64,000 nt of DNA from Candidatus Rokuibacteriota bacterium (GTDB lineage: Bacteria > Methylomirabilota > Methylomirabilia > Rokubacteriales > CSP1-6). Positions 1-64,000 of the stretch are shown piece after piece (the stretch's first letter is position 1; every line of letters starts with the position of its first letter). The translations under genes were made by a program, and so were the position numbers. The notes below the pieces were generated by a model. That model searched no databases. It had not been told where the DNA came from and worked only from the letters and a program-made list of their open reading frames with translations. The stretch covers positions 1 through 64,000 of the forward strand of contig VGLJ01000015.1 in the NCBI GenBank assembly GCA_016866775.1. Direction: 5' to 3'.

Positions 1-1
1 C

Positions 2-91
2 GCGAAGTCGCGCGCCGCCGGCGGCAACCAGCATCCCGTCATGAAGGGCGAGATGGAAGGCGTGCTGCCGTTGACCAAGGTCGCCAAGTGA
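2..91 (+). CDS. C-terminal tail of an unidentified protein (partial)
   Basis: An open frame enters from the left edge and ends at TGA 89-91, giving a 29-residue tail that ends in PLTKVAK. The fragment is too short to identify. The next gene starts at GTG 96, only a few bases downstream on the same strand, so the two are probably co-transcribed. The frame is inferred only from its being open to the edge and from this spacing. Confidence 0.4.
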   Translation, partial: AKSRAAGGNQHPVMKGEMEGVLPLTKVAK

Positions 92-95
92 CCTC

Positions 96-1239
96 GTGAG
101 CGTGCGCGGGTGGTGGCGCGCGCGACGCGGCCGCCTGCTGCAGCTCTGGGCGGTCGGTCTGCTCGCGAGTGTGGTCGTCACCGCTGCGTCCGCGCTCGGC
201 TATCTCGAGTCGTGGCAGGCGCGCGGGCTCGACGTGCTCCTCCGCCTCAAGCCCCGCGATCCACCGCCGAACGTCGTCATCGTCGCGATCGATCCCGCGG
301 CCTTCGAGAAGCTGGGGCGCGCCCATTCCGCGCGACTACCTCGCGCGCGTGATCCGCGGCCTGCAGCGCGGCGGCGCCGCCGCGGTCGGCGTCGACATCA
401 CGTTCGGCACGCCGACCACGCCCGCGGCGGACGGCGCGCTGGCGCGCGCGATCCTGGAGTTCGGCGACGGCGGCACGAGCCGCGTGATCGTCGCCGGCTC
501 GATCGTGCTCGGCGTGCCCGCGAGCTACCTCGCGTTCGCGGGCGGCGGGTACTGGGTCGACTTCGTCGTCCCCGTGCTCGCCACGTCCGTGATGGGGCTC
601 GGCACCGAGGCGCTCGCGCGCCGCCGGATCCGGGACACGCTCGGCCGCCACCTCTCGAAAGAGGTGCTCGCGCGCGTCGTGGACGACGCGCCGAGCCTGC
701 GCGGCTACACGACGCTGTCGGAGGGCATGACGCCCGAAGCGATCGCGGCCCATCTCAACGAGTACTTCGAGGCGATGACCGTGGCGATCTTCAAGCACCG
801 GGGGATGATCAACGACTTCATCGGCGACGCCGTCATGGCGGTCTTCGGCGCGCCGGTCGGCGATCCGGACCATGCGCTGCACGCCGTGCAGAGCGCGGAC
901 GCGATGCAACGCGCGCTCGACGAGCTCAACCGCGGCTGGGCGGCGCGCGGGCTGCCGCTCCTGCAGATGGGCATCGGCGTCCACACGGGGCAGGTCTTCG
1001 CGGGCAACATCGGCGGGCAGGACCGCATCAAGTACACGCTGATCGGCGACGCGGTGAACGTCGCGGCCCGCGTGGAGGGCGTGAACAAGGATCTCGGCAC
1101 GCAGACGCTCATCACCGCCGAGGCGCTCGCCGCCGTCGGCGGGCGGGCGACGGTGAAGGACCGCGGCCTCGTGCACGTGAAAGGCCGCCTCGAACCGGTG
1201 CGCGTCTACGAGCTGCTCGGTATGGAGGCCGCCCGATGA
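96..1239 (+). pseudogene. CHASE2-adenylate/guanylate cyclase, frameshifted and internally deleted
   Basis: This is a class III nucleotide cyclase with an N-terminal membrane helix, a CHASE2 sensor start (DVLLRLKPRDPPPNVVIVAID) and a C-terminal cyclase domain (FIGDAVMAVFGAP, TLIGDAVNVAARVEG). Translation from GTG 96 leaves frame at a GGGG run (314-317); with GGG it would read EKLGAPIPRDYLARV, and the downstream frame runs to TGA 1237-1239. CHASE2 is much shorter than usual. The cyclase core reads SLRGYTTLSEG where the family has a longer stretch with a second LRG, so the block carrying the first metal-binding Asp (FxDLRGF) is absent. The second Asp, in FIGDAV, remains. The reading is two small deletions plus a one-base insertion. 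The stop overlaps the next ATG (ATGA). The product is probably inactive. Confidence 0.75.
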
Positions 1240-2174
1240 CACGCATGCTCGCGCTGGCGCTCGTGCTGCTGTCCGCGCTCCCCGCGCTCGCCGCCGATCC
1301 GATCGCGGCGTTGACCGAGCTGCGCGGAAAGCGTGGAGAGGTGGAGGTGAAGGCCGCGGACCGTCCGGAGTGGGCCGCGGCGAAGCCGCTGCAATCCCTG
1401 CGCGCCGGCGATCAGATCCGCGTGAGCGGCGACGGCCGCGCGGTGCTGCTCTTCACGGGCGGCCGCGGCACCGCCGTGGTGACAGCCGCCAGCTCGCCGT
1501 TCACCGCCGTGGCGCCGGCGGCCGAAGGACTCGGGGGACGCGCGAAGTCCGTCATCGGCGACGTCACCAGCTTTCTCCTGCGCCAGGAGCGCGAGCGCAC
1601 GTACCAGTCGCTGAGCACGCGCGGCATCATTCGCGCGGCGCCGCCGGCCCCCGTGGCGCCGCGCAACACGCGCGTGATGCCGGAGGGGCTCGTGTTCGAG
1701 TGGCTCGGCTCGGATCGCCTGCGCTATCGCGTGGGCCTCGTCGGCCCGCAGGGCGTGGTGTGGGAAGCGGCGGATCTCGAGCGCAAGCCGCTCGCGTATC
1801 CGGCGTCCGCGCCCGCGCTCACCCCGGGAGCGGGCTACGTGTGGGAGCTCGTGACGCGCGAGCACGGCGTGCAGGCGGCGCAATTCCAGGTCGCCGCCCC
1901 GAGCGACGCGGCGGCCGTGCGCGACGCGCTGGCCGAGCTGACATCCGGCGCCGGGTCCGCCTACCCGCCCGCGACGCTCGCGCTGATGCGCGCGACCGTG
2001 CTCGTCCAGGACCGGTTCGACGCGGACGCGCGGCGCGAGCTCAGCGCCGCGATCGCCGCGTCGCCTCAGGAGGCGACGCTCCACCTCATGCTGGGCCGCG
2101 TGTACGAGCGGATCGGCTTGAGGGATCTGGCGACGAGCGCGTTCGACGAGGCCGACGCGCTTTCGGGCCGGTAG
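1236..2174 (+). CDS. Secreted FecR-domain protein with C-terminal TPR-like helices
   Basis: The 312-residue protein starts at ATG 1236, overlapping the cyclase stop by four bases. A clear signal peptide (MTRMLALALVLLSALPALAA) predicts export. Residues about 25-110 resemble FecR-type domains (LRGKRGEVEVKAAD, LQSLRAGDQIRVSGDGRAVLLF). The last 60 residues look like a TPR hairpin (SPQEATLHLMLGRVYERIGL). In many deltaproteobacterial-type genomes a FecR protein sits beside a CHASE2 protein, and the pair probably senses envelope conditions; that role is inferred from context. It converges on the next gene with only five bases between stops. Confidence 0.8.
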   Translation: MTRMLALALVLLSALPALAADPIAALTELRGKRGEVEVKAADRPEWAAAKPLQSLRAGDQIRVSGDGRAVLLFTGGRGTAVVTAASSPFTAVAPAAEGLGGRAKSVIGDVTSFLLRQERERTYQSLSTRGIIRAAPPAPVAPRNTRVMPEGLVFEWLGSDRLRYRVGLVGPQGVVWEAADLERKPLAYPASAPALTPGAGYVWELVTREHGVQAAQFQVAAPSDAAAVRDALAELTSGAGSAYPPATLALMRATVLVQDRFDADARRELSAAIAASPQEATLHLMLGRVYERIGLRDLATSAFDEADALSGR

Positions 2175-2179
2175 GCTAA

Positions 2180-4621
2180 TTAGCTTCGGACGCGGAGCGA
2201 TTTCGGGTCGTACGGTGGCGTGAGCTGTGCGCGCGCCAGATGCCGCTCGCACGCAATCTCCAGTTCCCACCGGCCGCTCTCGATGAACGCGTCGGTCACG
2301 CCGTCGGCGTGCTCCACGTACCCCAGACCGATCGCGCGGCCGAACGTATGGCCGTACGCGCCGGACGTGATGCGGCCCACGAGCACGCTGTCACGCAAGA
2401 TCGGCTCGTCGTGATAGAGCAGCGGCTCCGGATCCTCGAGCGTGAACACGACCAGACGGCGCGCGAGCGGCTTCTCGCGCTGGGCCAGGAGCACGTCGCG
2501 GCCGGTGAACGGCACGCGCTTGTCGAAGCGCACCGCGAAGCCGAGCCCGGCCTCGAGCGGCGTGTCCTCGCTGCCGAGGTCGTGGCCCCATGACCGGTAC
2601 GCCTTCTCGATGCGCAGCGAATCCATCGCGTGATAGCCGGCGTGGCGCAGGCCGAGATCCTCGCCCGCGGCCACCAGCGCGTCGTACACGCCGGGCGCGT
2701 GGTCCGTCGGCACGTAGAGCTCCCAGCCGAGCTCGCCCACGTACGTCACGCGCGAGGCGCGCACGCGCCCGGCGCCGAGCCAGATCTCGCGCGACGTGAG
2801 ATACGGGAACGCGCCGTTCGAAAGATCGGCGTCGGTGAGGCGCGCGAGCAACGCCCGCGAGCGCGGGCCCATCACGCCGAGCACGGCAGCGCCCGACGTC
2901 ACGTCGGTCAGCACGACCCGCGCGTCGCGGGTCGCGCGCCGGATCCAGTCGGTGTCGTGCGTCGAGACGGAGGCGCCGGTGACGATGAAGTAGGCGTCGT
3001 CCGCGAGGCGCGTCACCGTGAGGTCGCACTCGATGCCGCCGTGCGCGTTGAGCATCTGCGTGTAGACGATGCGCCCGACGGGGACGTCCACGTCGTTCGC
3101 GCAGAGCCGCTGGAGCACGGCGACGGCGTCCGGGCCTTCGAGCCTGAGCTTGCAGAACGACGACTGGTCGAAGAGCCCGACCGCGTCGCGCACCGCGCGA
3201 TGCTCTTCGGCCGAGTCGTCGAACCAGTTCTGACGTCCCCAGCTGTAGCGATACTCCGCGGGCGTGCCGCGCCTCGCGTACCAGTTGGCGCGCTCCCAGC
3301 CCATCACCGCGCCGAAGCACGCGCCGCGCGCGGCGAGCCGATCGTGCAGGACGCTCTTGCGGACGTCGCGCGCCGTCGCGGGCTGCTGGAAGGGCCAGTG
3401 CATGGCATAGAGGCGGCCGACCATCTCGACCGTGCGATCGTGCAGGTAACGCGGGTTCGTCTGGAACGGCGCCACCCGGCGAATGTCGACGTCCCACAGA
3501 TCCATCGGCGGCTCGCCGCCGGCGATCCACTCCGCCACGGCCTTGCCCGCGCCCGCGCCGGACGCGATGCCGATGGAGTTGAAGCCGGCCGCGACGAAGA
3601 AGTTGCGGCACTCGGGCGCCTCGCCGAGGAGATAGCGGCCGTCCGGCGTGAAGCTCTCGGGCCCGTTCACGTGGCGGCGCACGGGTGCGAGCTCCATCGA
3701 GGGGATGCGAAGGATCGCCTGCTCCATCATGACCTGGAAGTGATCCCAGTCTTCGGGCAAGAGCGAGAACGCGAAGCTCTCGGGAATGCCCTGCATGCCC
3801 CACGGCTTCGCGACGGGCTCGAAGCCACCCATCAAGAGGCCGCCGACTTCCTCGCGGACGTAGATGTAGCCGTCGGGGTCGCGCAGCACCGGCAGGTCCG
3901 GCGTCACGCCGGCCATCGGCTCGGTCACGATGTAGAAGTGCTCGGAGGCGTGCAGCGGCACCGCGACGCCGGCGAGCCGGCCGAGATCGCGCGCCCACAT
4001 CCCCGCGCAGTTGACGACGACCTCGCACGCGATGTCGCCCGCGACCGTGCTGACGCCGGCGACCGCGCCGCGGCGCACGTGGATGCCGGCGACGGCCGTG
4101 TTCTCGAGGATCGTCGCGCCGCCGAGCCTGGCGCCCTTCGCGAGCGCGAGCGTGGTGTCGATCGGATTCGTGCGGCCGTCGCGCGGCAGCCACAGGCCGC
4201 CGACGAGATCGTCGGTGCGGATCAGCGGCCACCGCTGTCCCGCTTCCTTCGGCGTGACGACCTCGACCTCCACGCCGAAGCACCGCGCCATCGACGCGAG
4301 GCGCTTGAGCTCGTGCATGCGCTCGGGGGTGCGCGCGAGGCTGACGCTGCCCGGCCGCCGGAAGCCCGTCGCCTGCCCGGTCTCCGCTTCCAGCGTCTCG
4401 TAGAGGTCGGCGCCGTACTTCGCGAGCCGCGTCAGGTTCTGCGTGGCGCGGAGCTGGCCGACGAGCCCGGCGGCGTGCCACGTGGTGCCGCACGAGATGT
4501 CGCGCCGCTCGAGCAGCACGACATCGCGCCAGCCGAGCTTCGTGAGGTGATAGGCGACGCTGCAGCCGGCGATGCCGCCGCCGACCACGACCACGCGCGC
4601 GTGCGAGGGAACGGTCACCAC
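2180..4621 (-). CDS. FAD-dependent dehydrogenase with GcvT-like C-terminus (sarcosine/dimethylglycine dehydrogenase family)
   Basis: The 813-residue protein has an N-terminal DAO-type FAD domain (RVVVVGGGIAGCSVAYHL) and a C-terminal aminomethyltransferase (GcvT) domain that binds tetrahydrofolate. This is the layout of dimethylglycine and sarcosine dehydrogenases, which demethylate N-methyl amino acids and pass the one-carbon unit to folate. CGTTWHAAGLVG carries the His that binds FAD covalently in characterised members. The start is one of two adjacent GTG codons (4621 or 4618); the second gives a GTGA overlap with the LLM gene stop. It is the last gene of a three-gene operon with an LLM oxidoreductase and an SDR. 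The exact substrate cannot be read from sequence. Confidence 0.85.
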   Translation of the reverse strand: MVTVPSHARVVVVGGGIAGCSVAYHLTKLGWRDVVLLERRDISCGTTWHAAGLVGQLRATQNLTRLAKYGADLYETLEAETGQATGFRRPGSVSLARTPERMHELKRLASMARCFGVEVEVVTPKEAGQRWPLIRTDDLVGGLWLPRDGRTNPIDTTLALAKGARLGGATILENTAVAGIHVRRGAVAGVSTVAGDIACEVVVNCAGMWARDLGRLAGVAVPLHASEHFYIVTEPMAGVTPDLPVLRDPDGYIYVREEVGGLLMGGFEPVAKPWGMQGIPESFAFSLLPEDWDHFQVMMEQAILRIPSMELAPVRRHVNGPESFTPDGRYLLGEAPECRNFFVAAGFNSIGIASGAGAGKAVAEWIAGGEPPMDLWDVDIRRVAPFQTNPRYLHDRTVEMVGRLYAMHWPFQQPATARDVRKSVLHDRLAARGACFGAVMGWERANWYARRGTPAEYRYSWGRQNWFDDSAEEHRAVRDAVGLFDQSSFCKLRLEGPDAVAVLQRLCANDVDVPVGRIVYTQMLNAHGGIECDLTVTRLADDAYFIVTGASVSTHDTDWIRRATRDARVVLTDVTSGAAVLGVMGPRSRALLARLTDADLSNGAFPYLTSREIWLGAGRVRASRVTYVGELGWELYVPTDHAPGVYDALVAAGEDLGLRHAGYHAMDSLRIEKAYRSWGHDLGSEDTPLEAGLGFAVRFDKRVPFTGRDVLLAQREKPLARRLVVFTLEDPEPLLYHDEPILRDSVLVGRITSGAYGHTFGRAIGLGYVEHADGVTDAFIESGRWELEIACERHLARAQLTPPYDPKSLRVRS

Positions 4622-5664
4622 AACGCGGGCGCGATCTCGCGGGCGAGGAGCTCGAGGCTCTTCATCATCTTCGGCAGCGGGATCCCCCCGCCGGGGTTCG
4701 GCTCGACGATGACGCCGTCGAGATGCAGCTGGTCCTGCAGCTCGCGCAGGCGCTTGACGAGGCTGTCGGGGCTGCCGATCACCACGCGCTCGCGCAGGAT
4801 GTGCTCGAGCGGCAGCGTCGCCAGGACGTCCGCCTGCGCGAGACGTTCTTCGGTCGTCACCGTGCCACTACCCGTACCGGTCCGCGCGAGCTGCGACTGG
4901 CGGCGAAAGTAGTAGACGACGGTGTCGCGCGACTCCTCGAGGGCCTCGGTGTCGGTGGCGGCGGCGTACAGCGGTATCCGAAGGTAGACGCTGCCCTCGC
5001 CGCGATGGCCGGCTGCGCGCCACGTCGCCTGGTACGACTCGATGTGGCCGCGGAGCACCGAGATGTCGGTGCCGCGCAGGCCGACGAAGATGTGGAGGCC
5101 GAGCTCCGCCGCGCGCGTGAACGAGTGGGGATTGAGCGCGGCGATCCGGACGGGCGGATGCGGCTGCTGGAGCGGCACGGGGCGGACCACGGCGTTGTCG
5201 ACGTCGTAGTACGTGCCGTGGAAGTTGAACGGCTTGCCCTTCCAGGCCTCGCGCATCACCTCGAGCCCTTCCATGAGGCGTCCCTGGCTCTCCTCGTACG
5301 GCACGCCGAGCGCGTTGTACGAGCGCGGCGAGCCGCTGCGGCCGATCCCGAACTCGAAGCGGCCGCCGCTCAGGTGGTCGAGCGTCGCGACGTCCTCCGC
5401 GATGCTGAGCGGATTGCGCAGCGGCGTGACGTGCACCGCCGTGCCGACGCACATGCGGCGCGTCCGCGTGGCGATCGCCGCGGCGATCGTGAGCGGCGAG
5501 CAAAGAATGGAGCGCGTCGGCAGGAAGTGGATCTCGCCGAGCCAGATGCCGTCGAGGCCCCATTGCTCCGCGGCGTCGACGGTCTCCATGAGCTCCTGGA
5601 AGAAGTCGACGTCGGTCGCGCCTTCGCGCAGCTCCTCGAGGAAGAGCCCGATGTGCCGCATCAC
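4615..5664 (-). CDS. LLM-class flavin-dependent oxidoreductase
   Basis: This is a luciferase-like (bacterial LLM) TIM-barrel oxidoreductase of about 349 residues. It uses reduced flavin from a partner reductase to oxygenate or oxidise a small substrate. Family signatures are GLDGIWLGEIHF near the N-terminus, HVTPLRNPLSIAEDVATLDHLS, GRFEFGIGRSGSPRSYNALG and the C-terminal VIGSPDSLVKRLREL. The start is GTG 5664 or ATG 5661; the latter forms a TGATG overlap with the upstream SDR stop and is the more likely. It is translationally coupled to the SDR upstream and the GcvT-type dehydrogenase downstream, which suggests one catabolic pathway. The substrate is unknown. Confidence 0.85.
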   Translation of the reverse strand: MMRHIGLFLEELREGATDVDFFQELMETVDAAEQWGLDGIWLGEIHFLPTRSILCSPLTIAAAIATRTRRMCVGTAVHVTPLRNPLSIAEDVATLDHLSGGRFEFGIGRSGSPRSYNALGVPYEESQGRLMEGLEVMREAWKGKPFNFHGTYYDVDNAVVRPVPLQQPHPPVRIAALNPHSFTRAAELGLHIFVGLRGTDISVLRGHIESYQATWRAAGHRGEGSVYLRIPLYAAATDTEALEESRDTVVYYFRRQSQLARTGTGSGTVTTEERLAQADVLATLPLEHILRERVVIGSPDSLVKRLRELQDQLHLDGVIVEPNPGGGIPLPKMMKSLELLAREIAPALW

Positions 5665-6404
5665 ATCGCCAGGAAGCCGCCGTCCACCACCAACTCGGTG
5701 CCGGTGATGTACGAGGCTTCGTCGGAGGCGAGGAACAGCACGGCGTTGGCGACCTCTTCCACCTTGCCCTCACGCCGCATGGGCACGGTGGCGAGCACCT
5801 TCGCCCGCCACTCGGGATTCGCGGAGCCGACCGACGTGCGCATCGGCGGCATGAAGCCGGGGTGCACGGAGTTCACGCGGATGTTGTCGCGCGCCCACTG
5901 CACCGCGGCGGTCTTGGTCATGATGCGCACCGCGCCCTTCGACGCGTTGTACGCCATGTGCACGCCGAGCTGGCCGGCGAAGCCGGAGATCGACGAGATG
6001 TTGACGATGGCGCCGCCGCCCGCGCGCTTCATCGCGGGGTACGCGTGCTTCATGCCGAGGAACACGCCCTTGGCGTTGATGTCGAGCACGCGGTCCCACG
6101 CTTCGGTGCTGGTGAGGTCGGAGGTGTAGGTGCCGCTGATGCCGGCGTTGTTGACGAGGATGTCCACCTTGCCGAACTCGCGCTCGGTGGCCGCGACCAG
6201 CGCCTCCCACGCGCTCTCGCTGGTGACGTCGAGCTTCCGGAACCGCGCGGCGTCGCCGAGGCTCTTGGCGACGGCCTCGCCCTCGTCGTCGAGGATGTCG
6301 GCCACCATCACGCGCGCGCCCTCGCGCGCGAAGATCGTCGCCTCGCTGCGCCCCATGCCGCTCGCCCCGCCCGTCACGATCGCGACCTTGCCACTCAGCC
6401 TCAT
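5661..6404 (-). CDS. SDR-family oxidoreductase
   Basis: This classical short-chain dehydrogenase has 247 residues. It has the nucleotide-binding motif TGGASGMGR, the NNAG motif, a catalytic Ser in NISSISGF and the Tyr/Lys pair in YNASKGA. The C-terminal YITGTELVVDGGF is typical of glucose/3-oxoacyl reductase-like members. ATG 6404 was chosen because GGAGGC lies a few bases upstream in the mRNA; the frame stays open further upstream but without family similarity. It is the first gene of the operon with the LLM enzyme and the GcvT-type dehydrogenase. It is divergent from the racemase-like gene, with 59 bases between starts. Confidence 0.87.
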   Translation of the reverse strand: MRLSGKVAIVTGGASGMGRSEATIFAREGARVMVADILDDEGEAVAKSLGDAARFRKLDVTSESAWEALVAATEREFGKVDILVNNAGISGTYTSDLTSTEAWDRVLDINAKGVFLGMKHAYPAMKRAGGGAIVNISSISGFAGQLGVHMAYNASKGAVRIMTKTAAVQWARDNIRVNSVHPGFMPPMRTSVGSANPEWRAKVLATVPMRREGKVEEVANAVLFLASDEASYITGTELVVDGGFLAM

Positions 6405-6463
6405 GTCTGCCTCCTGCGGAGGGCCCCATCTTACGGCAGACTGGGCGTCCGGAGGATCAGCCC

Positions 6464-7180
6464 ATGGCGACACGGATCGGCGTGCTCGTGCCGGCCGGCA
6501 ACCCCACCGTCGAGCCGGAGCTCTGCCGGATGGCACCGGCGTCGGTGACGCTGCACTTCACCCGGCTCGACTCGGGCGAAGGCACCCCCGGCGAGCTCGC
6601 GGGGATCGAGCAACGACTGCTCGTGTATCTCGACGCGCTCCCCGCGGCGGTGCCGCTGCTCGCGGCGGTACAGCCTGCGGTCGTCGTGCTCGCGCACACG
6701 TCCGTGAGCTACGCCCTGGGCTTCGCGCACGAGCCCGCGCTGATCGATCGGATGACGAAGCTCGCGGGATGCCCGGGAATCACCGCCTCGCGCGCGGTCC
6801 TCGCGGCCTTCGCGCATCTCGGCGTGCGGCGCATCGCGCTGGCGACACCGTACTCCGCGTCGATCGAGGCGCTCGGCGCCGCGTACTGGAAGGCCGCCGG
6901 CCTCGAGGTCGTCGCGCACCACCGCCTCGAGGGCGTCACGAACATCTACGAGGAGACGGAGGCGCGCGCCTACGCGCTGGGCCGCGCGACCGACACACGC
7001 GACGCGGACGCGCTGCTGATCAGCGGCACGGGGCTGCCGACGGCGGGGATCATCCAGCGGCTGGAAGACGAGATCGGCAAGCCGGTGGTGACGGGCCAGA
7101 CCGCGGCATTGTGGAACGCGCTCCGCGTCGCCGGTGCCGAGGCGCGGGTGCGGGGCTACGGCCGCCTGCTCGCCGAGTGA
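6464..7180 (+). CDS. Maleate isomerase / Asp-Glu racemase superfamily protein lacking both catalytic cysteines
   Basis: The 238-residue protein has the fold signatures of maleate cis-trans isomerases and arylmalonate decarboxylases: IGVLVPAGNPTVEPEL at the N-terminus, GITASRAVLAAFAHLGVRRIAL in the middle and GKPVVTGQTAALWNALR at the end. Family enzymes use two cysteines, typically in ACTS and SCTN contexts. Here the equivalent positions read LAHTSVSYALG and ISGTGLPT, so both are replaced. Fold membership is solid, but the usual cysteine-based chemistry is not supported and another activity is likely. The gene stands alone between two minus-strand operons. Nothing notable is seen in the 75 bases that follow it. 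Confidence 0.78.
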   Translation: MATRIGVLVPAGNPTVEPELCRMAPASVTLHFTRLDSGEGTPGELAGIEQRLLVYLDALPAAVPLLAAVQPAVVVLAHTSVSYALGFAHEPALIDRMTKLAGCPGITASRAVLAAFAHLGVRRIALATPYSASIEALGAAYWKAAGLEVVAHHRLEGVTNIYEETEARAYALGRATDTRDADALLISGTGLPTAGIIQRLEDEIGKPVVTGQTAALWNALRVAGAEARVRGYGRLLAE

Positions 7181-7255
7181 TCCAGCGGGTCCGCGCGCGA
7201 CAGCACCGACGGCGGGATCGGGGACGTTCAGCGACTCGCCACGCGCGAGCCGGAA

Positions 7256-8023
7256 TCATCGGCCTCCCGTCACCGGGAGGGTGTGGCCGGTGATGTAGCT
7301 CGCCTCGTCGGACGCCAGGAAGAGCACCGCGTTCGCCACTTCGACCGGAAGGCCGAGACGGCCGAGCGGCGTCATCTTCGACGGGCTGTACTCCACCGTG
7401 CGGTCGAGCTCCTTCAGGTTCGCGCCCGTCCGCTCGGTGTCGATGGGGCCCGGCGCCACCGCGTTGACGTTGATCCCGTACTGCGCGAGCTCGAGCGCGA
7501 CGTCGCGGATGAAGCCGTGCACGCCCGCCTTCGCCGCGGAGTACGCGGAGCCGCCCGCGTAGTACGCGGTCCACGGGGTGCCCTCGCGCGCGCCCGACGA
7601 GATGCAGACGATCTTGCCGTAGCGCTGCGAGATCATGTGCGGCGCCGCCGCGCGCGTGCAGAGGAACGTCGAGCGCAGGTTCCACCGGATCGTGTGGTCC
7701 CACGCCTCCTCGGGCATCTCCCAGATCCGCGCGTTCTTCGCGCCGCCGACGACGTTGACCAGGATGTCGAGGCGGCCGAACCGCTCGACCGCGGTCTCGA
7801 CCAGGCGCTTCGCCGATTCCGGCTCGGTGACGTCGCCCACGACGCCGACGACCGTCGCGCCCGTCTTCTGGAGCTCGAGGACCATTCGCTCGACGAGCGC
7901 GGCGTCGATGTCGCCGCCGATGACGCGCGCGCCCTCGGCGGCCAGGCGATCGGCGACCGCTCGCCCGATGCCCTGCCCGGCGCCGGTCACGACGGCGACG
8001 CGATCCTGGACGCGGCCGGCCAC
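7256..8023 (-). CDS. SDR-family oxidoreductase
   Basis: This classical SDR has 255 residues. The cofactor motif is TGAGQGIGR, the catalytic Ser is in CISSGAREG and the Tyr/Lys pair in YSAAKAG. The DILVNVVGG and ITGHTLPVTGGR segments fit 3-oxoacyl-ACP reductase-like or 2-hydroxyacyl dehydrogenases. The GTG start at 8023 shares bases with the TAG stop of the upstream acyl-CoA dehydrogenase, so translation is coupled. As the last gene after two acyl-CoA dehydrogenases it could catalyse the hydroxyacyl-to-ketoacyl step of a beta-oxidation-like route; that role is inferred from context only. Confidence 0.85.
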   Translation of the reverse strand: MAGRVQDRVAVVTGAGQGIGRAVADRLAAEGARVIGGDIDAALVERMVLELQKTGATVVGVVGDVTEPESAKRLVETAVERFGRLDILVNVVGGAKNARIWEMPEEAWDHTIRWNLRSTFLCTRAAAPHMISQRYGKIVCISSGAREGTPWTAYYAGGSAYSAAKAGVHGFIRDVALELAQYGINVNAVAPGPIDTERTGANLKELDRTVEYSPSKMTPLGRLGLPVEVANAVLFLASDEASYITGHTLPVTGGR

Positions 8024-9075
8024 TAGGCCTCCAGGCCGATCGCGCGGGCGACGCGCTCGAGATGCAGCGTCGTGTCGCCGAAGTCGAGGCTCGCCGCCAG
8101 GATCCGCTTGTGGATCATGTGCAGCGGATGCTCGGCGCAGTAGCTGATCGCGCCGAAGATCTGGTGGGCGCGGCGCGCGACGGTCAGACAGGCTTCGCTC
8201 GCATACGCCTTCGCCGCGGCAACGTCGCTCGCGTCACATGCCGCGGCGTAGAGGAGGCCCCGCGCGGTGTCGACGTCGCGCACGAGGTCGGCGCACGCGT
8301 GCTGGATCGCCTGGTGGCCGCCGATCGGCCGGCCGCCCTGGACGCGGGTCTTCGCGTGCTCGACGCTCATCTCGAGAATGCGCCGCGCGGCGCCGACCAT
8401 CTCGGCGGTGCGGGCGAGCGCGCCGGCCTCCAGCGCCGCGGCGACAGCGCCGGCCGTCACCGCGAGCCGATCGTCGGCGCCGATCTCGACGTCGTCGAAT
8501 CTCACCTCGAACAGTGGATCGCCGCCGATCGCCTGGAGCGGCACGCGCGCGATGCCGCGGCGGTCACTCGGAAGCACGACGACGCCGTCACGGAGCACGA
8601 CGACCAGATCGTCGGCAAGGTCCGCAGCGCCGACGAACAGCTTGCGTCCGGTGAGGCGGCCGCTCGCGGCTGTGAGCGTGAGCCCGGCCGGATCGAACGA
8701 CCCGCGCTCCTCGACGAGCGCGACGGTCGCGATGCGATCGCCGGTTGCGAGCTCCGTCAGACGCCGCTGCTGCCGCGCACCACCCGCGAGGAGCAGCGAT
8801 GTCGCGGCGACCGCGCTCGGCACGAAGGGGCCGGGCACCGCGGCGTAGCCGAGCTCTTCGACGAGCAGGATCACGTCGACGAGCGTGCCGTCGCTGCCGC
8901 CGACGCCGGACGAGATCAGCAATCCCGGCCAGCCCAGCTCCGCCATGCCGCGCCAGAGCTGGATCACATCGAGGCCGGCGCGCCGATCCGGCTCGATGGG
9001 ACAGTGCCGGCGCAGATACTCGCGCGCCGTGGACACGAGGAGCTGTTGCGCGGACGACGGACGGAAGTCGATCAT
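8023..9075 (-). CDS. Acyl-CoA dehydrogenase, small partner-type subunit
   Basis: The protein has about 350 residues and begins MIDFRPSSAQQLLVSTAREY. It has an acyl-CoA dehydrogenase N-terminal helical domain, a degenerate middle beta domain and the C-terminal flavin-helix region ending HMIHKRILAASLDFGDTTLHL. ATG 9075 overlaps the upstream gene's TGA by four bases. Adjacent, translationally coupled pairs of full-length and divergent acyl-CoA dehydrogenases often form alpha2beta2 heteromers, as in steroid side-chain degradation; that assembly is inferred here. The middle domain is poorly conserved, as expected of the non-catalytic partner. The substrate is unknown. Confidence 0.82.
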   Translation of the reverse strand: MIDFRPSSAQQLLVSTAREYLRRHCPIEPDRRAGLDVIQLWRGMAELGWPGLLISSGVGGSDGTLVDVILLVEELGYAAVPGPFVPSAVAATSLLLAGGARQQRRLTELATGDRIATVALVEERGSFDPAGLTLTAASGRLTGRKLFVGAADLADDLVVVLRDGVVVLPSDRRGIARVPLQAIGGDPLFEVRFDDVEIGADDRLAVTAGAVAAALEAGALARTAEMVGAARRILEMSVEHAKTRVQGGRPIGGHQAIQHACADLVRDVDTARGLLYAAACDASDVAAAKAYASEACLTVARRAHQIFGAISYCAEHPLHMIHKRILAASLDFGDTTLHLERVARAIGLEA

Positions 9076-10259
9076 CGCGCGCCCGCCGGCAGGCCCAGGC
9101 CGCGCGTCGCCACGGTGGTACGAAGGACCTCCGCGGTGCCGCCGGCGATCGTGTGCCCGAGGCTCGTCAGGTACGCATGCGAGATCTCGCCATCCAGCTT
9201 CGCTTCCGGCGACCCGGCGCGCAGCGGCGCCCACATGCCCAGCAGATCCATGCCGAGGCGCGCGAGCTTCTGGCCGGTCTCGTCGGCCATGACCTTGGCG
9301 ACGGCGGTCTCGTAGGTGATCGGCGCGCCGTCGCGGAACTGGCACGCCGCGCGATAGAAGAGCCAGCGCAACGCCGCGAGCTCGGTCGCCATCGCCGCCA
9401 GCCGCCGACGCAGCCCCGCGTCACGCGCGAGCGGCACGCCGTCGACGCGCGTCGTGTTCGCGTACTCGACGAGGCGATGCAGCACGCGCTCGAGGGCCGG
9501 CGCCTTGTAGAAGCGGCCCCAGAACCGGTCGGAGTCGAGCCCGTTGAGCAGCGCGACGAACCCTTCGCCTTCCGGACCGAACCGCAAGCCTTCGGGAACG
9601 CGCACCTCGTCGAGAAATACTTCGTAGTGGTAGACCTCGCCGGTGAGGCTCGTGATCGGGCGGATGTCCATGCCACGCGTGCCGTTCGGCACGACGAACA
9701 TGCTGAAGCCGCGGCTGCGCCGCGCCTCGCGGCTCGTGCGCGTGAAGATCAGGCCGTGCGTCGCGATGCCGGCGTGACTGGACCAGATCTTGTGTCCGCG
9801 GATGACGTAGTCGTCGCCGTCCCGCCGCGCTTCGGTCTTCAGCGCGAGGAGATCGGAGCCCGCGTCGGGCTCGCTGTAGCCCTGCCAGAAGCTCGCTTCG
9901 CCGCGCGCGATCGCGGGGAGCACTTCGGTACGAAGCCGCTCGCTGCCGTACTCGATGATCGCGTCGGCGGTCTGCCAGATGCCGGGCAGCGGTCCGAACG
10001 GCGCGCCGGCGCGCGCCAGCTCCTCGAGGAGGACCAGCTTGAAGAACATCGGCCGCTCGTCGCCGCCGAACGCGCGCGGCCAGCACATGCGGATCCAGCC
10101 GCGCTCCGCGAGTGCCCGGATGAACGCCTTGGAGTTGGCGCCGGAGCCGTAGCCGGCGTCCATGCCGTCGATCGCGAACGTCGAGGGCGGACGGTCGCGG
10201 AGGAACCGGCGGACCTCCGCCGCGAAGGCCTGCTCGTCGGCGGTGAACGTGAAGTCCAT
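9072..10259 (-). CDS. Acyl-CoA dehydrogenase, large subunit-type
   Basis: This is a full-length acyl-CoA dehydrogenase of 395 residues, which introduces an alpha-beta double bond in an acyl-CoA with FAD as cofactor and electrons passing to ETF. Family signatures include WQGYSEPDAGSDLLALKTEA, GHKIWSSHAG and the C-terminal HTIAGGTAEVLRTTVATRGL, where FAD is contacted. It starts at ATG 10259 (MDFTFTADEQAF) and overlaps the next acyl-CoA dehydrogenase by ATGA. The upstream amidohydrolase stop is five bases away, so the amidohydrolase, both dehydrogenases and the SDR form one probable operon. The substrate is unknown. Confidence 0.87.
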   Translation of the reverse strand: MDFTFTADEQAFAAEVRRFLRDRPPSTFAIDGMDAGYGSGANSKAFIRALAERGWIRMCWPRAFGGDERPMFFKLVLLEELARAGAPFGPLPGIWQTADAIIEYGSERLRTEVLPAIARGEASFWQGYSEPDAGSDLLALKTEARRDGDDYVIRGHKIWSSHAGIATHGLIFTRTSREARRSRGFSMFVVPNGTRGMDIRPITSLTGEVYHYEVFLDEVRVPEGLRFGPEGEGFVALLNGLDSDRFWGRFYKAPALERVLHRLVEYANTTRVDGVPLARDAGLRRRLAAMATELAALRWLFYRAACQFRDGAPITYETAVAKVMADETGQKLARLGMDLLGMWAPLRAGSPEAKLDGEISHAYLTSLGHTIAGGTAEVLRTTVATRGLGLPAGAR

Positions 10260-10264
10260 CGCCG

Positions 10265-11482
10265 TTACCGGCGGATCGCCACCTTCCCGTCCTTGACGAC
10301 CATCTTGATGCGCGCCGGGTCCTGCAGGATGCGGATGTCGGCGAGCGGGTCACCGTCGACGACGATGAGGTCCGCCCGCTTGCCCTTCACCAGCGTGCCG
10401 AGCTCCTGCTCGACGCCGAGACACTCCGCGGCGATCCCGGTCGCCGCCTGCAGCGCCTGCATCGGCGTGAGGCCGGCTTCGACGAGGCAGCGCAGCTCCC
10501 CCGCATTCGGCGGATGACCGTGGCCGCCGGCGTCGGTGCCGGCGACGACCTTCACGCCCTTCGCCATCGCGCGGCGGATGCTCTCGAGGTGATGCTCGCG
10601 GAGCGCGCGCGAGCGCTCCTTCACGTGAGGCGCTTTCGACTCGCTGTGGTACTCGTACACGAGCAGCGTCGGCACGAAGAAGATCCCCTTCTCCGCCATC
10701 ATCGGAATGAAGTCGGGATCCTCGTCGAGATAGCAGCCGTGCTCGATCGAGTCCACGCCGCACTCGAGCGCGATGCGCAGCCCGGCGCCGCCGAGCGCGT
10801 GGCACATCACCTTGCGGCCGAGCGCGTGCGCCTCGTCGCACAGGGCCTGCATCTCGTCACGGTCGAACGCCTGGTCTCTCGGGCCGTGGCCCGCGCGCGA
10901 GCTGGCGCCGCCGGTCGTCGCGCACTTGATCACGTCGGCGCCCGAACGGACCATCGTGCGGACGACGCGCCGGACTTCGTCGACACCGTTCGCCACGCCG
11001 ACGGGCAGCGCGGGGTCGTGCGGGATGATGCACTCGTGGCCCGACGGGCTCACGCGGTCGCCGATGCCGCCGATGGGCGAGATGATCGACACCGCGGTGT
11101 AGAGCCGCGGCCCCTTGATCAGACCTTCCTCGACCGCGGCGCGGAACCCGGCGTCGAGTCCGCCCGCGTCGCGCACGGCCGTGTAGCCCATCGCGAGCGT
11201 CCGCTCGATCGCCTGCGCGGTGCGCAGCGTGCGCGTGCTCGAGCGCTCGGCGAGTCCCCAGCGCGAGGCCAGCTCGTAGCCGTGCAGCGCCATGTGGTCG
11301 TGACAGTCGATGAGGCCGGGGAGCACCGTCATGCCGGACGCGTCGATGACGTCGTCGCGTCCGCCGGAGACGGCGCCGGGCGTGATCGCTTCGATGCGGC
11401 CGTCGTGGAGGGACATCGTGACGTCGCGCACGGGCGCGGCGCCGGTGCCGTCGATGAGCGTGCCTGCGCGAACGATGGTCAT
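10265..11482 (-). CDS. Metal-dependent amidohydrolase (imidazolonepropionase-like)
   Basis: The 405-residue amidohydrolase-superfamily enzyme shows all the metal-site elements. These are HDHMALHGY after strand 1, the carbamylated-Lys region DVIKCATTGGASS, CHALGGAG and SIEHGCYLDED for the two His ligands, and VVAGTDAGGHG for the catalytic Asp. Members hydrolyse cyclic amides, dipeptides or organophosphate-like substrates, so the specific reaction cannot be called. AAGGAG lies upstream of ATG 11482. It is first in an operon with the paired acyl-CoA dehydrogenases and an SDR. Confidence 0.87.
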   Translation of the reverse strand: MTIVRAGTLIDGTGAAPVRDVTMSLHDGRIEAITPGAVSGGRDDVIDASGMTVLPGLIDCHDHMALHGYELASRWGLAERSSTRTLRTAQAIERTLAMGYTAVRDAGGLDAGFRAAVEEGLIKGPRLYTAVSIISPIGGIGDRVSPSGHECIIPHDPALPVGVANGVDEVRRVVRTMVRSGADVIKCATTGGASSRAGHGPRDQAFDRDEMQALCDEAHALGRKVMCHALGGAGLRIALECGVDSIEHGCYLDEDPDFIPMMAEKGIFFVPTLLVYEYHSESKAPHVKERSRALREHHLESIRRAMAKGVKVVAGTDAGGHGHPPNAGELRCLVEAGLTPMQALQAATGIAAECLGVEQELGTLVKGKRADLIVVDGDPLADIRILQDPARIKMVVKDGKVAIRR

Positions 11483-11525
11483 GAGCAGCTCCTTATATGC
11501 CTTTGGGCGCGAGTATAGCCCGGCG

Positions 11526-12539
11526 TCAGTAGCCTTTCGCGCGGTCGACCGTGTTCAGGAGCGGCTCGCCGGCGAGGAAGCGCCGGAGGTTCTCCGCGAA
11601 GAGGTCCGTGCACTTGTCGTCGTAGGTCGGGATGAAGCCGGAGACGTGCGGCGACACGAGGACGTTGTCGAGCGTGTAGAACGGATGGCCGTCGGGCGGC
11701 GGCTCCTGCGCGAAGACGTCGAGCGCCGCGCCGGCGATCCTCCGCTCGCGCAGCGCGTGCGTCAGCGCGGCCTCGTCGACGCTGCCGCCGCGGCCGACGT
11801 TGATGAAGTACGCGCTCGGCTTCATCGCCGCGAGCGCCGGGGCGCCGATCATCCGCTCCGTCTCCCGCGTCAGCGGCGCGGCCAGCACGACGACGTCCGA
11901 GCGCGCGAGCATATCGGTGAGCGTGTCCGGCGCGTACCACCCGTCGGGCAGGCGGCCGTCCGGGTCGCCGGTGCCGGGCAATGCGTAGCCCGTATCCACG
12001 CGCTGCGAGGGATCGCGCTTGCACGCGAGGATCGTCATCGCGAACGCGCTCTTCGCCATGCGCGCGAGCTCGCGACCGATGCTGCCGTACCCGATGATGC
12101 CGAGTGTCGTGCCGCGCACCTCGCTCGGCACGAACAGCGGCCACCGCCGCTCGTCGGGCGGCCAGCCGCCCTTGGCCTGCCACTCCACCATGCGCGGCAC
12201 GCGGTGCGCGAGCGCGAGCAGCGCGGTGAGCGCGTACTCCGCCACGGTGGCGGCGTGCACGCCGCTCGTGGTCGTGAGTGCGATGCGCGTCTCGGCGAAG
12301 AGCGGATGGGCGGCGATCGTGTTGACGCCGGCCATGTGGAGCTGCACCCACCGGAGCTTCGGCGCGCGGGCGGTGTCGGCCGGCAGCGCATTGCCGTAGA
12401 GCACCGTCGTGTCCGCGTAGTCCGCCGCGCTCGGGTCGGCACGGGTCACGCGGACGCGCGGCGAGACGGCGCGCATCCGATCGAGCAGCGCGTCGCCGAA
12501 CGGCATCGTGACGAGAACGTCGAGGATCGGAGCGGCCAC
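11526..12539 (-). CDS. D-2-hydroxyacid dehydrogenase
   Basis: The 337-residue NAD(P)-dependent enzyme interconverts 2-oxoacids and D-2-hydroxyacids. The Rossmann motif is LGIIGYGSIGRELARMAKSA. The catalytic Arg lies in INVGRGGSVDEAAL, the Glu in FAQEPPP and the His in SPHVSGF, so the triad is intact. The length is normal for the family (310-340). It is divergent from the PIG-L gene, with 40 bases between starts that must hold both promoters, and is separated by 43 bases from the amidohydrolase start downstream. The physiological substrate is unknown. Confidence 0.87.
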   Translation of the reverse strand: MAAPILDVLVTMPFGDALLDRMRAVSPRVRVTRADPSAADYADTTVLYGNALPADTARAPKLRWVQLHMAGVNTIAAHPLFAETRIALTTTSGVHAATVAEYALTALLALAHRVPRMVEWQAKGGWPPDERRWPLFVPSEVRGTTLGIIGYGSIGRELARMAKSAFAMTILACKRDPSQRVDTGYALPGTGDPDGRLPDGWYAPDTLTDMLARSDVVVLAAPLTRETERMIGAPALAAMKPSAYFINVGRGGSVDEAALTHALRERRIAGAALDVFAQEPPPDGHPFYTLDNVLVSPHVSGFIPTYDDKCTDLFAENLRRFLAGEPLLNTVDRAKGY

Positions 12540-12579
12540 GGCCGCTTATCCTAGCGCGGAGTGCTGCTAGAATCGCCGA

Positions 12580-13317
12580 GTGACTACTCCCACACTCGAC
12601 ATCATCACGAAGGTCCCCGAGCGCGCGATGGTCGTGTTCGCGCACCCCGACGACGCGGAGATCGGGTCCGGCGGCGTCATCGCGCGCTGGATCGCGGCGG
12701 GATGCGAAGTGACGTACGTCCTCTGCACGAACGGCAGCGCAGGCACCGCCGACCGGGCGCTGACCCCCGCGCAGCTCGCGGAGAAGCGCGCCGCGGAGCA
12801 GCGCGCGGCGGTGGACTTCATGGGCGTCAAGCATCTCGTGATGCTCGGGTATCCCGACGGCGGCCTCGAGCCGACGCGCGAGTTCCTCGCCGACGTCGTC
12901 CGCGCCATCCGCGCCTATCGCCCGCACACGGTGTTCACGCACGACCCGTATCGCATCAAGGGCTTCCAGCACCGCGACCATCGCGCGGTCGGCCTCACGA
13001 CGACCGACGCGGTGTATCCGTTCGCGCGCGATCACCTGCACTTCCCCGACCAGATCACGGGCGAAGGGCTCGAGCCGCACAAGGTGCGCGAGCTCTGGTA
13101 CTGGGGCATGGACGAGCCCGACGTGATCGTGGACGTCACGGACGGCGTCGACCAGCAGATCGCCGCGCTCATCCGGCACGAGAGCCAGGTGCCGGGCTTC
13201 AACGTGCCGAAGGGTGAGACCATCGGCAACCGCGTGAAGGCGCGCGCGCGGGAGCTCGCGAACGGGTACGCCTTCGAGTACGGTGCCGCGTTCCGCCGCC
13301 TCACCGCCCGGGGCTAG
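12580..13317 (+). CDS. PIG-L/LmbE-family deacetylase
   Basis: The 245-residue zinc-dependent N-acetylglucosaminyl deacetylase-like protein carries the family motif AHPDDAEIGSGG, with the His and Asp metal ligands, and a second His site HRDHRAVG. Family members deacetylate GlcNAc conjugates, including thiol-cofactor precursors and antibiotic intermediates. The chosen GTG at 12580 gives a protein of usual length. The MetE-like gene begins two bases after the stop, so the two are co-transcribed. The substrate cannot be told from the sequence. Confidence 0.87.
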   Translation: MTTPTLDIITKVPERAMVVFAHPDDAEIGSGGVIARWIAAGCEVTYVLCTNGSAGTADRALTPAQLAEKRAAEQRAAVDFMGVKHLVMLGYPDGGLEPTREFLADVVRAIRAYRPHTVFTHDPYRIKGFQHRDHRAVGLTTTDAVYPFARDHLHFPDQITGEGLEPHKVRELWYWGMDEPDVIVDVTDGVDQQIAALIRHESQVPGFNVPKGETIGNRVKARARELANGYAFEYGAAFRRLTARG

Positions 13318-13318
13318 C

Positions 13319-14464
13319 ATGCCGGCGCGCGCGGACGTCGTCGGCAGCCTGCTCCGCCCCGACTATCTGCGCGAGGCGCGCAGGGCAGCGCGCGAGGGCC
13401 GCCTCAGCGCGAGCGAGCTGCACGTCGTCGAGGATCGCGCGGTCCGCGAGGCCATCGCGCTGCAGGAGAACGCCGGTCTCGACGTGATCACCGACGGCGA
13501 GCTGCGACGCAGCTCGTGGGTCGTCACGATTCCGCTCCGCATGGAAGCGATTCCGCACGCGCCGCTCGCCGGGTTCGAGTTCCTGCCCGCTGACCTCGGC
13601 TGGTGGTCGTTGTGGAAGGAGCCCGACGGGCGCCCCGCGCGGGTGTGGCACGAGGCGCGCCGGCCGTTCGTGACGAAGCCGCTGACGGTCGTCCGCGACA
13701 TCGTGGGCGCCGAATACGCCTTCCTCAAGGCGCACGGGCGCGCCCGCACGAAGTTCACGATCCCCGCGCCGAGCTGGCATCGCATCTTCTGGCATCCGGA
13801 GTATTCGCGCGCCGCGTATCCGGCGCCCGAGGACTTCCTACGCGCCGTCGCCGCGTACCTGCGGACGCACGTGGTGGAGAAGGTCGTCGCGCTCGGCGGC
13901 GACTACGTGCAGATGGACGCGCCGAACTACGCGCAGTGGCACGTCGACCCTGACAATCGTGCCGCCTTCGAGTCGTGGGGCCACGACATGGCGGCGGAGC
14001 TGATCGCGGACGCCGAGATCGACGACCTGGTGTTCGCGGGGATCTCGGGCATCACCAAGGCGATCCACGTCTGCCGCGGCAACGCGCCCGGCGGCCGGTG
14101 GCTGGCGAACGGCGGTTACGAGAGGATTGCTGCCGACGTCTTCCCTCGCCTCACGAACTACTCGCGCCTCCTCCTCGAGTTCGACACGCCGCGCGCCGGC
14201 GGCTTCGCGCCGCTGAAGCACGTCCGCGACGGCACGGAAGTGGTGCTCGGCCTGCTGACGACGAAGCAGGGCGCGCTGGAAGACGCCGAGTCGGTCGAGC
14301 GACGTGTTCACGAAGCCGCGAAGACCGTCGACCTCGCGCGCCTGGCGATCAGCCCTCAATGCGGCTTCGCGTCGGGCGAGGCCGGCAACCCGCTGACGCC
14401 GAGAGAACAGGACGCCAAGCTCCGCCGCGTGGCCGAGGTCGCCCACCGCGTCTGGGGCGGTTAG
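13319..14464 (+). CDS. MetE C-terminal-like (cobalamin-independent methyltransferase family) protein
   Basis: The roughly 381-residue protein corresponds to the catalytic half of cobalamin-independent methionine synthase. The zinc ligands of MetE are conserved in place: His and Cys in AIHVCRGN, Glu in LLLEFDTPRAG and Cys in ISPQCGFASG. The N-terminal half of MetE is absent, so this is one of the stand-alone MetE-like methyltransferases whose substrate is often unknown. ATG 13319 lies directly after the upstream TAG. The gene runs tail to tail into the small minus-strand ORF set, and the two stop codons overlap at 14461-14464. Confidence 0.85.
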   Translation: MPARADVVGSLLRPDYLREARRAAREGRLSASELHVVEDRAVREAIALQENAGLDVITDGELRRSSWVVTIPLRMEAIPHAPLAGFEFLPADLGWWSLWKEPDGRPARVWHEARRPFVTKPLTVVRDIVGAEYAFLKAHGRARTKFTIPAPSWHRIFWHPEYSRAAYPAPEDFLRAVAAYLRTHVVEKVVALGGDYVQMDAPNYAQWHVDPDNRAAFESWGHDMAAELIADAEIDDLVFAGISGITKAIHVCRGNAPGGRWLANGGYERIAADVFPRLTNYSRLLLEFDTPRAGGFAPLKHVRDGTEVVLGLLTTKQGALEDAESVERRVHEAAKTVDLARLAISPQCGFASGEAGNPLTPREQDAKLRRVAEVAHRVWGG

Positions 14465-14619
14465 GACGCATCGCCGTCCAGCCAGCGCTGGAATCGGCGC
14501 CGATAGGCGGCCAGCATCTCGACTTGCCCGGTCATCTTCCAGTACAGAAGCCCGGACAGTAGCTCGAGCCCGAGCGCGACGTGGATCTCGTCCGGGCGAT
14601 ATGTCGTCGATCGCGTCAC
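14461..14619 (-). CDS. Small protein of unknown function (52 aa), third of three coupled genes
   Basis: This frame begins at GTG 14619, in a GTGA overlap with the upstream 74-residue gene, and ends at TAA 14463-14461, overlapping the MetE-like stop on the other strand. The peptide contains YRPDEIHVALGLELLSGLL and a basic tail YRRRFQRWLDGD, which reads as an amphipathic helix. No family is recognised. Support for coding is the overlapping stop-start pairing with two other short frames and their shared position. It was found by reading the strand, since it is shorter than most ORF cut-offs. Confidence 0.5.
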   Translation of the reverse strand: MTRSTTYRPDEIHVALGLELLSGLLYWKMTGQVEMLAAYRRRFQRWLDGDAS

Positions 14620-14840
14620 TTCGCTTCGCAGAGGAAGCTGTCGAGTCCCTTCGTGTGAACATGGACGTGGAGAACGGCCGCACTCAACTCGCCCAGGATC
14701 TCGTCGCGTTCCCGCACGGAACGCGGTCGCGCCTCAAGGCGCCGGATGAGACCGACCACGTTTTCGCATTCTTCACGTAACTCACGCAACAATGTCGCTG
14801 TTGTCGTTGAGCGCGGCTCTTTGGATTTTACGGTCTTCAT
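14616..14840 (-). CDS. Small protein of unknown function (74 aa), second of three coupled genes
   Basis: The 74-residue frame starts at ATG 14840, overlapping the upstream stop by four bases, and ends in a GTGA overlap with the 52-residue frame. The sequence is mostly helical and charged (TLLRELREECENVVGLIRRL), with a Leu-heptad-like spacing that suggests a coiled coil or a small dimeric protein. The DNA here is less GC-rich than its neighbours, which suggests later acquisition. No family is recognised. Confidence 0.55.
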   Translation of the reverse strand: MKTVKSKEPRSTTTATLLRELREECENVVGLIRRLEARPRSVRERDEILGELSAAVLHVHVHTKGLDSFLCEAK

Positions 14841-15028
14841 CGCCTACCCCTCTGTCGTTTCCGCGCGCGTTCGATCCCTGATTCGAACGCTCTGATTTCG
14901 CGCTGCCAGTATGAAATCAGTCGCTCGTCCGGAGGATCCTTCCCCCGTTCCGCCAAGATCTTCATAACGTGTTCACGTAGCCGCTCACGCAAGCTCTCTT
15001 CCTGGCGTCGATAGCGCCGCTTGCCCAC
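14837..15028 (-). CDS. Small basic protein of unknown function (63 aa), first of three coupled genes
   Basis: The frame begins at GTG 15028 and ends in an ATGA overlap with the next small gene. The peptide is very rich in Arg, Lys and Glu (RRYRRQEESLRERLREHV, SGIERARKRQRGRR), so it is probably helical and could bind nucleic acid; this is inference from composition. Its upstream neighbour on the same strand, a large amidohydrolase, ends 29 bases away. No family is recognised. Confidence 0.5.
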   Translation of the reverse strand: MGKRRYRRQEESLRERLREHVMKILAERGKDPPDERLISYWQREIRAFESGIERARKRQRGRR

Positions 15029-15056
15029 GCGATCGAAAGCCTACGATCCGTCGCCG

Positions 15057-16208
15057 TTACGCGAGGCCGTAAAGCCGCGCGCAGTTGTCCCACAGAATCT
15101 TGCGCTTCGACGCGTCCGCAACGCCGGCCAGCCCGACGAACTCATGGATCGCCGTCGGGAACAGCCCGTCGGAGTGCGGATAGTCGGTGGAGACGACGAT
15201 GCGATCGTCGCCGATGGCCTCGATGACCTGGCGCAGCGGCTTCTCGTCCGCGTCGGTCGCCACCCAGCACTGACGCGCGAAGTACTCGCTCGGCATCATC
15301 GAGATCTTCACCTCGGATCCGGGCCCGAACTTCTCCCACGCCTCGTCGAGGCGCCACAGCCACCACGGCAGCCAGCCGGCCGTGCCTTCGAGGAACGCGC
15401 AGCGCAGGTGCCCATGCCGCTCGAGCACGCCGCCCGCGGCCATGCTGCCGAACGCCATCATCAGCTCGACGGGATTGCGGCCCGCCACGCCGATCACGCG
15501 GCCGTTCGGCGTGTCGAGGTAGCGCCGCGCGAGGTCGTCACGCAGCGACGACTGCCCGGTGGGATGGAAGCCGACGGGCACGCCGAGGTCCTCGATGGCG
15601 TCCCACAGCGGCTCGAGCGCGGGGTCGTGGATGTGCCGCCCGTTGATCGGGTTCGGGTTGCCGATCACCGCGATCGCGCCGAGCTCGCGCACCGCGCGGC
15701 GCGCTTCCGCGATCGCCCCGGGGATGTCGTGGAACGCGACCTGCGCCGCGAACCTGAGCCGCGACGGCGCGAAGCGGCAGTAGTCGTGCGTCCAGGTGTT
15801 GTGCGCGCGCGCGAGCGCGGAGGCGACCTGCGGATCGAGCTCGTCGTGCATCAGGACCTGGCGCCCGCGCGTGCCGTAGAGCACCGCGACGTCGATGCCT
15901 TCGATGTCCATCGCCTGCACGTGCGACTCGGCGTCGTAGCCGCGCGCGTGCGCGACCTTGTAGTGCGCGTGGCGCTCGAACGCCCGCTCCTGCAGCGAGC
16001 GGCCGACGACCGCGGTGTGCGGGCGCTTCGACATCTCGCCGATCTCGACGCTGCCGATCTTGATCACCGGCTGGTTCGGCGCGTTCACCGTGCCGCGCAG
16101 GAACTGCGGCGCGAACTTCTTGAAGGGCTCGTCGAGATATTTCAGCCAGAGATCGTCGGGCTCCATGGTGTGGAGGTCGCTGTCGAGCACGCGGAATCCC
16201 TGTTTCAT
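15057..16208 (-). CDS. Amidohydrolase 2 family protein (TIM-barrel metal-dependent hydrolase/decarboxylase)
   Basis: The 383-residue protein has the N-terminal DSDLHTMEP segment, whose Asp and His replace the usual HxH of amidohydrolase 2 (PF04909) enzymes, followed by IGNPNPINGRHIHDP, PVGFHPTGQSSLRDD and the C-terminal IVVSTDYPHSDGLFP with the conserved Asp. This family includes decarboxylases such as ACMSD and many uncharacterised hydrolases of aromatic catabolism. It follows the VOC gene by seven bases. The reaction is unassigned. Confidence 0.82.
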   Translation of the reverse strand: MKQGFRVLDSDLHTMEPDDLWLKYLDEPFKKFAPQFLRGTVNAPNQPVIKIGSVEIGEMSKRPHTAVVGRSLQERAFERHAHYKVAHARGYDAESHVQAMDIEGIDVAVLYGTRGRQVLMHDELDPQVASALARAHNTWTHDYCRFAPSRLRFAAQVAFHDIPGAIAEARRAVRELGAIAVIGNPNPINGRHIHDPALEPLWDAIEDLGVPVGFHPTGQSSLRDDLARRYLDTPNGRVIGVAGRNPVELMMAFGSMAAGGVLERHGHLRCAFLEGTAGWLPWWLWRLDEAWEKFGPGSEVKISMMPSEYFARQCWVATDADEKPLRQVIEAIGDDRIVVSTDYPHSDGLFPTAIHEFVGLAGVADASKRKILWDNCARLYGLA

Positions 16209-16215
16209 CGGATCC

Positions 16216-16923
16216 TCACTGGTCGCGGGTGATGTGGAGCGGGACGCCGTGCGTCGTCGGCGCGGCGGCGACCGCGGCGCGGACGGCGTCCACGTCGGTC
16301 GCGATCATGTCGAGGGCGGCCATGCCTTCGAGGCCGCCGGCCTCCGCCACCGGCACGATCGAGAGCGCGCCGGGTCCGACGCGGAGCAGCGCGCGTCCGG
16401 CATCGCCGGAGCCGAGCTCGGGAAAGGCGAAGACGCGCTGGAACACGGCCGCGGTGTCGCGTGGATCCTTCGCGCCGATCACGAGCCGGGCCAGGCGCAG
16501 GGGCGAGTCATGACGGCTCGCGGCGCCGAACGGCGTCGCAAGCTCCACGAGCACGCCGGCGCACGCGCGCGGGTGCAGGAAGCCGATGCGCCCGGCGAGC
16601 CCGTCGCGCGGCGTCGCGTCGATCAGCTCGGCGCCCTTGTCCTTCGCGGCCGTGAGCTCGCGCGCGACGTCCGGCGTCTCGAAGCACACGTGGTGAAGCC
16701 CTTCGCCGTGGCGCGCGATGAATCGCGCCATCCCGCTCGCTCCGCCGATCGGCTCCAGCAGCTCGATCTCGCTGTCGCCCGCCGCGAGGAGCGCCGCGCG
16801 CACGCCCTGGTCCGCGATCTCCGCCTCCTTGACCAGCGGCAGACCGAGCACGTCGCGATAGAAGCGGCAGGCGTCCGCGAGACGTTCCACGGCGATGCCC
16901 ACGTGATGGAGGCCGGTGATCAT
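16216..16923 (-). CDS. VOC-family protein (methylmalonyl-CoA epimerase-like plus second glyoxalase half)
   Basis: The 235-residue protein begins MITGLHHVGIAVERLADAC, the start of a methylmalonyl-CoA epimerase-like vicinal oxygen chelate domain. Metal ligands appear in LHHVGIAV, EGLHHVCFE and VLVELATP. A second, less conserved VOC half follows from about residue 140. ATG 16923 overlaps the aldo/keto reductase stop as ATGA. In this operon, with an aldo/keto reductase before it and an amidohydrolase after it, a lactone, CoA-ester or lyase role is possible, but the substrate is not evident. Confidence 0.8.
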   Translation of the reverse strand: MITGLHHVGIAVERLADACRFYRDVLGLPLVKEAEIADQGVRAALLAAGDSEIELLEPIGGASGMARFIARHGEGLHHVCFETPDVARELTAAKDKGAELIDATPRDGLAGRIGFLHPRACAGVLVELATPFGAASRHDSPLRLARLVIGAKDPRDTAAVFQRVFAFPELGSGDAGRALLRVGPGALSIVPVAEAGGLEGMAALDMIATDVDAVRAAVAAAPTTHGVPLHITRDQ

Positions 16924-18032
16924 GCCGGGGTGAAGAGCCGCGCGAAGTCCCCGGCGGACAGCGGGCTCACGCCGGCGACCTCCGCGTTTTCCTCGACGTG
17001 CGCCGCGAGCCTCATGCCGACGAGCGCCGTGCCGATGCCCGGCGTCGAGCGCACGAACTGGATCGCGCGCTGGCCGTCGGTCTCGAGACCGGGCAGGAAC
17101 TGCGCGACGACCGGCGGCAGGTTGCGCGTGAGCTGCCCCTGATAGACCGACGCCGACGCCATCACGTACACGCCGAGCCGTCGCGCCGCCTCGACGAGCG
17201 GCACGACCTCGCCGCCCACGCGCTGGTTCGCGCGGGTGAAGGCCTCGGTCATCGCGAGGTTGTACGGCGCCTGGATGACCTTGAAGTGGTGCTCGGCGCC
17301 GCCGGCTTCGCGCGCGACGCCGACCACGGCCTCGAGCGAGAGATGCCCCGGCGTGCCGGCATCCACGCGGTAGCCGTTCCACGTCGCCGTGCCGTACCGC
17401 GCGATGCGCCCGTCGCGCACCGCCTGCTCGAGTGCCTCGAACGCGCCGCGCAGGCGCGGAAAGAACGTGTCGGCGCCCAGCTCTTCGAGCTGCATCTCGG
17501 GGTTGTGGAGGTAGTACACGTCGAGCGCGGCCAGCCCGAGGTTCTTGCGCGAGCGGTCGATCTGGTCGGCGAGATAGCGCGGGCTCATGCAGTGCGCGCC
17601 GCCGACGACCTCGTCGGGCGTGACGATGCCCGGCTTCAGATACGTCTCGGTGAAGAACGTGCCCGCGTCGCGCGGCACCGCGCCGTCGAACGGGATGAAG
17701 CCGCCCTTCGTCGCGACGACGATCTCGTCGCGGGCCACGAGCCCGCGCCCGATCGCCTCCTCGAGCGCGGCGCCGATCGCGCGCTCGCTGCGCTGGAAGC
17801 GGTAGTTGATCGCGGTGTCGATGACGTTGATCCCGCGCTCGAGCGCGCGCGTGACCGCTTTCTGGTACTGCACGTCCGTCGCGGCGTCTTCCTTGCCGAG
17901 ATAGGTCCCGATGCCCATCGACGACGTGCGCGGCCCGCCGTCGAGGCGCCGGAAGTGATCCGCCGGCAAGCGCCCGCCGATGCGCGAGGCGTAGCGCTCG
18001 GTGCCGGCGAACGTCGCCACGCCGGAAATCAT
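16920..18032 (-). CDS. Aldo/keto reductase
   Basis: The 370-residue NADPH-dependent aldo/keto reductase has the catalytic tetrad Asp (GINVIDTAINYR), Tyr (same motif), Lys (VVATKGGFI) and His (YYLHNPEMQ). The C-terminal FVRSTPGIGTALVGM is the cofactor pocket. It is slightly longer than the canonical 320 residues because of a roughly 30-residue N-terminal extension. It starts at ATG 18032 and leads the operon with the VOC and amidohydrolase genes. The substrate is unknown. Confidence 0.87.
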   Translation of the reverse strand: MISGVATFAGTERYASRIGGRLPADHFRRLDGGPRTSSMGIGTYLGKEDAATDVQYQKAVTRALERGINVIDTAINYRFQRSERAIGAALEEAIGRGLVARDEIVVATKGGFIPFDGAVPRDAGTFFTETYLKPGIVTPDEVVGGAHCMSPRYLADQIDRSRKNLGLAALDVYYLHNPEMQLEELGADTFFPRLRGAFEALEQAVRDGRIARYGTATWNGYRVDAGTPGHLSLEAVVGVAREAGGAEHHFKVIQAPYNLAMTEAFTRANQRVGGEVVPLVEAARRLGVYVMASASVYQGQLTRNLPPVVAQFLPGLETDGQRAIQFVRSTPGIGTALVGMRLAAHVEENAEVAGVSPLSAGDFARLFTPA

Positions 18033-18053
18033 GCCGTCATTATGCGGTACGGC

Positions 18054-19616
18054 TCACCCCTCGCGATAGACGAGGAGCACGAGCCCGACGGCGGTGAAGC
18101 ACAGCGTCCACGCCCACCCCGCGGGTGCCGACGCCTCGGGCAAGCGCAGCTCGAGCCAGCGGCCCCAGCCCGCGAACGCGCCGAAGATGCCGAGCGGCGC
18201 GTGCGTCACCTCGGTGAGGAATTCCTGCTTCAGGTTGAACATCGCGTGCGAGTGCGTGAGCAGGAGCCCGCCGCCGACGGCGCACAGCAGCGGGAAGACG
18301 TAGCCCCACGGACGCACGCCCAGCCGGCCGGTGCGCACCGCCCACTCGAAGACGCCGAACGCCACGACCAGCAGCACGAAGAAGCGGTGCTGGAGGACGT
18401 CGGGCAGCATGAGGCTCTCCCAGAAGCTCGTCGGCCCGAGCGGCCATGCCTTCGGATCGTTGCGCACGAAGAGGAACGCCGCGAGGCCGAGGAACACGAG
18501 GGGCCAGTGACGCGCCCACCGCGCGCCGAGACGCTCGGCGATCGCGCCGAGGCCCATCAGGACCACGAAGAAGCCGGCCCAGTGATGGTTGTACTCCGAC
18601 CACGCGCGCTCGATCGGCAGGCGCTCGTTGGGAATCGCCATCAACGGCTCGGCGGTGCGATTGAGCTCGGCCGCGGGCGGGCTGACGAGACGCGGCATCG
18701 CCGGCGTGAAGCGCCCGGCGACCTCCGCGACGGTCGCGCGGTCTTCGCGCACGTCGACCGCCGGCGGCAGCGACGTCAGCGACGCGGCGGCGAACAGCAC
18801 GGTGATCGCGAGCCCGAGCTCGATCTCCACGTAGCGGCCGAGGCGGCCTTCGGGCCCCACGGCGGCGCGCGCCATCGCGAAGTTCGCCGAGGCGAAGGCG
18901 AGCGCGACGACGAAGAGCATGACCTTGCTGACGATCATCACGCCGTACGCGGTGCCGACGAAGGCGGCCCCGTCGCCGACGTAACCGATCGTGAGCCCGA
19001 CGCCGGCGGCCACGAGCGTTCCGACCGAGACGAGCGCCATCCGCGAGAAGCGCTGCGTGAGGACGCCCCCGTCGTGACGTGTCACGCGCGCGGCGTACAC
19101 GACGAGGTGCGCCAGGCCGCCGACCCAGACGGCGGCGGCCACCTGATGGAGCGCATCGAGGAGCAGCAGCAGCGCACGGCCCTCGACGCGCGCCACGGCA
19201 TGGCTCAGCGCGGCCGAGGCGGCGACGAGCGCGACGGCGGCGACGGCGAGCGCACGCCACGCCGCGGCGCCGGCAGGCCGGCGCGCGAGCCGCCACGCCA
19301 GGAGCGCGATCCCCACGCCGAGCGCGGTGCGAACGATGGCGACGCGCGCGAACGCGGTCTCGAAGTACCGCGCGACGGGCCAGCCGCCGTGGGTGTCCGC
19401 GAGCGCGCCGAGCGCGACGGCCATGAGCGCGATCTGCGTCGCGGCCACGCCGAGCGCGGCGACGGCGATCCCGCGCAGCGCGAGCGCCGTCGCGCGATCC
19501 GGCTTGGCGTGCGGCTCCGCGCGGAGCACGAACCACGTCCACGCGACTCCGCCGAGCGCGAGGCTCGCGCACACGAGCGCGAGCCCTCTCAAGAGGACGT
19601 CGACAAACCCCGTCAT
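18054..19616 (-). CDS. copD: CopD-domain copper-resistance membrane protein
   Basis: The 520-residue polytopic membrane protein has about a dozen predicted helices. The first 290 residues match the CopD family, including the DALHQVAAAVWVGGLAHLVV segment with conserved His/Trp and the HDGGVLTQRFSRMALVSVG loop. The C-terminal half adds further helices with His-containing loops (ERAWSEYNHHWAGFFVVLMG, LLTHSHAMFNLKQEF). CopD works with periplasmic CopC in copper uptake or resistance. copC lies immediately upstream on the same strand, separated by 52 bases that hold a perfect palindrome. Confidence 0.85.
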   Translation of the reverse strand: MTGFVDVLLRGLALVCASLALGGVAWTWFVLRAEPHAKPDRATALALRGIAVAALGVAATQIALMAVALGALADTHGGWPVARYFETAFARVAIVRTALGVGIALLAWRLARRPAGAAAWRALAVAAVALVAASAALSHAVARVEGRALLLLLDALHQVAAAVWVGGLAHLVVYAARVTRHDGGVLTQRFSRMALVSVGTLVAAGVGLTIGYVGDGAAFVGTAYGVMIVSKVMLFVVALAFASANFAMARAAVGPEGRLGRYVEIELGLAITVLFAAASLTSLPPAVDVREDRATVAEVAGRFTPAMPRLVSPPAAELNRTAEPLMAIPNERLPIERAWSEYNHHWAGFFVVLMGLGAIAERLGARWARHWPLVFLGLAAFLFVRNDPKAWPLGPTSFWESLMLPDVLQHRFFVLLVVAFGVFEWAVRTGRLGVRPWGYVFPLLCAVGGGLLLTHSHAMFNLKQEFLTEVTHAPLGIFGAFAGWGRWLELRLPEASAPAGWAWTLCFTAVGLVLLVYREG

Positions 19617-19625
19617 GTGAACTCG

Positions 19626-19665
19626 CGGGCGCCCGGGCGCTCGAGCGCCCGCCCGCTCGGGTGTC
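19626..19665. repeat. Perfect palindrome between copC and copD
   Basis: The gap between copC and copD holds a 16-bp perfect palindrome at 19635-19650 (GGGCGCTCGAGCGCCC) inside a longer GC-rich imperfect inverted repeat. It could be an RNA hairpin that tunes copD expression relative to copC, or a small dispersed repeat. It does not match the two repeat families described elsewhere in this window. Confidence 0.55.
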
Positions 19666-19668
19666 GGC

Positions 19669-20034
19669 TCACCGGGTGGAGTCTCTCACGGTGAAGGTGA
19701 ACCTTCCCGTCACCACGTGACCGTCCGTCGACAGGACCTGCCACTCCACGCGATAACGGCCGGGCGCGAGGGCGGGCATCCGCGCGGTGAGCCAGTCCGC
19801 GGCCCCGTCTTCAGCGGCGGGAAGGTCCCGCGCGGCTCCGCGCTCGTCGACGAGGCGAAGGCGCGAGAGGCGCTTCTCGATGCGATTGTTGAAGCGCAGG
19901 CGCAGCTCGCGCGGCGACGCCTCGACCGTGCTGTTCGCGGCGGGCGACGCTTCCATGAGGAGCGAGTGGGCGGCGAGCGGCGCGGCGACGAGAACGAGCC
20001 ACAGACCGAGGACGGGCGCCAGACGCCGGCGCAT
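19669..20034 (-). CDS. copC: Periplasmic copper-binding protein CopC
   Basis: The 121-residue secreted protein has a signal peptide ending ...LVAAPLAA, followed by mature HSLLMEASPAANSTVEASP. The N-terminal His of the mature chain is the Cu(II) ligand in CopC proteins, and a second His appears in STDGHVVTGRFTF. The length and the Ig-like beta signature (YRVEWQVLSTDGHVVTGRFT) fit the family. It starts at ATG 20034, overlapping the GNAT gene's TGA. It is followed by copD, so this is a copper-handling pair. Confidence 0.9.
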   Translation of the reverse strand: MRRRLAPVLGLWLVLVAAPLAAHSLLMEASPAANSTVEASPRELRLRFNNRIEKRLSRLRLVDERGAARDLPAAEDGAADWLTARMPALAPGRYRVEWQVLSTDGHVVTGRFTFTVRDSTR

Positions 20035-21086
20035 CAGCGCCAGTCGTCGAGGACGAGGTGCGTCGGGTCCTCGTAATCCTCCTGCTTGCCACGCTGCATG
20101 CGCACCATCGTGAACTCGATCTGGTAGCCGAGCCGCACGAGCGTGCTGTACGCCGCGTGGTACTTCGTGTACACGGGCAGGATCACGCGCGCGAGGCCGG
20201 CCTCCTGCGCCAGCTCCTCGAGCGCGCCCACGAAGTGCTCGAGGTGCTCCACCTTCTTCTGCTGCGGATCGATGGCGAGGTACTTCACGTAGAGCGCGCC
20301 CGCGGGCGCCTCGCTCACGCCGGGCGCGTGATAGACGGCGAAGCCGAGCAGGTCCTTCCCGCGCTCGAGGAGCAGCGTGTCGCCGAGAGCCAGGCCGTCC
20401 ACGATCTCGATCTCCTTCGCGAGGTCGAGGCCGCGGCACACGGCGTTGGTGATGCGGTGCAGCCGTTGCAGCGTCGCCTTCTTCTTCGCCTCCTCGAGGC
20501 TGGAGAACTTGCGCACGGTCACGCCCGGCTGCCGCAGCGGCGGCTTGAGCGCGGGCGCGTTGACCGCGGGCCGCGGCGCGGGCATGCGATCCAGGACGCG
20601 CGTCATCACCGCCGTGAGGTCCTTCGGCCGGTAGCCGAAGCGGTGATAGAGCAAGAGGTGCTTCGGGCTCGTGGGATAGGTCACGGTGCCGTGGAGCGCG
20701 ACCTTGTTCTCCTCGAAGAACTCCTCGACGGCGCGGATGAGCTGCTGGCCGATCGTCTGGTTCTGGTAGTTCGTCAGCACGGCGACGGGCCCCATGAGCC
20801 CCACGGAGCCCCAGTTCACCGCGAGCGCGGTGCCGACGATCTTGGCGTTGTCTTCCTCGGCGACGAAGCAGCCCCACGGCTCCATGAGCCAGCGGTGGTG
20901 CACGTACTGCGCGCCGCCGAACGCCTGCCGCGGGCGCGTGCCGAGCTGCCGCTCGAGGAAGTCGGCGAAGGTCTGCTCGATGACGTCACGGATGCGGGAG
21001 AGATCGCCCTTCTTGACGCGCCGGATCTGGACCTTGGACGCTCGCCCCTGCGAGTCGAGCCCGGCCCGATCGACGGTCGCCCTCAC
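20034..21086 (-). CDS. Double GNAT-fold acetyltransferase-like protein
   Basis: The 350-residue protein starts at GTG 21086 in a GTGA overlap with the upstream dehydrogenase. The N-terminal half has GNAT features (KVQIRRVKKGDLSRIRDVIE, SVGLMGPVAVLTNYQNQTIG with the acetyl-CoA loop). The second half (YVKYLAIDPQQKKVEHLEHF, LVRLGYQIEFTMVRMQRG) looks like another GNAT domain. Such double-GNAT proteins acetylate amines on small molecules or proteins. The target is unknown. Gene order dehydrogenase-GNAT-copC-copD suggests a single transcript. Confidence 0.75.
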   Translation of the reverse strand: MRATVDRAGLDSQGRASKVQIRRVKKGDLSRIRDVIEQTFADFLERQLGTRPRQAFGGAQYVHHRWLMEPWGCFVAEEDNAKIVGTALAVNWGSVGLMGPVAVLTNYQNQTIGQQLIRAVEEFFEENKVALHGTVTYPTSPKHLLLYHRFGYRPKDLTAVMTRVLDRMPAPRPAVNAPALKPPLRQPGVTVRKFSSLEEAKKKATLQRLHRITNAVCRGLDLAKEIEIVDGLALGDTLLLERGKDLLGFAVYHAPGVSEAPAGALYVKYLAIDPQQKKVEHLEHFVGALEELAQEAGLARVILPVYTKYHAAYSTLVRLGYQIEFTMVRMQRGKQEDYEDPTHLVLDDWR

Positions 21087-21967
21087 TCGCGGACGCCTGC
21101 GAGATCTTCCAGCAGCGTGATGATCCCGGAGTGGTCGAGGCCGCCCCCACCTTTCACGCGGAGCGCGTTGAAGAGCTCTTGCACGACCGCCGTCGCGGGC
21201 AGCGGGACGCCCAGCTCGCGCGCCGACTCCATGATCAGCCCGAGGTCCTTGGAGTGGAGGTCGATCTTGAAGCCGGGCTTGTACGTGTCGCCCACGTAGT
21301 TCGGCTTCTTCTGCTCGAGGCACTTCGAGCCCGCGAGACCGCCGGCGAGCGCGGTGAGCGTGAGCTCGCGATCGAGGCCCGCCTTCTTCGCGAGCGTCAG
21401 CGCTTCGGCGAGCGCCACCAGGTTGCCGGCCACGATGATCTGGTTCGCGAGCTTGGTGAAGCCGCCGAAGCCGAGCGGGCCGAGCAGCGTGATGGTCTTG
21501 CCCATCGCCTGGAAGATCGGCAGCGCGTGGTCGAAGACCGCCTTGTCGCCGCCGACCATGATCGACAGCGCGGCGTTGATCGCGCCCTGCTCGCCGCCCG
21601 AGACGGGCGCGTCGAGCATCTTCACGCCCTTGGCCGCGAGCGCCTTGCCGACCTTCTGCGAGACGATCGGCGAGATCGTCGACATGTCGACGTAGGTCAG
21701 TCCCACCGGGGCACCTTCGATGATGCCGTTCGGACCGAGCGCGACCAGATCCACGTCGGGCGAGTTCGGCAGCATCGTGATGAGCACGTCGCACTGGCCG
21801 GCCACGTCGCGCGGAGAGCCGGCCGTTTTCGCGCCGGCGCCGGCGAGCTCGTCGACGGGGCCGCGGCTCCTGCTATGGACGACGAGCGCGTAGCCGGCCT
21901 TGAGGAGATTCTTGGCCATGGGGCGGCCCATGATCCCAAGACCAATGAATCCAATAACTTGCGCCAT
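21083..21967 (-). CDS. NAD(P)-dependent beta-hydroxyacid dehydrogenase (HIBADH/tartronate-semialdehyde reductase family)
   Basis: The 294-residue protein has the N-terminal cofactor motif IGFIGLGIMGRPMAKNLL, the substrate-binding DAPVSGGEQGA and the catalytic Lys in TKLANQIIVAGN. This family reduces tartronate semialdehyde or oxidises 3-hydroxyisobutyrate and related acids. It begins at ATG 21967, preceded by a GGGGGAAA stretch that can act as a ribosome-binding site. A second, distinct member of the family lies at 33208-34110. The exact substrate is not determined. Confidence 0.87.
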   Translation of the reverse strand: MAQVIGFIGLGIMGRPMAKNLLKAGYALVVHSRSRGPVDELAGAGAKTAGSPRDVAGQCDVLITMLPNSPDVDLVALGPNGIIEGAPVGLTYVDMSTISPIVSQKVGKALAAKGVKMLDAPVSGGEQGAINAALSIMVGGDKAVFDHALPIFQAMGKTITLLGPLGFGGFTKLANQIIVAGNLVALAEALTLAKKAGLDRELTLTALAGGLAGSKCLEQKKPNYVGDTYKPGFKIDLHSKDLGLIMESARELGVPLPATAVVQELFNALRVKGGGGLDHSGIITLLEDLAGVRE

Positions 21968-22017
21968 GTTTCCCCCAAAAAATCGCGCCAACAAATAGCA
22001 TGCCGACTGGCGGCCGG

Positions 22018-24541
22018 TCAAATGGTCTTGTCGCGGAGCTCCCGCGTCCGGTCCTCGAGCAGCGCGTCGAGCCGCTCCTGACGCACGTGGATCTCGTGCG
22101 CCATGCGCTGGAACACGCGCGCGAGCTGGCCGAGCGCGTCGGGACGCGCGGCGACGGCATCCAGGCTCGACGGATCGAACGCGTCCATCTCCACCGCGAT
22201 GGCCGCGGCGGTCACGTCGGCGAGCGCGTTCAGATACGCGAGCTCCTGGTCGCGCAGACGCTTGCGGGTGAGCGCGCCCGCGACGCGAGCGTTGAGCAGC
22301 ACCGCGTTGCAGGGCTTGTGGAGGTAGTCCTCGGCGCCGAGCTGCAGGCAGCGCACGGCGCTCCCGAGATCGTCGAGCGCCGAGAGCACGACGACCGGAA
22401 TCTCGCGCCACGCCGGATGGTCCTTGAGACGCTCGAGCGTTCGATACCCGTCCATCACGGGCATGTGCATGTCGAGCAGGATCACGTCGGGGCGGCGCGC
22501 GTCGAGAATCTCCAGCGCCTGGGCGCCGTGCTCGGCCTCGATGGTCTCGTGCCCGAGGTGCGTCAGGTAGCGCCGCAGCAGCTCGCGATGCTCGGGGTCG
22601 TCGTCCACGATCATCACGGCGCCGCGCTCGGTCGCCGGCGGCGCCTGCCGCTCGGCCGCGACGGGCGGCGCCTCGACGGCGGACGCGGGCGCCGGTACGG
22701 CCGCTGACGTGGGCGCGGGCGGCGCCGCAGGCGGAGGCGCGGGCGGCGTGGTGGTGAGCGAGCGGTTCACGATGCGGAAGATCGCCTGCGCGTGCTCGCG
22801 GACCTGCCGCAGACGCGCCACGAATGGCGGCGGCGTCTCCTCCTCGAGCAGCAGCTCGCTGTAGCCGATCACGTGGTTCAGCGGCGTGTTGAGCTCGTGC
22901 CGGACACCCGAGCGCGCGAACAGCTCCACGAGCGGCGCCGGGTCCTGCATGAGCAGCGCGAGCAGACGCTTGAGCCGGAGCGACGCCCCGTGGATCCGCA
23001 CGAGGTCGGCCTGGTGGACGCGCTCCAGATCGACGCCCTCCGCCACCGCGCGCGCGAGCCCGGCGAGCGTCTCCGCGAGCTGCCGGCGGTGCTCGGCCTC
23101 CTCCAGGAGCTGCTGCTTCTCGATGGCCATCGAGGCCTGGTGGGCGAGCGAGGTGAGCAGGCCGACCTCGGCCTGGGTGAAGTCGTGCGCCTCCGTGAAT
23201 CCCACCGCGAGCACGCCGTAGGTCGTGTCGCCGGTGAGGAGCGGGACCGCGAGCGTGCCGTGCGTGACGCCCGAACGGACGGCGTCGGTGGTCGCGGCGT
23301 CCCGGTACTTGAGCCGCTCGGACGTCATGTCGCGGAACCAGACCGCGGTGCGCTCGGCGAAGGCGCGTCCGGTGAGTCCCTCGCCGGGCCGGATCACGGC
23401 ACCCCGGATCGCGACCGGAAGGTTGACGCCGCGGACGGGCACGAGGCCCTCCCGGGCATGATCGTAGCGCAGCACGGCGGCGGAGTCGCAGCCGAGCAGA
23501 CCGACCGTGTGCGTGACCACGTGCTCGAGGACCTGGTCCATGTCGCGCGCCGCCGCGAGCGCCGCGGTCGCCTCGTAGAGCCGCGTGGCCTCGCGCTCGC
23601 GCTGCTTGCGATCGGTGATGTCGAGGATGCTGCCGACGAGGCCGCCGAGGCTGCCGTCGGGAAGGAAGAACGCCGCCTTGTAGAAGATGACGTCGTGGCG
23701 CGAGCCGTCCGCGTAGAGGACGTTGGCTCCGTACGTCTGCGTGCCGCGTGCCTCGAACAGCGCCACGTCCGCCTTGTGGTAGACCTCCGCGAGGTCGCGT
23801 GGCGAGAGGTCGAACACCGACTTCCCGATGATCTCCTCGCGGCTCTTGCCGAGGTACCCGAGGAACGCCGCGTTGCAGCCGCGGTAGACGCCCTGCGAGT
23901 CCTTGTAGAAGGTCGGCGTGGGAATGGAGTCGATGACCGCGTGGAGCTTGTGGAGCTCCTTCGCCACGCGCTCTTCGCTCGCGCGCAGCGCCCGCTCGGC
24001 CTCGCGGCGCCGCGCGCGGATGCGCTCGATCGTCAGCGCGATCGTGCAGACGTACATGTTCGTGAGCCAGATGATCGCGACCTTTCCGGCTTCCGAGCTC
24101 CACGAGAGCGGCCGGCCCTCGACGCCGACCATGTAGACGATGAGCCCGGCGTACGTCGCGACCGAGAGATGCGCGTAGACCAGGACCCGCCGGAAGCCCG
24201 ACGGCGACTGGTCGATGGCGCGGATGATCATCAGGAAGGCGAGCCAGCTCCGCTCGCCCCCGGTGCCGTAGATCGCGAACGCCCACATCGGCAAGTCGAT
24301 GGCGAAGAAGATGTCGTTGATGCGGGCGATCTTGGGGTGACGCGCGACCTTGGCGAGGAACGCCGCGACCAACAGCGCGTACCCCAGGAGAACCCCGGCG
24401 ACGACCGCGGACCACGCCAGGGGGGAGCTCGGGCATCACGACGGCGTTGTGGACGAAAACGATGAGGGAGAGCAGGGCCATGCCTATGAACCGGGCACGG
24501 GCCACCTGCATCACGTCGAACGGGGGCCGGACGACTGCCAT
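22018..24541 (-). pseudogene. Membrane PAS-GAF-HisKA-receiver hybrid signalling protein, interrupted by a one-base insertion
   Basis: Domains in order are two to five membrane helices, a PAS domain (IDSIPTPTFYKDSQGVYRG), a GAF domain (AARDMDQVLEHVV to AHQASMAIEKQQ), a HisKA-like segment with its His (RHELNTPLNHVIGYSELL), a Pro/Ala-rich linker and a receiver domain (MIVDDDPEH, VILLDMHMPVMDGY, VVVLSAL, LHKP). No HATPase domain is visible, so it cannot autophosphorylate in the usual way. Translation from ATG 24541 leaves frame at a six-base C run on the coding strand (24420-24425); five C would join it to the long downstream frame. The gene is either mutated or carries a homopolymer sequencing error. 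Confidence 0.72.
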
Positions 24542-24605
24542 TAGCTCCCCGTTACTACCGTGTTACGGGCCCATCGTGGCTACGTCTGGAGGAAGCCCTC
24601 CCGGA

Positions 24606-26528
24606 CTATTTCCTCCCCCAGAAGACGGGCACGAGCCAGCCGGCGCCAAGGGCCTTGAGGGTCTCGGGCTTCGGCCTGGTCGTCTTCCGGTCGTAGCCGA
24701 TCTCCGCGTAGAAGACGTTCAGCATCTTCTCCCACTGCTCAGAGATGGCGATCCCCTTGCCCGGCCCGTCGACCGGGGTCGAGCCGTAGCGCTTGGACGG
24801 GTAGTCGGTCTCCGGCCCGAGGCCGCAGCGCAGGAGCACCGCCCGCAGGATGGCCGCCGTGCGGCGGCCGAAGCGCATGGCCTCGTCGACGGTCATGCGC
24901 CAGCCCGTGGCGGCGTTGACGGCGCGGACGAGGCTGTCCAGACGCGTCCGGGTCGTGAAGATGCAGGCGCCGAGCGAGTCCTCGAAGTGCCGGCGGCCGC
25001 GCATGCCCGCGACCATCTTGGCCACCTGCTCGCCGTCGTACGGATTGATGCGCGCGGGAAGCCCGAGCTCTGTCGGGTGGACCGGGTTGCCCGTCTCCAT
25101 CGTCGCGTCGGCCGACGTGCACGTGTCGAGCATCTCTTCCCAGCGGTTGCGATGGTCGTGGCCGCGCGGCACCGCGCCCTTCGCCGTGTAGATCGCGCAG
25201 TCCTTCGCGGGGCCGCCGACCTTCTCGGCCGCGCGCTTGGTGCCCTCGGCCAGGATGTTTCCGAAGCCCTTGCGGCGCGACACGATGTCGATGAGCTGGC
25301 GAATGCCCTTCGCGTCACCCCACTTGAGCTCGAAGCCGAGCTGCTCCCTGGTGATGTAGCCCTTCTCCATGCACTCCATCACCCAGCCGCAGAGCCAGCC
25401 CCACTCGTTCACGTCGAGGCACGCGCGGTCGAGCTCGGTGTTGAGCCACGACACGCTCTCGGGATCGGTGAGCCCGATCGTCCAGCCGGCGCCGGACCAG
25501 CCTTCGTACTCCGGCTCGTCGACGATCTTCCCCTTGTGCTCGCCGCTCCGGATGATCTGCATGTGGCAGTGATGCATGCCGCACGCGTTGCACTGATGCC
25601 CGCGATGGTCGAAGCCCTCGCGCAGCCGCGGCGCCTCCCAGCGCGTCAGGTCCTCGCTGGTCAGGCTCGTCGTGTAGTTCTTGATCGGCAGCGCGCCGAT
25701 CTTGTAGAGGTTCGTCACGCCGGGCAGCGTGCCGTACTCGTAGAGCGAGCGTGCCGACGGATCCGTCTTCAGGTCGTGCGCGATGTCGTCGGCGGCCTGG
25801 ATCAGGCCGCGCGGGTCGGCGGCGCGCAGCGCCTTCGTGCCCTTCACGATCGCCACGGCCTTCAGCTTCTTCTTGCCCATCACCGCGCCGCAGCCGTTCT
25901 TCGACGCGACGTGACCGAAGTCGCCCTGGATGGCGGCGAACTTCACGAGGTTCTCGCCGGCCGGGCCGATCGAGTACACGCTGAGGGCGTGGCCGCCGGT
26001 CTTGAGCTCCGCGTTCAGCGCGTATTGCGTCTCCCACGTGTCCTTGCCGACGAGCCCGCTCGCGTCGCGCAGCTCGATCACGTCGTCGTGGATGTAGAGG
26101 TACTTCCACGTCTTCGACTGCCCCTGGACGACGATGGCGTCGTAGCCGGAGTACTTGAGGTTGGTGCCGAAGAAGCCGTTGGCCTGCGTCGACGTCGGCC
26201 CGTTCGTGCCGGGGCCGATCGTGATGACCGTGAGACCGCCCGTGCCCCACACCGGCAGCCCGGCGAGCGGACCGGTCGCCAGCACGAGCCGGTTCTCCGG
26301 GTCGTCCCAGCTCGCGTTCTTCTTCCCCTTCGCCGTTTCCTTGTAGAGGATCATGGCGCCGAGCCCGATGCCGCCGATGAGGTCGCGCATCTGATCGGCG
26401 CCCCACGGCTCGGCCCAGCATCTACCGCCCGTCATGTCGACGCGCAGGAGCGTGCCGGCATAGCCGCCGGGGAGCGGCGCCTGGGTCGCGGTCTTCTTCT
26501 TCGCCTTCGCTGCGGTCAGGGTCGTCAT
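24606..26528 (-). CDS. Tungsten-type aldehyde:ferredoxin oxidoreductase, catalytic subunit
   Basis: The 640-residue enzyme binds a tungsten (or molybdenum) bis-pterin cofactor and a 4Fe-4S cluster and interconverts aldehydes and acids. Signatures are the N-terminal GGYAGTLLRVDMT, the pterin region GPGTNGPTSTQANGFFG, GPAGENLVKFAAIQGD and the cluster ligands CNACGMHHC with a fourth Cys in SLGACIF. The spacing C-x2-C-x4-C is one residue longer than in the archaeal archetype. It follows the FAD subunit with an ATGA overlap. Together with the ferredoxin subunit it forms a three-gene set resembling the AorABC enzyme of Aromatoleum. The aldehyde substrate is unknown. Confidence 0.87.
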   Translation of the reverse strand: MTTLTAAKAKKKTATQAPLPGGYAGTLLRVDMTGGRCWAEPWGADQMRDLIGGIGLGAMILYKETAKGKKNASWDDPENRLVLATGPLAGLPVWGTGGLTVITIGPGTNGPTSTQANGFFGTNLKYSGYDAIVVQGQSKTWKYLYIHDDVIELRDASGLVGKDTWETQYALNAELKTGGHALSVYSIGPAGENLVKFAAIQGDFGHVASKNGCGAVMGKKKLKAVAIVKGTKALRAADPRGLIQAADDIAHDLKTDPSARSLYEYGTLPGVTNLYKIGALPIKNYTTSLTSEDLTRWEAPRLREGFDHRGHQCNACGMHHCHMQIIRSGEHKGKIVDEPEYEGWSGAGWTIGLTDPESVSWLNTELDRACLDVNEWGWLCGWVMECMEKGYITREQLGFELKWGDAKGIRQLIDIVSRRKGFGNILAEGTKRAAEKVGGPAKDCAIYTAKGAVPRGHDHRNRWEEMLDTCTSADATMETGNPVHPTELGLPARINPYDGEQVAKMVAGMRGRRHFEDSLGACIFTTRTRLDSLVRAVNAATGWRMTVDEAMRFGRRTAAILRAVLLRCGLGPETDYPSKRYGSTPVDGPGKGIAISEQWEKMLNVFYAEIGYDRKTTRPKPETLKALGAGWLVPVFWGRK

Positions 26529-27850
26529 ACGGCCACCGGGCTGTCGCCGGGCGCCTTCGACGGGCGGCCCAGGACGGTTTCGAGGAGCAACGTGCCGGTC
26601 GTGCGTGACGCGATGAACGCCGGCTTGATGTCGAACGGGTTGCGCTCGAGGTGCGCTTTCCACCGGCCGAGCGAGACGCCGGTCTGCACGAGGCCCTTCA
26701 GCATGCCGACGTCGTTCGTCGTCCAGATGTCGCTCGACGGGCCGAGGATGATCGCGCCGGTCAGCCGGTCGCCGCGGAAGAGCAGCTTGCGGTACGCCGG
26801 GCGGTCCTTGCGCAGCCCCGTGATCGTCTCAGCCTTCGCGTCTTCCCACGCGCCGAACGACGCGACGTCGAGGTGGCAGACCTCGACGATGTTCGCGAGC
26901 AGGCTGCCGCGGTAGCGCACGTTCTTCCCCGCCATGTTGGCGCCGACCACGCGCCCGTGCTCCTGCGCCGTCGGCTCGATGGCGTGCACCGCGGCCTCGC
27001 CCGTGACGACGTCCTTGCCCTCGGCGACGTCCCCGGCGCCGTAGACGTTCGGGACGTTCGAGCGCAGCTGGTCGTCGACGACGATCGCCCGCTTGATCGC
27101 GATGCCGGAGTCCTTCAGCCACTCGAGGTTCGTGCGGATGCCCGTCGCCATGATGACGACGTCACCGGCGATGTCCCCGCCCGACTTGAAGCGCAGGCGC
27201 TTCTTGCCTTTCGCGTCCTCGATCCCCGTCACCGCGCTGTTGGTCCGGATCGTGACGCCGCGCTTCTGCAGCCACTCCTGCACGAGCGCCGCCCCGGCGT
27301 CGTCCACCATGCGCGGCAGGATGCGCGGCGCGATCTCGACGATCGTCAGCTTTGCGCCCAGCGCCAGGATCGAGTTCAGGATCGTGAACGCGATGAAGCC
27401 GGCGCCGACCATGACCACGTGCGTGCCGGCCTGGACCTGCGCGATGACCCCGCGCGCTTCCTCGAGCGTCCAGAACGAGTGGACACCCTTGCCGTCGGCG
27501 CCGGGCACCGGGGCCCGCACGGGCGAGGAGCCCGTGGCGATCAGGCAGTCGTCGTACTCGACCCTGGTGCCGTCGTCCAGGGTGCAGGTGTTCGACTTGA
27601 TGTCGAGGTTGGTGGCGCGCCGGCCGAGGTGCGTCTTCACCTGCCACTGCCCGAGCACGGCCGCGGTCGCCGTGAACACGTGCGACTCCGCGATCGAGCG
27701 GTCCAGGTAGTACGGCAGCACCATCCGCGAGTACGGCCGCTCGGCGCTGACGAGCGTGATCTCCGACTTCTCCTGCTCCTCTTCCCGGATCGTCCGGATC
27801 GCGTTGATGCCCGCGGTGCCGCCGCCGATGATCAGATGGCGCACCGGCAT
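26525..27850 (-). CDS. FAD-dependent pyridine-nucleotide oxidoreductase, partner subunit of the aldehyde oxidoreductase
   Basis: The 441-residue two-dinucleotide-binding flavoprotein has an FAD motif (LIIGGGTAGINAIRTIREEE), an ATG motif (CLIATGSSP), an NAD(P) motif (VVMVGAGFIAFTILNSI) and VYGAGDVAEG. It lacks an active disulphide. It overlaps the ferredoxin gene stop (TGATG) and the catalytic-subunit start (ATGA), so the three subunits are made together. In AorABC-type enzymes this subunit carries electrons between the Fe-S subunit and NAD(P); that role is inferred here from context. Confidence 0.85.
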   Translation of the reverse strand: MPVRHLIIGGGTAGINAIRTIREEEQEKSEITLVSAERPYSRMVLPYYLDRSIAESHVFTATAAVLGQWQVKTHLGRRATNLDIKSNTCTLDDGTRVEYDDCLIATGSSPVRAPVPGADGKGVHSFWTLEEARGVIAQVQAGTHVVMVGAGFIAFTILNSILALGAKLTIVEIAPRILPRMVDDAGAALVQEWLQKRGVTIRTNSAVTGIEDAKGKKRLRFKSGGDIAGDVVIMATGIRTNLEWLKDSGIAIKRAIVVDDQLRSNVPNVYGAGDVAEGKDVVTGEAAVHAIEPTAQEHGRVVGANMAGKNVRYRGSLLANIVEVCHLDVASFGAWEDAKAETITGLRKDRPAYRKLLFRGDRLTGAIILGPSSDIWTTNDVGMLKGLVQTGVSLGRWKAHLERNPFDIKPAFIASRTTGTLLLETVLGRPSKAPGDSPVAV

Positions 27851-28350
27851 CAGACGACCCTCCCGTCACCCAGTAAGCGCACGCCGCGCTCGGCGGCGAA
27901 GTCCGCGAGCCAGTCGGCCGTCGCCACCTCTTCGTAGGTGATCGCCGCGGTCGGGCACGCGTCCGCGCAGGCAGGATCGCCGCCGCAGAGGTTGCACTTG
28001 AACGCCTTGCGGGTCGACGTGTCGTAGAACATCGTCCCGTACGGGCAGGCGATCGTGCAGAGCTTGCAGCCCACGCACGTGTCGTCCATCACGTCCTTCG
28101 CGCCGGCGGCGTTGATGGTGATGGCGCCGACGGGGCACGCGGTCATGCACCAGCCCTCCGCGCACTGCGTGCACGTGTAGGGCGCGTACGACGTGTGGCC
28201 CTCGAAGGGCGACACGCGGATGACCGACTTCGCCGGCTGGAACTCGCCGGTCTGCATGTACGAGCACGCGATCTCGCAGCGGAGACAGCCGGTGCAGCGC
28301 GTGGGGTGGATCTTGAGGACGCGGGTCGGGAGCGCGGTCAGGGTCGCCAT
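27850..28350 (-). CDS. Polyferredoxin-type electron-transfer subunit (four 4Fe-4S clusters)
   Basis: The 166-residue protein has sixteen cluster cysteines in four motifs: CTGCLRCEIAC, CTQCAEGWCMTAC, CVGCKLCTIAC and CNLCGGDPACADAC. This is the HycB/DmsB-like arrangement used for electron wiring between redox subunits. In the Aromatoleum AorABC enzyme the equivalent AorA chains several copies into a filament. Whether that happens here is unknown. It is the first subunit gene of the aldehyde oxidoreductase operon, one base after the GYD gene stop. Confidence 0.88.
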   Translation of the reverse strand: MATLTALPTRVLKIHPTRCTGCLRCEIACSYMQTGEFQPAKSVIRVSPFEGHTSYAPYTCTQCAEGWCMTACPVGAITINAAGAKDVMDDTCVGCKLCTIACPYGTMFYDTSTRKAFKCNLCGGDPACADACPTAAITYEEVATADWLADFAAERGVRLLGDGRVV

Positions 28351-28351
28351 C

Positions 28352-28678
28352 TCACCGTTTCTTTCGTGGGGTGCGCTTCGCGGGTCGTCCGTTCGTCTCG
28401 AGGCCGTCGATGAACTGGTCGAGCGGGATCGCCGCCATCGTCATCCCGTGCACGCCGCCGCGCGCGCCGAGCTCGACCGAGATCCGGGAGATGGCGGCGT
28501 TGCTCGGCGCGTCGATGACCGTGACGAAGTCGTAAGGACCGAGGACGGCGTACTGCGCGACCACACGGGCGCCCATGCGCTGGACGTCGGCGTTGACCTT
28601 CTTGATCCAGCCGGGGCGCTCGCGGAGGACTTTGCGCCCCGATTCGGAGAGCGTGCTGAGCATGACGTACAGACCCAT
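28352..28678 (-). CDS. GYD-domain protein
   Basis: The 108-residue protein matches the GYD-domain family (PF08734): YVMLSTLSESGRK at the N-terminus, the eponymous region VLGPYDFVTVIDAPSNAA, and a basic tail PAKRTPRKKR. GYD proteins are ferredoxin-like-fold proteins without a defined reaction and often sit next to redox operons. ATG 28678 follows a GGAGGC ribosome-binding site. Its stop is one base before the ferredoxin start, so it leads the aldehyde oxidoreductase operon. Confidence 0.82.
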   Translation of the reverse strand: MGLYVMLSTLSESGRKVLRERPGWIKKVNADVQRMGARVVAQYAVLGPYDFVTVIDAPSNAAISRISVELGARGGVHGMTMAAIPLDQFIDGLETNGRPAKRTPRKKR

Positions 28679-28697
28679 GCGACGAGCGCCTCCTTGA

Positions 28698-29648
28698 CTA
28701 TGGCGATTGCGGAGCAGCGAGCGCGAGTATAGCAAAGGCGCTGAGCTTCGCGAGCGCCTCGGCGCACATGTCGAGCATGGAGAACTGCGCGAACGCGTGC
28801 AGGCCGTCCTCGTAGACGTGCAGCTCGGTCCGCACGCCGGCCTTCTCGAGCGCGGCGGCGAAGAGGCGCGAGTCGTCGAGCAGCGGATCGAGCGTGCCGA
28901 CGACGAGGATCGAGGGCGGAAAGTGGTGGAGATCGCCGACGAGCGGATTGAGATACGGATCCTCGGCGCGGCCGCGGTCGCCGACGTAGTGGTCCTTGAA
29001 CCAGTCCATCACGTGCCGGGACAGCACGAGGTCGCGCGTGCCCCACGCCGTGATCGCCGGCGTGTCCTCGTGCGTGAACCGCCCGTAGAGGAGCAAGACG
29101 GCGCGGAAGCGGACCGGCGCCCGGTCGTCGCGCAGCGTCAGGATCGTCGCCGCGCTGAGATTCGCGCCGGCGGAGTCGCCGCCGATGAGGAGACGTGCCG
29201 GGTCGGTGCCGAGCTCGCGCGCGTGCGCGCCGAGCCAGCGTGAAGCGTCGACGCAGTCGTCGAGGCCCGCGGGATACGGGTGCTCGGGCGCGAGCGCGTA
29301 GTGGAGCGAGAGGACACGCGCGCCGATGCCGGCCGCCAGCTCGCGGGTGAGGCGGTCGTGGGTGTCCGGGCTGCCGATGACGAAGCCGCCGCCGTGGAGA
29401 TAGAGGAGGCCTGGACTGGCGGCGCCGGCGTTGCGCGGGACGTAGAGCCGCGCGGGGATCGCGCCGCGGCGACCCGGGATCGTGAGGTCGCGCCGCTCCG
29501 CCATCTCGGGGCCGCCGTGGTTCAGCATCGCGAAGAACGCGTCGCCGCGGCGGCGCGCCTCGGCCACCGGAAGCTGCCACATCCGCGGCGCGTCGGCGGG
29601 GATCGCCGCGCGCATCATCGCGATCAAGCCCTGCACCTGAGCGTTCAC
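28698..29648 (-). CDS. Alpha/beta hydrolase, hormone-sensitive-lipase family esterase
   Basis: The 316-residue esterase has the oxyanion motif YLHGGGFVIGS, the nucleophile elbow GGDSAGANLS, the acid in GTLDPLLDD and the catalytic His in EDGLHAFAQF, so the active site is complete. The GTG start at 29648 follows a GGAGG ribosome-binding site and gives the normal HSL length. It is divergent from htpG, with only 33 bases between start codons, so the promoters must overlap or htpG has a very short leader. The substrate is unknown. Confidence 0.87.
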   Translation of the reverse strand: MNAQVQGLIAMMRAAIPADAPRMWQLPVAEARRRGDAFFAMLNHGGPEMAERRDLTIPGRRGAIPARLYVPRNAGAASPGLLYLHGGGFVIGSPDTHDRLTRELAAGIGARVLSLHYALAPEHPYPAGLDDCVDASRWLGAHARELGTDPARLLIGGDSAGANLSAATILTLRDDRAPVRFRAVLLLYGRFTHEDTPAITAWGTRDLVLSRHVMDWFKDHYVGDRGRAEDPYLNPLVGDLHHFPPSILVVGTLDPLLDDSRLFAAALEKAGVRTELHVYEDGLHAFAQFSMLDMCAEALAKLSAFAILALAAPQSP

Positions 29649-29681
29649 ATGGCCTCCTCGAGCGTCTGCTATTAATACCGT

Positions 29682-31601
<1,920 letters not shown>

Positions 31602-31610
31602 AGAGATGAG

Positions 31611-31643
31611 GCGTTCGAGCGCCGGCTTCGCCGACGCAATCGG
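31611..31643. repeat. Left part of family 2 palindromic repeat, split by the IS110 element
   Basis: The segment GTTCGAGCGCCGGCTTCGCC and the following GACGCAATCGG match the first hairpin of the intact family 2 copy at 46474-46579 (read on the minus strand). The match stops at GCAATCGG (31636-31643), and the rest of the repeat resumes at 33121 after the insertion. Confidence 0.82.
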
Positions 31644-31872
31644 TCATGTCCCCCGGGGGGACACCCATGCGGCCATGAAAATCGGGGCGTAGCATAACGC
31701 TGCGTCAGGGAGCCGGAGACGTCGAAATTGGAACTGGTGCCCTCGAACCCGAGGCGCAATCTGACGTAGGAGCCTTTCGGCACCCCGCAATGTTGCCCCG
31801 GAGCACGCAGAGCAAACTCGCCCCCACCGAAGCTCCTGCGGCCCCTGACGACACGGGCGATCGAAGGCGGCG
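31644..31872 (+). ncRNA. Candidate bridge-RNA region of the IS110 element
   Basis: This non-coding left end precedes the transposase. It contains the near-palindrome TGTCCCCCGGGGGGACA close to the boundary and several short inverted repeats (for example around CTCGAACCCGAGG at 31742-31754). In the IS110 subgroup the left non-coding end encodes the bridge RNA that pairs with target and donor DNA. The assignment rests on position and length only; no loop pairing was computed. Confidence 0.35.
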
Positions 31873-33112
31873 ATGGACCGGGTGATGGAACGCTGCGCCG
31901 GCCTGGATGTGCATCGCGATAGTGTGGCGGTCTGTGTGCGGGTGCCCGGCCCGCGCGGAGAGCGGGGCCAGCATGCCCGCACCTTCGGCACCACCACCGC
32001 CGATCTGCTCGCCCTGCGCGATTGGCTGGAGGCCCTGGGCGTGACCCACGTCGCCATGGAGAGCACGGGCGTGTACTGGAAACCGGTGTACTACGTGCTG
32101 GAGGACACCTTCGAGTGTCTGCTCGTCAATGCCGTCCACCTCACGCACGTCCCCGGCCGCAAGACCGACGTGCAGGACTGCGTGTGGATCGCCCAGGTGC
32201 TGGAGCACGGGCTGCTGCGGGGCAGCTTCGTGCCGCCCCCCCCTGATTCGCGATCTGCGCGATCTCACGCGCTACCGCCGCGTCCTCACGGACGAGCGCA
32301 CGCGCGAAGCCAATCGCTTGCACAAGTTGCTGCAGGGCGCGGGCATCAAACTCGCCTCCGTGGCCTCCGACGTGCTCGGCGTATCGGGCCGCGCGATGCT
32401 CGCGGCGCTCGTGCAGGGCACGACGGACCCCGCCGTGCTCGCCGACCTCGCCCGCGGCAAACTGCGCCGCAAGCTTCCCGCGCTCCGCCAAGCCCTCGCG
32501 GGCCGCTCCCGAGCGCATCACGCCTTCCTCGGCGGTCAGATCCTCGCCCACCTCGACTATCTCGATGAGGCCCTCGACACGCTCACCGAGCAGATCGGCG
32601 CGCTCCTCGCCCCTTTCGCGCAGGGGATCGAGCGGCTGGACACCATTCCGGGCTTCAGCCGCCAGACCGCTGAAGAAGTCGTGGCCGAGGTCGGGTTCGA
32701 CATGACCGTCTTCCCGACTGATCGCCACGTCAGCAGCTGGACGGGCCTCTGTCCCGGCCACAACGAAAGTGCGGGCAAGCGCCGCTCGGGCCGCACCCGC
32801 AAAGGCAACCGCTGGCTGCGCCGCACGCTGGTGCTCGCCGCCCACGGCGCCCGCCGCACGCGCGGCACGGCGCTGGCGGCCCGCTACCAACGCATTGCCC
32901 GCCACCGCGGGGAGAAGAAAGCGCTCGTCGCAGTCGCCCACGCACTCCTCATCACCGCCTACCACGTCATCAAGGAGCAGGCGACCTACCGAGAACTCGG
33001 CTTCGATTACAACGACCGACGCGACGCGGACCGCGCTCGCCGTCGCGCCGTCGCTCTCCTCGAACGTCAGGGCTATCGTGTCTCGCTCGAGCACACCCCT
33101 GCGGCCGCGTGA
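31873..33112 (+). pseudogene. IS110-family transposase, frameshifted at a C8 run
   Basis: The N-terminal DEDD RuvC-like domain is clear (CAGLDVHRDSVAVCVRV, VAMESTGVYWKPVYYVLE, GRKTDVQDCVWIAQVLEHG). The C-terminal Transposase_20 domain is complete (LDTIPGFSRQTAEEVVAEVG, SSWTGLCPGHNESAGKRRSG with the catalytic Ser). The frames join at CCCCCCCC (32236-32243). Seven C would read SFVPPPLIRDLRDLTRYRR, the usual family sequence. Either the copy is dead or the run was miscounted. IS110 transposases are normally a single frame, so programmed slippage is unlikely. Confidence 0.87.
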
Positions 33113-33120
33113 TTTTCAGA

Positions 33121-33206
33121 GCAATCGGATTCCTGGGGGAGGCAGGGAGGAGCACGCCGTCGGGCGTGCGACGACCGCCGGAAGGGGGGCGAAGCCCCCT
33201 CCGGGG
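33121..33206. repeat. Right part of family 2 palindromic repeat, after the IS110 element
   Basis: Starting at the duplicated GCAATCGG, this stretch continues the family 2 repeat with GGGGGAGGCAG, a middle hairpin (CACGCC-GTCG-GGCGTG) and a terminal hairpin (GGGGGGCGAAGCCCCC) that ends at the stop of the 33208-34110 gene. The middle hairpin differs in sequence from the one at 46474-46579, but its arms still pair. Confidence 0.82.
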
Positions 33207-33207
33207 A

Positions 33208-34110
33208 TCAGACGGGCGAGGAGCCACTCGACGGCTTCAGGAACTGATAGATCGCGGTGAAGTCCTTGCGCCCGAGGCCGTGGGACGACGCGAGGCGCAG
33301 CACCTGCTGCGCGGCCGGCGAGACGACGACGGGGATCCGCAGCTCGCGCGCGGCGTTGACCGCGAGCCCGAGATCCTTCGCCATCAGGTCGGTCATGAAC
33401 CCGCCCTCGTAGTCGCGGCTCGACGCCGCGCGCGGCACCAGGCCCGGCACCGGGTGCGCGGCTTCCATCACCCACGTGTTGCCGGACGACTTCGAGATCA
33501 CGTCCGTCAGCACCTTGTGATCGACGCCGAACGCCTCGGCGATGCGGAACGCTTCGCTCACCGCCACCGCCGCCACGCCCGCAATGAGGTTGTTGCAGAT
33601 CTTGGCCACCTCGCCCGCGCCCACGGGCCCGACGTGGATGATGTTCGCGCCCATCGCGGCGAGCGCGGGGCGCGCTTCCTCGACGTCGCGCGCGTCGCCG
33701 CCGATCATGATCGCCAGCGTGCCGTCGATCGCCTTCGGCACGCCGCCGGAGACCGGCGCGTCGATGAACCTCACACCTTTCGCGCGGACGGCCTCGGCCA
33801 CGCGCCGCGAGACCGCCGGGTCGATCGTCGACATGTCCACGCAGAGCTTGCCGGCGGCCACGCCTTCGAGCACGCCGCCCTTGCCCTGGTACACCGTCTC
33901 GACGTGGGACGAGGACGGCAGCATCGTGATGACGAGGTCGGCGCCGCGCGCCGCGTCCGCGCTGGATTTCGCCGCGGTCGCGCCGGCCTTCACCGCGGCG
34001 TCGAGCGCCGCGGGCACGATGTCGTACGCCGTGACGGCGAAGCCCTTCTTCACGAGGTTCGCGAGCATCGGGCCGCCCATCGTTCCCGTTCCGATGAATG
34101 CGATTTTCAT
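33208..34110 (-). CDS. NAD(P)-dependent beta-hydroxyacid dehydrogenase (HIBADH family)
   Basis: The 300-residue protein has the cofactor motif IAFIGTGTMGGPMLANLV, the substrate loop DAPVSGGVPKA and the catalytic Lys in AKICNNLIAGV. ATG 34110 was chosen at MKIAFIG, since upstream residues do not resemble the family. A family 2 repeat abuts its stop codon and can act as a terminator. It is divergent from the DMT transporter with 20 bases between starts. It is distinct from the family member at 21083-21967, and the substrate is unknown. Confidence 0.87.
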   Translation of the reverse strand: MKIAFIGTGTMGGPMLANLVKKGFAVTAYDIVPAALDAAVKAGATAAKSSADAARGADLVITMLPSSSHVETVYQGKGGVLEGVAAGKLCVDMSTIDPAVSRRVAEAVRAKGVRFIDAPVSGGVPKAIDGTLAIMIGGDARDVEEARPALAAMGANIIHVGPVGAGEVAKICNNLIAGVAAVAVSEAFRIAEAFGVDHKVLTDVISKSSGNTWVMEAAHPVPGLVPRAASSRDYEGGFMTDLMAKDLGLAVNAARELRIPVVVSPAAQQVLRLASSHGLGRKDFTAIYQFLKPSSGSSPV

Positions 34111-34130
34111 GCGCGCTATCATCACGGGCT

Positions 34131-35027
34131 GTGTCCGGCCCGTCAAGTCCGCGCGCGGTGCGCGGCTTCCTGCTGATCGCGCTCGCCGCCGTCTCCTGGG
34201 GCACCACCGGCACCGCGACGACCTTCCTCGTCCGCGACACCGCGGTGAGCCCGCTCACGATCGGCGTCGCGCGTCTCGCCGTCGCGGCGCTCGTGCTGGC
34301 CGCCCTCGCGTGGATCGGCGGGTCGTCGCGGATCGCGCGTGCCGATGTCGTGCCCTGCCTCGCCATGGGCGCGTGCATGGCCGTCTTCCAGGCGGGCTAC
34401 TTCACCGCGGTCGTGCTGGTCGGGGTCGCGCTCACGGCGCTGATCGCGATCTGCTCGGCCCCGCTCGCGATCGCGGTCCTCGCGCGCATCGCGCTCGGCG
34501 AGCGCCTCACGCGGCGCGCGGCGCTCGCGCTCGTGATCGGCGTCACGGGCACCGCGCTGTTGATCGCCTTCCCGCGCGGCGTCGCGGACCTCGCGCCGCG
34601 CTTCACCGCCGGCGTCGCGCTCGCCCTCACCGCCGGCGTGGCGTACGCGGTGTACGTCGTGATCGCGAAGGCGAGCGTGGCGCGCTCGGCGCCGCTGCCG
34701 CTCGCGGCGGCGACGTTCCTCGCCGGCGGGCTGTGGCTGGCGCCCGCGCTGCTGTGGGCCGAGCCTTCGGCCCGGCAGATCGCGACGGGCTGGCCGCTGC
34801 TGCTCTACCTCGGCGTCGTGACGACTGGCCTGGCGTACGCCGCCTACACGACCGGGCTCACCAGCGTGTCGGCCGCCGCCGCCGGCATCGTCTCGCTGCT
34901 CGAGCCGCTGACCGCTACGCTGCTGGGCGTGCTCCTGTTCGAGGAGCGTCTGGGCGCGATCGGCGTCGCCGGCGCCGTGCTCCTGCTCGGCGCGGTCGCC
35001 ATGCTGGTCCGCGAAGAGACGCGCTGA
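34131..35027 (+). CDS. EamA/DMT-family transporter
   Basis: The roughly 298-residue inner-membrane protein has ten predicted helices in two EamA repeats. The first repeat begins GFLLIALAAVSWGTTGTATT and ends ALAIAVLARIALGERLT; the second ends SLLEPLTATLLGVLLFEERL, the typical EamA signature. GTG 34131 is the likely start. DMT exporters move amino acids, nucleosides or drugs out of the cell. The substrate is not readable from sequence. The next gene starts 51 bases downstream. Confidence 0.87.
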   Translation: MSGPSSPRAVRGFLLIALAAVSWGTTGTATTFLVRDTAVSPLTIGVARLAVAALVLAALAWIGGSSRIARADVVPCLAMGACMAVFQAGYFTAVVLVGVALTALIAICSAPLAIAVLARIALGERLTRRAALALVIGVTGTALLIAFPRGVADLAPRFTAGVALALTAGVAYAVYVVIAKASVARSAPLPLAAATFLAGGLWLAPALLWAEPSARQIATGWPLLLYLGVVTTGLAYAAYTTGLTSVSAAAAGIVSLLEPLTATLLGVLLFEERLGAIGVAGAVLLLGAVAMLVREETR

Positions 35028-35078
35028 CCCGCTCATCTTTTCCCGCGCCGTGCCGATACCTGGTCGGGGACCGCCCTC

Positions 35079-36842
35079 ATGACAGAGCGCCCGGCCGACA
35101 TGATCCTGCTCGAGCGGCTCGCCGACCTGGGCCGTCTCACCTCGCGTTCCGTCGACGTCCGGACCGTCGCCCAGCACGTGGTCGACGATCTGCGCATGCT
35201 CGTGCCGGTGCTGCGCGTGACGCTCTATCGCGGCGACCCCGGCTCGAACGACTTCAGCCTCATCGCGAATTCCACGGACCGCGAGGTCACCATCGTCTCG
35301 AACATCGTCTTCACGAACCGGACGGGCATGCCGGGCCTCGCGGCCAGCGAGGGCCGTCTCGTCGTCACCCCGAATCTCCTCACCGACCCCAGGGTGCGGC
35401 TCGAGCCGGATCTCCGCACCTACTGGGAGAGCACACCGATCCGCGCGGTCGCCGCCGTCCCGCTCGTCGGCGCCGACGCCATCCTCGGCGTGCTCACGCT
35501 CTCCGACCGCGAAGGGCGCGTGTTCTCGAACGAGGAGCCGCGGATCCTCGAGATGTACGCGGCGCAAGCGACGGTCGCGCTCGAGAACGCGCGGCTCTAC
35601 GCGCGCCTCGCGGACAAGACACAGCGCCTCAAAGTCCTGCACCGCCTCGCCCTCGGCCTCACGGCCACGCTCGGCGGCCAGGAAATCTTCACGGCGGTCG
35701 CACGCGCGGCCCTCGAGCTGTTCGGTGACGTCGGCTGCAGCCTCTGGCTGCTCGAGCCGGGCACGGACGTGCTCACGCTCGTCGCGGACGAGGGCGTTCG
35801 GTTCCCGGAGCTGCGTCCGGCGGGCACCATGAAGGCCGGCCAGGGCCTCGTCGGCCGGGTCGTGGCCGAGCGGCGGCACATCATCATCGAAAACGTCGAG
35901 GAGCGCGGCCACAACCGGGCGCTCAGCCGGGCCGAGGGCTTCCGCACCGCGATGGCCGTCCCGCTGCTCCTCGGCGAGCAGTGCTTCGGCGGGTTGTCGG
36001 TCCGCCGCCGCTCGCTCGAGCCGTTCTTCTCGGAGGACGTCGACCTGCTCACGGCGCTGGCGGGGCACGCGGCGATCACCATCGAGCGGTCGCGGCTCTG
36101 CCAGGACGTCACGCGCACCAACGAGCACCTGCGCGCGCAGGCGAGCGGCGCCTTCAGGTCGTGCGACACCGCGTACGCGAAGCTGTCGAGCTCCGCGTTC
36201 TTGGCCTGGAGCTGTTCCGTGAGCTTGCAGGGCATGGTCGGCCTCCTCGCCGAGGCCTGCGCGGACAGACTCGGCAAAGAGGGCCTTCACTACGTCGCGC
36301 GCATCGGCGCGACGATCAAACACATGGAAGGCCTGATCGCCGACCTCCTAGCGCTCGCGCGCGCCGGCCGCGAGGGGCGCGAGGCCGAGACCGTGGCGCT
36401 GGAGGAAGTCGTCGACCTGGTCCTCCAGCGGCTCGACGAGCCGCTGCGCACGCGCGGATTCAAGGTGACGCGCGGCGCGCTCGGCGAGGTCCGCGCCATC
36501 CGCACGCACATCGAGCAGGTGTTCTCGAACCTGATCGGGAACGCCGTCAAGTACATCGGCGAGCGGGCGGAGCCGTGCGTGGAGATCGGCCGGGGCGAGC
36601 GCGACGGCGTCGTGGAGTACCACGTGCGCGACAACGGGATCGGCATCGATCCCGCGTATCACGAGGTCTTCGAGACGTTCCAGCGGCTCAAGGAGGTCGA
36701 GGTCGAGGGCAGCGGCGTCGGGCTCGCGATCGTCAAGAAGATCGTCGAGAGCGCGGGCGGCGCCCTGCGCATCGAATCCGCCCCGGGCGCCGGCGCCACC
36801 TTCTTCTTCACCTGGCCGGGCAACGCCGAAGCAACGCGCTGA
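35079..36842 (+). CDS. GAF-GAF histidine kinase whose H-box segment is inverted
   Basis: The 587-residue frame has GAF 1 (about residues 10-170), GAF 2 (about 185-335) and a complete HATPase domain (IEQVFSNLIGNAVKYIGE, HVRDNGIGID, GSGVGLAIVKKIVESAGG). Between them, where the dimerisation/His-phosphotransfer helix should be, residues about 355-382 read as unrelated sequence. The reverse complement of that DNA (36140-36226) encodes LTEQLQAKNAELDSFAYAV and SHDLKAP, a textbook H-box. The frame is kept but the phospho-acceptor His is lost, so the product as written should not autophosphorylate. Confidence 0.87.
   Translation: MTERPADMILLERLADLGRLTSRSVDVRTVAQHVVDDLRMLVPVLRVTLYRGDPGSNDFSLIANSTDREVTIVSNIVFTNRTGMPGLAASEGRLVVTPNLLTDPRVRLEPDLRTYWESTPIRAVAAVPLVGADAILGVLTLSDREGRVFSNEEPRILEMYAAQATVALENARLYARLADKTQRLKVLHRLALGLTATLGGQEIFTAVARAALELFGDVGCSLWLLEPGTDVLTLVADEGVRFPELRPAGTMKAGQGLVGRVVAERRHIIIENVEERGHNRALSRAEGFRTAMAVPLLLGEQCFGGLSVRRRSLEPFFSEDVDLLTALAGHAAITIERSRLCQDVTRTNEHLRAQASGAFRSCDTAYAKLSSSAFLAWSCSVSLQGMVGLLAEACADRLGKEGLHYVARIGATIKHMEGLIADLLALARAGREGREAETVALEEVVDLVLQRLDEPLRTRGFKVTRGALGEVRAIRTHIEQVFSNLIGNAVKYIGERAEPCVEIGRGERDGVVEYHVRDNGIGIDPAYHEVFETFQRLKEVEVEGSGVGLAIVKKIVESAGGALRIESAPGAGATFFFTWPGNAEATR
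36140..36226 (-). other. Inverted segment carrying the kinase H-box
   Basis: Read on the minus strand, this roughly 85-bp stretch encodes TEQLQAKNAELDSFAYAVS followed by HDLKAP. That is the DHp helix with the phosphorylatable His and would fit exactly between TNEHLRAQ and LQGMVGLLAE of the plus-strand kinase. Short inverted motifs flank it (GCAGGC near 36137 and GCTTGC near 36223). Exact breakpoints cannot be fixed. Confidence 0.85.
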
Positions 36843-37009
36843 ACTATTGGGCGCCCATCGCCGTCCTCCGGACCCAGTCGCGCTGAGCTAAGCTACCCAC
36901 CTCGACCACCTCGCGCGCGTCGGCGCGTGGCGGGGCGGGACCTGCGGCTCGGCGAAGTCCTGCGCGACGAGTGGAAGGGATCGCGGTGCACTGCACCAGA
37001 GGGCTGCCC

Positions 37010-38017
37010 ATGCGAGTCACCCGGCGGACATTCATCGCGGCGAGCGGCACGACCGCCCTCACGCTGGCCCTGGCGCCCCGCGCGTTCGCCAGAGGAGGTG
37101 CCGTCGTTCGTTATCCTGAATCCGGCGTCAAGATCCTCGACCACCGCTTCGAAAAATACTGGGTCGACAGCGCATTGATCGAACGCATCGCGACCGGCTT
37201 CCGCTTCACCGAGGGACCGGTGTGGTTCGGCGACAGCCGTTCGCTCCTGTTCAGCGACGTCCCGAGCAATCGCATCATGCGCTGGTCGGAAGAGACCGGA
37301 CGCGTCGAGACGTTCCGGAAGCCCTCGCGCTACACGAACGGCAACGCGCGCGACCGTCAGGGGCGTCTCATCTGCGCCGAGCACGAATCCCACAGCATCA
37401 CGCGGACCGAGTTCGACGGGCGGGTGACCACGCTCATCGACACGTTCGAGGGCAAGAATTTGAACGCGCCGAACGACGTGATCGTGAAGTCGGACGGATC
37501 CATCTGGTTCAGCGATCCCGTCTACGGCGGCCTCTACGAGGCGCGCAACCGCAAGTTCGAGCACCCCGCGCGCGTCTATCGCCTGGATCCCGCGACGGGG
37601 CAGGCGTCGGTCGTCGCCGGCGACATGGCGGGACCGAACGGCCTCTCCTTCTCGCCGGACGAGAGCAAGCTCTACGTCGTCGACTCGTCCGGCAAGCCGC
37701 CGGCGCTGCGCGTCTACGACGTCGCCGGCGGCACGCGTCTCGCCAACGGCCGGGCGTTCGTCGACATGAGTCCGGGCAACTCGGACGGGATGCGCGTGGA
37801 CATGGACGGCAACGTGTGGACGGCCGCGAAAGGCGGCGAAGGCTTCGACGGCGTCCACGTCTTCGCGCCCAACGGCGACAAGCTGGCGCGCATCCTGCTG
37901 CCCGAGCCGTGCGCCAACCTCTGCTTCGGCGGCGTCCAGCGCAACCGGCTCTTCATGACCGCCGGGCAGTCGGTCTACGCGTTGTACACCGAGGCGCAGG
38001 GTTCGATCCGCTTGTAG
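37010..38017 (+). CDS. Exported SMP-30/gluconolactonase-like protein (Tat signal)
   Basis: The roughly 335-residue six-bladed propeller begins with a twin-arginine signal (MRVTRRTFIAASGTTALTLA) and a cleavage region near FARGG. The metal ligands of SMP-30/gluconolactonases are visible: Glu in RFTEGPVWFG, Asn in LNAPNDVIVK, Asn in GPNGLSFSPDE and Asp in GNSDGMRVDMDG. It is predicted to hydrolyse sugar lactones outside the cytoplasm. ATG 37010 places the RR motif at the N-terminus. The 167 bases before it show no gene. The UGSC operon converges on it. Confidence 0.85.
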   Translation: MRVTRRTFIAASGTTALTLALAPRAFARGGAVVRYPESGVKILDHRFEKYWVDSALIERIATGFRFTEGPVWFGDSRSLLFSDVPSNRIMRWSEETGRVETFRKPSRYTNGNARDRQGRLICAEHESHSITRTEFDGRVTTLIDTFEGKNLNAPNDVIVKSDGSIWFSDPVYGGLYEARNRKFEHPARVYRLDPATGQASVVAGDMAGPNGLSFSPDESKLYVVDSSGKPPALRVYDVAGGTRLANGRAFVDMSPGNSDGMRVDMDGNVWTAAKGGEGFDGVHVFAPNGDKLARILLPEPCANLCFGGVQRNRLFMTAGQSVYALYTEAQGSIRL

Positions 38018-38020
38018 CGG

Positions 38021-39037
38021 TTAGCGCGTGATCGGGCGGGAGACGGCGCGGCTGAACGTGCAGTTCGGGATCACGCACGAGTGCTTGCCGGAGCCGCCCG
38101 CGACGAGCACGAACACGTCGTCCGGCGACGGCACGCGCGGCGGGCGCGCGTCGGGATCGGTGATCGCGTTCATCCAGCCCGGCCAGTCGTGCATGCCCCA
38201 CATCCCGCTCAGCTTCAGGAGACCGAGCGGCAGGCGCGCGTTCTCGTAGACGTAGCGCTGGACGTCGGCGCGCGAGAAGCCGTCGCCCGCCACGGTCGCC
38301 GCGTGCTCGGGGCCGAGCACGACCATGAGCTGCGCCTGCGAGAAGTAGGCGCCGACGTTCGAGCCGAGGCTCACCGCCGTGTCGGCGACGTTCGCCAGGA
38401 TCCCGGCCGCCGTCGTCGAGACGTGGTCGTTCACGTTGTGCGGCGGCTCGCCGCCGTAGACCGTGACGACGTCGCCCTCGGTGAGCGGCGCCCACGGCGA
38501 CTGCTCCTCGTTCTCGGCGATGCAGTACGAGAACTTCGCGGGGCTCCCCTGCGTCGCCATGTCGCCGCGGCCCGGCCACGCGCCACCGACGTTCATCAGG
38601 ATCAGACGGATCGCGCGGCCGATCGTCGCGTTCGCGCGAAAGCCCGGCCCGAAGCACCCCTGCCCGCCGTGCACGCCGATCGAGGCGCCGTACGGCCCGT
38701 TCACGACGACCAGCGGCGCGACCGGATGCGTGGTCGCCTGCACGCCGTAGAGATTGAAGGCCGGGTCGAGCATCGCCTCGACGGCCGCGACGATGATCGG
38801 GAAGCACGCGGGCTCCGAGCCCGCCATCACCGCGTTGATCGCGAGCTTCTCGAAGGTCGCCGCGCGCCAGAGCGGCGGCATGGCGCCCAGGGAGTGGCCG
38901 GGCGGACGGCCGTCGAGCATCGCGCGCACCCGGTCTTCGGTCGGCGGAACGATCGGCAGCCCGTCGCACCACTCGCGCGCGCAGAACTCGGCGAAGACCG
39001 CTTCGGGGGTGTCGTCGAGCTCCAGCACTTCCGTCAC
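38021..39037 (-). CDS. UGSC-selenoprotein-associated protein of unknown function
   Basis: The 338-residue protein begins at GTG 39037 in a GTGA overlap with the UGSC selenoprotein stop, so the two are made together. It has the N-terminal motif CDGLPIVPPTEDRVRAML, a glycine-rich centre (GVHGGQGCFGPGFRANATIG) and a C-terminal segment GGSGKHSCVIPNCTFSRAV with two Cys. From memory, proteins of this type occur next to, or fused with, UGSC domains; no activity is established. No signal peptide or membrane helix is apparent. A redox role with the selenoprotein is inferred. Confidence 0.7.
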   Translation of the reverse strand: MTEVLELDDTPEAVFAEFCAREWCDGLPIVPPTEDRVRAMLDGRPPGHSLGAMPPLWRAATFEKLAINAVMAGSEPACFPIIVAAVEAMLDPAFNLYGVQATTHPVAPLVVVNGPYGASIGVHGGQGCFGPGFRANATIGRAIRLILMNVGGAWPGRGDMATQGSPAKFSYCIAENEEQSPWAPLTEGDVVTVYGGEPPHNVNDHVSTTAAGILANVADTAVSLGSNVGAYFSQAQLMVVLGPEHAATVAGDGFSRADVQRYVYENARLPLGLLKLSGMWGMHDWPGWMNAITDPDARPPRVPSPDDVFVLVAGGSGKHSCVIPNCTFSRAVSRPITR

Positions 39038-39561
39038 CGGCCGATCAGCCCCGCGAGCTGCTCGACCGCCTGGTGCGCGCGGCGCGCCACGCCTTCGGCC
39101 CGCTCGCCGCCGAGCGGATGATCGACGAGGAGCAGCGGCATCCCGGTGATGCCGAGCGAGGCCATCTCACCGACGGCGAGACGCTGGAAGACGGTGGTGC
39201 CGATCAGGCCGGCGGGCGTCCCCGCCTTCGCGATCTCGATCGAGTCGTGGAGACTCCACGACGTGCAGGACCCTCAGTCCGCGGAGCCGGCGAAGACCAC
39301 GTCGCACTCCTTCGCCATCTCCGCGATGAGGCCGGGCGCGGCGGGCGTGGAGGCGTTGGCCTTGCGCCGGTGCACGATCTTCGCGACCCCGTGCTGCGTG
39401 CGGAGCAGGTCGCCCATCTCGGCGGTGAGCCGGTCGAAGTTCGCCTTCGTGTTGTCGAGGAAGCCGATGGTCAGGCCCCTCCACTGGCGCGGCAACGCCG
39501 GCACGGTCAGGCTCTCGCCGGCCGCCACGCCGACGGGGCTCAGCACGCGGATCTTGCCCAT
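39034..39561 (-). CDS. UGSC-family selenoprotein with in-frame UGA (selenocysteine)
   Basis: The frame starts at ATG 39561 (GGAG ribosome-binding site just upstream) and reaches a TGA at 39276-39274, after CDVVFAGSAD. Reading the TGA as selenocysteine, the same frame continues GSCTSWSLHDSIEIAKAGTP to a TGA at 39036-39034, giving 175 residues. The resulting motif GSAD-U-GSC-TSWSLHDS is the defining signature of the UGSC family, where U is selenocysteine. A seven-base-pair hairpin lies 11 bases after the UGA, as expected of a bacterial SECIS. The real stop overlaps the start of the downstream partner gene. Activity is unknown; a redox role for the U-x2-C site is inferred. Confidence 0.92.
39244..39262 (-). 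promoter_or_regulatory. Candidate bacterial SECIS hairpin
   Basis: In the mRNA, eleven bases after the UGA, GUCGUGG pairs with CCACGAC around a five-base loop AGUCU. The loop begins 18 bases after the UGA and has G at its second position. Both features fit the described bacterial SECIS model (apical loop 16-37 nt downstream with a G among the first two loop bases). It lies within the coding sequence, as in all bacterial selenoprotein genes. Confidence 0.8.
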
Positions 39562-39571
39562 TGGAGTCTCC

Positions 39572-39787
39572 TCAGCTCGGCTTGACGAACCCGGTCGAGC
39601 GCCTGAGCAGACGGCCGAGGTTGTCGTTCAGCTCGCGGACGATCGAACGCTTGATCCGTACGCTAATGTTCTCTACGGGCTCGGATGTGCCCGCGCGGTG
39701 GATCACGAGGGTACCGGTGAACTCCTCCGCGCGCTCGTCGACGGCGCTGAGCCCGCGCAGCGTCAAGATCTCCCATTCCTCTGCCAT
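39572..39787 (-). CDS. Small protein of unknown function upstream of the UGSC selenoprotein
   Basis: The 71-residue protein begins at ATG 39787 (MAEEWEILTLRGLSAVDERA). It is mixed alpha/beta in appearance (GTLVIHRAGTSEPVENISVR) with a basic helical end. The stop is ten bases before the UGSC start, so it leads that operon. Alternative in-frame ATGs upstream (39832, 39817, 39796) would overlap the divergent sugar-kinase gene and are less likely. No family is recognised. Confidence 0.6.
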   Translation of the reverse strand: MAEEWEILTLRGLSAVDERAEEFTGTLVIHRAGTSEPVENISVRIKRSIVRELNDNLGRLLRRSTGFVKPS

Positions 39788-39815
39788 CGCGGGCATCTTA
39801 CTATGGGGGTCGCTC

Positions 39816-41267
39816 ATGGATCCCGTCGTCATCGCGGTCGACGTCGGCTCCTCGTCGGCGCGTGCCGCACTCTTCGACGCGCGCGGCGAGCCGATCGCCG
39901 GCCGCTTCCACCAGGTGCCCTACGAGGCGCGCATCACGCCGGACGGCGGCGTCGAGCACGACCCCGCCGCGCTGCTCGACGCGGTGGCGACGTGCCTCGA
40001 CGCGGTGCACGCGTGGCCCGAGAGCGTCTCCACCGCCGGCGTCGGCGTCACCACCTTCTGGCACGGCCTTCTCGGCTTCGACAGCGGCGGCCGGGCGGTG
40101 ACGCCGATCTCCATGTGGGCGGACACGCGGAGCGCCGGCGAAGCCGACGTGCTGCGCGGCGCGCTCGACGCCACCGACCTCCACGCGCGCACCGGCTGTC
40201 ACCTCCACGCCTCGTACTGGCCGTCGCGCCTCAGATGGCTCGCGCGCGAGCATCCGGACCTGGTCGCGCGCGTGGCGCGCTGGGGCTCGTTCGGGGAGCA
40301 CCTCGAGACCGAGCTCTTCGGCGACGCCGCGACCAGCATCGCGATGGCGTCCGGCACCGGGCTCTTCGATCAGGTCGCGTGCACGTGGGACACCGAAGCG
40401 CTCGCCGTCGCCGGCATCACCAAGAGCCAGCTCTTCCCGCTCGTCGACCGCCACGAGCCCCGCCGCGGGCTGCGCGGCGCGTGGGCCCGGCGATGGCCGC
40501 GGCTCCGCGGCGTGCCGTGGTTTCCCGCCGTCGGTGACGGCGTGGCGAGCAGCGTCGGCTCGGACTGCACGGATCGCGGACGGATCGCGCTCAACGTCGG
40601 CACGTCGGCCGCGCTTCGCATCGTGACGCCGGACGCGCCGGCGCCGGTCCGCGGGCTCTGGCGCTATCGCGTCGATCGCACGCTGTGGATCACGGGCGGC
40701 GCGACGTCGGAGGGCGGGAACGTCTACGCGTGGTGCCGCGACCTCCTGAAGCTGCCTCCCGACGATGTCGTCGAGCGCACGCTCGGCGAGAGAATGCCCG
40801 ACGAGCACGGGCTCACCGTGCTGCCGTTCCTCGCGGGCGAGCGCGCGCCCGGCTGGCGCGACGGACGCCGCGCGGCGATCGCGGGATTGACGCTCGACGC
40901 GACGCCGCTGGACGTCCTCGAGGCCGCGCTCGAAGCCGTCGCGCTGCGCCTGGCGCTCGTCTACGAGCTGCTCGCGCCCGCGGCGGAGCCGGACCACGCG
41001 ATCGTCGCGTCCGGCGGCGGCCTCGCGCGCTCGCCCGCGTGGCGGCGCATCATCGCGGACGCGATCGGGCATCCGCTGCGCTGGTCGCCGGACAGCGAAG
41101 CGACCACGCGCGGCGTCGCCGTGCTCGCTCTCCAGTCCCTCGGTCTGCTCCGGAGCCTCGCGGATGCGCGCCGGCCGCTCGGCGAGACCATCGCGCCCGA
41201 TCCGGTCCGCCACGCGCGCTATCGCGCCGCGCTGGAACGGCAGCGCACGCTCGACGAAAAGGTATGA
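39816..41267 (+). CDS. FGGY-family carbohydrate kinase, probable gluconokinase
   Basis: The 483-residue kinase has the N-terminal ATPase motif VIAVDVGSSSARAALFD, the middle ALNVGTSAALRIV phosphate region and the C-terminal VASGGGLARSPAWRRIIADA adenosine motif. FGGY kinases phosphorylate sugars and polyols. It is followed by pgl, rpiB-pgi, gnd and zwf. A gluconokinase feeding 6-phosphogluconate into that pathway is the best fit, inferred from context. pgl starts eight bases after the stop. Confidence 0.82.
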   Translation: MDPVVIAVDVGSSSARAALFDARGEPIAGRFHQVPYEARITPDGGVEHDPAALLDAVATCLDAVHAWPESVSTAGVGVTTFWHGLLGFDSGGRAVTPISMWADTRSAGEADVLRGALDATDLHARTGCHLHASYWPSRLRWLAREHPDLVARVARWGSFGEHLETELFGDAATSIAMASGTGLFDQVACTWDTEALAVAGITKSQLFPLVDRHEPRRGLRGAWARRWPRLRGVPWFPAVGDGVASSVGSDCTDRGRIALNVGTSAALRIVTPDAPAPVRGLWRYRVDRTLWITGGATSEGGNVYAWCRDLLKLPPDDVVERTLGERMPDEHGLTVLPFLAGERAPGWRDGRRAAIAGLTLDATPLDVLEAALEAVALRLALVYELLAPAAEPDHAIVASGGGLARSPAWRRIIADAIGHPLRWSPDSEATTRGVAVLALQSLGLLRSLADARRPLGETIAPDPVRHARYRAALERQRTLDEKV

Positions 41268-41274
41268 TCGGGTC

Positions 41275-42018
41275 ATGAGCGGCGCGCCCCGGCTCATCCG
41301 CGTCGCGGACACCGCGGCCCTGGCCGAAGCCGCCGCCGCGGCGATCCTCCAGACCGCACAGGCCGCGGTGAAGGCGCACGGGCGCTTCACCATCGCGCTG
41401 GCCGGCGGCGCGACGCCGGCCCTCACCTATGCGCGGCTCGCGCAGCCGCCGTTCGTCACCGCGATGCCGTGGGACCGCTCGTGGATCTTCTTCGGCGACG
41501 AGCGGATGGTGCCCGCCGATCATCCCGAGTCGAACTACCGCATGGCCGACGAGCGGCTCCTCGCGAAGGTGCCGCTCGCGCCGGATCACGTCTTCCGCAT
41601 GCGCGGCGAAGGGGAGGATTCGGAGACCGCAGCGACCGAGTACGGCAAGGCGCTCGGGGAGACCTGCGCCGCGCGCCGCGCGGGTGTGCCGCGGCTCGAT
41701 CTCGTCCTCCTCGGGGTGGGCGTCGACGGGCACACGGCGTCGCTGTTCCCCGGCTCGCCGGCGGTGCGCGAGATCTTCCGTCCCGTCGCGGCCGTGCACG
41801 CGGCCGCCGCCGCGGTCCCCGAGCGGCTCACGATGACCCTGCCCGTCATCAACGCCGCCGCGCGCGTCTTCGTGCTCGTGTCCGGCGGCGAGAAGAGCAA
41901 GGTCGTGAAGTCGGTGCTCGTCGAGAAGAAGCTGGTACCGGCGGGCATGGTGAGCCCGGAAGACGGCGAGCTGTGGTGGTTCGTGGACGAGGCCGCGGCG
42001 GCGCTGCTGCCGCGATGA
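41275..42018 (+). CDS. pgl: 6-phosphogluconolactonase
   Basis: The 247-residue enzyme hydrolyses 6-phosphogluconolactone to 6-phosphogluconate. Family motifs are IALAGGATPALTYARL, WIFFGDERMVPADHPESNYR and LVLLGVGVDGHTASLFPGS, which holds the catalytic His. Its TGA overlaps the rpiB-pgi start (ATGA), so translation is coupled within the pentose-phosphate operon. Confidence 0.92.
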   Translation: MSGAPRLIRVADTAALAEAAAAAILQTAQAAVKAHGRFTIALAGGATPALTYARLAQPPFVTAMPWDRSWIFFGDERMVPADHPESNYRMADERLLAKVPLAPDHVFRMRGEGEDSETAATEYGKALGETCAARRAGVPRLDLVLLGVGVDGHTASLFPGSPAVREIFRPVAAVHAAAAAVPERLTMTLPVINAAARVFVLVSGGEKSKVVKSVLVEKKLVPAGMVSPEDGELWWFVDEAAAALLPR

Positions 42019-44111
42019 CGATGCGCGTCGCGGTCGCCGCGGATCACGCGGGGTTTCCGTACAAGGCGGGGATGATCCACGCGCTGAAGGCCGACGGCCA
42101 CGAGGTCTTCGACCTCGGCACGGATTCCGACGCGCCCGCCGACTACCCCGACTTCGCGCGCGCCGTCGGCGTCGCCGTCCGCGAAGGCCGCGTGGACGCC
42201 GGCGTCATCATCTGCGGCAGCGGGGCGGGCGTCTCGATCGCGGCGAACAAGCTGCGCGGCGTGCGCGCGGCGCTCTGTCACGACGTCTTCACCGCGCGTC
42301 AGGCGCGCGAGGACGACGACGCCAACGTGCTGTGCCTCGGGGCGCGCGTGATCGCCGAGGACTTCGCGATCACGCTCGCGCGCGCGTTCCTGGGCGCGCG
42401 CTTCTCGGGCGCCGAGCGGCACCGCCGCCGGCTCGAGAAGGTGCTCGCGCTCGAGCGCGCGGAGATGGGCGAGGGCGCCGCCGTCGACACGCACGCCATC
42501 GCGCCGGCCGAGGCGGCGATCGCCCATCTCGAGTCGATCGACGCCGGCAGGCGCCTCTGGGCCGAAGACCCGGCGCCGTGGACGACGGCCGCGACGACGC
42601 GCGCCGCGATCCTCAACCGCCTCGGATGGCTTCGCGCACCGCAGGAGATGCGACGCCACGTCGCCGACCTCGAGCGGTTCGCCGCCGAGGTGCGCGGCGA
42701 AGGCATCACCGACGTCGTGCTCTTCGGCATGGGCGGCTCGAGCCTCGCGCCCGAGGTCCTGCACGCGGCACTGGGCGCCGCACCCGGCCACCCGGCGCTC
42801 ACCGTGCTCGACACCACGGATCCCGGCGCCATCCGCGCGACGCTCCGGCGCCTCGCACTCCCCCGCACGCTCTTCCTCGTGTCCTCGAAGTCCGGCACGA
42901 CGCCCGAGATGCTCGCGCTCTACCGCTTCTTCCGCGCGGAGACGGACAAGGCGGTCGGCGACGACGCGCGCGCGGGAGGCCACTTCGTCGCGATCACCGA
43001 CGCCGGCACGCCGCTCGAGAAGCTCGCGAGCGAAAGCGGCTTCCGGCGCACGTTCCTCAACGATCCGCGCATCGGCGGGCGTTTCTCCGCCCTGTCGTTC
43101 TTCGGGCTCGTGCCCGCCGCGCTCGTCGGCGCCGATCTCGGGCGGCTCCTCGATCGCGCCGCGGCGATGGCCGCGTCGTGCGGCGCGGAGGTGCCGGTCC
43201 GCGAGAATCCGGGGCTGCGCCTCGGCGCGACGCTGGCCGGGCTCGCGCAGGCCGGCCGCGCCAAGGTCACGCTGATGCTCTCGCCCGGCGTCCGCGCGCT
43301 CGGGATATGGCTCGAACAGCTGCTGACGGAATCGACGGGCGAGCTCGGGCGCGGGCTCGTCGTCGTCGACGACGAGCCGCTCGGCGTGCCGGACGCCTAC
43401 GGTACGGATCGCGTCTTCGTGGCCGTGCGCCTCGGACGCGATGAGGCCCTCGACGCGACCGCCGCCGCGCTGGAGTCCGCCGGTCACCCGGTGATCCGGG
43501 TCACGATGTCCGACGCGTACGACGTGCCCGCGGAGTTCTTCCGGTGGGAGGTCGCGACCGCCGCCGCGGGCATCGTGCTCGGTCTCAATCCCTTCGACGA
43601 GCCGAACGTGGCGCAGGCGAAGGACGCGACGACGACCGCGCTCGCGCGGTTCCTCGAGACCGGGCGTCTGCCGGAGTGGCCGTCCGACTCGGTCGACGAG
43701 CTCGCGCGCGTGCTCAGCGAGGCGCGGCCCGGTGACTACATCGGGCTGCTCGCGTACCTGACGCCGGCCGAGGCGACGACGACCGCGCTGCAGAAGATGC
43801 GCGCGATGCTGCGCGACCGCACGCGGCTCGCCACGACGATGGGCTACGGTCCGCGGTATCTCCACTCGACCGGCCAGCTCCACAAGGGCGGGCCGCCGAC
43901 CCCGATCCTCGTCCTCTTCACGGCCGCGCACGAGGAGCTGCCCATTCCCGGCGAACGCTACGGGTTCGCGACGCTCGAGATGGCGCAGGCGCTCGGAGAC
44001 CTCGCCACGTTGCGCGCGGCACAGCGCCGCGCGCTGTGGCTTCCCCTCGACGGCGCGCCGGTGGATGCGCTCGCGCGCGTCACGTCGACGCTCGAAAGGA
44101 AGGTTCATTGA
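42015..44111 (+). CDS. Fused ribose-5-phosphate isomerase B / glucose-6-phosphate isomerase
   Basis: The 698-residue protein joins two enzymes. Residues 1-145 are RpiB (VAVAADHAGFPYKAGMIHAL, CGSGAGVSIAANK with the catalytic Cys, ANVLCLGARVIAEDFA). Residues about 160-698 are a phosphoglucose isomerase of the type otherwise fused to transaldolase (FGMGGSSLAPEV, SSKSGTTPEML, NPFDEPNVAQAKDATT, LHSTGQLHKGGPPTP). There is no stop or frame change between them. The fusion would link ribulose/ribose-5-P and glucose-6-P/fructose-6-P interconversion in one polypeptide. The start is ATG 42015 or 42021. Its stop overlaps the gnd start (TGATG). Confidence 0.9.
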   Translation: MTMRVAVAADHAGFPYKAGMIHALKADGHEVFDLGTDSDAPADYPDFARAVGVAVREGRVDAGVIICGSGAGVSIAANKLRGVRAALCHDVFTARQAREDDDANVLCLGARVIAEDFAITLARAFLGARFSGAERHRRRLEKVLALERAEMGEGAAVDTHAIAPAEAAIAHLESIDAGRRLWAEDPAPWTTAATTRAAILNRLGWLRAPQEMRRHVADLERFAAEVRGEGITDVVLFGMGGSSLAPEVLHAALGAAPGHPALTVLDTTDPGAIRATLRRLALPRTLFLVSSKSGTTPEMLALYRFFRAETDKAVGDDARAGGHFVAITDAGTPLEKLASESGFRRTFLNDPRIGGRFSALSFFGLVPAALVGADLGRLLDRAAAMAASCGAEVPVRENPGLRLGATLAGLAQAGRAKVTLMLSPGVRALGIWLEQLLTESTGELGRGLVVVDDEPLGVPDAYGTDRVFVAVRLGRDEALDATAAALESAGHPVIRVTMSDAYDVPAEFFRWEVATAAAGIVLGLNPFDEPNVAQAKDATTTALARFLETGRLPEWPSDSVDELARVLSEARPGDYIGLLAYLTPAEATTTALQKMRAMLRDRTRLATTMGYGPRYLHSTGQLHKGGPPTPILVLFTAAHEELPIPGERYGFATLEMAQALGDLATLRAAQRRALWLPLDGAPVDALARVTSTLERKVH

Positions 44112-45004
44112 TGCAGATCGGCTTCGTCGGTCTCGGACGGATGGGCGGCAATATGGTCACGCGCCTGCAGCGCGGCGGTCACAGCATCGTCGCGTACGAC
44201 CCGGCGGCGGCGGCGCGCACGGCCGCGGAGCAGTCGGGCGCACGCGGCGTCACGTCGTTGCGGGACCTGGTCGCGGCGCTGACGGCTCCGCGCGCGGTGT
44301 GGGTGATGGTGCCCGCCGGCGCGCCGACGGAGTCGACGATCAACGAGCTCGCGGGGCTGCTCGCCTCCGGGGACATCGTCATCGACGGCGGCAACACCAA
44401 GTGGACCGACGACCAGCGGCGCGCCGAGGCGCTGCGCGGGCGCGGGATCAAGTACGTCGACGCCGGGACGAGCGGCGGCATCTGGGGGCTCGAGAACGGC
44501 TACTGCATGATGGTCGGCGGCGACAAGGACGTGGTCGCGCACCTGACGCCGATCTTCACGACCCTCGCGCCGCCCGACGGCTTCCTGCACACCGGCGGCG
44601 TGGGCAGCGGGCACTACGTAAAGATGGTTCACAACGGCATCGAGTACGCGATGATGCAGGCGTATGCTGAAGGCTTCGAGCTCATGTCGGAGTCGGAGTA
44701 CGGCCTCGACCTGCCGCGCATCGCGCACCTCTGGAATCAGGGCAGCGTCGTGCGGTCGTGGCTCCTCGAGCTGGCCGCGAGCGCGCTCGCGCAGGATCCG
44801 AAGCTCGCGAGCCTCAAGCCCTTCGTGGAAGACTCCGGCGAGGGCCGCTGGACCGTGGAAGACGCCGTGAACAAGGCCGTGCCCGCCCCGACCATCACCG
44901 CCGCGCTCTTCGCCCGCTTCCGGTCGCGGCGCGACAACTCCTTCGCGGACCGGATGCTCGCCGCGCTCCGGAACGCGTTCGGGGGCCATGCCGTCCGCCG
45001 ATGA
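44111..45004 (+). CDS. gnd: 6-phosphogluconate dehydrogenase (decarboxylating), short form
   Basis: The 297-residue enzyme has the motifs [33 protein letters not shown] and [20 protein letters not shown], which holds the catalytic Lys. It is the short (about 300-residue) GndA-like form, often NAD-linked, which converts 6-phosphogluconate to ribulose-5-phosphate. It is coupled to rpiB-pgi upstream and overlaps zwf by 17 bases downstream. Confidence 0.9.
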
Positions 45005-46472
45005 ACCGTTCGCGCTGATCATCTTCGGCGCGTCGGGCGACCTGGCCCGCCGCAAGCTGATGCCCGCGCTCTGGAGTCTCTACGCGGCGCGGACGCTCCC
45101 GGAGCCGTTCACGATCCTCGGCGTCTCCCGTACCGAGATGACCGACGAGGAGTTCCGCACGCGGACCCGCGAGGCGATCACCGAGTTCGCGCACGTGAAG
45201 CCGCCGTCCGAAAACGTCTGGGAGCGCTTCGCCAGATCGCTCCACTATCTCTCCGGGGATCCCAAGGACGCGAGTCTCTATCCGCGGCTCGCGTCGACGC
45301 TCGCGGAGATCGAGACGAAGCGCGGCGGCTCGGCCAATCGCCTCTTCTACTGCTCGACGCCGCCGAGCGTGTACGGCGCCGTCGTTCAGAACCTGGGCGC
45401 CTCCGGGCTCGCGACCCAGGAGCACGGGTGGACGCGGATCATCATCGAGAAGCCGTTCGGGCACGACTACGACACCGCGCGCGAGCTCAACGCGCAGCTC
45501 GCCGCGGTCTTCAACGAGGAGCAGGTCTACCGGATCGACCACTACCTCGGCAAGGAGACGGTGCAGAACATCCTGGTCTTCCGCTTCGCGAACCAGATCC
45601 TCGAACCGCTGTGGAATCGCGTGCACGTGAACCACGTGCAGATCACGGTGGCGGAGGAGCTCGGGGTGGAGACGCGCGGCGCGTACTACGAGGAAGCGGG
45701 CGCGCTGCGCGACATGGTCCAGAACCACATGCTCCAGCTCCTCTGCCTCATCGCGATGGAGCCGCCGGTGACGTTCGACGCCGGGCCGGTGCGCGACGAG
45801 AAGAACAAGGTGATGGAGGCGCTGCGTCCGATCGATCCCGCCCGCCTCGACGAGGTGGCGCTGCGCGGGCAGTACGCGGGCGGCTTCATCAGCGGCCGCC
45901 AGGTCCAGGCCTATCGCCAGGAGAAGGGCGTGGCGCCGAGCTCACGCACCGACACGTATGCCGCGTTCAAGCTGCACGTCGACAACTGGCGCTGGGCGGG
46001 CGTGCCGTTCTTCCTGCGCACGGGCAAGCGGCTGCCGAAGCGCGCGAGCGAGATCGTCATCCGGTTCCACCGGACGCCGCACATGATCTTCCGCCGCAGC
46101 CCGCAGGGCGTGGCGCCGAACCAGCTCATCATCCGGATCCAGCCGGACGAGGGCATCGCGCTCACCACCACCGCGAAGACGCCGGGCCCGGAGCTCCAGC
46201 TCGGCGCGGTCACGATGGACTTTCGCTACGGCGAGGTCTTCGGCGGTCACACGCCCGAGGCGTACGAGCGGCTGCTGCTCGACGCGATCCACGGCGACGC
46301 GACGCTCTACGCGCGCGGCGACTGGGTCGAGCACGCGTGGAACGTCCTCACGCCCGTCCTCGGCGCGTGGGCCGACGGCGGCGATCCGCACCTCTACGAA
46401 GCCGGGAGCTGGGGACCGCCCGAGGCCGATCGCTTCATCGCGCGCGACGGGGGCGCCTGGCACACCCCGTAG
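44988..46472 (+). CDS. zwf: Glucose-6-phosphate dehydrogenase
   Basis: The 494-residue enzyme catalyses the first oxidative pentose-phosphate step. Signatures are [19 protein letters not shown] (cofactor), [15 protein letters not shown] and the substrate motif [15 protein letters not shown] with the catalytic His/Lys. The length is normal. It is the last gene of the operon, and a family 2 palindromic repeat immediately downstream is placed to terminate transcription before the convergent res gene. Confidence 0.93.
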
Positions 46473-46473
46473 G

Positions 46474-46579
46474 TCCTCGGAGGGGGACTGCGTCCCCCTT
46501 CCGACGCTTCTCACCGGCTGACGCCGGTTCGTCGCTGCCTCCCCCGCGGATTGCGCCGGCAAAGCCGGCGCTCGAACAC
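46474..46579. repeat. Intact family 2 palindromic repeat between zwf and res
   Basis: Three consecutive hairpins fill the gap between convergent genes: GGGGGACTGCGTCCCCC, ACCGGCTGACGCCGGT and GCGCCGGCAAAGCCGGCGC. On the minus strand the whole unit aligns over about 105 bp with the copy split by the IS110 element. Without a T tract it would be an unusual terminator but may stop transcription from both sides. Confidence 0.8.
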
Positions 46580-49363
46580 CTACCGTCGCATGGCGGCGTT
46601 GATGTGGTCGGCGAAGTCTCCAGGCTTGCGGGAGACCGCCCATGTCCAGCGACCGAAGCCACCGTGATCCGTTACCGCGCGCGTCCATTCATCGAGCGCG
46701 CGCCGCTTGGCTTCGTTCTGGGGCGAATCCTGCCCTTTGACTTCGAGAACGAGCGTCGTTCCCGTCGCCAGTCGGATCAAGAAGTCAGGTCGATACGTCC
46801 GGACCGCGCCGTCGAAGCCATAGACGATGTCGAAGCCGAGGTGGTCGTTCTTGACCCACGCGACGACGTCGGGGTGTCGATCGAGTGCGAAGGCCTCGCT
46901 CGCTTCCCGCGTGCTGTCGTAGACACAGCGATTGACATGTGAGCGCATCGTCTCGGCCCAGGGGCGTCCCGTGAACCACGGCAACATGTCGCCGCTGCTT
47001 GGGATCGGCCGATCGCTGTCGAACACCGGCGTCAGGGCGGTCGTGTTCTCGTCGCGGATCGCGCCCCACAGGTGCCGCACGATTTTACTCATGTTGAGGG
47101 TGAGGAGGATGCGGCGCCGCTTCGAGTCGGCCTGGAAAATCGCAGGAACGATCGAGATGCGGTCGGAGGCCAAGAACGCCTCGACAAGCGGCACGAGCTG
47201 CGCGATCAGTAGCTCTCGCGGTCCGCGCCAGGTTGGCGCCATTTGGTCGAAGACGTCACGCGCTGTCTCGAACACGACCGTCTGCATCCGACCCGCGAGG
47301 CCGTCGAGCTGGATCTCGGTGAGCCGGCTCACGTCCGGCTTGCCTTCGACGACCGGCGCGAGCTGGGCAATGGTCGGCGTCTCTAAGGCATCCAGAAGCA
47401 GAAGGGCAGTCGCCGCGATGTCCAGTGTGAGGCGTGGCGTCCATGTGGGCTCGATACGGAAGACGTTCGGCCACGTGATCTCGAACGCGCGCTTGTCCGG
47501 CACCGGCTCGCTCCGCGATTTCGGCGGTGGCGGAGGCGGCACGACGGCATCACCGCCTTCGTGCGGCAGGAATGTGAACGGGATGCCGAAGATGTTGACG
47601 TGCTCGGCAGGGAAGCACCCTGTCTTCGGATCGATCTCATAGGACGTTCGCCGAAGGCCGCGGCCGACCACCTGCTCGCAGAGTAGCTGACTCGAAAACG
47701 CGCGGAGTCCCATGATGTGCGGCACGGTGCGCGCATCCCAGCCTTCGGTCAGCATGCCGACCGAGATCACGTTCTGGATACGCTCACCCGGCTTGCCAAG
47801 CTGGCCAACGGTATCGACCTGGACGCGAAGGCGCTCGGCCTGCTCCTGGTTCGTCAGGCGGCGCGCCGGCCGGTCGTCGTCGTCCTCGTCATCGTCGTCG
47901 GCGCTCTCAATCACTTCGGTGTCGTCACGCGCTTCCGCCTTCTCGCGCACGCGTGAATCGATATGGAGCATTCGCTGGGCGTCCGCCAACTCCTCGATGC
48001 GGACCTTGCCATGCGTGAAGGCGTGATAGACGCGAGCCGCCGTCTCGGTCCGATTGGCGATTGGCGACGGTGATCATCACCGGCGGAGTCGGCAGGTCGA
48101 TCTCCTTCCACTTCCGAGCTGTCTCCAGCCAGTCTTTAGGTAGTAGGCGTTTACGACGAGATCGGGCAATGGCTCGTGCGCCTCCGCCTTGCCGTTCAGA
48201 TCGTCCCGTACCCATTGGTAGATGTGATAGAGCTTCGAGCGGTAGGTCGCGGCCGCCGGAACTCCGTCGTCGCGCACGACCACACGCGGCGTCTTGACGA
48301 GACCGGACTCGATCGCGTCGTTGAGGCTGAAGTCACTCACGATCCATCCGAAGAGCGCTTCTTCAGTGCTCTCGTGGCCCGACGGTGCAAAAGGCGTCGC
48401 GGAGAAGTCGTAGCAGCGCAGGATGCCGCGGGCGCGGTGTATGCGGTCGAGGCCACCAATCCAGCGCGTCGCTTCTTCCACGTCGGCTTTCGTCACGCCT
48501 CTGAGCTTCCCAGCGGGAACGCGCCAGGCGTGGTGCGCTTCGTCGTTGATCACGAGGATGTTGAAGACTGACGCTATGTCACCGAGGGCGTCGCGCACGT
48601 AGGCGGCGTCGCTCTTGGCTCCGCGCTTGTCGACTCCACGCTTGCGCGATACCCGCTCGTCGCTCTCCCAATTCAGCCAATGCCAGTTGCGGACGAGCAC
48701 ACGGCCCTGGCGTAGCCGCTCGCGCAGCGCCGACGGGACCATATTGAATCGCTCATGGTAGTTCCCGGGATCCGTGGGTTCCAGCACGGCGAGGCGTTTC
48801 CGTACGGTCAGCCCGGGCGCTACGACGAGAACGTGTTTCGCAAAGCGTGGGTCCTGCGGATTCGCGACGCGGTTCAGGATCTGCCACGCAATCGCCATCG
48901 CCATCACGAGCGTCTTGCCGGCGCCGGTCGCCATCTTGGCGCAGATGCGCTCGAATGGACCGCCGTCGCCCTTCACGCTGATGCCCTGGCGATCGCCTTC
49001 GGGCGCCTCGATGAGCCAGATCAGCGTCTCGATGGCTTCGAGCTGGCAGAAGAAGAATCGCCGTTCCTCGAACAGCTCGGGATCGCGCCAGTGTTCCAGG
49101 AGACGCCGTGTCGTTCCCGTCACTCCTGGATGACCGGCGTCACGCCACGCTTTCACGCGTGGACGGATGCGGTTGACCTCGGGAAGCTCGCGGAAGACGC
49201 CGGGATCGTCGAAGGATTTCGAGCCAGGAGTCGCGACGACGTAACCGGCGGGACGCCGGCCCTCCTCTCGGCTGAACGTGCGACTCTCGCGGTCGTAGCG
49301 CCAGTGCTTGCCGGGCTCCTCCCACGGGCTGTTGATGATGAGTTGGTCGATCGTGGCAGCCAT
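46580..49363 (-). pseudogene. res: Type III restriction enzyme Res subunit, double frameshift
   Basis: A helicase-nuclease of about 925 residues when repaired. The N-terminal part has Walker A (MATGAGKTLVMAMAIAWQ), DEAH (LVINDEAHHAWR) and SATPF motifs. The C-terminal part has the helicase VI-like region (SQLLCEQVVGRGLRR) and a PD-(D/E)xK nuclease (RPDFLIRLATGTTLVLEVKG). Reading is lost at a missing base near 48135-48137 (YYLKDWLETARKW needs one more A on the coding strand). It regains the original frame only after a 7-bp tandem duplication at 48053-48066. The first shift leads to a stop, so Res is truncated. ATG 49363 overlaps the hepT stop. Confidence 0.87.
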
Positions 49364-49710
49364 TAGCCTCGATGTCCGGGCAACGCTCGTTCGAGCGTTG
49401 TGACGAGCGCAGGCATTTCGACCGTGACGATGCCCCAGACGATGTCGTGGTCGACGGCGTCGTAACCGTGGATGATGCGATTGCGGGTACCGATGATCCT
49501 CAGCCACGGGATCTCGGGGTATCGCTCATAGCCGACTGTGGTCACGCGATTTGCCGCGTCGCCGATGATCCCAATCAACCGTGTGAGCGCGAGCTGCAGC
49601 ATGCGGTCGGTATCGAGGTCGCGACGCGTGCCCCCGTGGACCATCGCGACCACTTCCCGCGCGTGATCGAGCATGTGACGCATCGGGACCGTATCGTCAC
49701 GCCGCGACAA
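49363..49710 (-). CDS. hepT: HEPN-domain toxin-like protein HepT
   Basis: The 115-residue DUF86/HEPN protein carries the catalytic RNase motif RNRIIHGY (R-x4-H-x-Y) in the expected C-terminal position, preceded by IIGDAANRVTTVGYERYPEIPW, typical of the family. In HepT the Tyr of this motif is AMPylated by MntA, which neutralises the toxin. The start is TTG 49710 (MSRRDDT, as in relatives) with a 14-base overlap of mntA, or ATG 49683. It lies between mntA and res in the R-M operon. Confidence 0.88.
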   Translation of the reverse strand: MSRRDDTVPMRHMLDHAREVVAMVHGGTRRDLDTDRMLQLALTRLIGIIGDAANRVTTVGYERYPEIPWLRIIGTRNRIIHGYDAVDHDIVWGIVTVEMPALVTTLERALPGHRG

Positions 49711-50005
49711 ACACCTCTTCGGCCTCGGCGAGGACCTCGTCGCGAAAGTATTTGCTCAGTTCTTGAGGCGTCTTCAGGTCGACCTGCCTGCCGAGGACTT
49801 CGGACAACTCCTGCTCGATGCCGAAGAACGCGAGCCCGGGCGTCTTGCCGGGCTCGAATCCGACAAGGATGTCGACGTCGCTTTCAGGCCTGAAGTCATC
49901 GCGGAGGACCGAACCGAACAGCGCCAGCCTACGAATGTGATGACGGCGACAGATCTCGGCGATGCGCTCACGCGGAATGTCGATTTTGACGCGGCCGGAA
50001 CTCAT
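49697..50005 (-). CDS. mntA: MNT-type nucleotidyltransferase antitoxin MntA
   Basis: The 102-residue minimal nucleotidyltransferase has LALFGSVLRDDFRPESDVDI, the GSx10DxD active site that AMPylates HepT. The motif is intact, so the antitoxin is predicted to be functional. ATG 50005 overlaps the mod stop by four bases (ATGA). It pairs with the downstream HepT as a type VII toxin-antitoxin system embedded in the type III R-M locus. Confidence 0.88.
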   Translation of the reverse strand: MSSGRVKIDIPRERIAEICRRHHIRRLALFGSVLRDDFRPESDVDILVGFEPGKTPGLAFFGIEQELSEVLGRQVDLKTPQELSKYFRDEVLAEAEEVFVAA

Positions 50006-51142
50006 TTGAGCGGGATGACCCTGAGGCTCTCGATGCCGCGGTCGTCCACGATCTTCACGCCCACACGCTTGTGCGCGCCGGGCTCGAATGGCAGCGAGAC
50101 CGTGCCGCGATAGGCTTCAATGCGCTCCAGATCGACCTCGGCCTTGAGGTTGCGAGCGAGACGGGCCCATCCCTCATTATCAGCGGCCATGGGGAAGAAG
50201 ACCTGACGCGGGAAGAGACTACGGCCATCGTAATCTTGATCGAGCATCCACCAGGTCGGGATTCATCTGGACCTTGAGGAACGTCATCCCGGTTTTCTCA
50301 AGCGTGAGCTCGTCAATATCCTTGGCAGCTTCAGGATCGAATTGGAACGCCGCGAAGGCGAGGATGCTCGGCCGCGGACTAAGTGTGCGAACGTCATCCA
50401 TCAGATTGCGTACTAGATGGAGATTCTCGTCCGAGAGTTGCACGAAACATGACCCACTCTCATGAAGCAGATCCCTCGCGGGCAACAGACGGTCGCGTAG
50501 GTATGTCAGGTATGAGTGAATGCCCAGCTCCCATGTGTCGCGGAACGCGCGGATCATCTCCGGCTCTTGCGCCAGATCGGCGTCGCTGCCGTCCTTGACG
50601 TTCCGCTTATCGACGAAGGGCTGGAAGTTGGAACCATAGCGGATGCCGTACGGCGGGTCGATATAGGCCATCTGGATTTTGCCGCCGAGGCTTTCCTTCT
50701 CAAGGAGAGAGTTCATCACGAGCAGGGAGTCCCCGGCGATCAAGCGATTCGACCAAGCGTGCGCGTGCTGGTAGAAGTCGATCGCCTCGCGCAATGGTGG
50801 GTTTTCCCCGGCCGACTCGAAGAGCGAACCTTGCGTCAAGGCTGGCGTGCCGTTGCGACGGCGTACCGCCTCAATGGTCGTCTTGGGATCAATCCGTTCG
50901 TGGACGTGCAGCGAGACCGTCGACACCTCGAACGACGTGTGCTCTGCCTTGCCGGCCCATTGGAGCGTCGGATCGAGATGCGGGTCGTACTGATACGCCT
51001 TCCTGGCGGTGTCGCGATCGGTCGCCTCGGTGACGAGACCAACGGGGGGATTGTTCTTCCGCTGCTCCTTGCGGTGATCGTACTGCTCGATCGGCCGCCT
51101 TTTCGCCGGCGCCGGGGTGTCGGTTTTCTTCGCTCGGGCCAT
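50002..51142 (-). pseudogene. mod: Type III-like DNA methyltransferase Mod, internally deleted and frameshifted
   Basis: The N-terminal 220 residues are a site-specific adenine methyltransferase start: LIAGDSLLVMNSLLEK, the catalytic YIDPPYGIRYGSNF and CFVQLSDENLHLVRNLMDDV. The sequence then jumps to a C-terminal segment (FAAFQFDPEAAKDIDELTLE, FLKVQMNPDL). After a frame change near 50250 it jumps again to the family's C-terminus (DQDYDGRSLFPRQVFFPMA, GVKIVDDRGIESLRV). Family members are about 900 residues. This totals roughly 380, missing the SAM-binding motif FxGxG and the target region. It cannot be an active methylase as written. GGAGG precedes ATG 51142. Confidence 0.85.
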
Positions 51143-51296
51143 GCGTCCTCCCGGGGCGGCGGCAAGCCGCCTCCGCGGCTCGAATGTAACTCATGGGCTG
51201 CGCCCTGCCGGCATGTCACATACGTGACGGCCCGGCTGCGAGCCGTATCAATCTCTGGACATTGACGGCCACGAGCCGGTCGTACAATCGTGCCGG

Positions 51297-51853
51297 ATGA
51301 GCATGCCGGCGACGCGCCACCGTTTCACGCTCGAGGATTACTGCCGCTTGTTCGAAATTGGCGTGCTCAGAGAGGACCAGCGGCTCGAGCTGCTGGACGG
51401 CGAAATCTACGAAATGGCGCCGACGTATCCGCCGCACGCGAGCGTCGTCGATCGCCTTGCGCGTCTGCTTATCACGCGTCTCGGTACGCGCGCGATCGTC
51501 AGGGTTCAAGGGCCAGTGCCTGCCCGCCCACGCTCGCTGCCGCAGACGGACGTCGCTGTCCTCGCAGAACGCGGCGACTTCTATCGAACGGCGCATCCTG
51601 AAGCCCAGGACGTTCACCCGTCATCGAGGTCGCCGACACCACGCTAGAGCGCGATCGCGCGAAGCTACAGCTCTACGCCACCGCCGGCATGCAGGAAGTC
51701 TGGATCGTCGACGTCAACGATGAGCGGATCGAGGTCTACCGGTCGCCCGAGGCCGGGGAATACACGGAACGGCGATTCGCCGGCCGCAGTGATCGTCTGA
51801 TCTGTCCCGACTTCCCCGACGTCGTGCTGACCGTCGACGACATCCCCGGCTGA
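51297..51853 (+). pseudogene. Uma2-family (DUF820) endonuclease-like protein, frameshifted
   Basis: Uma2 proteins have a PD-(D/E)xK-like fold and are frequent in mobile or defence regions; their role is unclear. The first part (RHRFTLEDYCRLFEIGVL, LELLDGEIYEMAPTYPPHA, QTDVAVL) runs to about 51615. The remainder (VIEVADTTLERDRAKLQLYA, VWIVDVNDERIEVYR) continues in another frame to TGA 51853. A single one-base change near 51610-51620 would restore the roughly 185-residue protein. It sits next to the decayed R-M locus, divergent from mod with a 155-base gap that contains GC-rich hairpins. Confidence 0.82.
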
Positions 51854-51865
51854 CGCCGAGCGCGC

Positions 51866-53161
51866 CTACGAAGCCGAGATGCGCCCGCCGAGCTGGGTGA
51901 TCTTGCCGGGGATGTCGGAGTAGCCGCGCTCGACGTAGTGCGCGCCGTCGATGACCGACAGCCCGCTGGCCACGCACGCGGCCAGGAGATACGAGAAGCC
52001 GGCGCGCAGGTCGGGAATCTGCATCGTCGTCCCGCGCAGATGCGTCGGGCCCTGCACGAGACAGCTGTGCGGATGGTCGCCGTAGCGGTAGCGACACGGG
52101 CGGCCGCCGAGGCACGCCGTGTACACCTCGATCGTCGCGCCCATCGCGCGCAGCTCCGCGGTGTATCCGAAGCGCCGCTCGTGCACGGTCTCGTGCACCA
52201 CCGAGAGGCCGCGCGCCTGCGTGAGGAGCACGACGAACGGCTGCTGCCAGTCGGTCGCGAAGCCCGGGTGCACGTCGGTCTCGACCGTCGTGGACCTGAG
52301 CTCGCCGCCGCGGAAGAAGCGCACGCCGTCCGGCGTCACCTCGAACTCACCGCCGACGCGGCGAAGCGCGTTCAGGAACGTGGTGATCGTCGCCTGCTCG
52401 GCGCCCTCGATCAGCACGTTCCCGTTGCTGGCGACGGCCGCCGCCGCGAACGACGCGACCTCGATCCGGTCGCCGATGATCCGGTGCCGCGCGCCGCGCA
52501 GACGCGACACGCCCTCGACCACGATGCTGCGGTCGACCTCCACCGTGATCAGCGCGCCCATCTTCTGCAGGAGCAGGATCAGGTCGACGATCTCGGGCTC
52601 GACGGCCGCGTTCTTGATGACGGTCGTGCCTTCCGCGAGCACGGACGAGAGGAGGGCCGACTCCGTCGCGCCCACGCTCGGGTACGGCAGGTCGATCAGC
52701 GCCCCGTGCAGCCGCTTGGCCTCCGCGCGCCACACGCCGCCCTCGAGCGCGACCGAGGCGCCCAGCCGGCGCAGCGCGTCCATGTGGAAGTCGATCGGCC
52801 GCGCGCCGATCGCGTCGCCGCCGACGAGCGGGACGCTCGCACGGCCGTAGCGATGGAGCAGCGGGCCCACCATGAGGACGGGAATGCGGTTGACGCCGGA
52901 GAACGCGACCGGGACCTCGCCGGAGCTCACCGTCGCGGCGCGCATCCGGATGGTCTCGCCGTGCACCTCGACTTCGGCGCCGAGCGCCTTGCACATGTCG
53001 ATCGTGACCGTGACGTCGCCGATGCGCGGGACGTTGTCGAGGACGACCTCGTCGTCGGTGAGGAGCGCGGCGACGATCTGCTTGGTCGCCGCGTTCTTGG
53101 CGCCGCTGGCCCGGATCGTTCCCCGAAGCGGCGACCCGCCTTCGATCCGGTAGCTGGGCAT
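51866..53161 (-). CDS. murA: UDP-N-acetylglucosamine 1-carboxyvinyltransferase (MurA) with Asp in place of the active-site Cys
   Basis: The 431-residue enzyme transfers enolpyruvate to UDP-GlcNAc in the first committed step of peptidoglycan synthesis. The UDP-GlcNAc site IRASGAKNAATK is intact, as is the loop ending IGARPIDFH. The residue equivalent to E. coli Cys115 is Asp116 (PLVGGDAIGARP). Asp at this position occurs naturally in Mycobacterium and Chlamydia MurA and makes them insensitive to fosfomycin. A paralogue role cannot be excluded, since only this copy is visible. It is the only cell-wall gene in the window. Confidence 0.88.
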   Translation of the reverse strand: MPSYRIEGGSPLRGTIRASGAKNAATKQIVAALLTDDEVVLDNVPRIGDVTVTIDMCKALGAEVEVHGETIRMRAATVSSGEVPVAFSGVNRIPVLMVGPLLHRYGRASVPLVGGDAIGARPIDFHMDALRRLGASVALEGGVWRAEAKRLHGALIDLPYPSVGATESALLSSVLAEGTTVIKNAAVEPEIVDLILLLQKMGALITVEVDRSIVVEGVSRLRGARHRIIGDRIEVASFAAAAVASNGNVLIEGAEQATITTFLNALRRVGGEFEVTPDGVRFFRGGELRSTTVETDVHPGFATDWQQPFVVLLTQARGLSVVHETVHERRFGYTAELRAMGATIEVYTACLGGRPCRYRYGDHPHSCLVQGPTHLRGTTMQIPDLRAGFSYLLAACVASGLSVIDGAHYVERGYSDIPGKITQLGGRISAS

Positions 53162-53183
53162 CGGGACTACGCGCCGCCGGAGG

Positions 53184-53603
53184 TTACTTCGACGACGACG
53201 TCGTGCCGGACGAGAGCGTCCGACTGGCGGTCATTTCCACGTAGGTGTAGTACCAGCCTTCCCAGAGACGCACGTGCAGTGAGTTGCCGAGCTTGTCGTA
53301 GACCTGCGTCGTGCCCTTGTCGCCGGCGGTCGCCGTCGACACGTGACGCCAGCCGTTCGCCTCGAGCGTCGAGCGCATCGCGTTGCCGAGGCTCACGGGC
53401 TCCACGCGCCCGCGATAGACGAGCTTCGCGGCCTTCACGGTCGGCGACTCGATGATCGTCGACTCGCTCTCCACGTACGACAGGCCTTTCGGTACGGGAA
53501 TGTCCTCGAACTCGCTTCGCGCCGCACGCGTCGAGAACGTGGCGCACCCCGCGGTCACCGCGATCAGGAACGCTCCGGCGAGGACACGCTTGAAGGTATG
53601 CAT
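53184..53603 (-). CDS. Small lipoprotein of unknown function
   Basis: The 139-residue protein starts at ATG 53603 with a signal peptide ending AVTAGCATFS, a lipobox-like TAGC, so it is probably lipidated and anchored to a membrane. The mature part (IPVPKGLSYVESESTIIESP, SLHVRLWEGWYYTYVEM) resembles short DUF-type envelope lipoproteins. No specific family was assigned. The upstream serA gene ends in a repeat 58-75 bases away. Confidence 0.7.
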   Translation of the reverse strand: MHTFKRVLAGAFLIAVTAGCATFSTRAARSEFEDIPVPKGLSYVESESTIIESPTVKAAKLVYRGRVEPVSLGNAMRSTLEANGWRHVSTATAGDKGTTQVYDKLGNSLHVRLWEGWYYTYVEMTASRTLSSGTTSSSK

Positions 53604-53660
53604 GGAGCGAGCGTAGCAGACGCGGTCGGTTGCCCCAAGGGAATTGGTCCTACTCGGCAG

Positions 53661-53731
53661 TCGCGGAGGGGCCGGATTCACTCCGGCCCCGCAGCGTAGG
53701 GGGCCTGGGGGATCCGTCTCGGGTCCCCCAT
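53661..53731. repeat. Family 1 palindromic repeat, copy B, at the serA 3' end
   Basis: GGGGCCGGATTCACTCCGGCCCC forms the first hairpin, and GGGGGATCCG-TCT-CGGGTCCCCC the second. The stop codon of serA (53678-53680) and its last 16-17 codons lie inside the element, so the repeat has replaced or extended the original end of the gene. Confidence 0.9.
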
Positions 53732-55306
53732 GTCGATCAATCGGGCGAAATCCGCCTCGACGGCGGCCCGAAGCTCCTCGAGCTGCTCGGGCTCCAGGTC
53801 CTCGTCCAGCGTCAGGACGACGATGGCCCGGCCCCGCTTCGCCCGCCGGCCCACTTGCATCGACGCGATGTTGACGTTGTACCGGCCGAGGAGGCTGCCG
53901 ATCTTGCCGACCACGCCCGGCCGGTCCGCGTAGGACAGCACGAGGATGTACCCCTCGGGGGTGAACTCCATGTCCAGGTCGCGCATGCGGACGATCCGCG
54001 GCTGGCCGTCGAACACGGTCCCGGCGATGACCTTGCGGCCCTCGCTCGTGCGGGTGCAGAGCGTCAAGAGGCTCTTGTAGCCGCCGGTCTCCTCCTCGCG
54101 CTCCACGCTCACCTCGAGCCCGCGCTCCCTGGCGACGAGGCGCGCGTTCACGAGATTGACCGGATCGGCCATGACGGGGCGGAGGAGGCCGGCGAGGACC
54201 GCGCGCGCGAGGAGCTCGGTGTCGGCATCCGCGAGCGCGCCGGCGACGCGCAGGTCGACACGCTCCAGGCGGCCGGGATCGAGCTGCACCGAGAACAGCC
54301 CGAGGCGCTCCGCGAGCGCCACGAACGGACGGAGCTCGGCCACGTGCGCCGGGTCGCCGACCGGGATGTTGACCGCGTGCTCGACCAGCTCGCCGTCACG
54401 GAAGGCGACGAGCTGCCGGGCGACGTCCACCGAGACGTTCACCTGCGCCTCGCTCGAGTTCGCGCCGAGGTGCGGCGTGACGACGACGCGCGGGTGGCGG
54501 ATCAGCCGCTTGAGGACGTCGCGCTCCGGCGGCTCCTCGCTCCACACGTCGATGGCGGCGCCGGCGACGTGCCCGCTCTCGAGCGCCGCGAGGAGGTCGG
54601 CCTCGTGCACGATGCCGCCGCGCGCGCAGTTGACGATGCGCACGCCGCGCTTCATCGTGGCGAGCTCGCGCGCGGCCACCATCGCCTCGGTCTCGGGCGT
54701 GAGCGGCGTGTGGAACGTGAGGACGTCGGCGCTGCGCAGCAGCGTGTCGAGATCGACGAGGCGCGCCCCGAGATCCCGCGCGCGCGTCTCCGGGATGTAC
54801 GGGTCGTAGACCAGCACCTCGGCCTCGAAGCCCCGGAGGCGCGCCGCCACGCGCGAGCCCACCTTGCCGAGGCCGACGACGCCGATGGTCTTGCGATAGA
54901 GCTCCGCGCCGTAGATGCCGCGGTTCCACTCGAGCGTTTTCAGGCGCTCGTGCGCCTCGGGAATGCGCCGCACGAGCGCCAGCATCATGCCGACCGTGTG
55001 CTCGGCGGCGGAGACCACGTTGCCGTACGGCGCGTTGACGACGACGATGCCGCGCCGCGAGCACGCGTCGACGTCGACGTTGTCGGTGCCGACGCCGGCG
55101 CGTCCGACGATCCGGAGCTTGGGGGCGTGCGCGAGCAGCTCCGCGGTCACCGCGGTGCCGGATCGGGTGATGAGGGCCTCGTAGGCGGGCAGCGCCGCGT
55201 GCAGCTCTTCGAGCGGCGGCGTGCGCAGCTCGTCGACCTGGCAGCCGCGCGCGCGCAGGTACGCGAGGCCTTCGGGCGCGATCGCCTCGACGACGAGAAC
55301 CCGCAC
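53678..55306 (-). CDS. serA: D-3-phosphoglycerate dehydrogenase
   Basis: The 542-residue enzyme starts serine synthesis by oxidising 3-phosphoglycerate. It has the catalytic/NAD core (GRAGVGTDNVDVDACSRRG, GVVGLGKVGSRVAARLRG, NCARGGIVHEADLL, TPHLGANSSEAQ), an intervening ASB-type domain and a C-terminal ACT domain (ILVLSYADRPGVVGKIGSLL) for serine control. This is the long type 1 form. GTG 55306 lies three bases after the upstream SDR stop. The last residues (DPRRIPQAPYAAGPE) come from a family 1 repeat and are not expected in homologues. Confidence 0.9.
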   Translation of the reverse strand: MRVLVVEAIAPEGLAYLRARGCQVDELRTPPLEELHAALPAYEALITRSGTAVTAELLAHAPKLRIVGRAGVGTDNVDVDACSRRGIVVVNAPYGNVVSAAEHTVGMMLALVRRIPEAHERLKTLEWNRGIYGAELYRKTIGVVGLGKVGSRVAARLRGFEAEVLVYDPYIPETRARDLGARLVDLDTLLRSADVLTFHTPLTPETEAMVAARELATMKRGVRIVNCARGGIVHEADLLAALESGHVAGAAIDVWSEEPPERDVLKRLIRHPRVVVTPHLGANSSEAQVNVSVDVARQLVAFRDGELVEHAVNIPVGDPAHVAELRPFVALAERLGLFSVQLDPGRLERVDLRVAGALADADTELLARAVLAGLLRPVMADPVNLVNARLVARERGLEVSVEREEETGGYKSLLTLCTRTSEGRKVIAGTVFDGQPRIVRMRDLDMEFTPEGYILVLSYADRPGVVGKIGSLLGRYNVNIASMQVGRRAKRGRAIVVLTLDEDLEPEQLEELRAAVEADFARLIDMGDPRRIPQAPYAAGPE

Positions 55307-55308
55307 CT

Positions 55309-56067
55309 TCAGCCCTTGATGGCGTAGCCGCCGTCGACGGGAATGGCGGTGCCGGTCACGAAGTCCGACGCGGGGCTCGCGAGGAACACCGCGATGCCTT
55401 CCATGTCGTCGATCGTCCCCCAGCGCCCCGCGGGCGTGCGCGCGAGCACGCTCTCGTGCAGGCCCTTCACCTGCTTGCGCGCGTTCTGCGTGAGCTCGGT
55501 GTCGATCCAGCCCGGCAGCACCGCGTTCACCTGGATGTTGTCCGTCGCCCACGCGACCGCCGTCGCCTTCGTGAGCTGGACGATGCCGCCCTTGCTCGCG
55601 GCGTAGGCGGGCGCGAACGACGCGCCGAAGATCGACATCATCGACCCGATGTTGATGACCTTGCCGCGACCACCCCTTTTGAACAGCGGATAGGCGGCGT
55701 GACAGCAGAGATAGGCGCTCGTGAGGTTCGTGTCGATGACCTGGCGCCACTCGGCGAGCGACAGCTCGTGGACCGGTTTCCGGATGTTGATGCCGGCGTT
55801 GTTGATCAGCACGTCGAGCCGCCCGTGGCGCGTCTTCACGCTGTCCATGAGCCGCGTCACCGATCCTTCGTCCGCGACGTCGACGTTCACCGCCGAGCCC
55901 TGGCCGCCGGCGCGCTCGAGCTCGCGCACCGCCGCGGCGGACTTCTCCGTGTTCCGCGCCGCGATCACGACGTGCGCGCCCGCGCGCGCGAGCCCGCGCG
56001 CCATGCCGAGACCGATCCCACCGTTGCCTCCCGTCACGACCGCGATCCGCCCTTTCAGATCGAACAC
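55309..56067 (-). CDS. SDR-family oxidoreductase
   Basis: The 252-residue classical SDR has the motifs TGGNGGIGLGMARGL, NNAGINIRKP, Ser in NIGSMMSIFG and YAASKGG. It resembles 2-deoxy-D-gluconate or gluconate 5-dehydrogenase-like SDRs, though sequence alone does not fix the substrate. It sits upstream of serA with two bases between stop and start, so the two are co-transcribed. Confidence 0.87.
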   Translation of the reverse strand: MFDLKGRIAVVTGGNGGIGLGMARGLARAGAHVVIAARNTEKSAAAVRELERAGGQGSAVNVDVADEGSVTRLMDSVKTRHGRLDVLINNAGINIRKPVHELSLAEWRQVIDTNLTSAYLCCHAAYPLFKRGGRGKVINIGSMMSIFGASFAPAYAASKGGIVQLTKATAVAWATDNIQVNAVLPGWIDTELTQNARKQVKGLHESVLARTPAGRWGTIDDMEGIAVFLASPASDFVTGTAIPVDGGYAIKG

Positions 56068-56232
56068 CCGGCTCCTCCTCCGCAGCGTGATGTAACTCTT
56101 ACACGTCGCCGCTAGACGATTGAACTTCTTTCACGACCGTCTGCGCCCGAAGCACCTGATAACACGTGCCTCCGTCCGTGGCATGGCGGCTGCTCGTGAG
56201 AACCGCCCCATGAAAGTGTCGGAGCCTCGCGC

Positions 56233-57057
56233 ATGATGGCGCAGATCCGGCCGCTCCGAGGCGACTCGGCGGCCGCGTCGCTTCGTCATCTCTGGGGCGT
56301 CGTCCTTCCGCGTCACTATACCGGCCGCGGCGAGCGACAGGGCACCCTCGCCCGCCTGCTCGAGCGCGCGAGCCGTCTCATTCCGGCCTCGCGTCTCGTC
56401 ACGGTTCTCACGCGTGACGCGGCTGCCGACGCGCGGCAGGAGCTCGCGGCGGTGCCCGGACTCCAGCGCTGTCTCGAGCCCGCGTCGCGCGGCACCGCGC
56501 CCGAGATCTTCCTCGCCGCGTTCAGCGTCCTCCAGCAGGACCCGCACGCGATGGTGGCGGCGCTGCCCGTCGATCACCTGCCCCTCAACCGGGTCAAGGT
56601 CGGCATCATGGACGACTCCCGCATCAACGCCGCGAACGCGGGCGGCGCCGAGTTCTACGTGACGCGTGGCCTGCTGGAGCGCGCGAACGACCAGCAGCTC
56701 CTCGGCGTGCTCGCGCACGAGGTCGCCCACGAAGACCTGCGGCACGTCGCCAAGGCACAGACGCTCGGCACGGGCCTCCAGATCGGCGCGGTCATCCTCG
56801 ACCAGATCATCCCCGGCAGCGGCGCGCTCACGCCGATCGCCGGTCAGCTCATCGCGCGCGGGTACAGCCGGCGTGAGGAGTACCAGGCCGACGCGCACGG
56901 CGCCGCGCTGCTGCAACGGATCGGACAGCCGGGGAAGCAGGTCATGCTGGACACGCTCCAGTGGCTGATCGCGACGGAGGGCTCGAGCCCGGGTGGATTC
57001 TTCGCGACGCACCCCGCCACGACGGACCGCATCGAAGCGCTGCGCGGCGCGCGGTAG
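56233..57057 (+). CDS. M48-family zinc metallopeptidase
   Basis: The 274-residue peptidase has the zinc motif LAHEVAHEDLRH (HExxH), the third ligand region SRREEYQADAHGAALL and the terminal FFATHPATTDRIEALR, all typical of M48. No signal peptide or membrane helix is visible, unlike HtpX or BepA, so it may be cytoplasmic or a truncated form. The 165-base gap upstream shows no gene. A family 1 repeat follows the stop by a few bases. Confidence 0.82.
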   Translation: MMAQIRPLRGDSAAASLRHLWGVVLPRHYTGRGERQGTLARLLERASRLIPASRLVTVLTRDAAADARQELAAVPGLQRCLEPASRGTAPEIFLAAFSVLQQDPHAMVAALPVDHLPLNRVKVGIMDDSRINAANAGGAEFYVTRGLLERANDQQLLGVLAHEVAHEDLRHVAKAQTLGTGLQIGAVILDQIIPGSGALTPIAGQLIARGYSRREEYQADAHGAALLQRIGQPGKQVMLDTLQWLIATEGSSPGGFFATHPATTDRIEALRGAR

Positions 57058-57061
57058 GCAT

Positions 57062-57150
57062 TCGCGGAGGGCCCGCGGCATTCGCTCCGGGCCCGGATTC
57101 ATTCCGGGCCCGGAGCGTGGGGGGCTTGGGGGGCGCCCGGAGCCCCCCAT
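57062..57150. repeat. Family 1 palindromic repeat, copy C, after the M48 gene
   Basis: This copy has an extra 18-20 bp in the first hairpin (a partial duplication of the GGATTCATTCC arm), then the usual GGGGGGCTTGGGGGGCGCCC / GGAGCCCCCC hairpin. It starts five bases after the M48 stop. Its second loop departs from the TCT seen in the other copies. Confidence 0.85.
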
Positions 57151-57251
57151 GTAATTCAGAGCTCGAGTTTCGGGCTGGCGGCGCCCTGCCCCTCGCCGCC
57201 GGGCTCGGCCAGATCCTTGAAGGTCTGCTCCCCTTCCTGACAAACCGCACG

Positions 57252-57452
57252 CTAGCCCCGTCTCAGAATCTTGCCGAGGACGTAGCCGATCGCGGCGGTG
57301 ACCGGCATGGCCTGCAGCGGGCGCTCCCGGACGAAGCGGCGCACGTCAGCGACGTGCTGTGCGCGATCCGAGAGCCGGCGCACGCTGCTCTGCGCGTACG
57401 TACCGGCGCGCTCGGCCACGTCGCGCGCGGACTCCATCAACCGGTCCTTCAT
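57252..57452 (-). CDS. YqjD/ElaB-like (DUF883-type) membrane-tethered protein
   Basis: The 66-residue protein starts at ATG 57452 behind a GGAGG ribosome-binding site. It has a charged helical body (MESARDVAERAGTYAQSSVR) and a C-terminal hydrophobic stretch (AMPVTAAIGYVLGKIL) preceded by RERPLQA, as in the YqjD/ElaB family, which sits in the inner membrane by its C-terminal helix and binds ribosomes in E. coli. It is near DUF3618 and holin-like genes, as yqjD is near yqjE. The ligD remnant lies between them. Confidence 0.75.
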   Translation of the reverse strand: MKDRLMESARDVAERAGTYAQSSVRRLSDRAQHVADVRRFVRERPLQAMPVTAAIGYVLGKILRRG

Positions 57453-57490
57453 GACGGTCCTCCTTCCGACGACACGTCGGGATGCCACGT

Positions 57491-57724
57491 CTATGCCATG
57501 GGCCGGGCGCGGCGCGCGCGCCCGCTCTCGAGGAGCGGCGTGAGATGCTGGCGCGTGGTGAAGAAGCCGCGGAGCGGATCGCCCTTCGCGCGCAGCCGGT
57601 CCGTGATGTGCTTCATGTGGAAGTCTTCGGGGTACACGGGCCGCTCGAGCTCGGCCCACTCGAGCGGCGTGCACACGGTGGCGAGCGGATGCTCGCGCAC
57701 CGAGTACGGGCTGATGAGCGTGGC
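57491..57724 (-). pseudogene. Remnant of the LigD polymerase domain (end-joining)
   Basis: Only the last 77 codons remain, from ATLISPYSVREHPLATVC through LEWAELERPVYPEDFHMKH to FFTTRQHLTPLLE. This matches the C-terminal end of the primase-polymerase domain of bacterial LigD, which works with Ku and a ligase in non-homologous end joining. The 5' boundary falls inside the DUF3618 gene in another frame. No start or catalytic part is present, so it is a leftover of a deletion. Confidence 0.7.
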
Positions 57725-57960
57725 GCCGCGACGGTGGAGGCGATGGCGAGGCCGGCCTGCACGGCGCACGTGCTGGCGCCGACGAGCCTCAGGAGCGGCA
57801 GCCGCGCGAGCACCGCGCCCGCGACGAGCGCGCCCGCGAGCATCGCGTACGGCGTCCACCAGCGGTCCGGTACGCGGTGGCGCAGGCCCTCGAGCTGGCG
57901 CTCGATGAGGCCGCGCGTCACCGCGATGTCAGCCTGGATCTCAGCTGTGCTCCGAGCCAT
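57613..57960 (-). CDS. DUF3618-family small membrane protein, 3' end altered by deletion
   Basis: The N-terminal half is a clean DUF3618 protein: RSTAEIQADIAVTRGLIERQ, LEGLRHRVPDRWW and a membrane helix (MLAGALVAGAVLARLPLL). ATG 57960 has AGGAG upstream. After LAIASTVAAP the reading frame runs through the ligD remnant in a different frame and ends at 57613, so the last 35-40 residues are probably foreign. It overlaps the holin-like gene by 43 bases. Confidence 0.65.
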   Translation of the reverse strand: MARSTAEIQADIAVTRGLIERQLEGLRHRVPDRWWTPYAMLAGALVAGAVLARLPLLRLVGASTCAVQAGLAIASTVAAPRSSARTRCASIRSPPCARRSSGPSSSGPCTPKTST

Positions 57961-58316
57961 CGCCAGTTCTCCTGGAGGGACTCCACGGTTTCGTTCGGCC
58001 ACGAGAGATGCGTGAGGCGCCAGACGCTCCACGCGAGCGTGCCGAGCGCGAGCAGCGCCACACCGCCCCCCGCGATGACGAGGTGCTGCCACGCGGCGCC
58101 GAACAGCGGCGCGAACGCGGCGGCGACGAGCACGACGAGCGCCGCGAGCAGCAGCACGATCGCCGGCACCGCGACGGCCACGGTGATCGCCGCGGCGACG
58201 ACGACCTCGCGTGTCTCCGCGAGCGCGAGCTCGAGCTCGAGCTTGACGAGCTTCACGAGGCGGCCGAGGACGGAGGCGTCGTGCGAGGGCTCGACGCGCG
58301 CGGGGAGGCGGTGCAC
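57918..58316 (-). CDS. Holin-superfamily / YqjE-like membrane protein
   Basis: The 132-residue protein has a helical start (VLGRLVKLVKLELELALAE), two membrane helices (ITVAVAVPAIVLLLAALVVL and LVIAGGGVALLALGTLAW) and a charged C-terminus. This is the pattern of Phage_holin_3_6/YqjE (PF07332) proteins. GTG 58316 is a plausible start; the frame stays open further upstream into the dnaE2 end. It is the first gene of the small membrane-protein cluster with DUF3618 and YqjD-like genes. Confidence 0.7.
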   Translation of the reverse strand: MHRLPARVEPSHDASVLGRLVKLVKLELELALAETREVVVAAAITVAVAVPAIVLLLAALVVLVAAAFAPLFGAAWQHLVIAGGGVALLALGTLAWSVWRLTHLSWPNETVESLQENWRWLGAQLRSRLTSR

Positions 58317-58353
58317 GGCGACACCGTGCTGCAGACGGTTGCGGAGTTCCGGC

Positions 58354-61300
58354 TCAGCCGAAGTCGTGTGAGGGCACGACCGATGCCGGGCGCGCAAGCG
58401 GTTGCACGCGCTGTGCACGCACGGACACGACGCCGTCCTGCATGTGTAAGATCCCCTCCACGAGCAGGAACGGCTCGGCGACGAGGGCCCAGCGCGCCCG
58501 CGCGAAGAGACCGGGCGTGACGATCACGTTCGCGATCCCCGTCTCGTCCTCGAGGCTCAGGAACACGAAGCCCTTCGCGGTCCCGGGTCGCTGCCGCACG
58601 ATGACGCTGCCAGCGACACGTACGCGCGTGTCGCTGGTGCCGCGCGCGAGATCGATCGCGCGCGTCACGCCCGCCGCGGCGAGCGTCGCGCGCCGGAGCG
58701 CCATCGGATGCGGGCCGACGGTCACACCCGTCCCGGTGTAATCGGCGACCAGGCGCTCTTCGGCGTGCATCTCGGCGAGCGGCGAGGGCCGGGGATCTTC
58801 GTCGAGCGGCGCGAGCGGACCGGGATCCACGCGCGTCACGGACCACAGCATCGCGCGCCGCGTGCCGCCCAGCGCCGCGAACGCGCCGATCGACGCGAGC
58901 GTCGCGAGCTCGTCGCGCGCGAGCGCCGCGCGGCGCCCGACGTCCGCGGCCGACGTGAACGGCCGGACGGCGCGCGCCGCGAGCAGTGCCAGCGCCGCGC
59001 GCTCGCGCAGGCCCTTCACGCAGCGCAGGCCGAGACGCACCGCGCGCGGTCCCGTGGGCCGTGTGAGCCACGCCGAGCGCGTCACGTCCACCGGGAGCAC
59101 GCGCATGCCGTGCCGGCGCGCGTCGGTCACGATGGTCGACGCGTGATAGAAGCCCATCGGCTGGTTGTTGAGCAGCGCCGCGTAGAACTCCGCCGGATGG
59201 TGCACCTTGAGATACGCGCTCGCGTAGGCGAGCAGCGCGAAGCTCGACGCGTGCGAGTTGTGGACGACGAGGTCGTTGGCGAGGAAATTGTGGTCGTCCT
59301 CCACCTCGAGGTCGTAGGTTTCGCGCACGCCGATGGGCTCCACCGAGACGACGCCGTCCCACACCGCGCGCGCGCCGCCCCCCGACGCCGCGACCGCATC
59401 CCCCGGTTGGAGGCTCGCGAGCGCGCGCCAGCCCTGCGTCGTCAGCAGCGGATGCTCGGCGGTCGCGAGCAGCGTGCGGCCGTGCGCCGTGCGGAGGCGA
59501 TGCACGAGCCGACGCCCGCTCGCCGTCGCGCGAAGCACCTGCCGCGGGCGGAAGTGACGATCCGCGCCGCACGCGAGCGTGCGCTCGAGCGCCACGCGGC
59601 CCGCCACCACGTCGTCGATCCGCACGCGCAGCCCGGTCCCGGCATCGACGACCTCCGTCTCACCGACCACGCACTCCGGGAAGCCGTACAGCGCGAAGGC
59701 GGTGATCGCGTGGACGATCTGCTCCGCGGCGTCGCCCCGGATGCCCTGCCGCGCCATGCCCGCGCGCAGCTTGGTCTCCACGTCCTTCATGCGCTGCTCG
59801 CTCCGCTTGAAGCCGAGCGCGCGGCGCAGCTCCTCGGCCTCGGTGCCGGTGAATCCCGCGGCGGCCATCGCCATCCGGAGCAGTTGTTCCTGGAAGAGCG
59901 GCACGCCGAGCGTGCGCGCGAGGATCGGCTCGAGGCTCGGATGCGGATAACTCACCGCCTCGCGCCCCCGCCGGCGGCGGATGTAGGGGTGCACCATGTC
60001 GCCGACGATCGGCCCCGGCCGGATGATCGCGACCTGCACGACGAGGTCGTAGAAGTGCTCCGGGTGAATCCGCGGCAGCGTCGCCATCTGTGCGCGGCTC
60101 TCGACCTGGAAGATGCCGACGGTGTCCGCGGCCTGCAGCATCTTGTAGACGTCGGGATCGTTCTCGGGGAGGTGCGCGAGGTCGACCTCCCCTCCGCGCT
60201 CCTGCACCATCTCGATCGACTCCTGGATCACCGAGAGCATGCGCAGGCCGAGCAGGTCGACCTTCACGATGCCGAGCGCCGCGCAGTCGTCCTTGTCCCA
60301 CTGGATCACCACGCGGCCCGGCATCGTGGCGGGCTCGAGCGGGACGACGTCGTCGAGGCGATCGGCGGCGATGACCATGCCGCCCGAGTGCTGGCCGAGG
60401 TGGCGCGGCAGGTCGAGCACGCGCGTCCACAGCGCGGCGAACTTGCGGATGCGCGGGTGCCGCGGATCGCAGCCCGCTTCGGGCAGGTGCCTGGTCAGGA
60501 TCTCCTCGGGATCCTGGTAGCCCCAGTTCGCGACGAGCTTCGCGAGCCGGTCCTGCATCTCCGCGGGCAGGCCGAGCGCCTTGCCGATCTCGCGCGCGGC
60601 GCTGCGTCCGCGGTACGTGATGACGTTCGCGGTCATCCCGGCGCCGAGCCGGCCGTAGCGGCGGTAGAGGTACTGGATCACGATCTCGCGGCGGTCGTGG
60701 CTCGGCAGGTCGAGATCGATGTCCGGCCACTCGCCGCGCGCCTCGGAGAGGAAGCGCTCGAAGAGCAGCTCCATCTTCACGGGATCGACCGCGGTGATGC
60801 CGAGCGCGTAGCAGACCGCGCTGTTCGCCGCCGAGCCGCGGCCCTGCGCGAGGATGTCGTGCGTGCGGCAGAACTCGACGATGTCCCAGACGATCAGGAA
60901 ATAGCCGGCGAGGTCGAGGCGCGCGATGATCTCGAGCTCGTGCTGCACCTGGCGCCGCGCGCGCTGCGCGAGATCGCCGCGCTCGCCGTAGCGCCGGCGC
61001 ACGCCCTGGTCGACGAGCATGGCGAGATAACCCTGCGGCGTGGTGCCGGGCGGAAGTGGAAACTCCGGAAAGCGATAGCCGAGATCTTTCAGCGTGAAGG
61101 CCAGGCGCAGCGCGAGCTCGCCGCTGGCGGCGACCGCGTCGGGGAGATCGCGGAAGAGACGCGCGAGCTCCTTCTCGCCCTTCAGTGAGCGCTCGCCGTT
61201 CGCCGCGAGCCGCGTGCCCGCGTGATCGAGATCGGTCTTCTCCCGGATGCACGCGAACACGTCGGCGAGCGCGCGGCCGCCGGACCGCGCGTAGAGCGGC

Positions 61301-61872
61301 TGGTTCGTGGCGAGCAGTGGCACCTGGCGCTCGCGCGCGAGCGCGACGAGGCGCGGGAGATCGCGCTCCTGGCGGCGGTCGAGATGACGCTGGACCTCGA
61401 CGAAGCAATTGGAGGCGCCGAAGATGCCGGCGAGGCGGTCGAGCTCGGCCCGCGCGCCGTCGCGATCGCCGGCCGCGATCGTCGCGGCGAGCGGGCCGCG
61501 CGCGCCGCCGGTCAGACACACGAGCCCGCTCGCATGCGCTTCGAGATCGTCCCAGCGCGCGGCCGCTTCGCCCTTCGGCGCGCGCAGCTTCATCTTCGTG
61601 ATCAGGCGCGAGAGGTTCTGATAGCCCTCGCGGTCCTCGACGAGCAGCGGCAGGCGCGCGCCGCCGGCGAGCGTGATCTCGGCTCCGACGAGCGCCTTGA
61701 TCCCGGCATCGACCGCGGCGCGATGGAGACGAGGCGCGCCGTACACGCCGTCGCGATCGAGCAGCGCGATCGCACCCATGTCGCACGCGGCCGCCTCCGC
61801 GACCAGCGTCTCGGGCAGGTCGGCGCCTTCCAGAAACGAGAACGCGCTCTGCGCGTGCAATTCAACGAACAT
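58354..61872 (-). CDS. dnaE2: Error-prone DNA polymerase DnaE2 (ImuC) containing a mini-intein
   Basis: The 1172-residue precursor is a C-family polymerase that works with ImuA and ImuB in damage-induced mutagenesis. The PHP domain (FVELHAQSAFSFLEGADLPE, residues 1-270) lacks the canonical HCH metal triplet. The catalytic core has PDIDLDLPSHDRREIV, and the tail carries an OB fold. ATG 61872 is preferred over the upstream frame, which is repeat sequence. Residues 734-872 are a mini-intein; without it the polymerase is 1033 residues, normal for DnaE2. It is coupled to imuB across a family 1 repeat. No Shine-Dalgarno is seen before the start. Confidence 0.93.
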   Translation of the reverse strand: MFVELHAQSAFSFLEGADLPETLVAEAAACDMGAIALLDRDGVYGAPRLHRAAVDAGIKALVGAEITLAGGARLPLLVEDREGYQNLSRLITKMKLRAPKGEAAARWDDLEAHASGLVCLTGGARGPLAATIAAGDRDGARAELDRLAGIFGASNCFVEVQRHLDRRQERDLPRLVALARERQVPLLATNQPLYARSGGRALADVFACIREKTDLDHAGTRLAANGERSLKGEKELARLFRDLPDAVAASGELALRLAFTLKDLGYRFPEFPLPPGTTPQGYLAMLVDQGVRRRYGERGDLAQRARRQVQHELEIIARLDLAGYFLIVWDIVEFCRTHDILAQGRGSAANSAVCYALGITAVDPVKMELLFERFLSEARGEWPDIDLDLPSHDRREIVIQYLYRRYGRLGAGMTANVITYRGRSAAREIGKALGLPAEMQDRLAKLVANWGYQDPEEILTRHLPEAGCDPRHPRIRKFAALWTRVLDLPRHLGQHSGGMVIAADRLDDVVPLEPATMPGRVVIQWDKDDCAALGIVKVDLLGLRMLSVIQESIEMVQERGGEVDLAHLPENDPDVYKMLQAADTVGIFQVESRAQMATLPRIHPEHFYDLVVQVAIIRPGPIVGDMVHPYIRRRRGREAVSYPHPSLEPILARTLGVPLFQEQLLRMAMAAAGFTGTEAEELRRALGFKRSEQRMKDVETKLRAGMARQGIRGDAAEQIVHAITAFALYGFPECVVGETEVVDAGTGLRVRIDDVVAGRVALERTLACGADRHFRPRQVLRATASGRRLVHRLRTAHGRTLLATAEHPLLTTQGWRALASLQPGDAVAASGGGARAVWDGVVSVEPIGVRETYDLEVEDDHNFLANDLVVHNSHASSFALLAYASAYLKVHHPAEFYAALLNNQPMGFYHASTIVTDARRHGMRVLPVDVTRSAWLTRPTGPRAVRLGLRCVKGLRERAALALLAARAVRPFTSAADVGRRAALARDELATLASIGAFAALGGTRRAMLWSVTRVDPGPLAPLDEDPRPSPLAEMHAEERLVADYTGTGVTVGPHPMALRRATLAAAGVTRAIDLARGTSDTRVRVAGSVIVRQRPGTAKGFVFLSLEDETGIANVIVTPGLFARARWALVAEPFLLVEGILHMQDGVVSVRAQRVQPLARPASVVPSHDFG
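59257..59673 (-). other. Mini-intein in DnaE2
   Basis: The 139-residue insert begins at Cys (59673-59671) after GFPE and ends at Asn (59259-59257) before SHASSFALL, splitting the conserved GFPESHASSFALL motif. Splicing elements are Cys1 (CVVGETEV), block B TAEH (Thr71, His74), block F YDLEVEDDHNF and the C-terminal VVHN with His138/Asn139, followed by Ser+1. There is no LAGLIDADG or HNH homing endonuclease, so it is a minimal, probably self-splicing intein. Confidence 0.93.
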
Positions 61873-61878
61873 CGGCAC

Positions 61879-61950
61879 TCGCGGAGGGCGCGGATTCACT
61901 CCGCGCCCGGAGCGCAGGGGGGCTTGGGGGGTGCGTCTCGCACCCCCCAA
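61879..61950. repeat. Family 1 palindromic repeat, copy D, between imuB and dnaE2
   Basis: The first hairpin is GGGCGCGGATTCACTCCGCGCCC and the second GGGGGGTGCG-TCT-CGCACCCCCC. It abuts the imuB stop at 61951-61953 and ends seven bases before the dnaE2 ATG. It pushes the two genes apart inside an operon whose imuA/imuB junction is an ATGA overlap. Confidence 0.9.
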
Positions 61951-63453
61951 TCAATCGTAGACCCCGTCGAGGAACCACTGGCCGGTGCGGAGGTCGAGCG
62001 CGATGCGGCAGAGGGTGCCGTCCGACAGCGCGACGTCCCACTCGTCGCGCGCCCAGCCGTCGACGTCCCACCAGTCGCCGGACAGCCGCCACGGCCCCGC
62101 CGACGTCATCACGCGGTAGCGCGCGCCGTTCCAGCGGACCGCAAACGGCGCCTCGTCGCTCCATTCCACTTCGATGGCGCGTGGGGGGCGGAGGCGTCGC
62201 AGCGCGAGCGTGTCTCCATTCACGTCGCCAGTCAGCGCGCGCGCGGTCGAGCGCCCGCGCGCTCCCGCGACGGCGCCGGGATCGAAACGCGTCAGCGTCA
62301 CTGCGTCCGGGCGGTGCGAGTCCACGAGCTGCGGGGCGCCCACCGACGCGGGGCCGACCAGCGCGGCGAGCCTGGTCAGCACGGTGGCCAGGTCGCGGAT
62401 CGCGGGCATCGTCGGCTGCCAGAGGCCGCCCTGACCCGCCACGACGCGCACCGGTTGGGCGGTCACCGCGACGCCGACGACGGCGGCCGTCGGCGGATGC
62501 GCCTCGAGATCGAGGCGGACGAGTGTCCACATCGCGCGCGCGTCGCCGAGCGGGTGCGCGAGCGGCACGCGCCGCTGGTGGTGCTCGCCCGACACCAGGC
62601 GGAGGTCGACGTCGAGGACGTCCGCCGCGAGATGCCCGGCGGCGAGTCGCGCGCACAGCCGCTCGAGCACCGGCGTCAGCATCGCGGCCAGCGCGTCGAG
62701 GGTGTCGATCTCCCAGTCGACGCCCTGCGCCTCCTGATAGAACGGCGGCGGCGTGTACGCGTGGAACGGCTCGCGGTCGAGCCCGCACGCGAGGTCGTGC
62801 AGCCGCAGGCCCGTCGCGCCGAGCCGGGCGACGAGCCCGTCGCGCGGCAACGCGGCGAGCTCGCCGAGCGTCCGGACACCCCAGCGCGCGAGCGTGGCGG
62901 CGGTCTCCGCGTCCAGCTCGAGCAGCGCGACCGACGCGCCCGCGAGCATCTCGCGCTCGCGCCCGGCGTCGATGACCGTCACCGCGCGGCCCAGCCGCGC
63001 GGCGACGCGCGCCGCCGCGCGGCTCTCGGCGAGGCCGACGGTGACGGTGAAGCCCACGGCCCGCGCCTCCCGGACGAGGCGACGGCCGACCGCGGTCGCG
63101 TCGCCGATCAGCTTCTCGAGCCCGCTCGCGTCGACGTGCACCACGCCGGGCCCCGCGTCCTCGATCCGGGGCGAGACGGCGAGCGCGGCGTCGAGCAGCG
63201 CGTGGCACGCGGCAGCGGCCACCTCGTCGGCGCACGTGCGGCTCGTGAGCTCCGGGCAGCGCGCTCGCGCTTCGGCCTCGGTCATCGGCGGATGGACACC
63301 GAGCACGCGCGCCGGCGCGTTGACTTCCACCACCCGCGTCGCCGGCGCGGTGCCCGTCACCACGATCAGCGGCCGCTCGCGGAGCCCGGGCTCCACGCGC
63401 TCGACGGCGGCGGCGAGGAAATACGGGACGACCACGCACGCGAACGCGCTCAT
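61951..63453 (-). CDS. imuB: ImuB, Y-family polymerase-like mutasome adaptor
   Basis: The 500-residue protein has a Y-family palm-finger-like region (VVVPYFLAAAVERVEPGLRE, VVHVDASGLEKLIGDATAVG) without the full catalytic acid set, a helix-hairpin-helix little-finger part (LARWGVRTLGELAALPRDGL) and a C-terminal region (WDVDGWARDEWDVALSDGTL). ImuB is catalytically dead and links ImuA and DnaE2 to the clamp. ATG 63453 overlaps the imuA stop (ATGA). It is followed by a repeat and dnaE2. Confidence 0.88.
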   Translation of the reverse strand: MSAFACVVVPYFLAAAVERVEPGLRERPLIVVTGTAPATRVVEVNAPARVLGVHPPMTEAEARARCPELTSRTCADEVAAAACHALLDAALAVSPRIEDAGPGVVHVDASGLEKLIGDATAVGRRLVREARAVGFTVTVGLAESRAAARVAARLGRAVTVIDAGREREMLAGASVALLELDAETAATLARWGVRTLGELAALPRDGLVARLGATGLRLHDLACGLDREPFHAYTPPPFYQEAQGVDWEIDTLDALAAMLTPVLERLCARLAAGHLAADVLDVDLRLVSGEHHQRRVPLAHPLGDARAMWTLVRLDLEAHPPTAAVVGVAVTAQPVRVVAGQGGLWQPTMPAIRDLATVLTRLAALVGPASVGAPQLVDSHRPDAVTLTRFDPGAVAGARGRSTARALTGDVNGDTLALRRLRPPRAIEVEWSDEAPFAVRWNGARYRVMTSAGPWRLSGDWWDVDGWARDEWDVALSDGTLCRIALDLRTGQWFLDGVYD

Positions 63454-64000
63454 GCGCCTCGGCCGTCGCTCACCTCGCACCACCACTCCATGTCCAGCGG
63501 GGCCGAGGGCGGAGCGCTGCGCGCGCGGACGACCGAGACGCGCGCGCGAAGACGCGCCAGACGGGTGGCGGCACGCGCGGGGCCGGTCCAGTCGACGCCC
63601 GTCTGAACGGTCTCCACCGCGAGCGCGGCGCCCGCCCCGGCGATGCGGCGCGACGAGAGCACGACCAGCGCGACTTGCGAGCGCCGGACCGCGAGCCGCA
63701 AGCGGAACGCGGCCGCAAGCGACAGGCACGGCGCAAGCTCGCCGAAATCCACGGCGACGACCGCGAAGCCGGGGCAGCGCGCGAGCAGATCGGCGGCGCG
63801 CAGCGCGAGATCGCGGCGCCGGCCGCAGCGCACCCACAAGAGCCGCGCGAGATCGACGCCCGCGCGGCCGGCGCCGGCGGCGTCGAACGCGTCGTCGGCA
63901 TCGACGAGCGCGGCGGCCGCACCGCCACGCGTCGCGCGGCGCAGGGCCCCGATGAGCAAGCTCGTGCGGCCTGATGACAGTCGACCGGCGATCTCTGTGA
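63450..64000 (-). CDS. imuA: ImuA, RecA-like mutasome protein (partial at the window edge)
   Basis: The frame runs from the right edge and contains EIAGRLSSGRTSLLIGALRR, a degenerate Walker-A region, ALVDADDAFDAAGAGRAGVD and ARLLWVRCGRRRDLALRAAD, then the SRRIAGAGAALAVETVQTGV end. This matches the RecA/SulA-like ImuA of the imuA-imuB-dnaE2 cassette. An internal TTG at 63959 is not the start, because similarity continues upstream. The N-terminus lies beyond the window. LexA control is usual for these operons, but its promoter is not visible here. Confidence 0.85.
   Translation of the reverse strand, partial: TEIAGRLSSGRTSLLIGALRRATRGGAAAALVDADDAFDAAGAGRAGVDLARLLWVRCGRRRDLALRAADLLARCPGFAVVAVDFGELAPCLSLAAAFRLRLAVRRSQVALVVLSSRRIAGAGAALAVETVQTGVDWTGPARAATRLARLRARVSVVRARSAPPSAPLDMEWWCEVSDGRGA

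Follow-up and report, generated by a model that had tools for sequence, protein, structure and literature searches.

A short segment encoding the H-box reads backwards within a histidine kinase gene in a draft genome of Candidatus Rokuibacteriota

A sensor kinase gene and its displaced H-box

The stretch of DNA analyzed here (the window) comprises 64,000 nucleotides from Candidatus Rokuibacteriota bacterium (contig VGLJ01000015.1, assembly GCA_016866775.1) and agrees letter for letter with its counterpart on the genome contig, which we call C15. The genome itself is a high-GC draft of 5.13 Mb distributed over 159 contigs. Within the window lies an open reading frame (ORF) for a sensor histidine kinase with the architecture GAF-GAF-HisKA-HATPase, the features of which are collected in Table 1. 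The N and G boxes can be read directly from the ORF (NLIGNAVKY, DNGIGID and GSGVGLAI), and apart from the piece described below the gene is intact. About 2 kb upstream (31873-33112) there is an IS110-type transposase, recognized by the domains DEDD_Tnp_IS110 and Transposase_20, the ORF of which is split by a frameshift near 32232. Next to it, positions 33125-33215 hold a dispersed element of 70-85 bp, present in ca. 35-40 copies in the genome at 73-97% identity; it has adjacent hairpins (z -2.3) and no Rfam match, and looks like a palindromic repeat of the REP/BIME type.

Table 1. Features of the kinase gene and of the inverted segment (positions are those of the window).
Feature	Positions	Strand	Evidence or remarks
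Histidine kinase ORF, H-box replaced by inverted sequence	35079-36842	+	587 aa; GAF (two stretches), HATPase_c, partial HisKA
Second GAF domain (aa 201-335); first GAF upstream	35679-36083	+	PF01590, E 4.6e-30, two stretches
Perfect 12-bp palindrome CTGCGCGCGCAG	36129-36140		Beside the left breakpoint
Inverted segment of 76 bp (74 to 78 bp, as the CG at either end is ambiguous), minus strand encoding EQLQAKNAELDSFAYAVSHDLKAPL	36143-36218	-	Alignment with homologues regained on re-inversion (+57 bits)
Phospho-acceptor histidine codon (within VSHDLK), displaced to the wrong strand	36161-36163	-	Sequence
VSLQGM codons, still oriented as in the ancestor; they set the right breakpoint	36219-36236	+	Relatives read [AS]PL-[VI][AST][VIML]-[QH]GM
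HisKA remnant (profile positions 20-64)	36225-36368	+	Pfam HisKA match below the cut-off
HATPase_c domain with intact N and G boxes (aa 475-580)	36501-36818	+	PF02518, E 2.5e-23

Of the two hallmarks of a sensor histidine kinase, the HATPase_c domain with its N and G boxes is present, and the H-box with the phospho-acceptor histidine is missing. Where the H-box should be, the plus-strand ORF reads ASGAFRSCDTAYAKLSSSAFLAWSC and has no histidine, while the opposite strand encodes EQLQAKNAELDSFAYAVSHDLKAPL. The Pfam HisKA match to the observed ORF begins only at profile position 20 and falls below the cut-off, and among the 61 HisKA matches in the genome this kinase is the only one from which the N-terminal 19 profile positions are absent. 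The original prediction had been that the reverse complement of this place encodes an H-box missing from the plus-strand kinase, and that the GAF and HATPase domains stay in frame on both sides of it. The former is borne out by the two readings just given, by the match to a paralogue and by the gain of 57 bits upon re-inversion (see below), the latter by the ORF, which is open throughout and carries both domains. A second HisKA kinase of the same genome (L069, contig C17, about 7335-7500) reads LANMSHELRTPLNAIIGLSELL and then leaves the frame, matching HisKA over positions 2-35 only; either the kinase is frameshifted or the sequence is in error.

Extent of the inversion and comparison with homologues

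When positions 36143-36218 are re-inverted in silico, the product reads ...LRAQAEQLQAKNAELDSFAYAVSHDLKAPLVSLQGMVGLL... and aligns with its homologues over the H-box and beyond; an HMM built from eight homologues scores it at 366.9 bits, as against 309.9 bits for the gene as read. This gain is specific to the place: we re-inverted 766 segments of 76 bp across the region, and none of those located more than 40 nt away gained any score (best -0.7, median -46 bits). The segment also has a match of 71 nt at 85% identity (E 3e-15) to a paralogue in the same genome (contig C4), where the remaining kinase matches in the other strand sense, and this opposition of strands is repeated in direct DNA comparisons with two relatives (G009 and G023). 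Such a match to the paralogue, in the reverse sense to the rest of the kinase, indicates that the H-box on the minus strand is not a chance resemblance. That the H-box is encoded by some 76 bp lying backwards within the kinase gene is, at the level of the assembled sequence, confirmed.

The inversion had been placed at 36140-36226, bounds that we have corrected to 36143-36218 since the VSL-QGM stretch (36219-36236) is in its ancestral orientation. The observed plus strand reads SVSLQGM here, where homologues have SHDLK[ATS]PL-[VI][AST][VIML]-[QH]GM and the paralogue TPLVSLQGM. Since VSL (36219-36227) has kept its ancestral position, the right breakpoint falls at 36218/36219 and, by register, the left one at 36142/36143. 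A CG dinucleotide occurs at both ends, and three pairs of breakpoints are equivalent: 36144-36217, 36143-36218 and 36142-36219 (74, 76 and 78 bp, respectively). Inversion of 36140-36226 or of 36144-36226 was rejected because the conserved V-x-x before QGM would be lost; larger inversions on the same center, including one near 36140-36226, keep the frame and lose conserved residues.

All the homologues examined, including the paralogue from the same genome, have the H-box in the normal orientation, and in five further ones (G018, G016, G001, G015 and G047) it was found inside one ORF. Once re-inverted, the protein is a full member of the HisKA (PF00512) kinases with a SHDLKAPL H-box, the same in architecture and sequence, its nearest homologues being those in G009, G018, G016 and G023 and the C4 paralogue. 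As read, in contrast to those kinases, it lacks the H-box and the phospho-acceptor histidine. One of these relatives (L039, contig C96 of G009) has several kinases of the SHDLKAPL-QGM subfamily grouped within 20 kb.

A search for the same element in relatives had been proposed, and we found no sign of it there. Among 95 genomes of the phylum, a pattern describing the inverted arrangement matched once, at this very locus, and a somewhat looser one for the normal orientation retrieved five kinases in three genomes. Applied to the GTDB species genomes, the same inverted pattern hit four places in unrelated genomes, none of them an inverted kinase; the pattern is strict, which makes this negative a weak one outside the family. 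One of these hits (L076) was discarded as a normally oriented kinase with a chance match upstream, and the other three (L074, L075 and L077) because the kinase HMM did not match them. A search for related loci among GTDB genomes found no relative. Neither did we find another genome from this species or genus, or an uninverted second copy in the assembly, which contains only the inverted form; the inversion is known from a single draft genome.

Possible origins of the inverted segment

We believe that the best explanation is a microinversion, recent and non-programmed, that reversed about 76 bp in the GAF-GAF-HisKA-HATPase sensor kinase of this high-GC bacterium. We would give this a probability of ca. 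0.55, a figure that, like the weight assigned to an artefact below, is a judgement and not a computed value. In its favor, the reversal is exact and in place, with no net gain or loss of bases, as far as this can be read from an alignment with homologues that are not of the same species. The event, if real, would be young, since the H-box on the minus strand is undecayed (see the identity to the paralogue above) and the remaining ORF is intact. In being short and an exact reverse complement in place, with nothing gained or lost, it resembles the microinversions (PMC8755829) and the products of short-range template switching (PMC7954356) described elsewhere. In the comparison of human with chimpanzee, most microinversions reverse a segment exactly and in place; all of them have inverted repeats of 3 nt or longer on their flanks, and they have been ascribed to template switching or to microhomology-mediated break-induced replication (PMC8755829). 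The present case differs in its length (76 bp as against 17-33 nt), in lying within a bacterial coding sequence known from one draft genome, and in its edges, where the inverted homology amounts to 2 bp (CG) instead of at least 3 nt, with a longer imperfect repeat at the left edge only.

This imperfect repeat, in which positions 36129-36142 pair at 12 of 14 with 36255-36268, abuts the left breakpoint, and its partner arm sits 36 nt off the right one; an inverted repeat as good as this is found beside 3% of the positions in the gene. That it misses the right breakpoint, and that only 2 bp match at the ends, may count against the microinversion. The motifs GCAGGC (36137-36142) and GCTTGC (36223-36228), to which attention had been drawn, do exist near the ends and are complementary at five of six positions, but 54% of random pairs of breakpoints 76 bp apart in the gene have a pair as good or better.

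A microinversion would have turned around the N-terminal part of the dimerization/phosphotransfer domain. It may have arisen by a short-range strand or template switch, or by microhomology repair, joined at the 2-bp CG; template switching near a hairpin is a plausible mechanism. The ORF would still be translated, and as there is no histidine at the place of the H-box the observed protein should not autophosphorylate, i.e., it should be dead as an autokinase, a loss-of-function allele with presumably no dedicated way back.

The main rival, a serious possibility toward which we lean less, is an assembly or library artefact, in which a chimeric self-templated read or a local misjoin flipped the 76 bp in the consensus and the gene of the organism is normal. 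We are dealing with a single draft assembly in many contigs and with no independent copy, the sequence at the left breakpoint is GC-rich and palindromic, and the lesion is young and precise within an otherwise well-kept gene. Apparent frameshifts at a few other places in the assembly (8 in 439 kb of coding sequence), the second HisKA kinase on C17 included, fit gene decay or sequence errors alike. However, no inverted repeat of a length that would mislead a graph-based assembler is present; where flanking inverted repeats of k-mer length are lacking, a de Bruijn assembler would presumably have had nothing from which to build the inversion, and its junctions should then be found in some reads. 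Bases are often lost or gained where chimeric sequences join, and this in-place inversion is clean. To look for strand flips inside genes, codon usage was scanned over a 465-kb sample of the assembly; the kinase segment came out among the top few and no other convincing internal flip emerged, although a score as high is attained by only about 29% of simulated inversions and rare further ones could be missed. The other top segments, judged by eye, lay in spurious antisense ORFs, sequence preceding the start of genes and low-complexity stretches. A one-off flip in 465 kb argues against a pervasive assembly defect.

Much less probable is that the loss of the phospho-acceptor was selected, the inverted form having been fixed as a pseudokinase that senses through its GAF domains and dimerizes without phosphotransfer. 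The open ORF and the intact HATPase boxes would agree with this, but chance alone favors an open frame (when 76-bp inversions were simulated in genes of this genome, the frame remained open in 67% of them), no relative shares the inverted form, and an event so recent would leave selection no measurable trace.

More improbable still is the on/off switch that the original prediction envisaged if the inversion were reversible, i.e., an intragenic inverton in which a recombinase flips the H-box and turns the kinase on and off. The inversion is precise, both orientations are open and the H-box is undecayed, and there is the precedent of intragenic invertons in bacteria (Chanin et al. 2024, as cited in PMC11868660), with which this case shares an inversion lying inside a gene and changing its coding content. 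Against this, invertons are defined by inverted repeats of 10-40 nt and an invertase (PMC11892184), and here there is neither an associated invertase nor evidence for two orientations; the repeat search and the breakpoint tests found no such repeats at the ends of the segment. A search for a recombinase had likewise been proposed: no serine recombinase (PF00239) was found in the whole genome, and of the tyrosine recombinases (PF00589) there are 14 matches, none of them on the contig carrying the kinase. The assembly holds no second orientation, and the arrangement recurs neither in relatives nor, for the one strict pattern, in GTDB genomes. The preservation of the frame, mentioned originally alongside the switch, is uninformative, given that inversions never shift the downstream frame and that most of the simulated ones are free of stops. 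Least probable of all is a repeat-free switch toggling kinase and pseudokinase, for example through an RNA-guided recombinase of the IS110 type for which a short shared core would suffice, and inversion guided by IS110 was rejected, as the upstream transposase is frameshifted and no full-length second copy of it was found in the genome.

Significance of a frame-preserving inversion

An intragenic inversion with an intact frame is, by itself, no evidence for phase variation. Should the segment prove to be an assembly error, it would be a useful test case for detecting such errors through strand-specific homology. If the microinversion is real, it would be a clear case of a short, clean inversion disabling a bacterial gene with the frame unshifted, a type of lesion that ORF and domain annotation would miss, since the frame stays open and the GAF and HATPase matches are kept.

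Follow-up and report, generated by a model that had tools for sequence, protein, structure and literature searches.

On the minus strand of the 64-kb window (the whole stretch of DNA analysed, from a soil-type bacterium related to Rokubacteria), a reading frame appears to end at a TGA (39274..39276) and then continues, open, as far as the next gene. The locus raises two questions: whether this codon is read as selenocysteine (Sec), and what the resulting protein might do with the product of the gene that it overlaps.

The in-frame TGA and its hairpin

The frame (39034..39561, minus strand; PF24696, NF041046, translation, AF2 model) starts with ATG at 39561, passes the TGA at codon 96, and extends for 79 further codons to a second TGA at 39036-39034, giving a protein of 175 aa including Sec96. 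The preliminary description had placed frame, internal TGA, and boundaries accurately to the base. The terminal TGA overlaps the GTG (39037-39035) of a gene for a 338-aa protein by 4 nt, and the coding signal persists across the TGA at 39276, which ranks it with the window's strongest examples of this kind. The motif around Sec is GSAD-U-GSC-TSWSLHDSIEIAKAG. Identity as a member of the UGSC family, read earlier from this motif, is borne out by a PF24696 match of 148.4 bits (curated cut-off 25) over residues 6-172, across the UGA. The match to NF041046 (113.5 bits) falls short of the 125 bits that NCBIfam sets for equivalogs, a score which three UGSC paralogues from the same genome exceed; the gene is a member of the Pfam family outside the NCBI equivalog threshold.

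UGSC has been in the literature since 2007-08 (PMC2398784; 2026 review, PMC13188914), with 255 Sec genes in the GOS survey and a place among the most abundant selenoproteins of aquatic metagenomes (PMC2398784). The family already has Pfam and NCBIfam entries, so the earlier suggestion of an undescribed system needs qualifying; the gene is a new member of a known family, and ordinary by name. The family has nevertheless stood for about 18 years without a function and with what is probably a wrong fold assignment.

The TGA could be explained without any selenoprotein, as an error of sequencing, the stop of a pseudogene, or the true end of the protein, and TGA does terminate other genes normally, as well as the UGSC gene itself. 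Against this stands the comparison with other UGSC genes. The genome (assembly G000, 5.1 Mb, 97.5% complete) encodes eight of them, each carrying TGA at this position; UGSC is present in 45 of 60 related genomes, with exactly one TGA in every match listed (about 150). Three relatives (L059, L085, and L091) have the Cys codon TGC in place of the Sec TGA, as CGTS in L059 and L085 and as CGSC in Roseicella (L091), the substitution that the preliminary description had proposed to look for by aligning homologues. L108, which has Sec, and the Cys form L059 share 63% identity; closely related members can thus carry either residue at this codon. selA was not detected in the genome of L085, nor in the metagenome-assembled genome of L059, though Sec forms are present in the latter and it may be incomplete. 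Reading of the UGA as Trp, or another recoding, was considered and rejected because Cys replaces it in relatives and TGA terminates the same gene.

The machinery for Sec insertion, predicted earlier from this one gene, is complete in the assembly, where a search that included tRNA-Sec found selC, selA, and selB adjoining on contig C43 and selD on contig C31. The selD gene (G000:C31:24695-25639, L129) contains one in-frame TGA of its own and probably encodes a selenoprotein itself.

A hairpin (39244..39262, minus strand) follows the UGA, with a stem (GUCGUGG/CCACGAC, 39262-39256 and 39250-39244) paired at seven of seven positions and an apical loop (AGUCU, 39255-39251) that starts 18 nt past the UGA. 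Among synonymous sequences with protein and codon usage held fixed, 0.5% retain a 7-bp stem and NGU loop; all seven canonical UGSC genes of the genome retain both. Across 92 distinct Sec genes, 90% of cells in the stem are paired, against 79% when partner columns are shuffled (maximum 81.5% in 1000 shuffles, which ignore the relatedness of the sequences), and pairing falls to 22-55% when columns are slid by 1-3. At the innermost position, 63 sequences have G-C and 24 have C-G. The codon in the loop, whether for Ser, Cys, or Gly, is NGT in 81 of 82 cases, whereas in the rest of these genes NGT makes up 191 of the 1779 codons for the three residues (p ~ 1e-71), so that a constraint on the RNA overrides the amino acid; Ser in the loop is encoded by AGT in 60 of 61 cases, against 38 of 644 elsewhere in these genes. 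Since NGT is common to loop codons for different amino acids, this test is less sensitive to relatedness than the column shuffles. The exact loop is missing from ten divergent Sec members, whose hairpins, judged by eye, are shifted. The hairpin folded alone has an uninformative z-score of -0.20, and an Rfam search gave no SECIS model match here, even at permissive E.

With its small apical loop and conserved G downstream of the UGA, the candidate hairpin of the preliminary description is, on these comparative loop-codon and stem statistics, a genuine bacterial SECIS. The comparative evidence shows UGA 39276 to be read as Sec, with the SECIS just downstream, and the product is almost certainly a real Sec protein. 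Conservation of the TGA, a domain match that spans it, Cys at the same codon in relatives, the Sec machinery, and the loop-codon constraint together refute the stop or sequencing-error reading for practical purposes, leaving it next to no probability.

The 338-aa partner and the 71-aa frame

The gene overlapped by the UGSC gene (38021..39037, minus strand) encodes a protein of an unnamed family, linked to UGSC by adjacency, fusion, and co-occurrence. No Pfam or NCBIfam family matches it, and nothing recurrent appears when relatives are included. The genome contains eight partner genes, one beside each of its eight UGSC genes. Among 96 UGSC genes, comprising the loci of this genome and loci from named organisms (Rokubacteria, Chloroflexi/SAR202, Binatia, Proteobacteria, Acidobacteria, Poribacteria, and Pseudonocardia), 91 lie within 1 kb of a partner gene that is read from the same strand, with both gene orders represented (67 and 24). 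Because the partner served as query in collecting these loci, the unbiased test of linkage is the genome-wide count: in 60 relatives the two genes are both present in 45 and both absent in 15, with a copy-number correlation of r = 0.98. Six Poribacteria genomes have an unlinked partner gene, and each of them contains exactly one UGSC gene elsewhere. UGSC and partner form one uninterrupted frame in 27 cases, two of which (L035 and L084) are the nearest orthologues. Sequence comparison makes it very probable that the two proteins are an obligate two-component unit.

A divergent fusion is found in the same genome on contig C1 (L033, 9209-10849), where a 547-aa frame joins a UGSC domain with the motif USTC to the partner and adjoins genes for HpaB-type and luciferase-like monooxygenases. 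In 2008 a conserved 'Unknown_1' domain fused to UGSC was described (Zhang & Gladyshev, PMC2398784).

The AF2 model of the partner is confident (pLDDT 95), and a Foldseek search against PDB and viral models gave no match at E<=0.001; the partner is provisionally predicted to have a new fold. PDB sequence searches with UGSC and partner returned chance matches only, such as designed TIM barrels, which arose from one low-complexity-like stretch. Two candidate identities for the partner, GrdE and the N-terminal half of GrdB, were rejected (hhalign against GrdE, 0.1%), as was mutual homology of UGSC and partner.

The third frame of the locus (39572..39787, minus strand), which ends 10 nt before the UGSC ATG, encodes a 71-aa protein that matches no Pfam or NCBIfam family and has homologues upstream of UGSC at four Rokubacteria loci (L035, L036, L037, and L084). 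On this distribution it is a lineage-specific extra of the closest Rokubacteria loci. An operon of all three genes had been proposed; both flanking frames are present and the link between UGSC and the 338-aa protein stands, with the 71-aa protein falling outside the tight unit.

Fold and remote homology of UGSC

UGSC has been placed among Trx-fold selenoproteins (PMC2398784, PMC13188914). The AF2 model (pLDDT 93.9, 81 sequences) instead predicts a Rossmann-like domain of five beta-alpha units, in which Sec96 lies between a strand (88-94) and a helix (97-112), and thioredoxin is absent from the 50 best PDB matches to the model. Judging from this prediction, UGSC is not thioredoxin-like, and the published fold is probably wrong.

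When the 81 UGSC proteins were compared with 18,950 NCBIfam models, the recurrent matches outside UGSC were five models of Grd/Prd protein B: TIGR01917 (44 members), GrdF (25), TIGR01918 (15), GrdH (10), and PrdB (6), with a best E of 1.9e-6 (TIGR01917). An hhalign comparison of UGSC with the C-termini of six GrdB proteins from Rokubacteria relatives gave 95.6% probability, with Sec aligned on Sec and the alignment running through a common E..G(I/L)PT stretch; 26 unrelated neighbour families used as decoys reached at most 5.3%. In all likelihood, then, UGSC and the C-terminal domain that bears Sec in GrdB and PrdB are remotely homologous. The likeness is confined to that domain: hhalign of UGSC against the N-part of GrdB gave 0.3%, PF07355 (the N-terminal ~347 aa of GrdB) did not match the first of the 81 members, and it is not among the 25 families that they match most. 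Sequence search found no solved GrdB structure.

GrdB was not matched in four relatives (G003, G004, G005, and G012) that each have five or six UGSC genes, so the UGSC system does not require glycine reductase. Neither the obligate partner nor the placement with Grd/Prd is stated in the open-licence literature searched, and as far as that literature shows, the partner link and the homology to GrdB/PrdB are new.

The same Rokubacteria-like genome also encodes a glycine-reductase-type selenoprotein set on contig C11: GrdE/GrdB-type pairs with an in-frame TGA in GrdB (L127, G000:C11:45500-61500) and a GrdA gene with an in-frame TGA (G000:C11:43307-43744). In relatives, small proteins at L123-L126 (~1400-1950) match only the C-terminal part of PF07355 and stop at a TGA that is followed in frame by PVCHQSxGL...; a further GrdB-related Sec family (UPVC) is seemingly present there, truncated in ordinary gene calling.

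Possible function and relation to known selenoenzymes

The genes that recur near UGSC encode tricarboxylate-type (TctC) and TRAP solute receptors, ABC transporters, CoA transferases, enoyl-CoA hydratases, TPP enzymes, MmgE/PrpD, and M20/Ldh_2 enzymes. They differ from copy to copy, and genomes have up to 12 UGSC copies. The UGSC gene of the window and its orthologues lie among pentose-phosphate genes, together with one for an FGGY kinase; with such wide variation, no single pathway is implied, and the pattern fits paralogues specialised for different substrates. The pentose-phosphate cluster of the window (6-phosphogluconolactonase, 6PGD-like, and G6PD genes) includes a 698-aa protein (42015-44111) that joins RpiB (LacAB_rpiB) to a PGI-like domain. 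Elsewhere in the window, a block at 24606-28678, with a 640-aa protein and ferredoxin-like and NAD(P)H-oxidoreductase-like neighbours, recurs within a few kb of the UGSC locus in L035 and L084.

In GrdB/PrdB, Sec serves to form and break bonds between selenium and substrate carbon (PMC10298544); one homologue of GrdB has been turned to the cleavage of C-F bonds (PMC10838667). The best explanation as a whole, to which we give about even odds (a probability near 0.5), is a two-component, substrate-specific selenoenzyme. The partner, with its predicted new fold, would bind and activate a small organic substrate, probably of carboxylate type, and so stand in for the pyruvoyl GrdE/PrdA of glycine and proline reductase. 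The Sec96 selenolate would attack a C-N, C-O, or C-X centre of the substrate to give a covalent selenium adduct; in most members Cys99 of the UxxC motif would then free the product by forming a Se-S bond, and cellular thiols would reduce that bond and regenerate Sec. Paralogues may be specialised by substrate and used in catabolism. Selenolate-on-substrate chemistry, taken by itself, falls slightly short of even odds in our judgement, and any named substrate would be a very doubtful guess. Such a selenenylsulfide could not be universal, because a number of Sec members (UGSS in L059, L074, L077, L093, and L099) have Ser in place of Cys99; as these members indicate, Cys99 is not indispensable in every protein of the family.

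The preliminary description had suggested a redox system. A thioredoxin-type function of the Sec protein, in thiol-disulfide exchange or as a peroxidase, would suit the UxxC motif kept in most members and the published listing with Trx-fold selenoproteins (PMC2398784, PMC13188914), and we regard it as unlikely: the confident model is Rossmann-like, the second Cys is missing in UGSS members, and up to 12 copies per genome near catabolic genes fit substrate specialisation better than redox defence. The nearest families are Grd/Prd protein B, and this homology points away from redox in the thioredoxin sense, towards Sec attacking carbon centres of a substrate. Slightly less likely again is a non-redox enzyme (isomerase, racemase, or lyase) that acts on organic acids bound by the partner, with Sec as nucleophile or acid/base. 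Rossmann-like Asp/Glu racemases use an active-site Cys, and the predicted fold, with Sec at the end of a strand leading into a helix, is compatible with such a role, as are the organic-acid transport and CoA-ester genes nearby; homology, however, is to the Grd/Prd reductases instead of racemases, and near-universal retention of Sec suggests a chemistry that Cys performs poorly. Binding or detoxification of metals or metalloids has been proposed for other small selenoproteins such as Sao/UXX-star (PMC13188914). For UGSC, with the partner as accessory protein, it is highly improbable, since metal-resistance genes are absent from the recurrent neighbours and no metal-binding family matches recurrently.

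More broadly, the two-component selenoenzyme might represent an unrecognised class, a reading that we hold only tentatively, as possible and less probable than the chemistry itself. Its members would carry out selenium-on-carbon chemistry of the Grd/Prd kind, with the pyruvoyl subunit replaced by a substrate-activating one of new fold. They would be widespread among bacteria of soil and ocean (Rokubacteria, SAR202 Chloroflexi, Binatia, Betaproteobacteria, and Poribacteria) and would serve, in up to ~12 copies per genome, the breakdown of different organic compounds. If this is true, selenium chemistry on carbon extends beyond anaerobic amino-acid fermenters. The link to protein B and the single obligate partner make the function of UGSC testable.

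Among known systems, the gene resembles the UGSC family as published (PF24696; NF041046; PMC2398784) in its full-length domain match, UGSC motif, and Sec; it differs in that the partner is split off as an overlapping gene, and the Trx-like fold is unsupported here. With GrdB/GrdF/GrdH (PF07355, TIGR01917) it probably shares a remotely homologous Sec-bearing C-terminal domain, whereas the GrdB N-terminal domain and a pyruvoyl GrdE are both missing, an unrelated protein standing in the place of the latter. D-proline reductase PrdB (TIGR04483) is likewise a small Sec protein with UxxC, which six UGSC members match weakly; its PrdA pyruvoyl proprotein is absent from the UGSC system, which has a very different partner. 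Fluoroacetate reductase FarB/FarE (PMC10838667) offers a precedent for diversification of Grd protein B homologues, in that case to C-F bonds, but FarB and FarE are true homologues of GrdB and GrdE, and UGSC is a separate branch.
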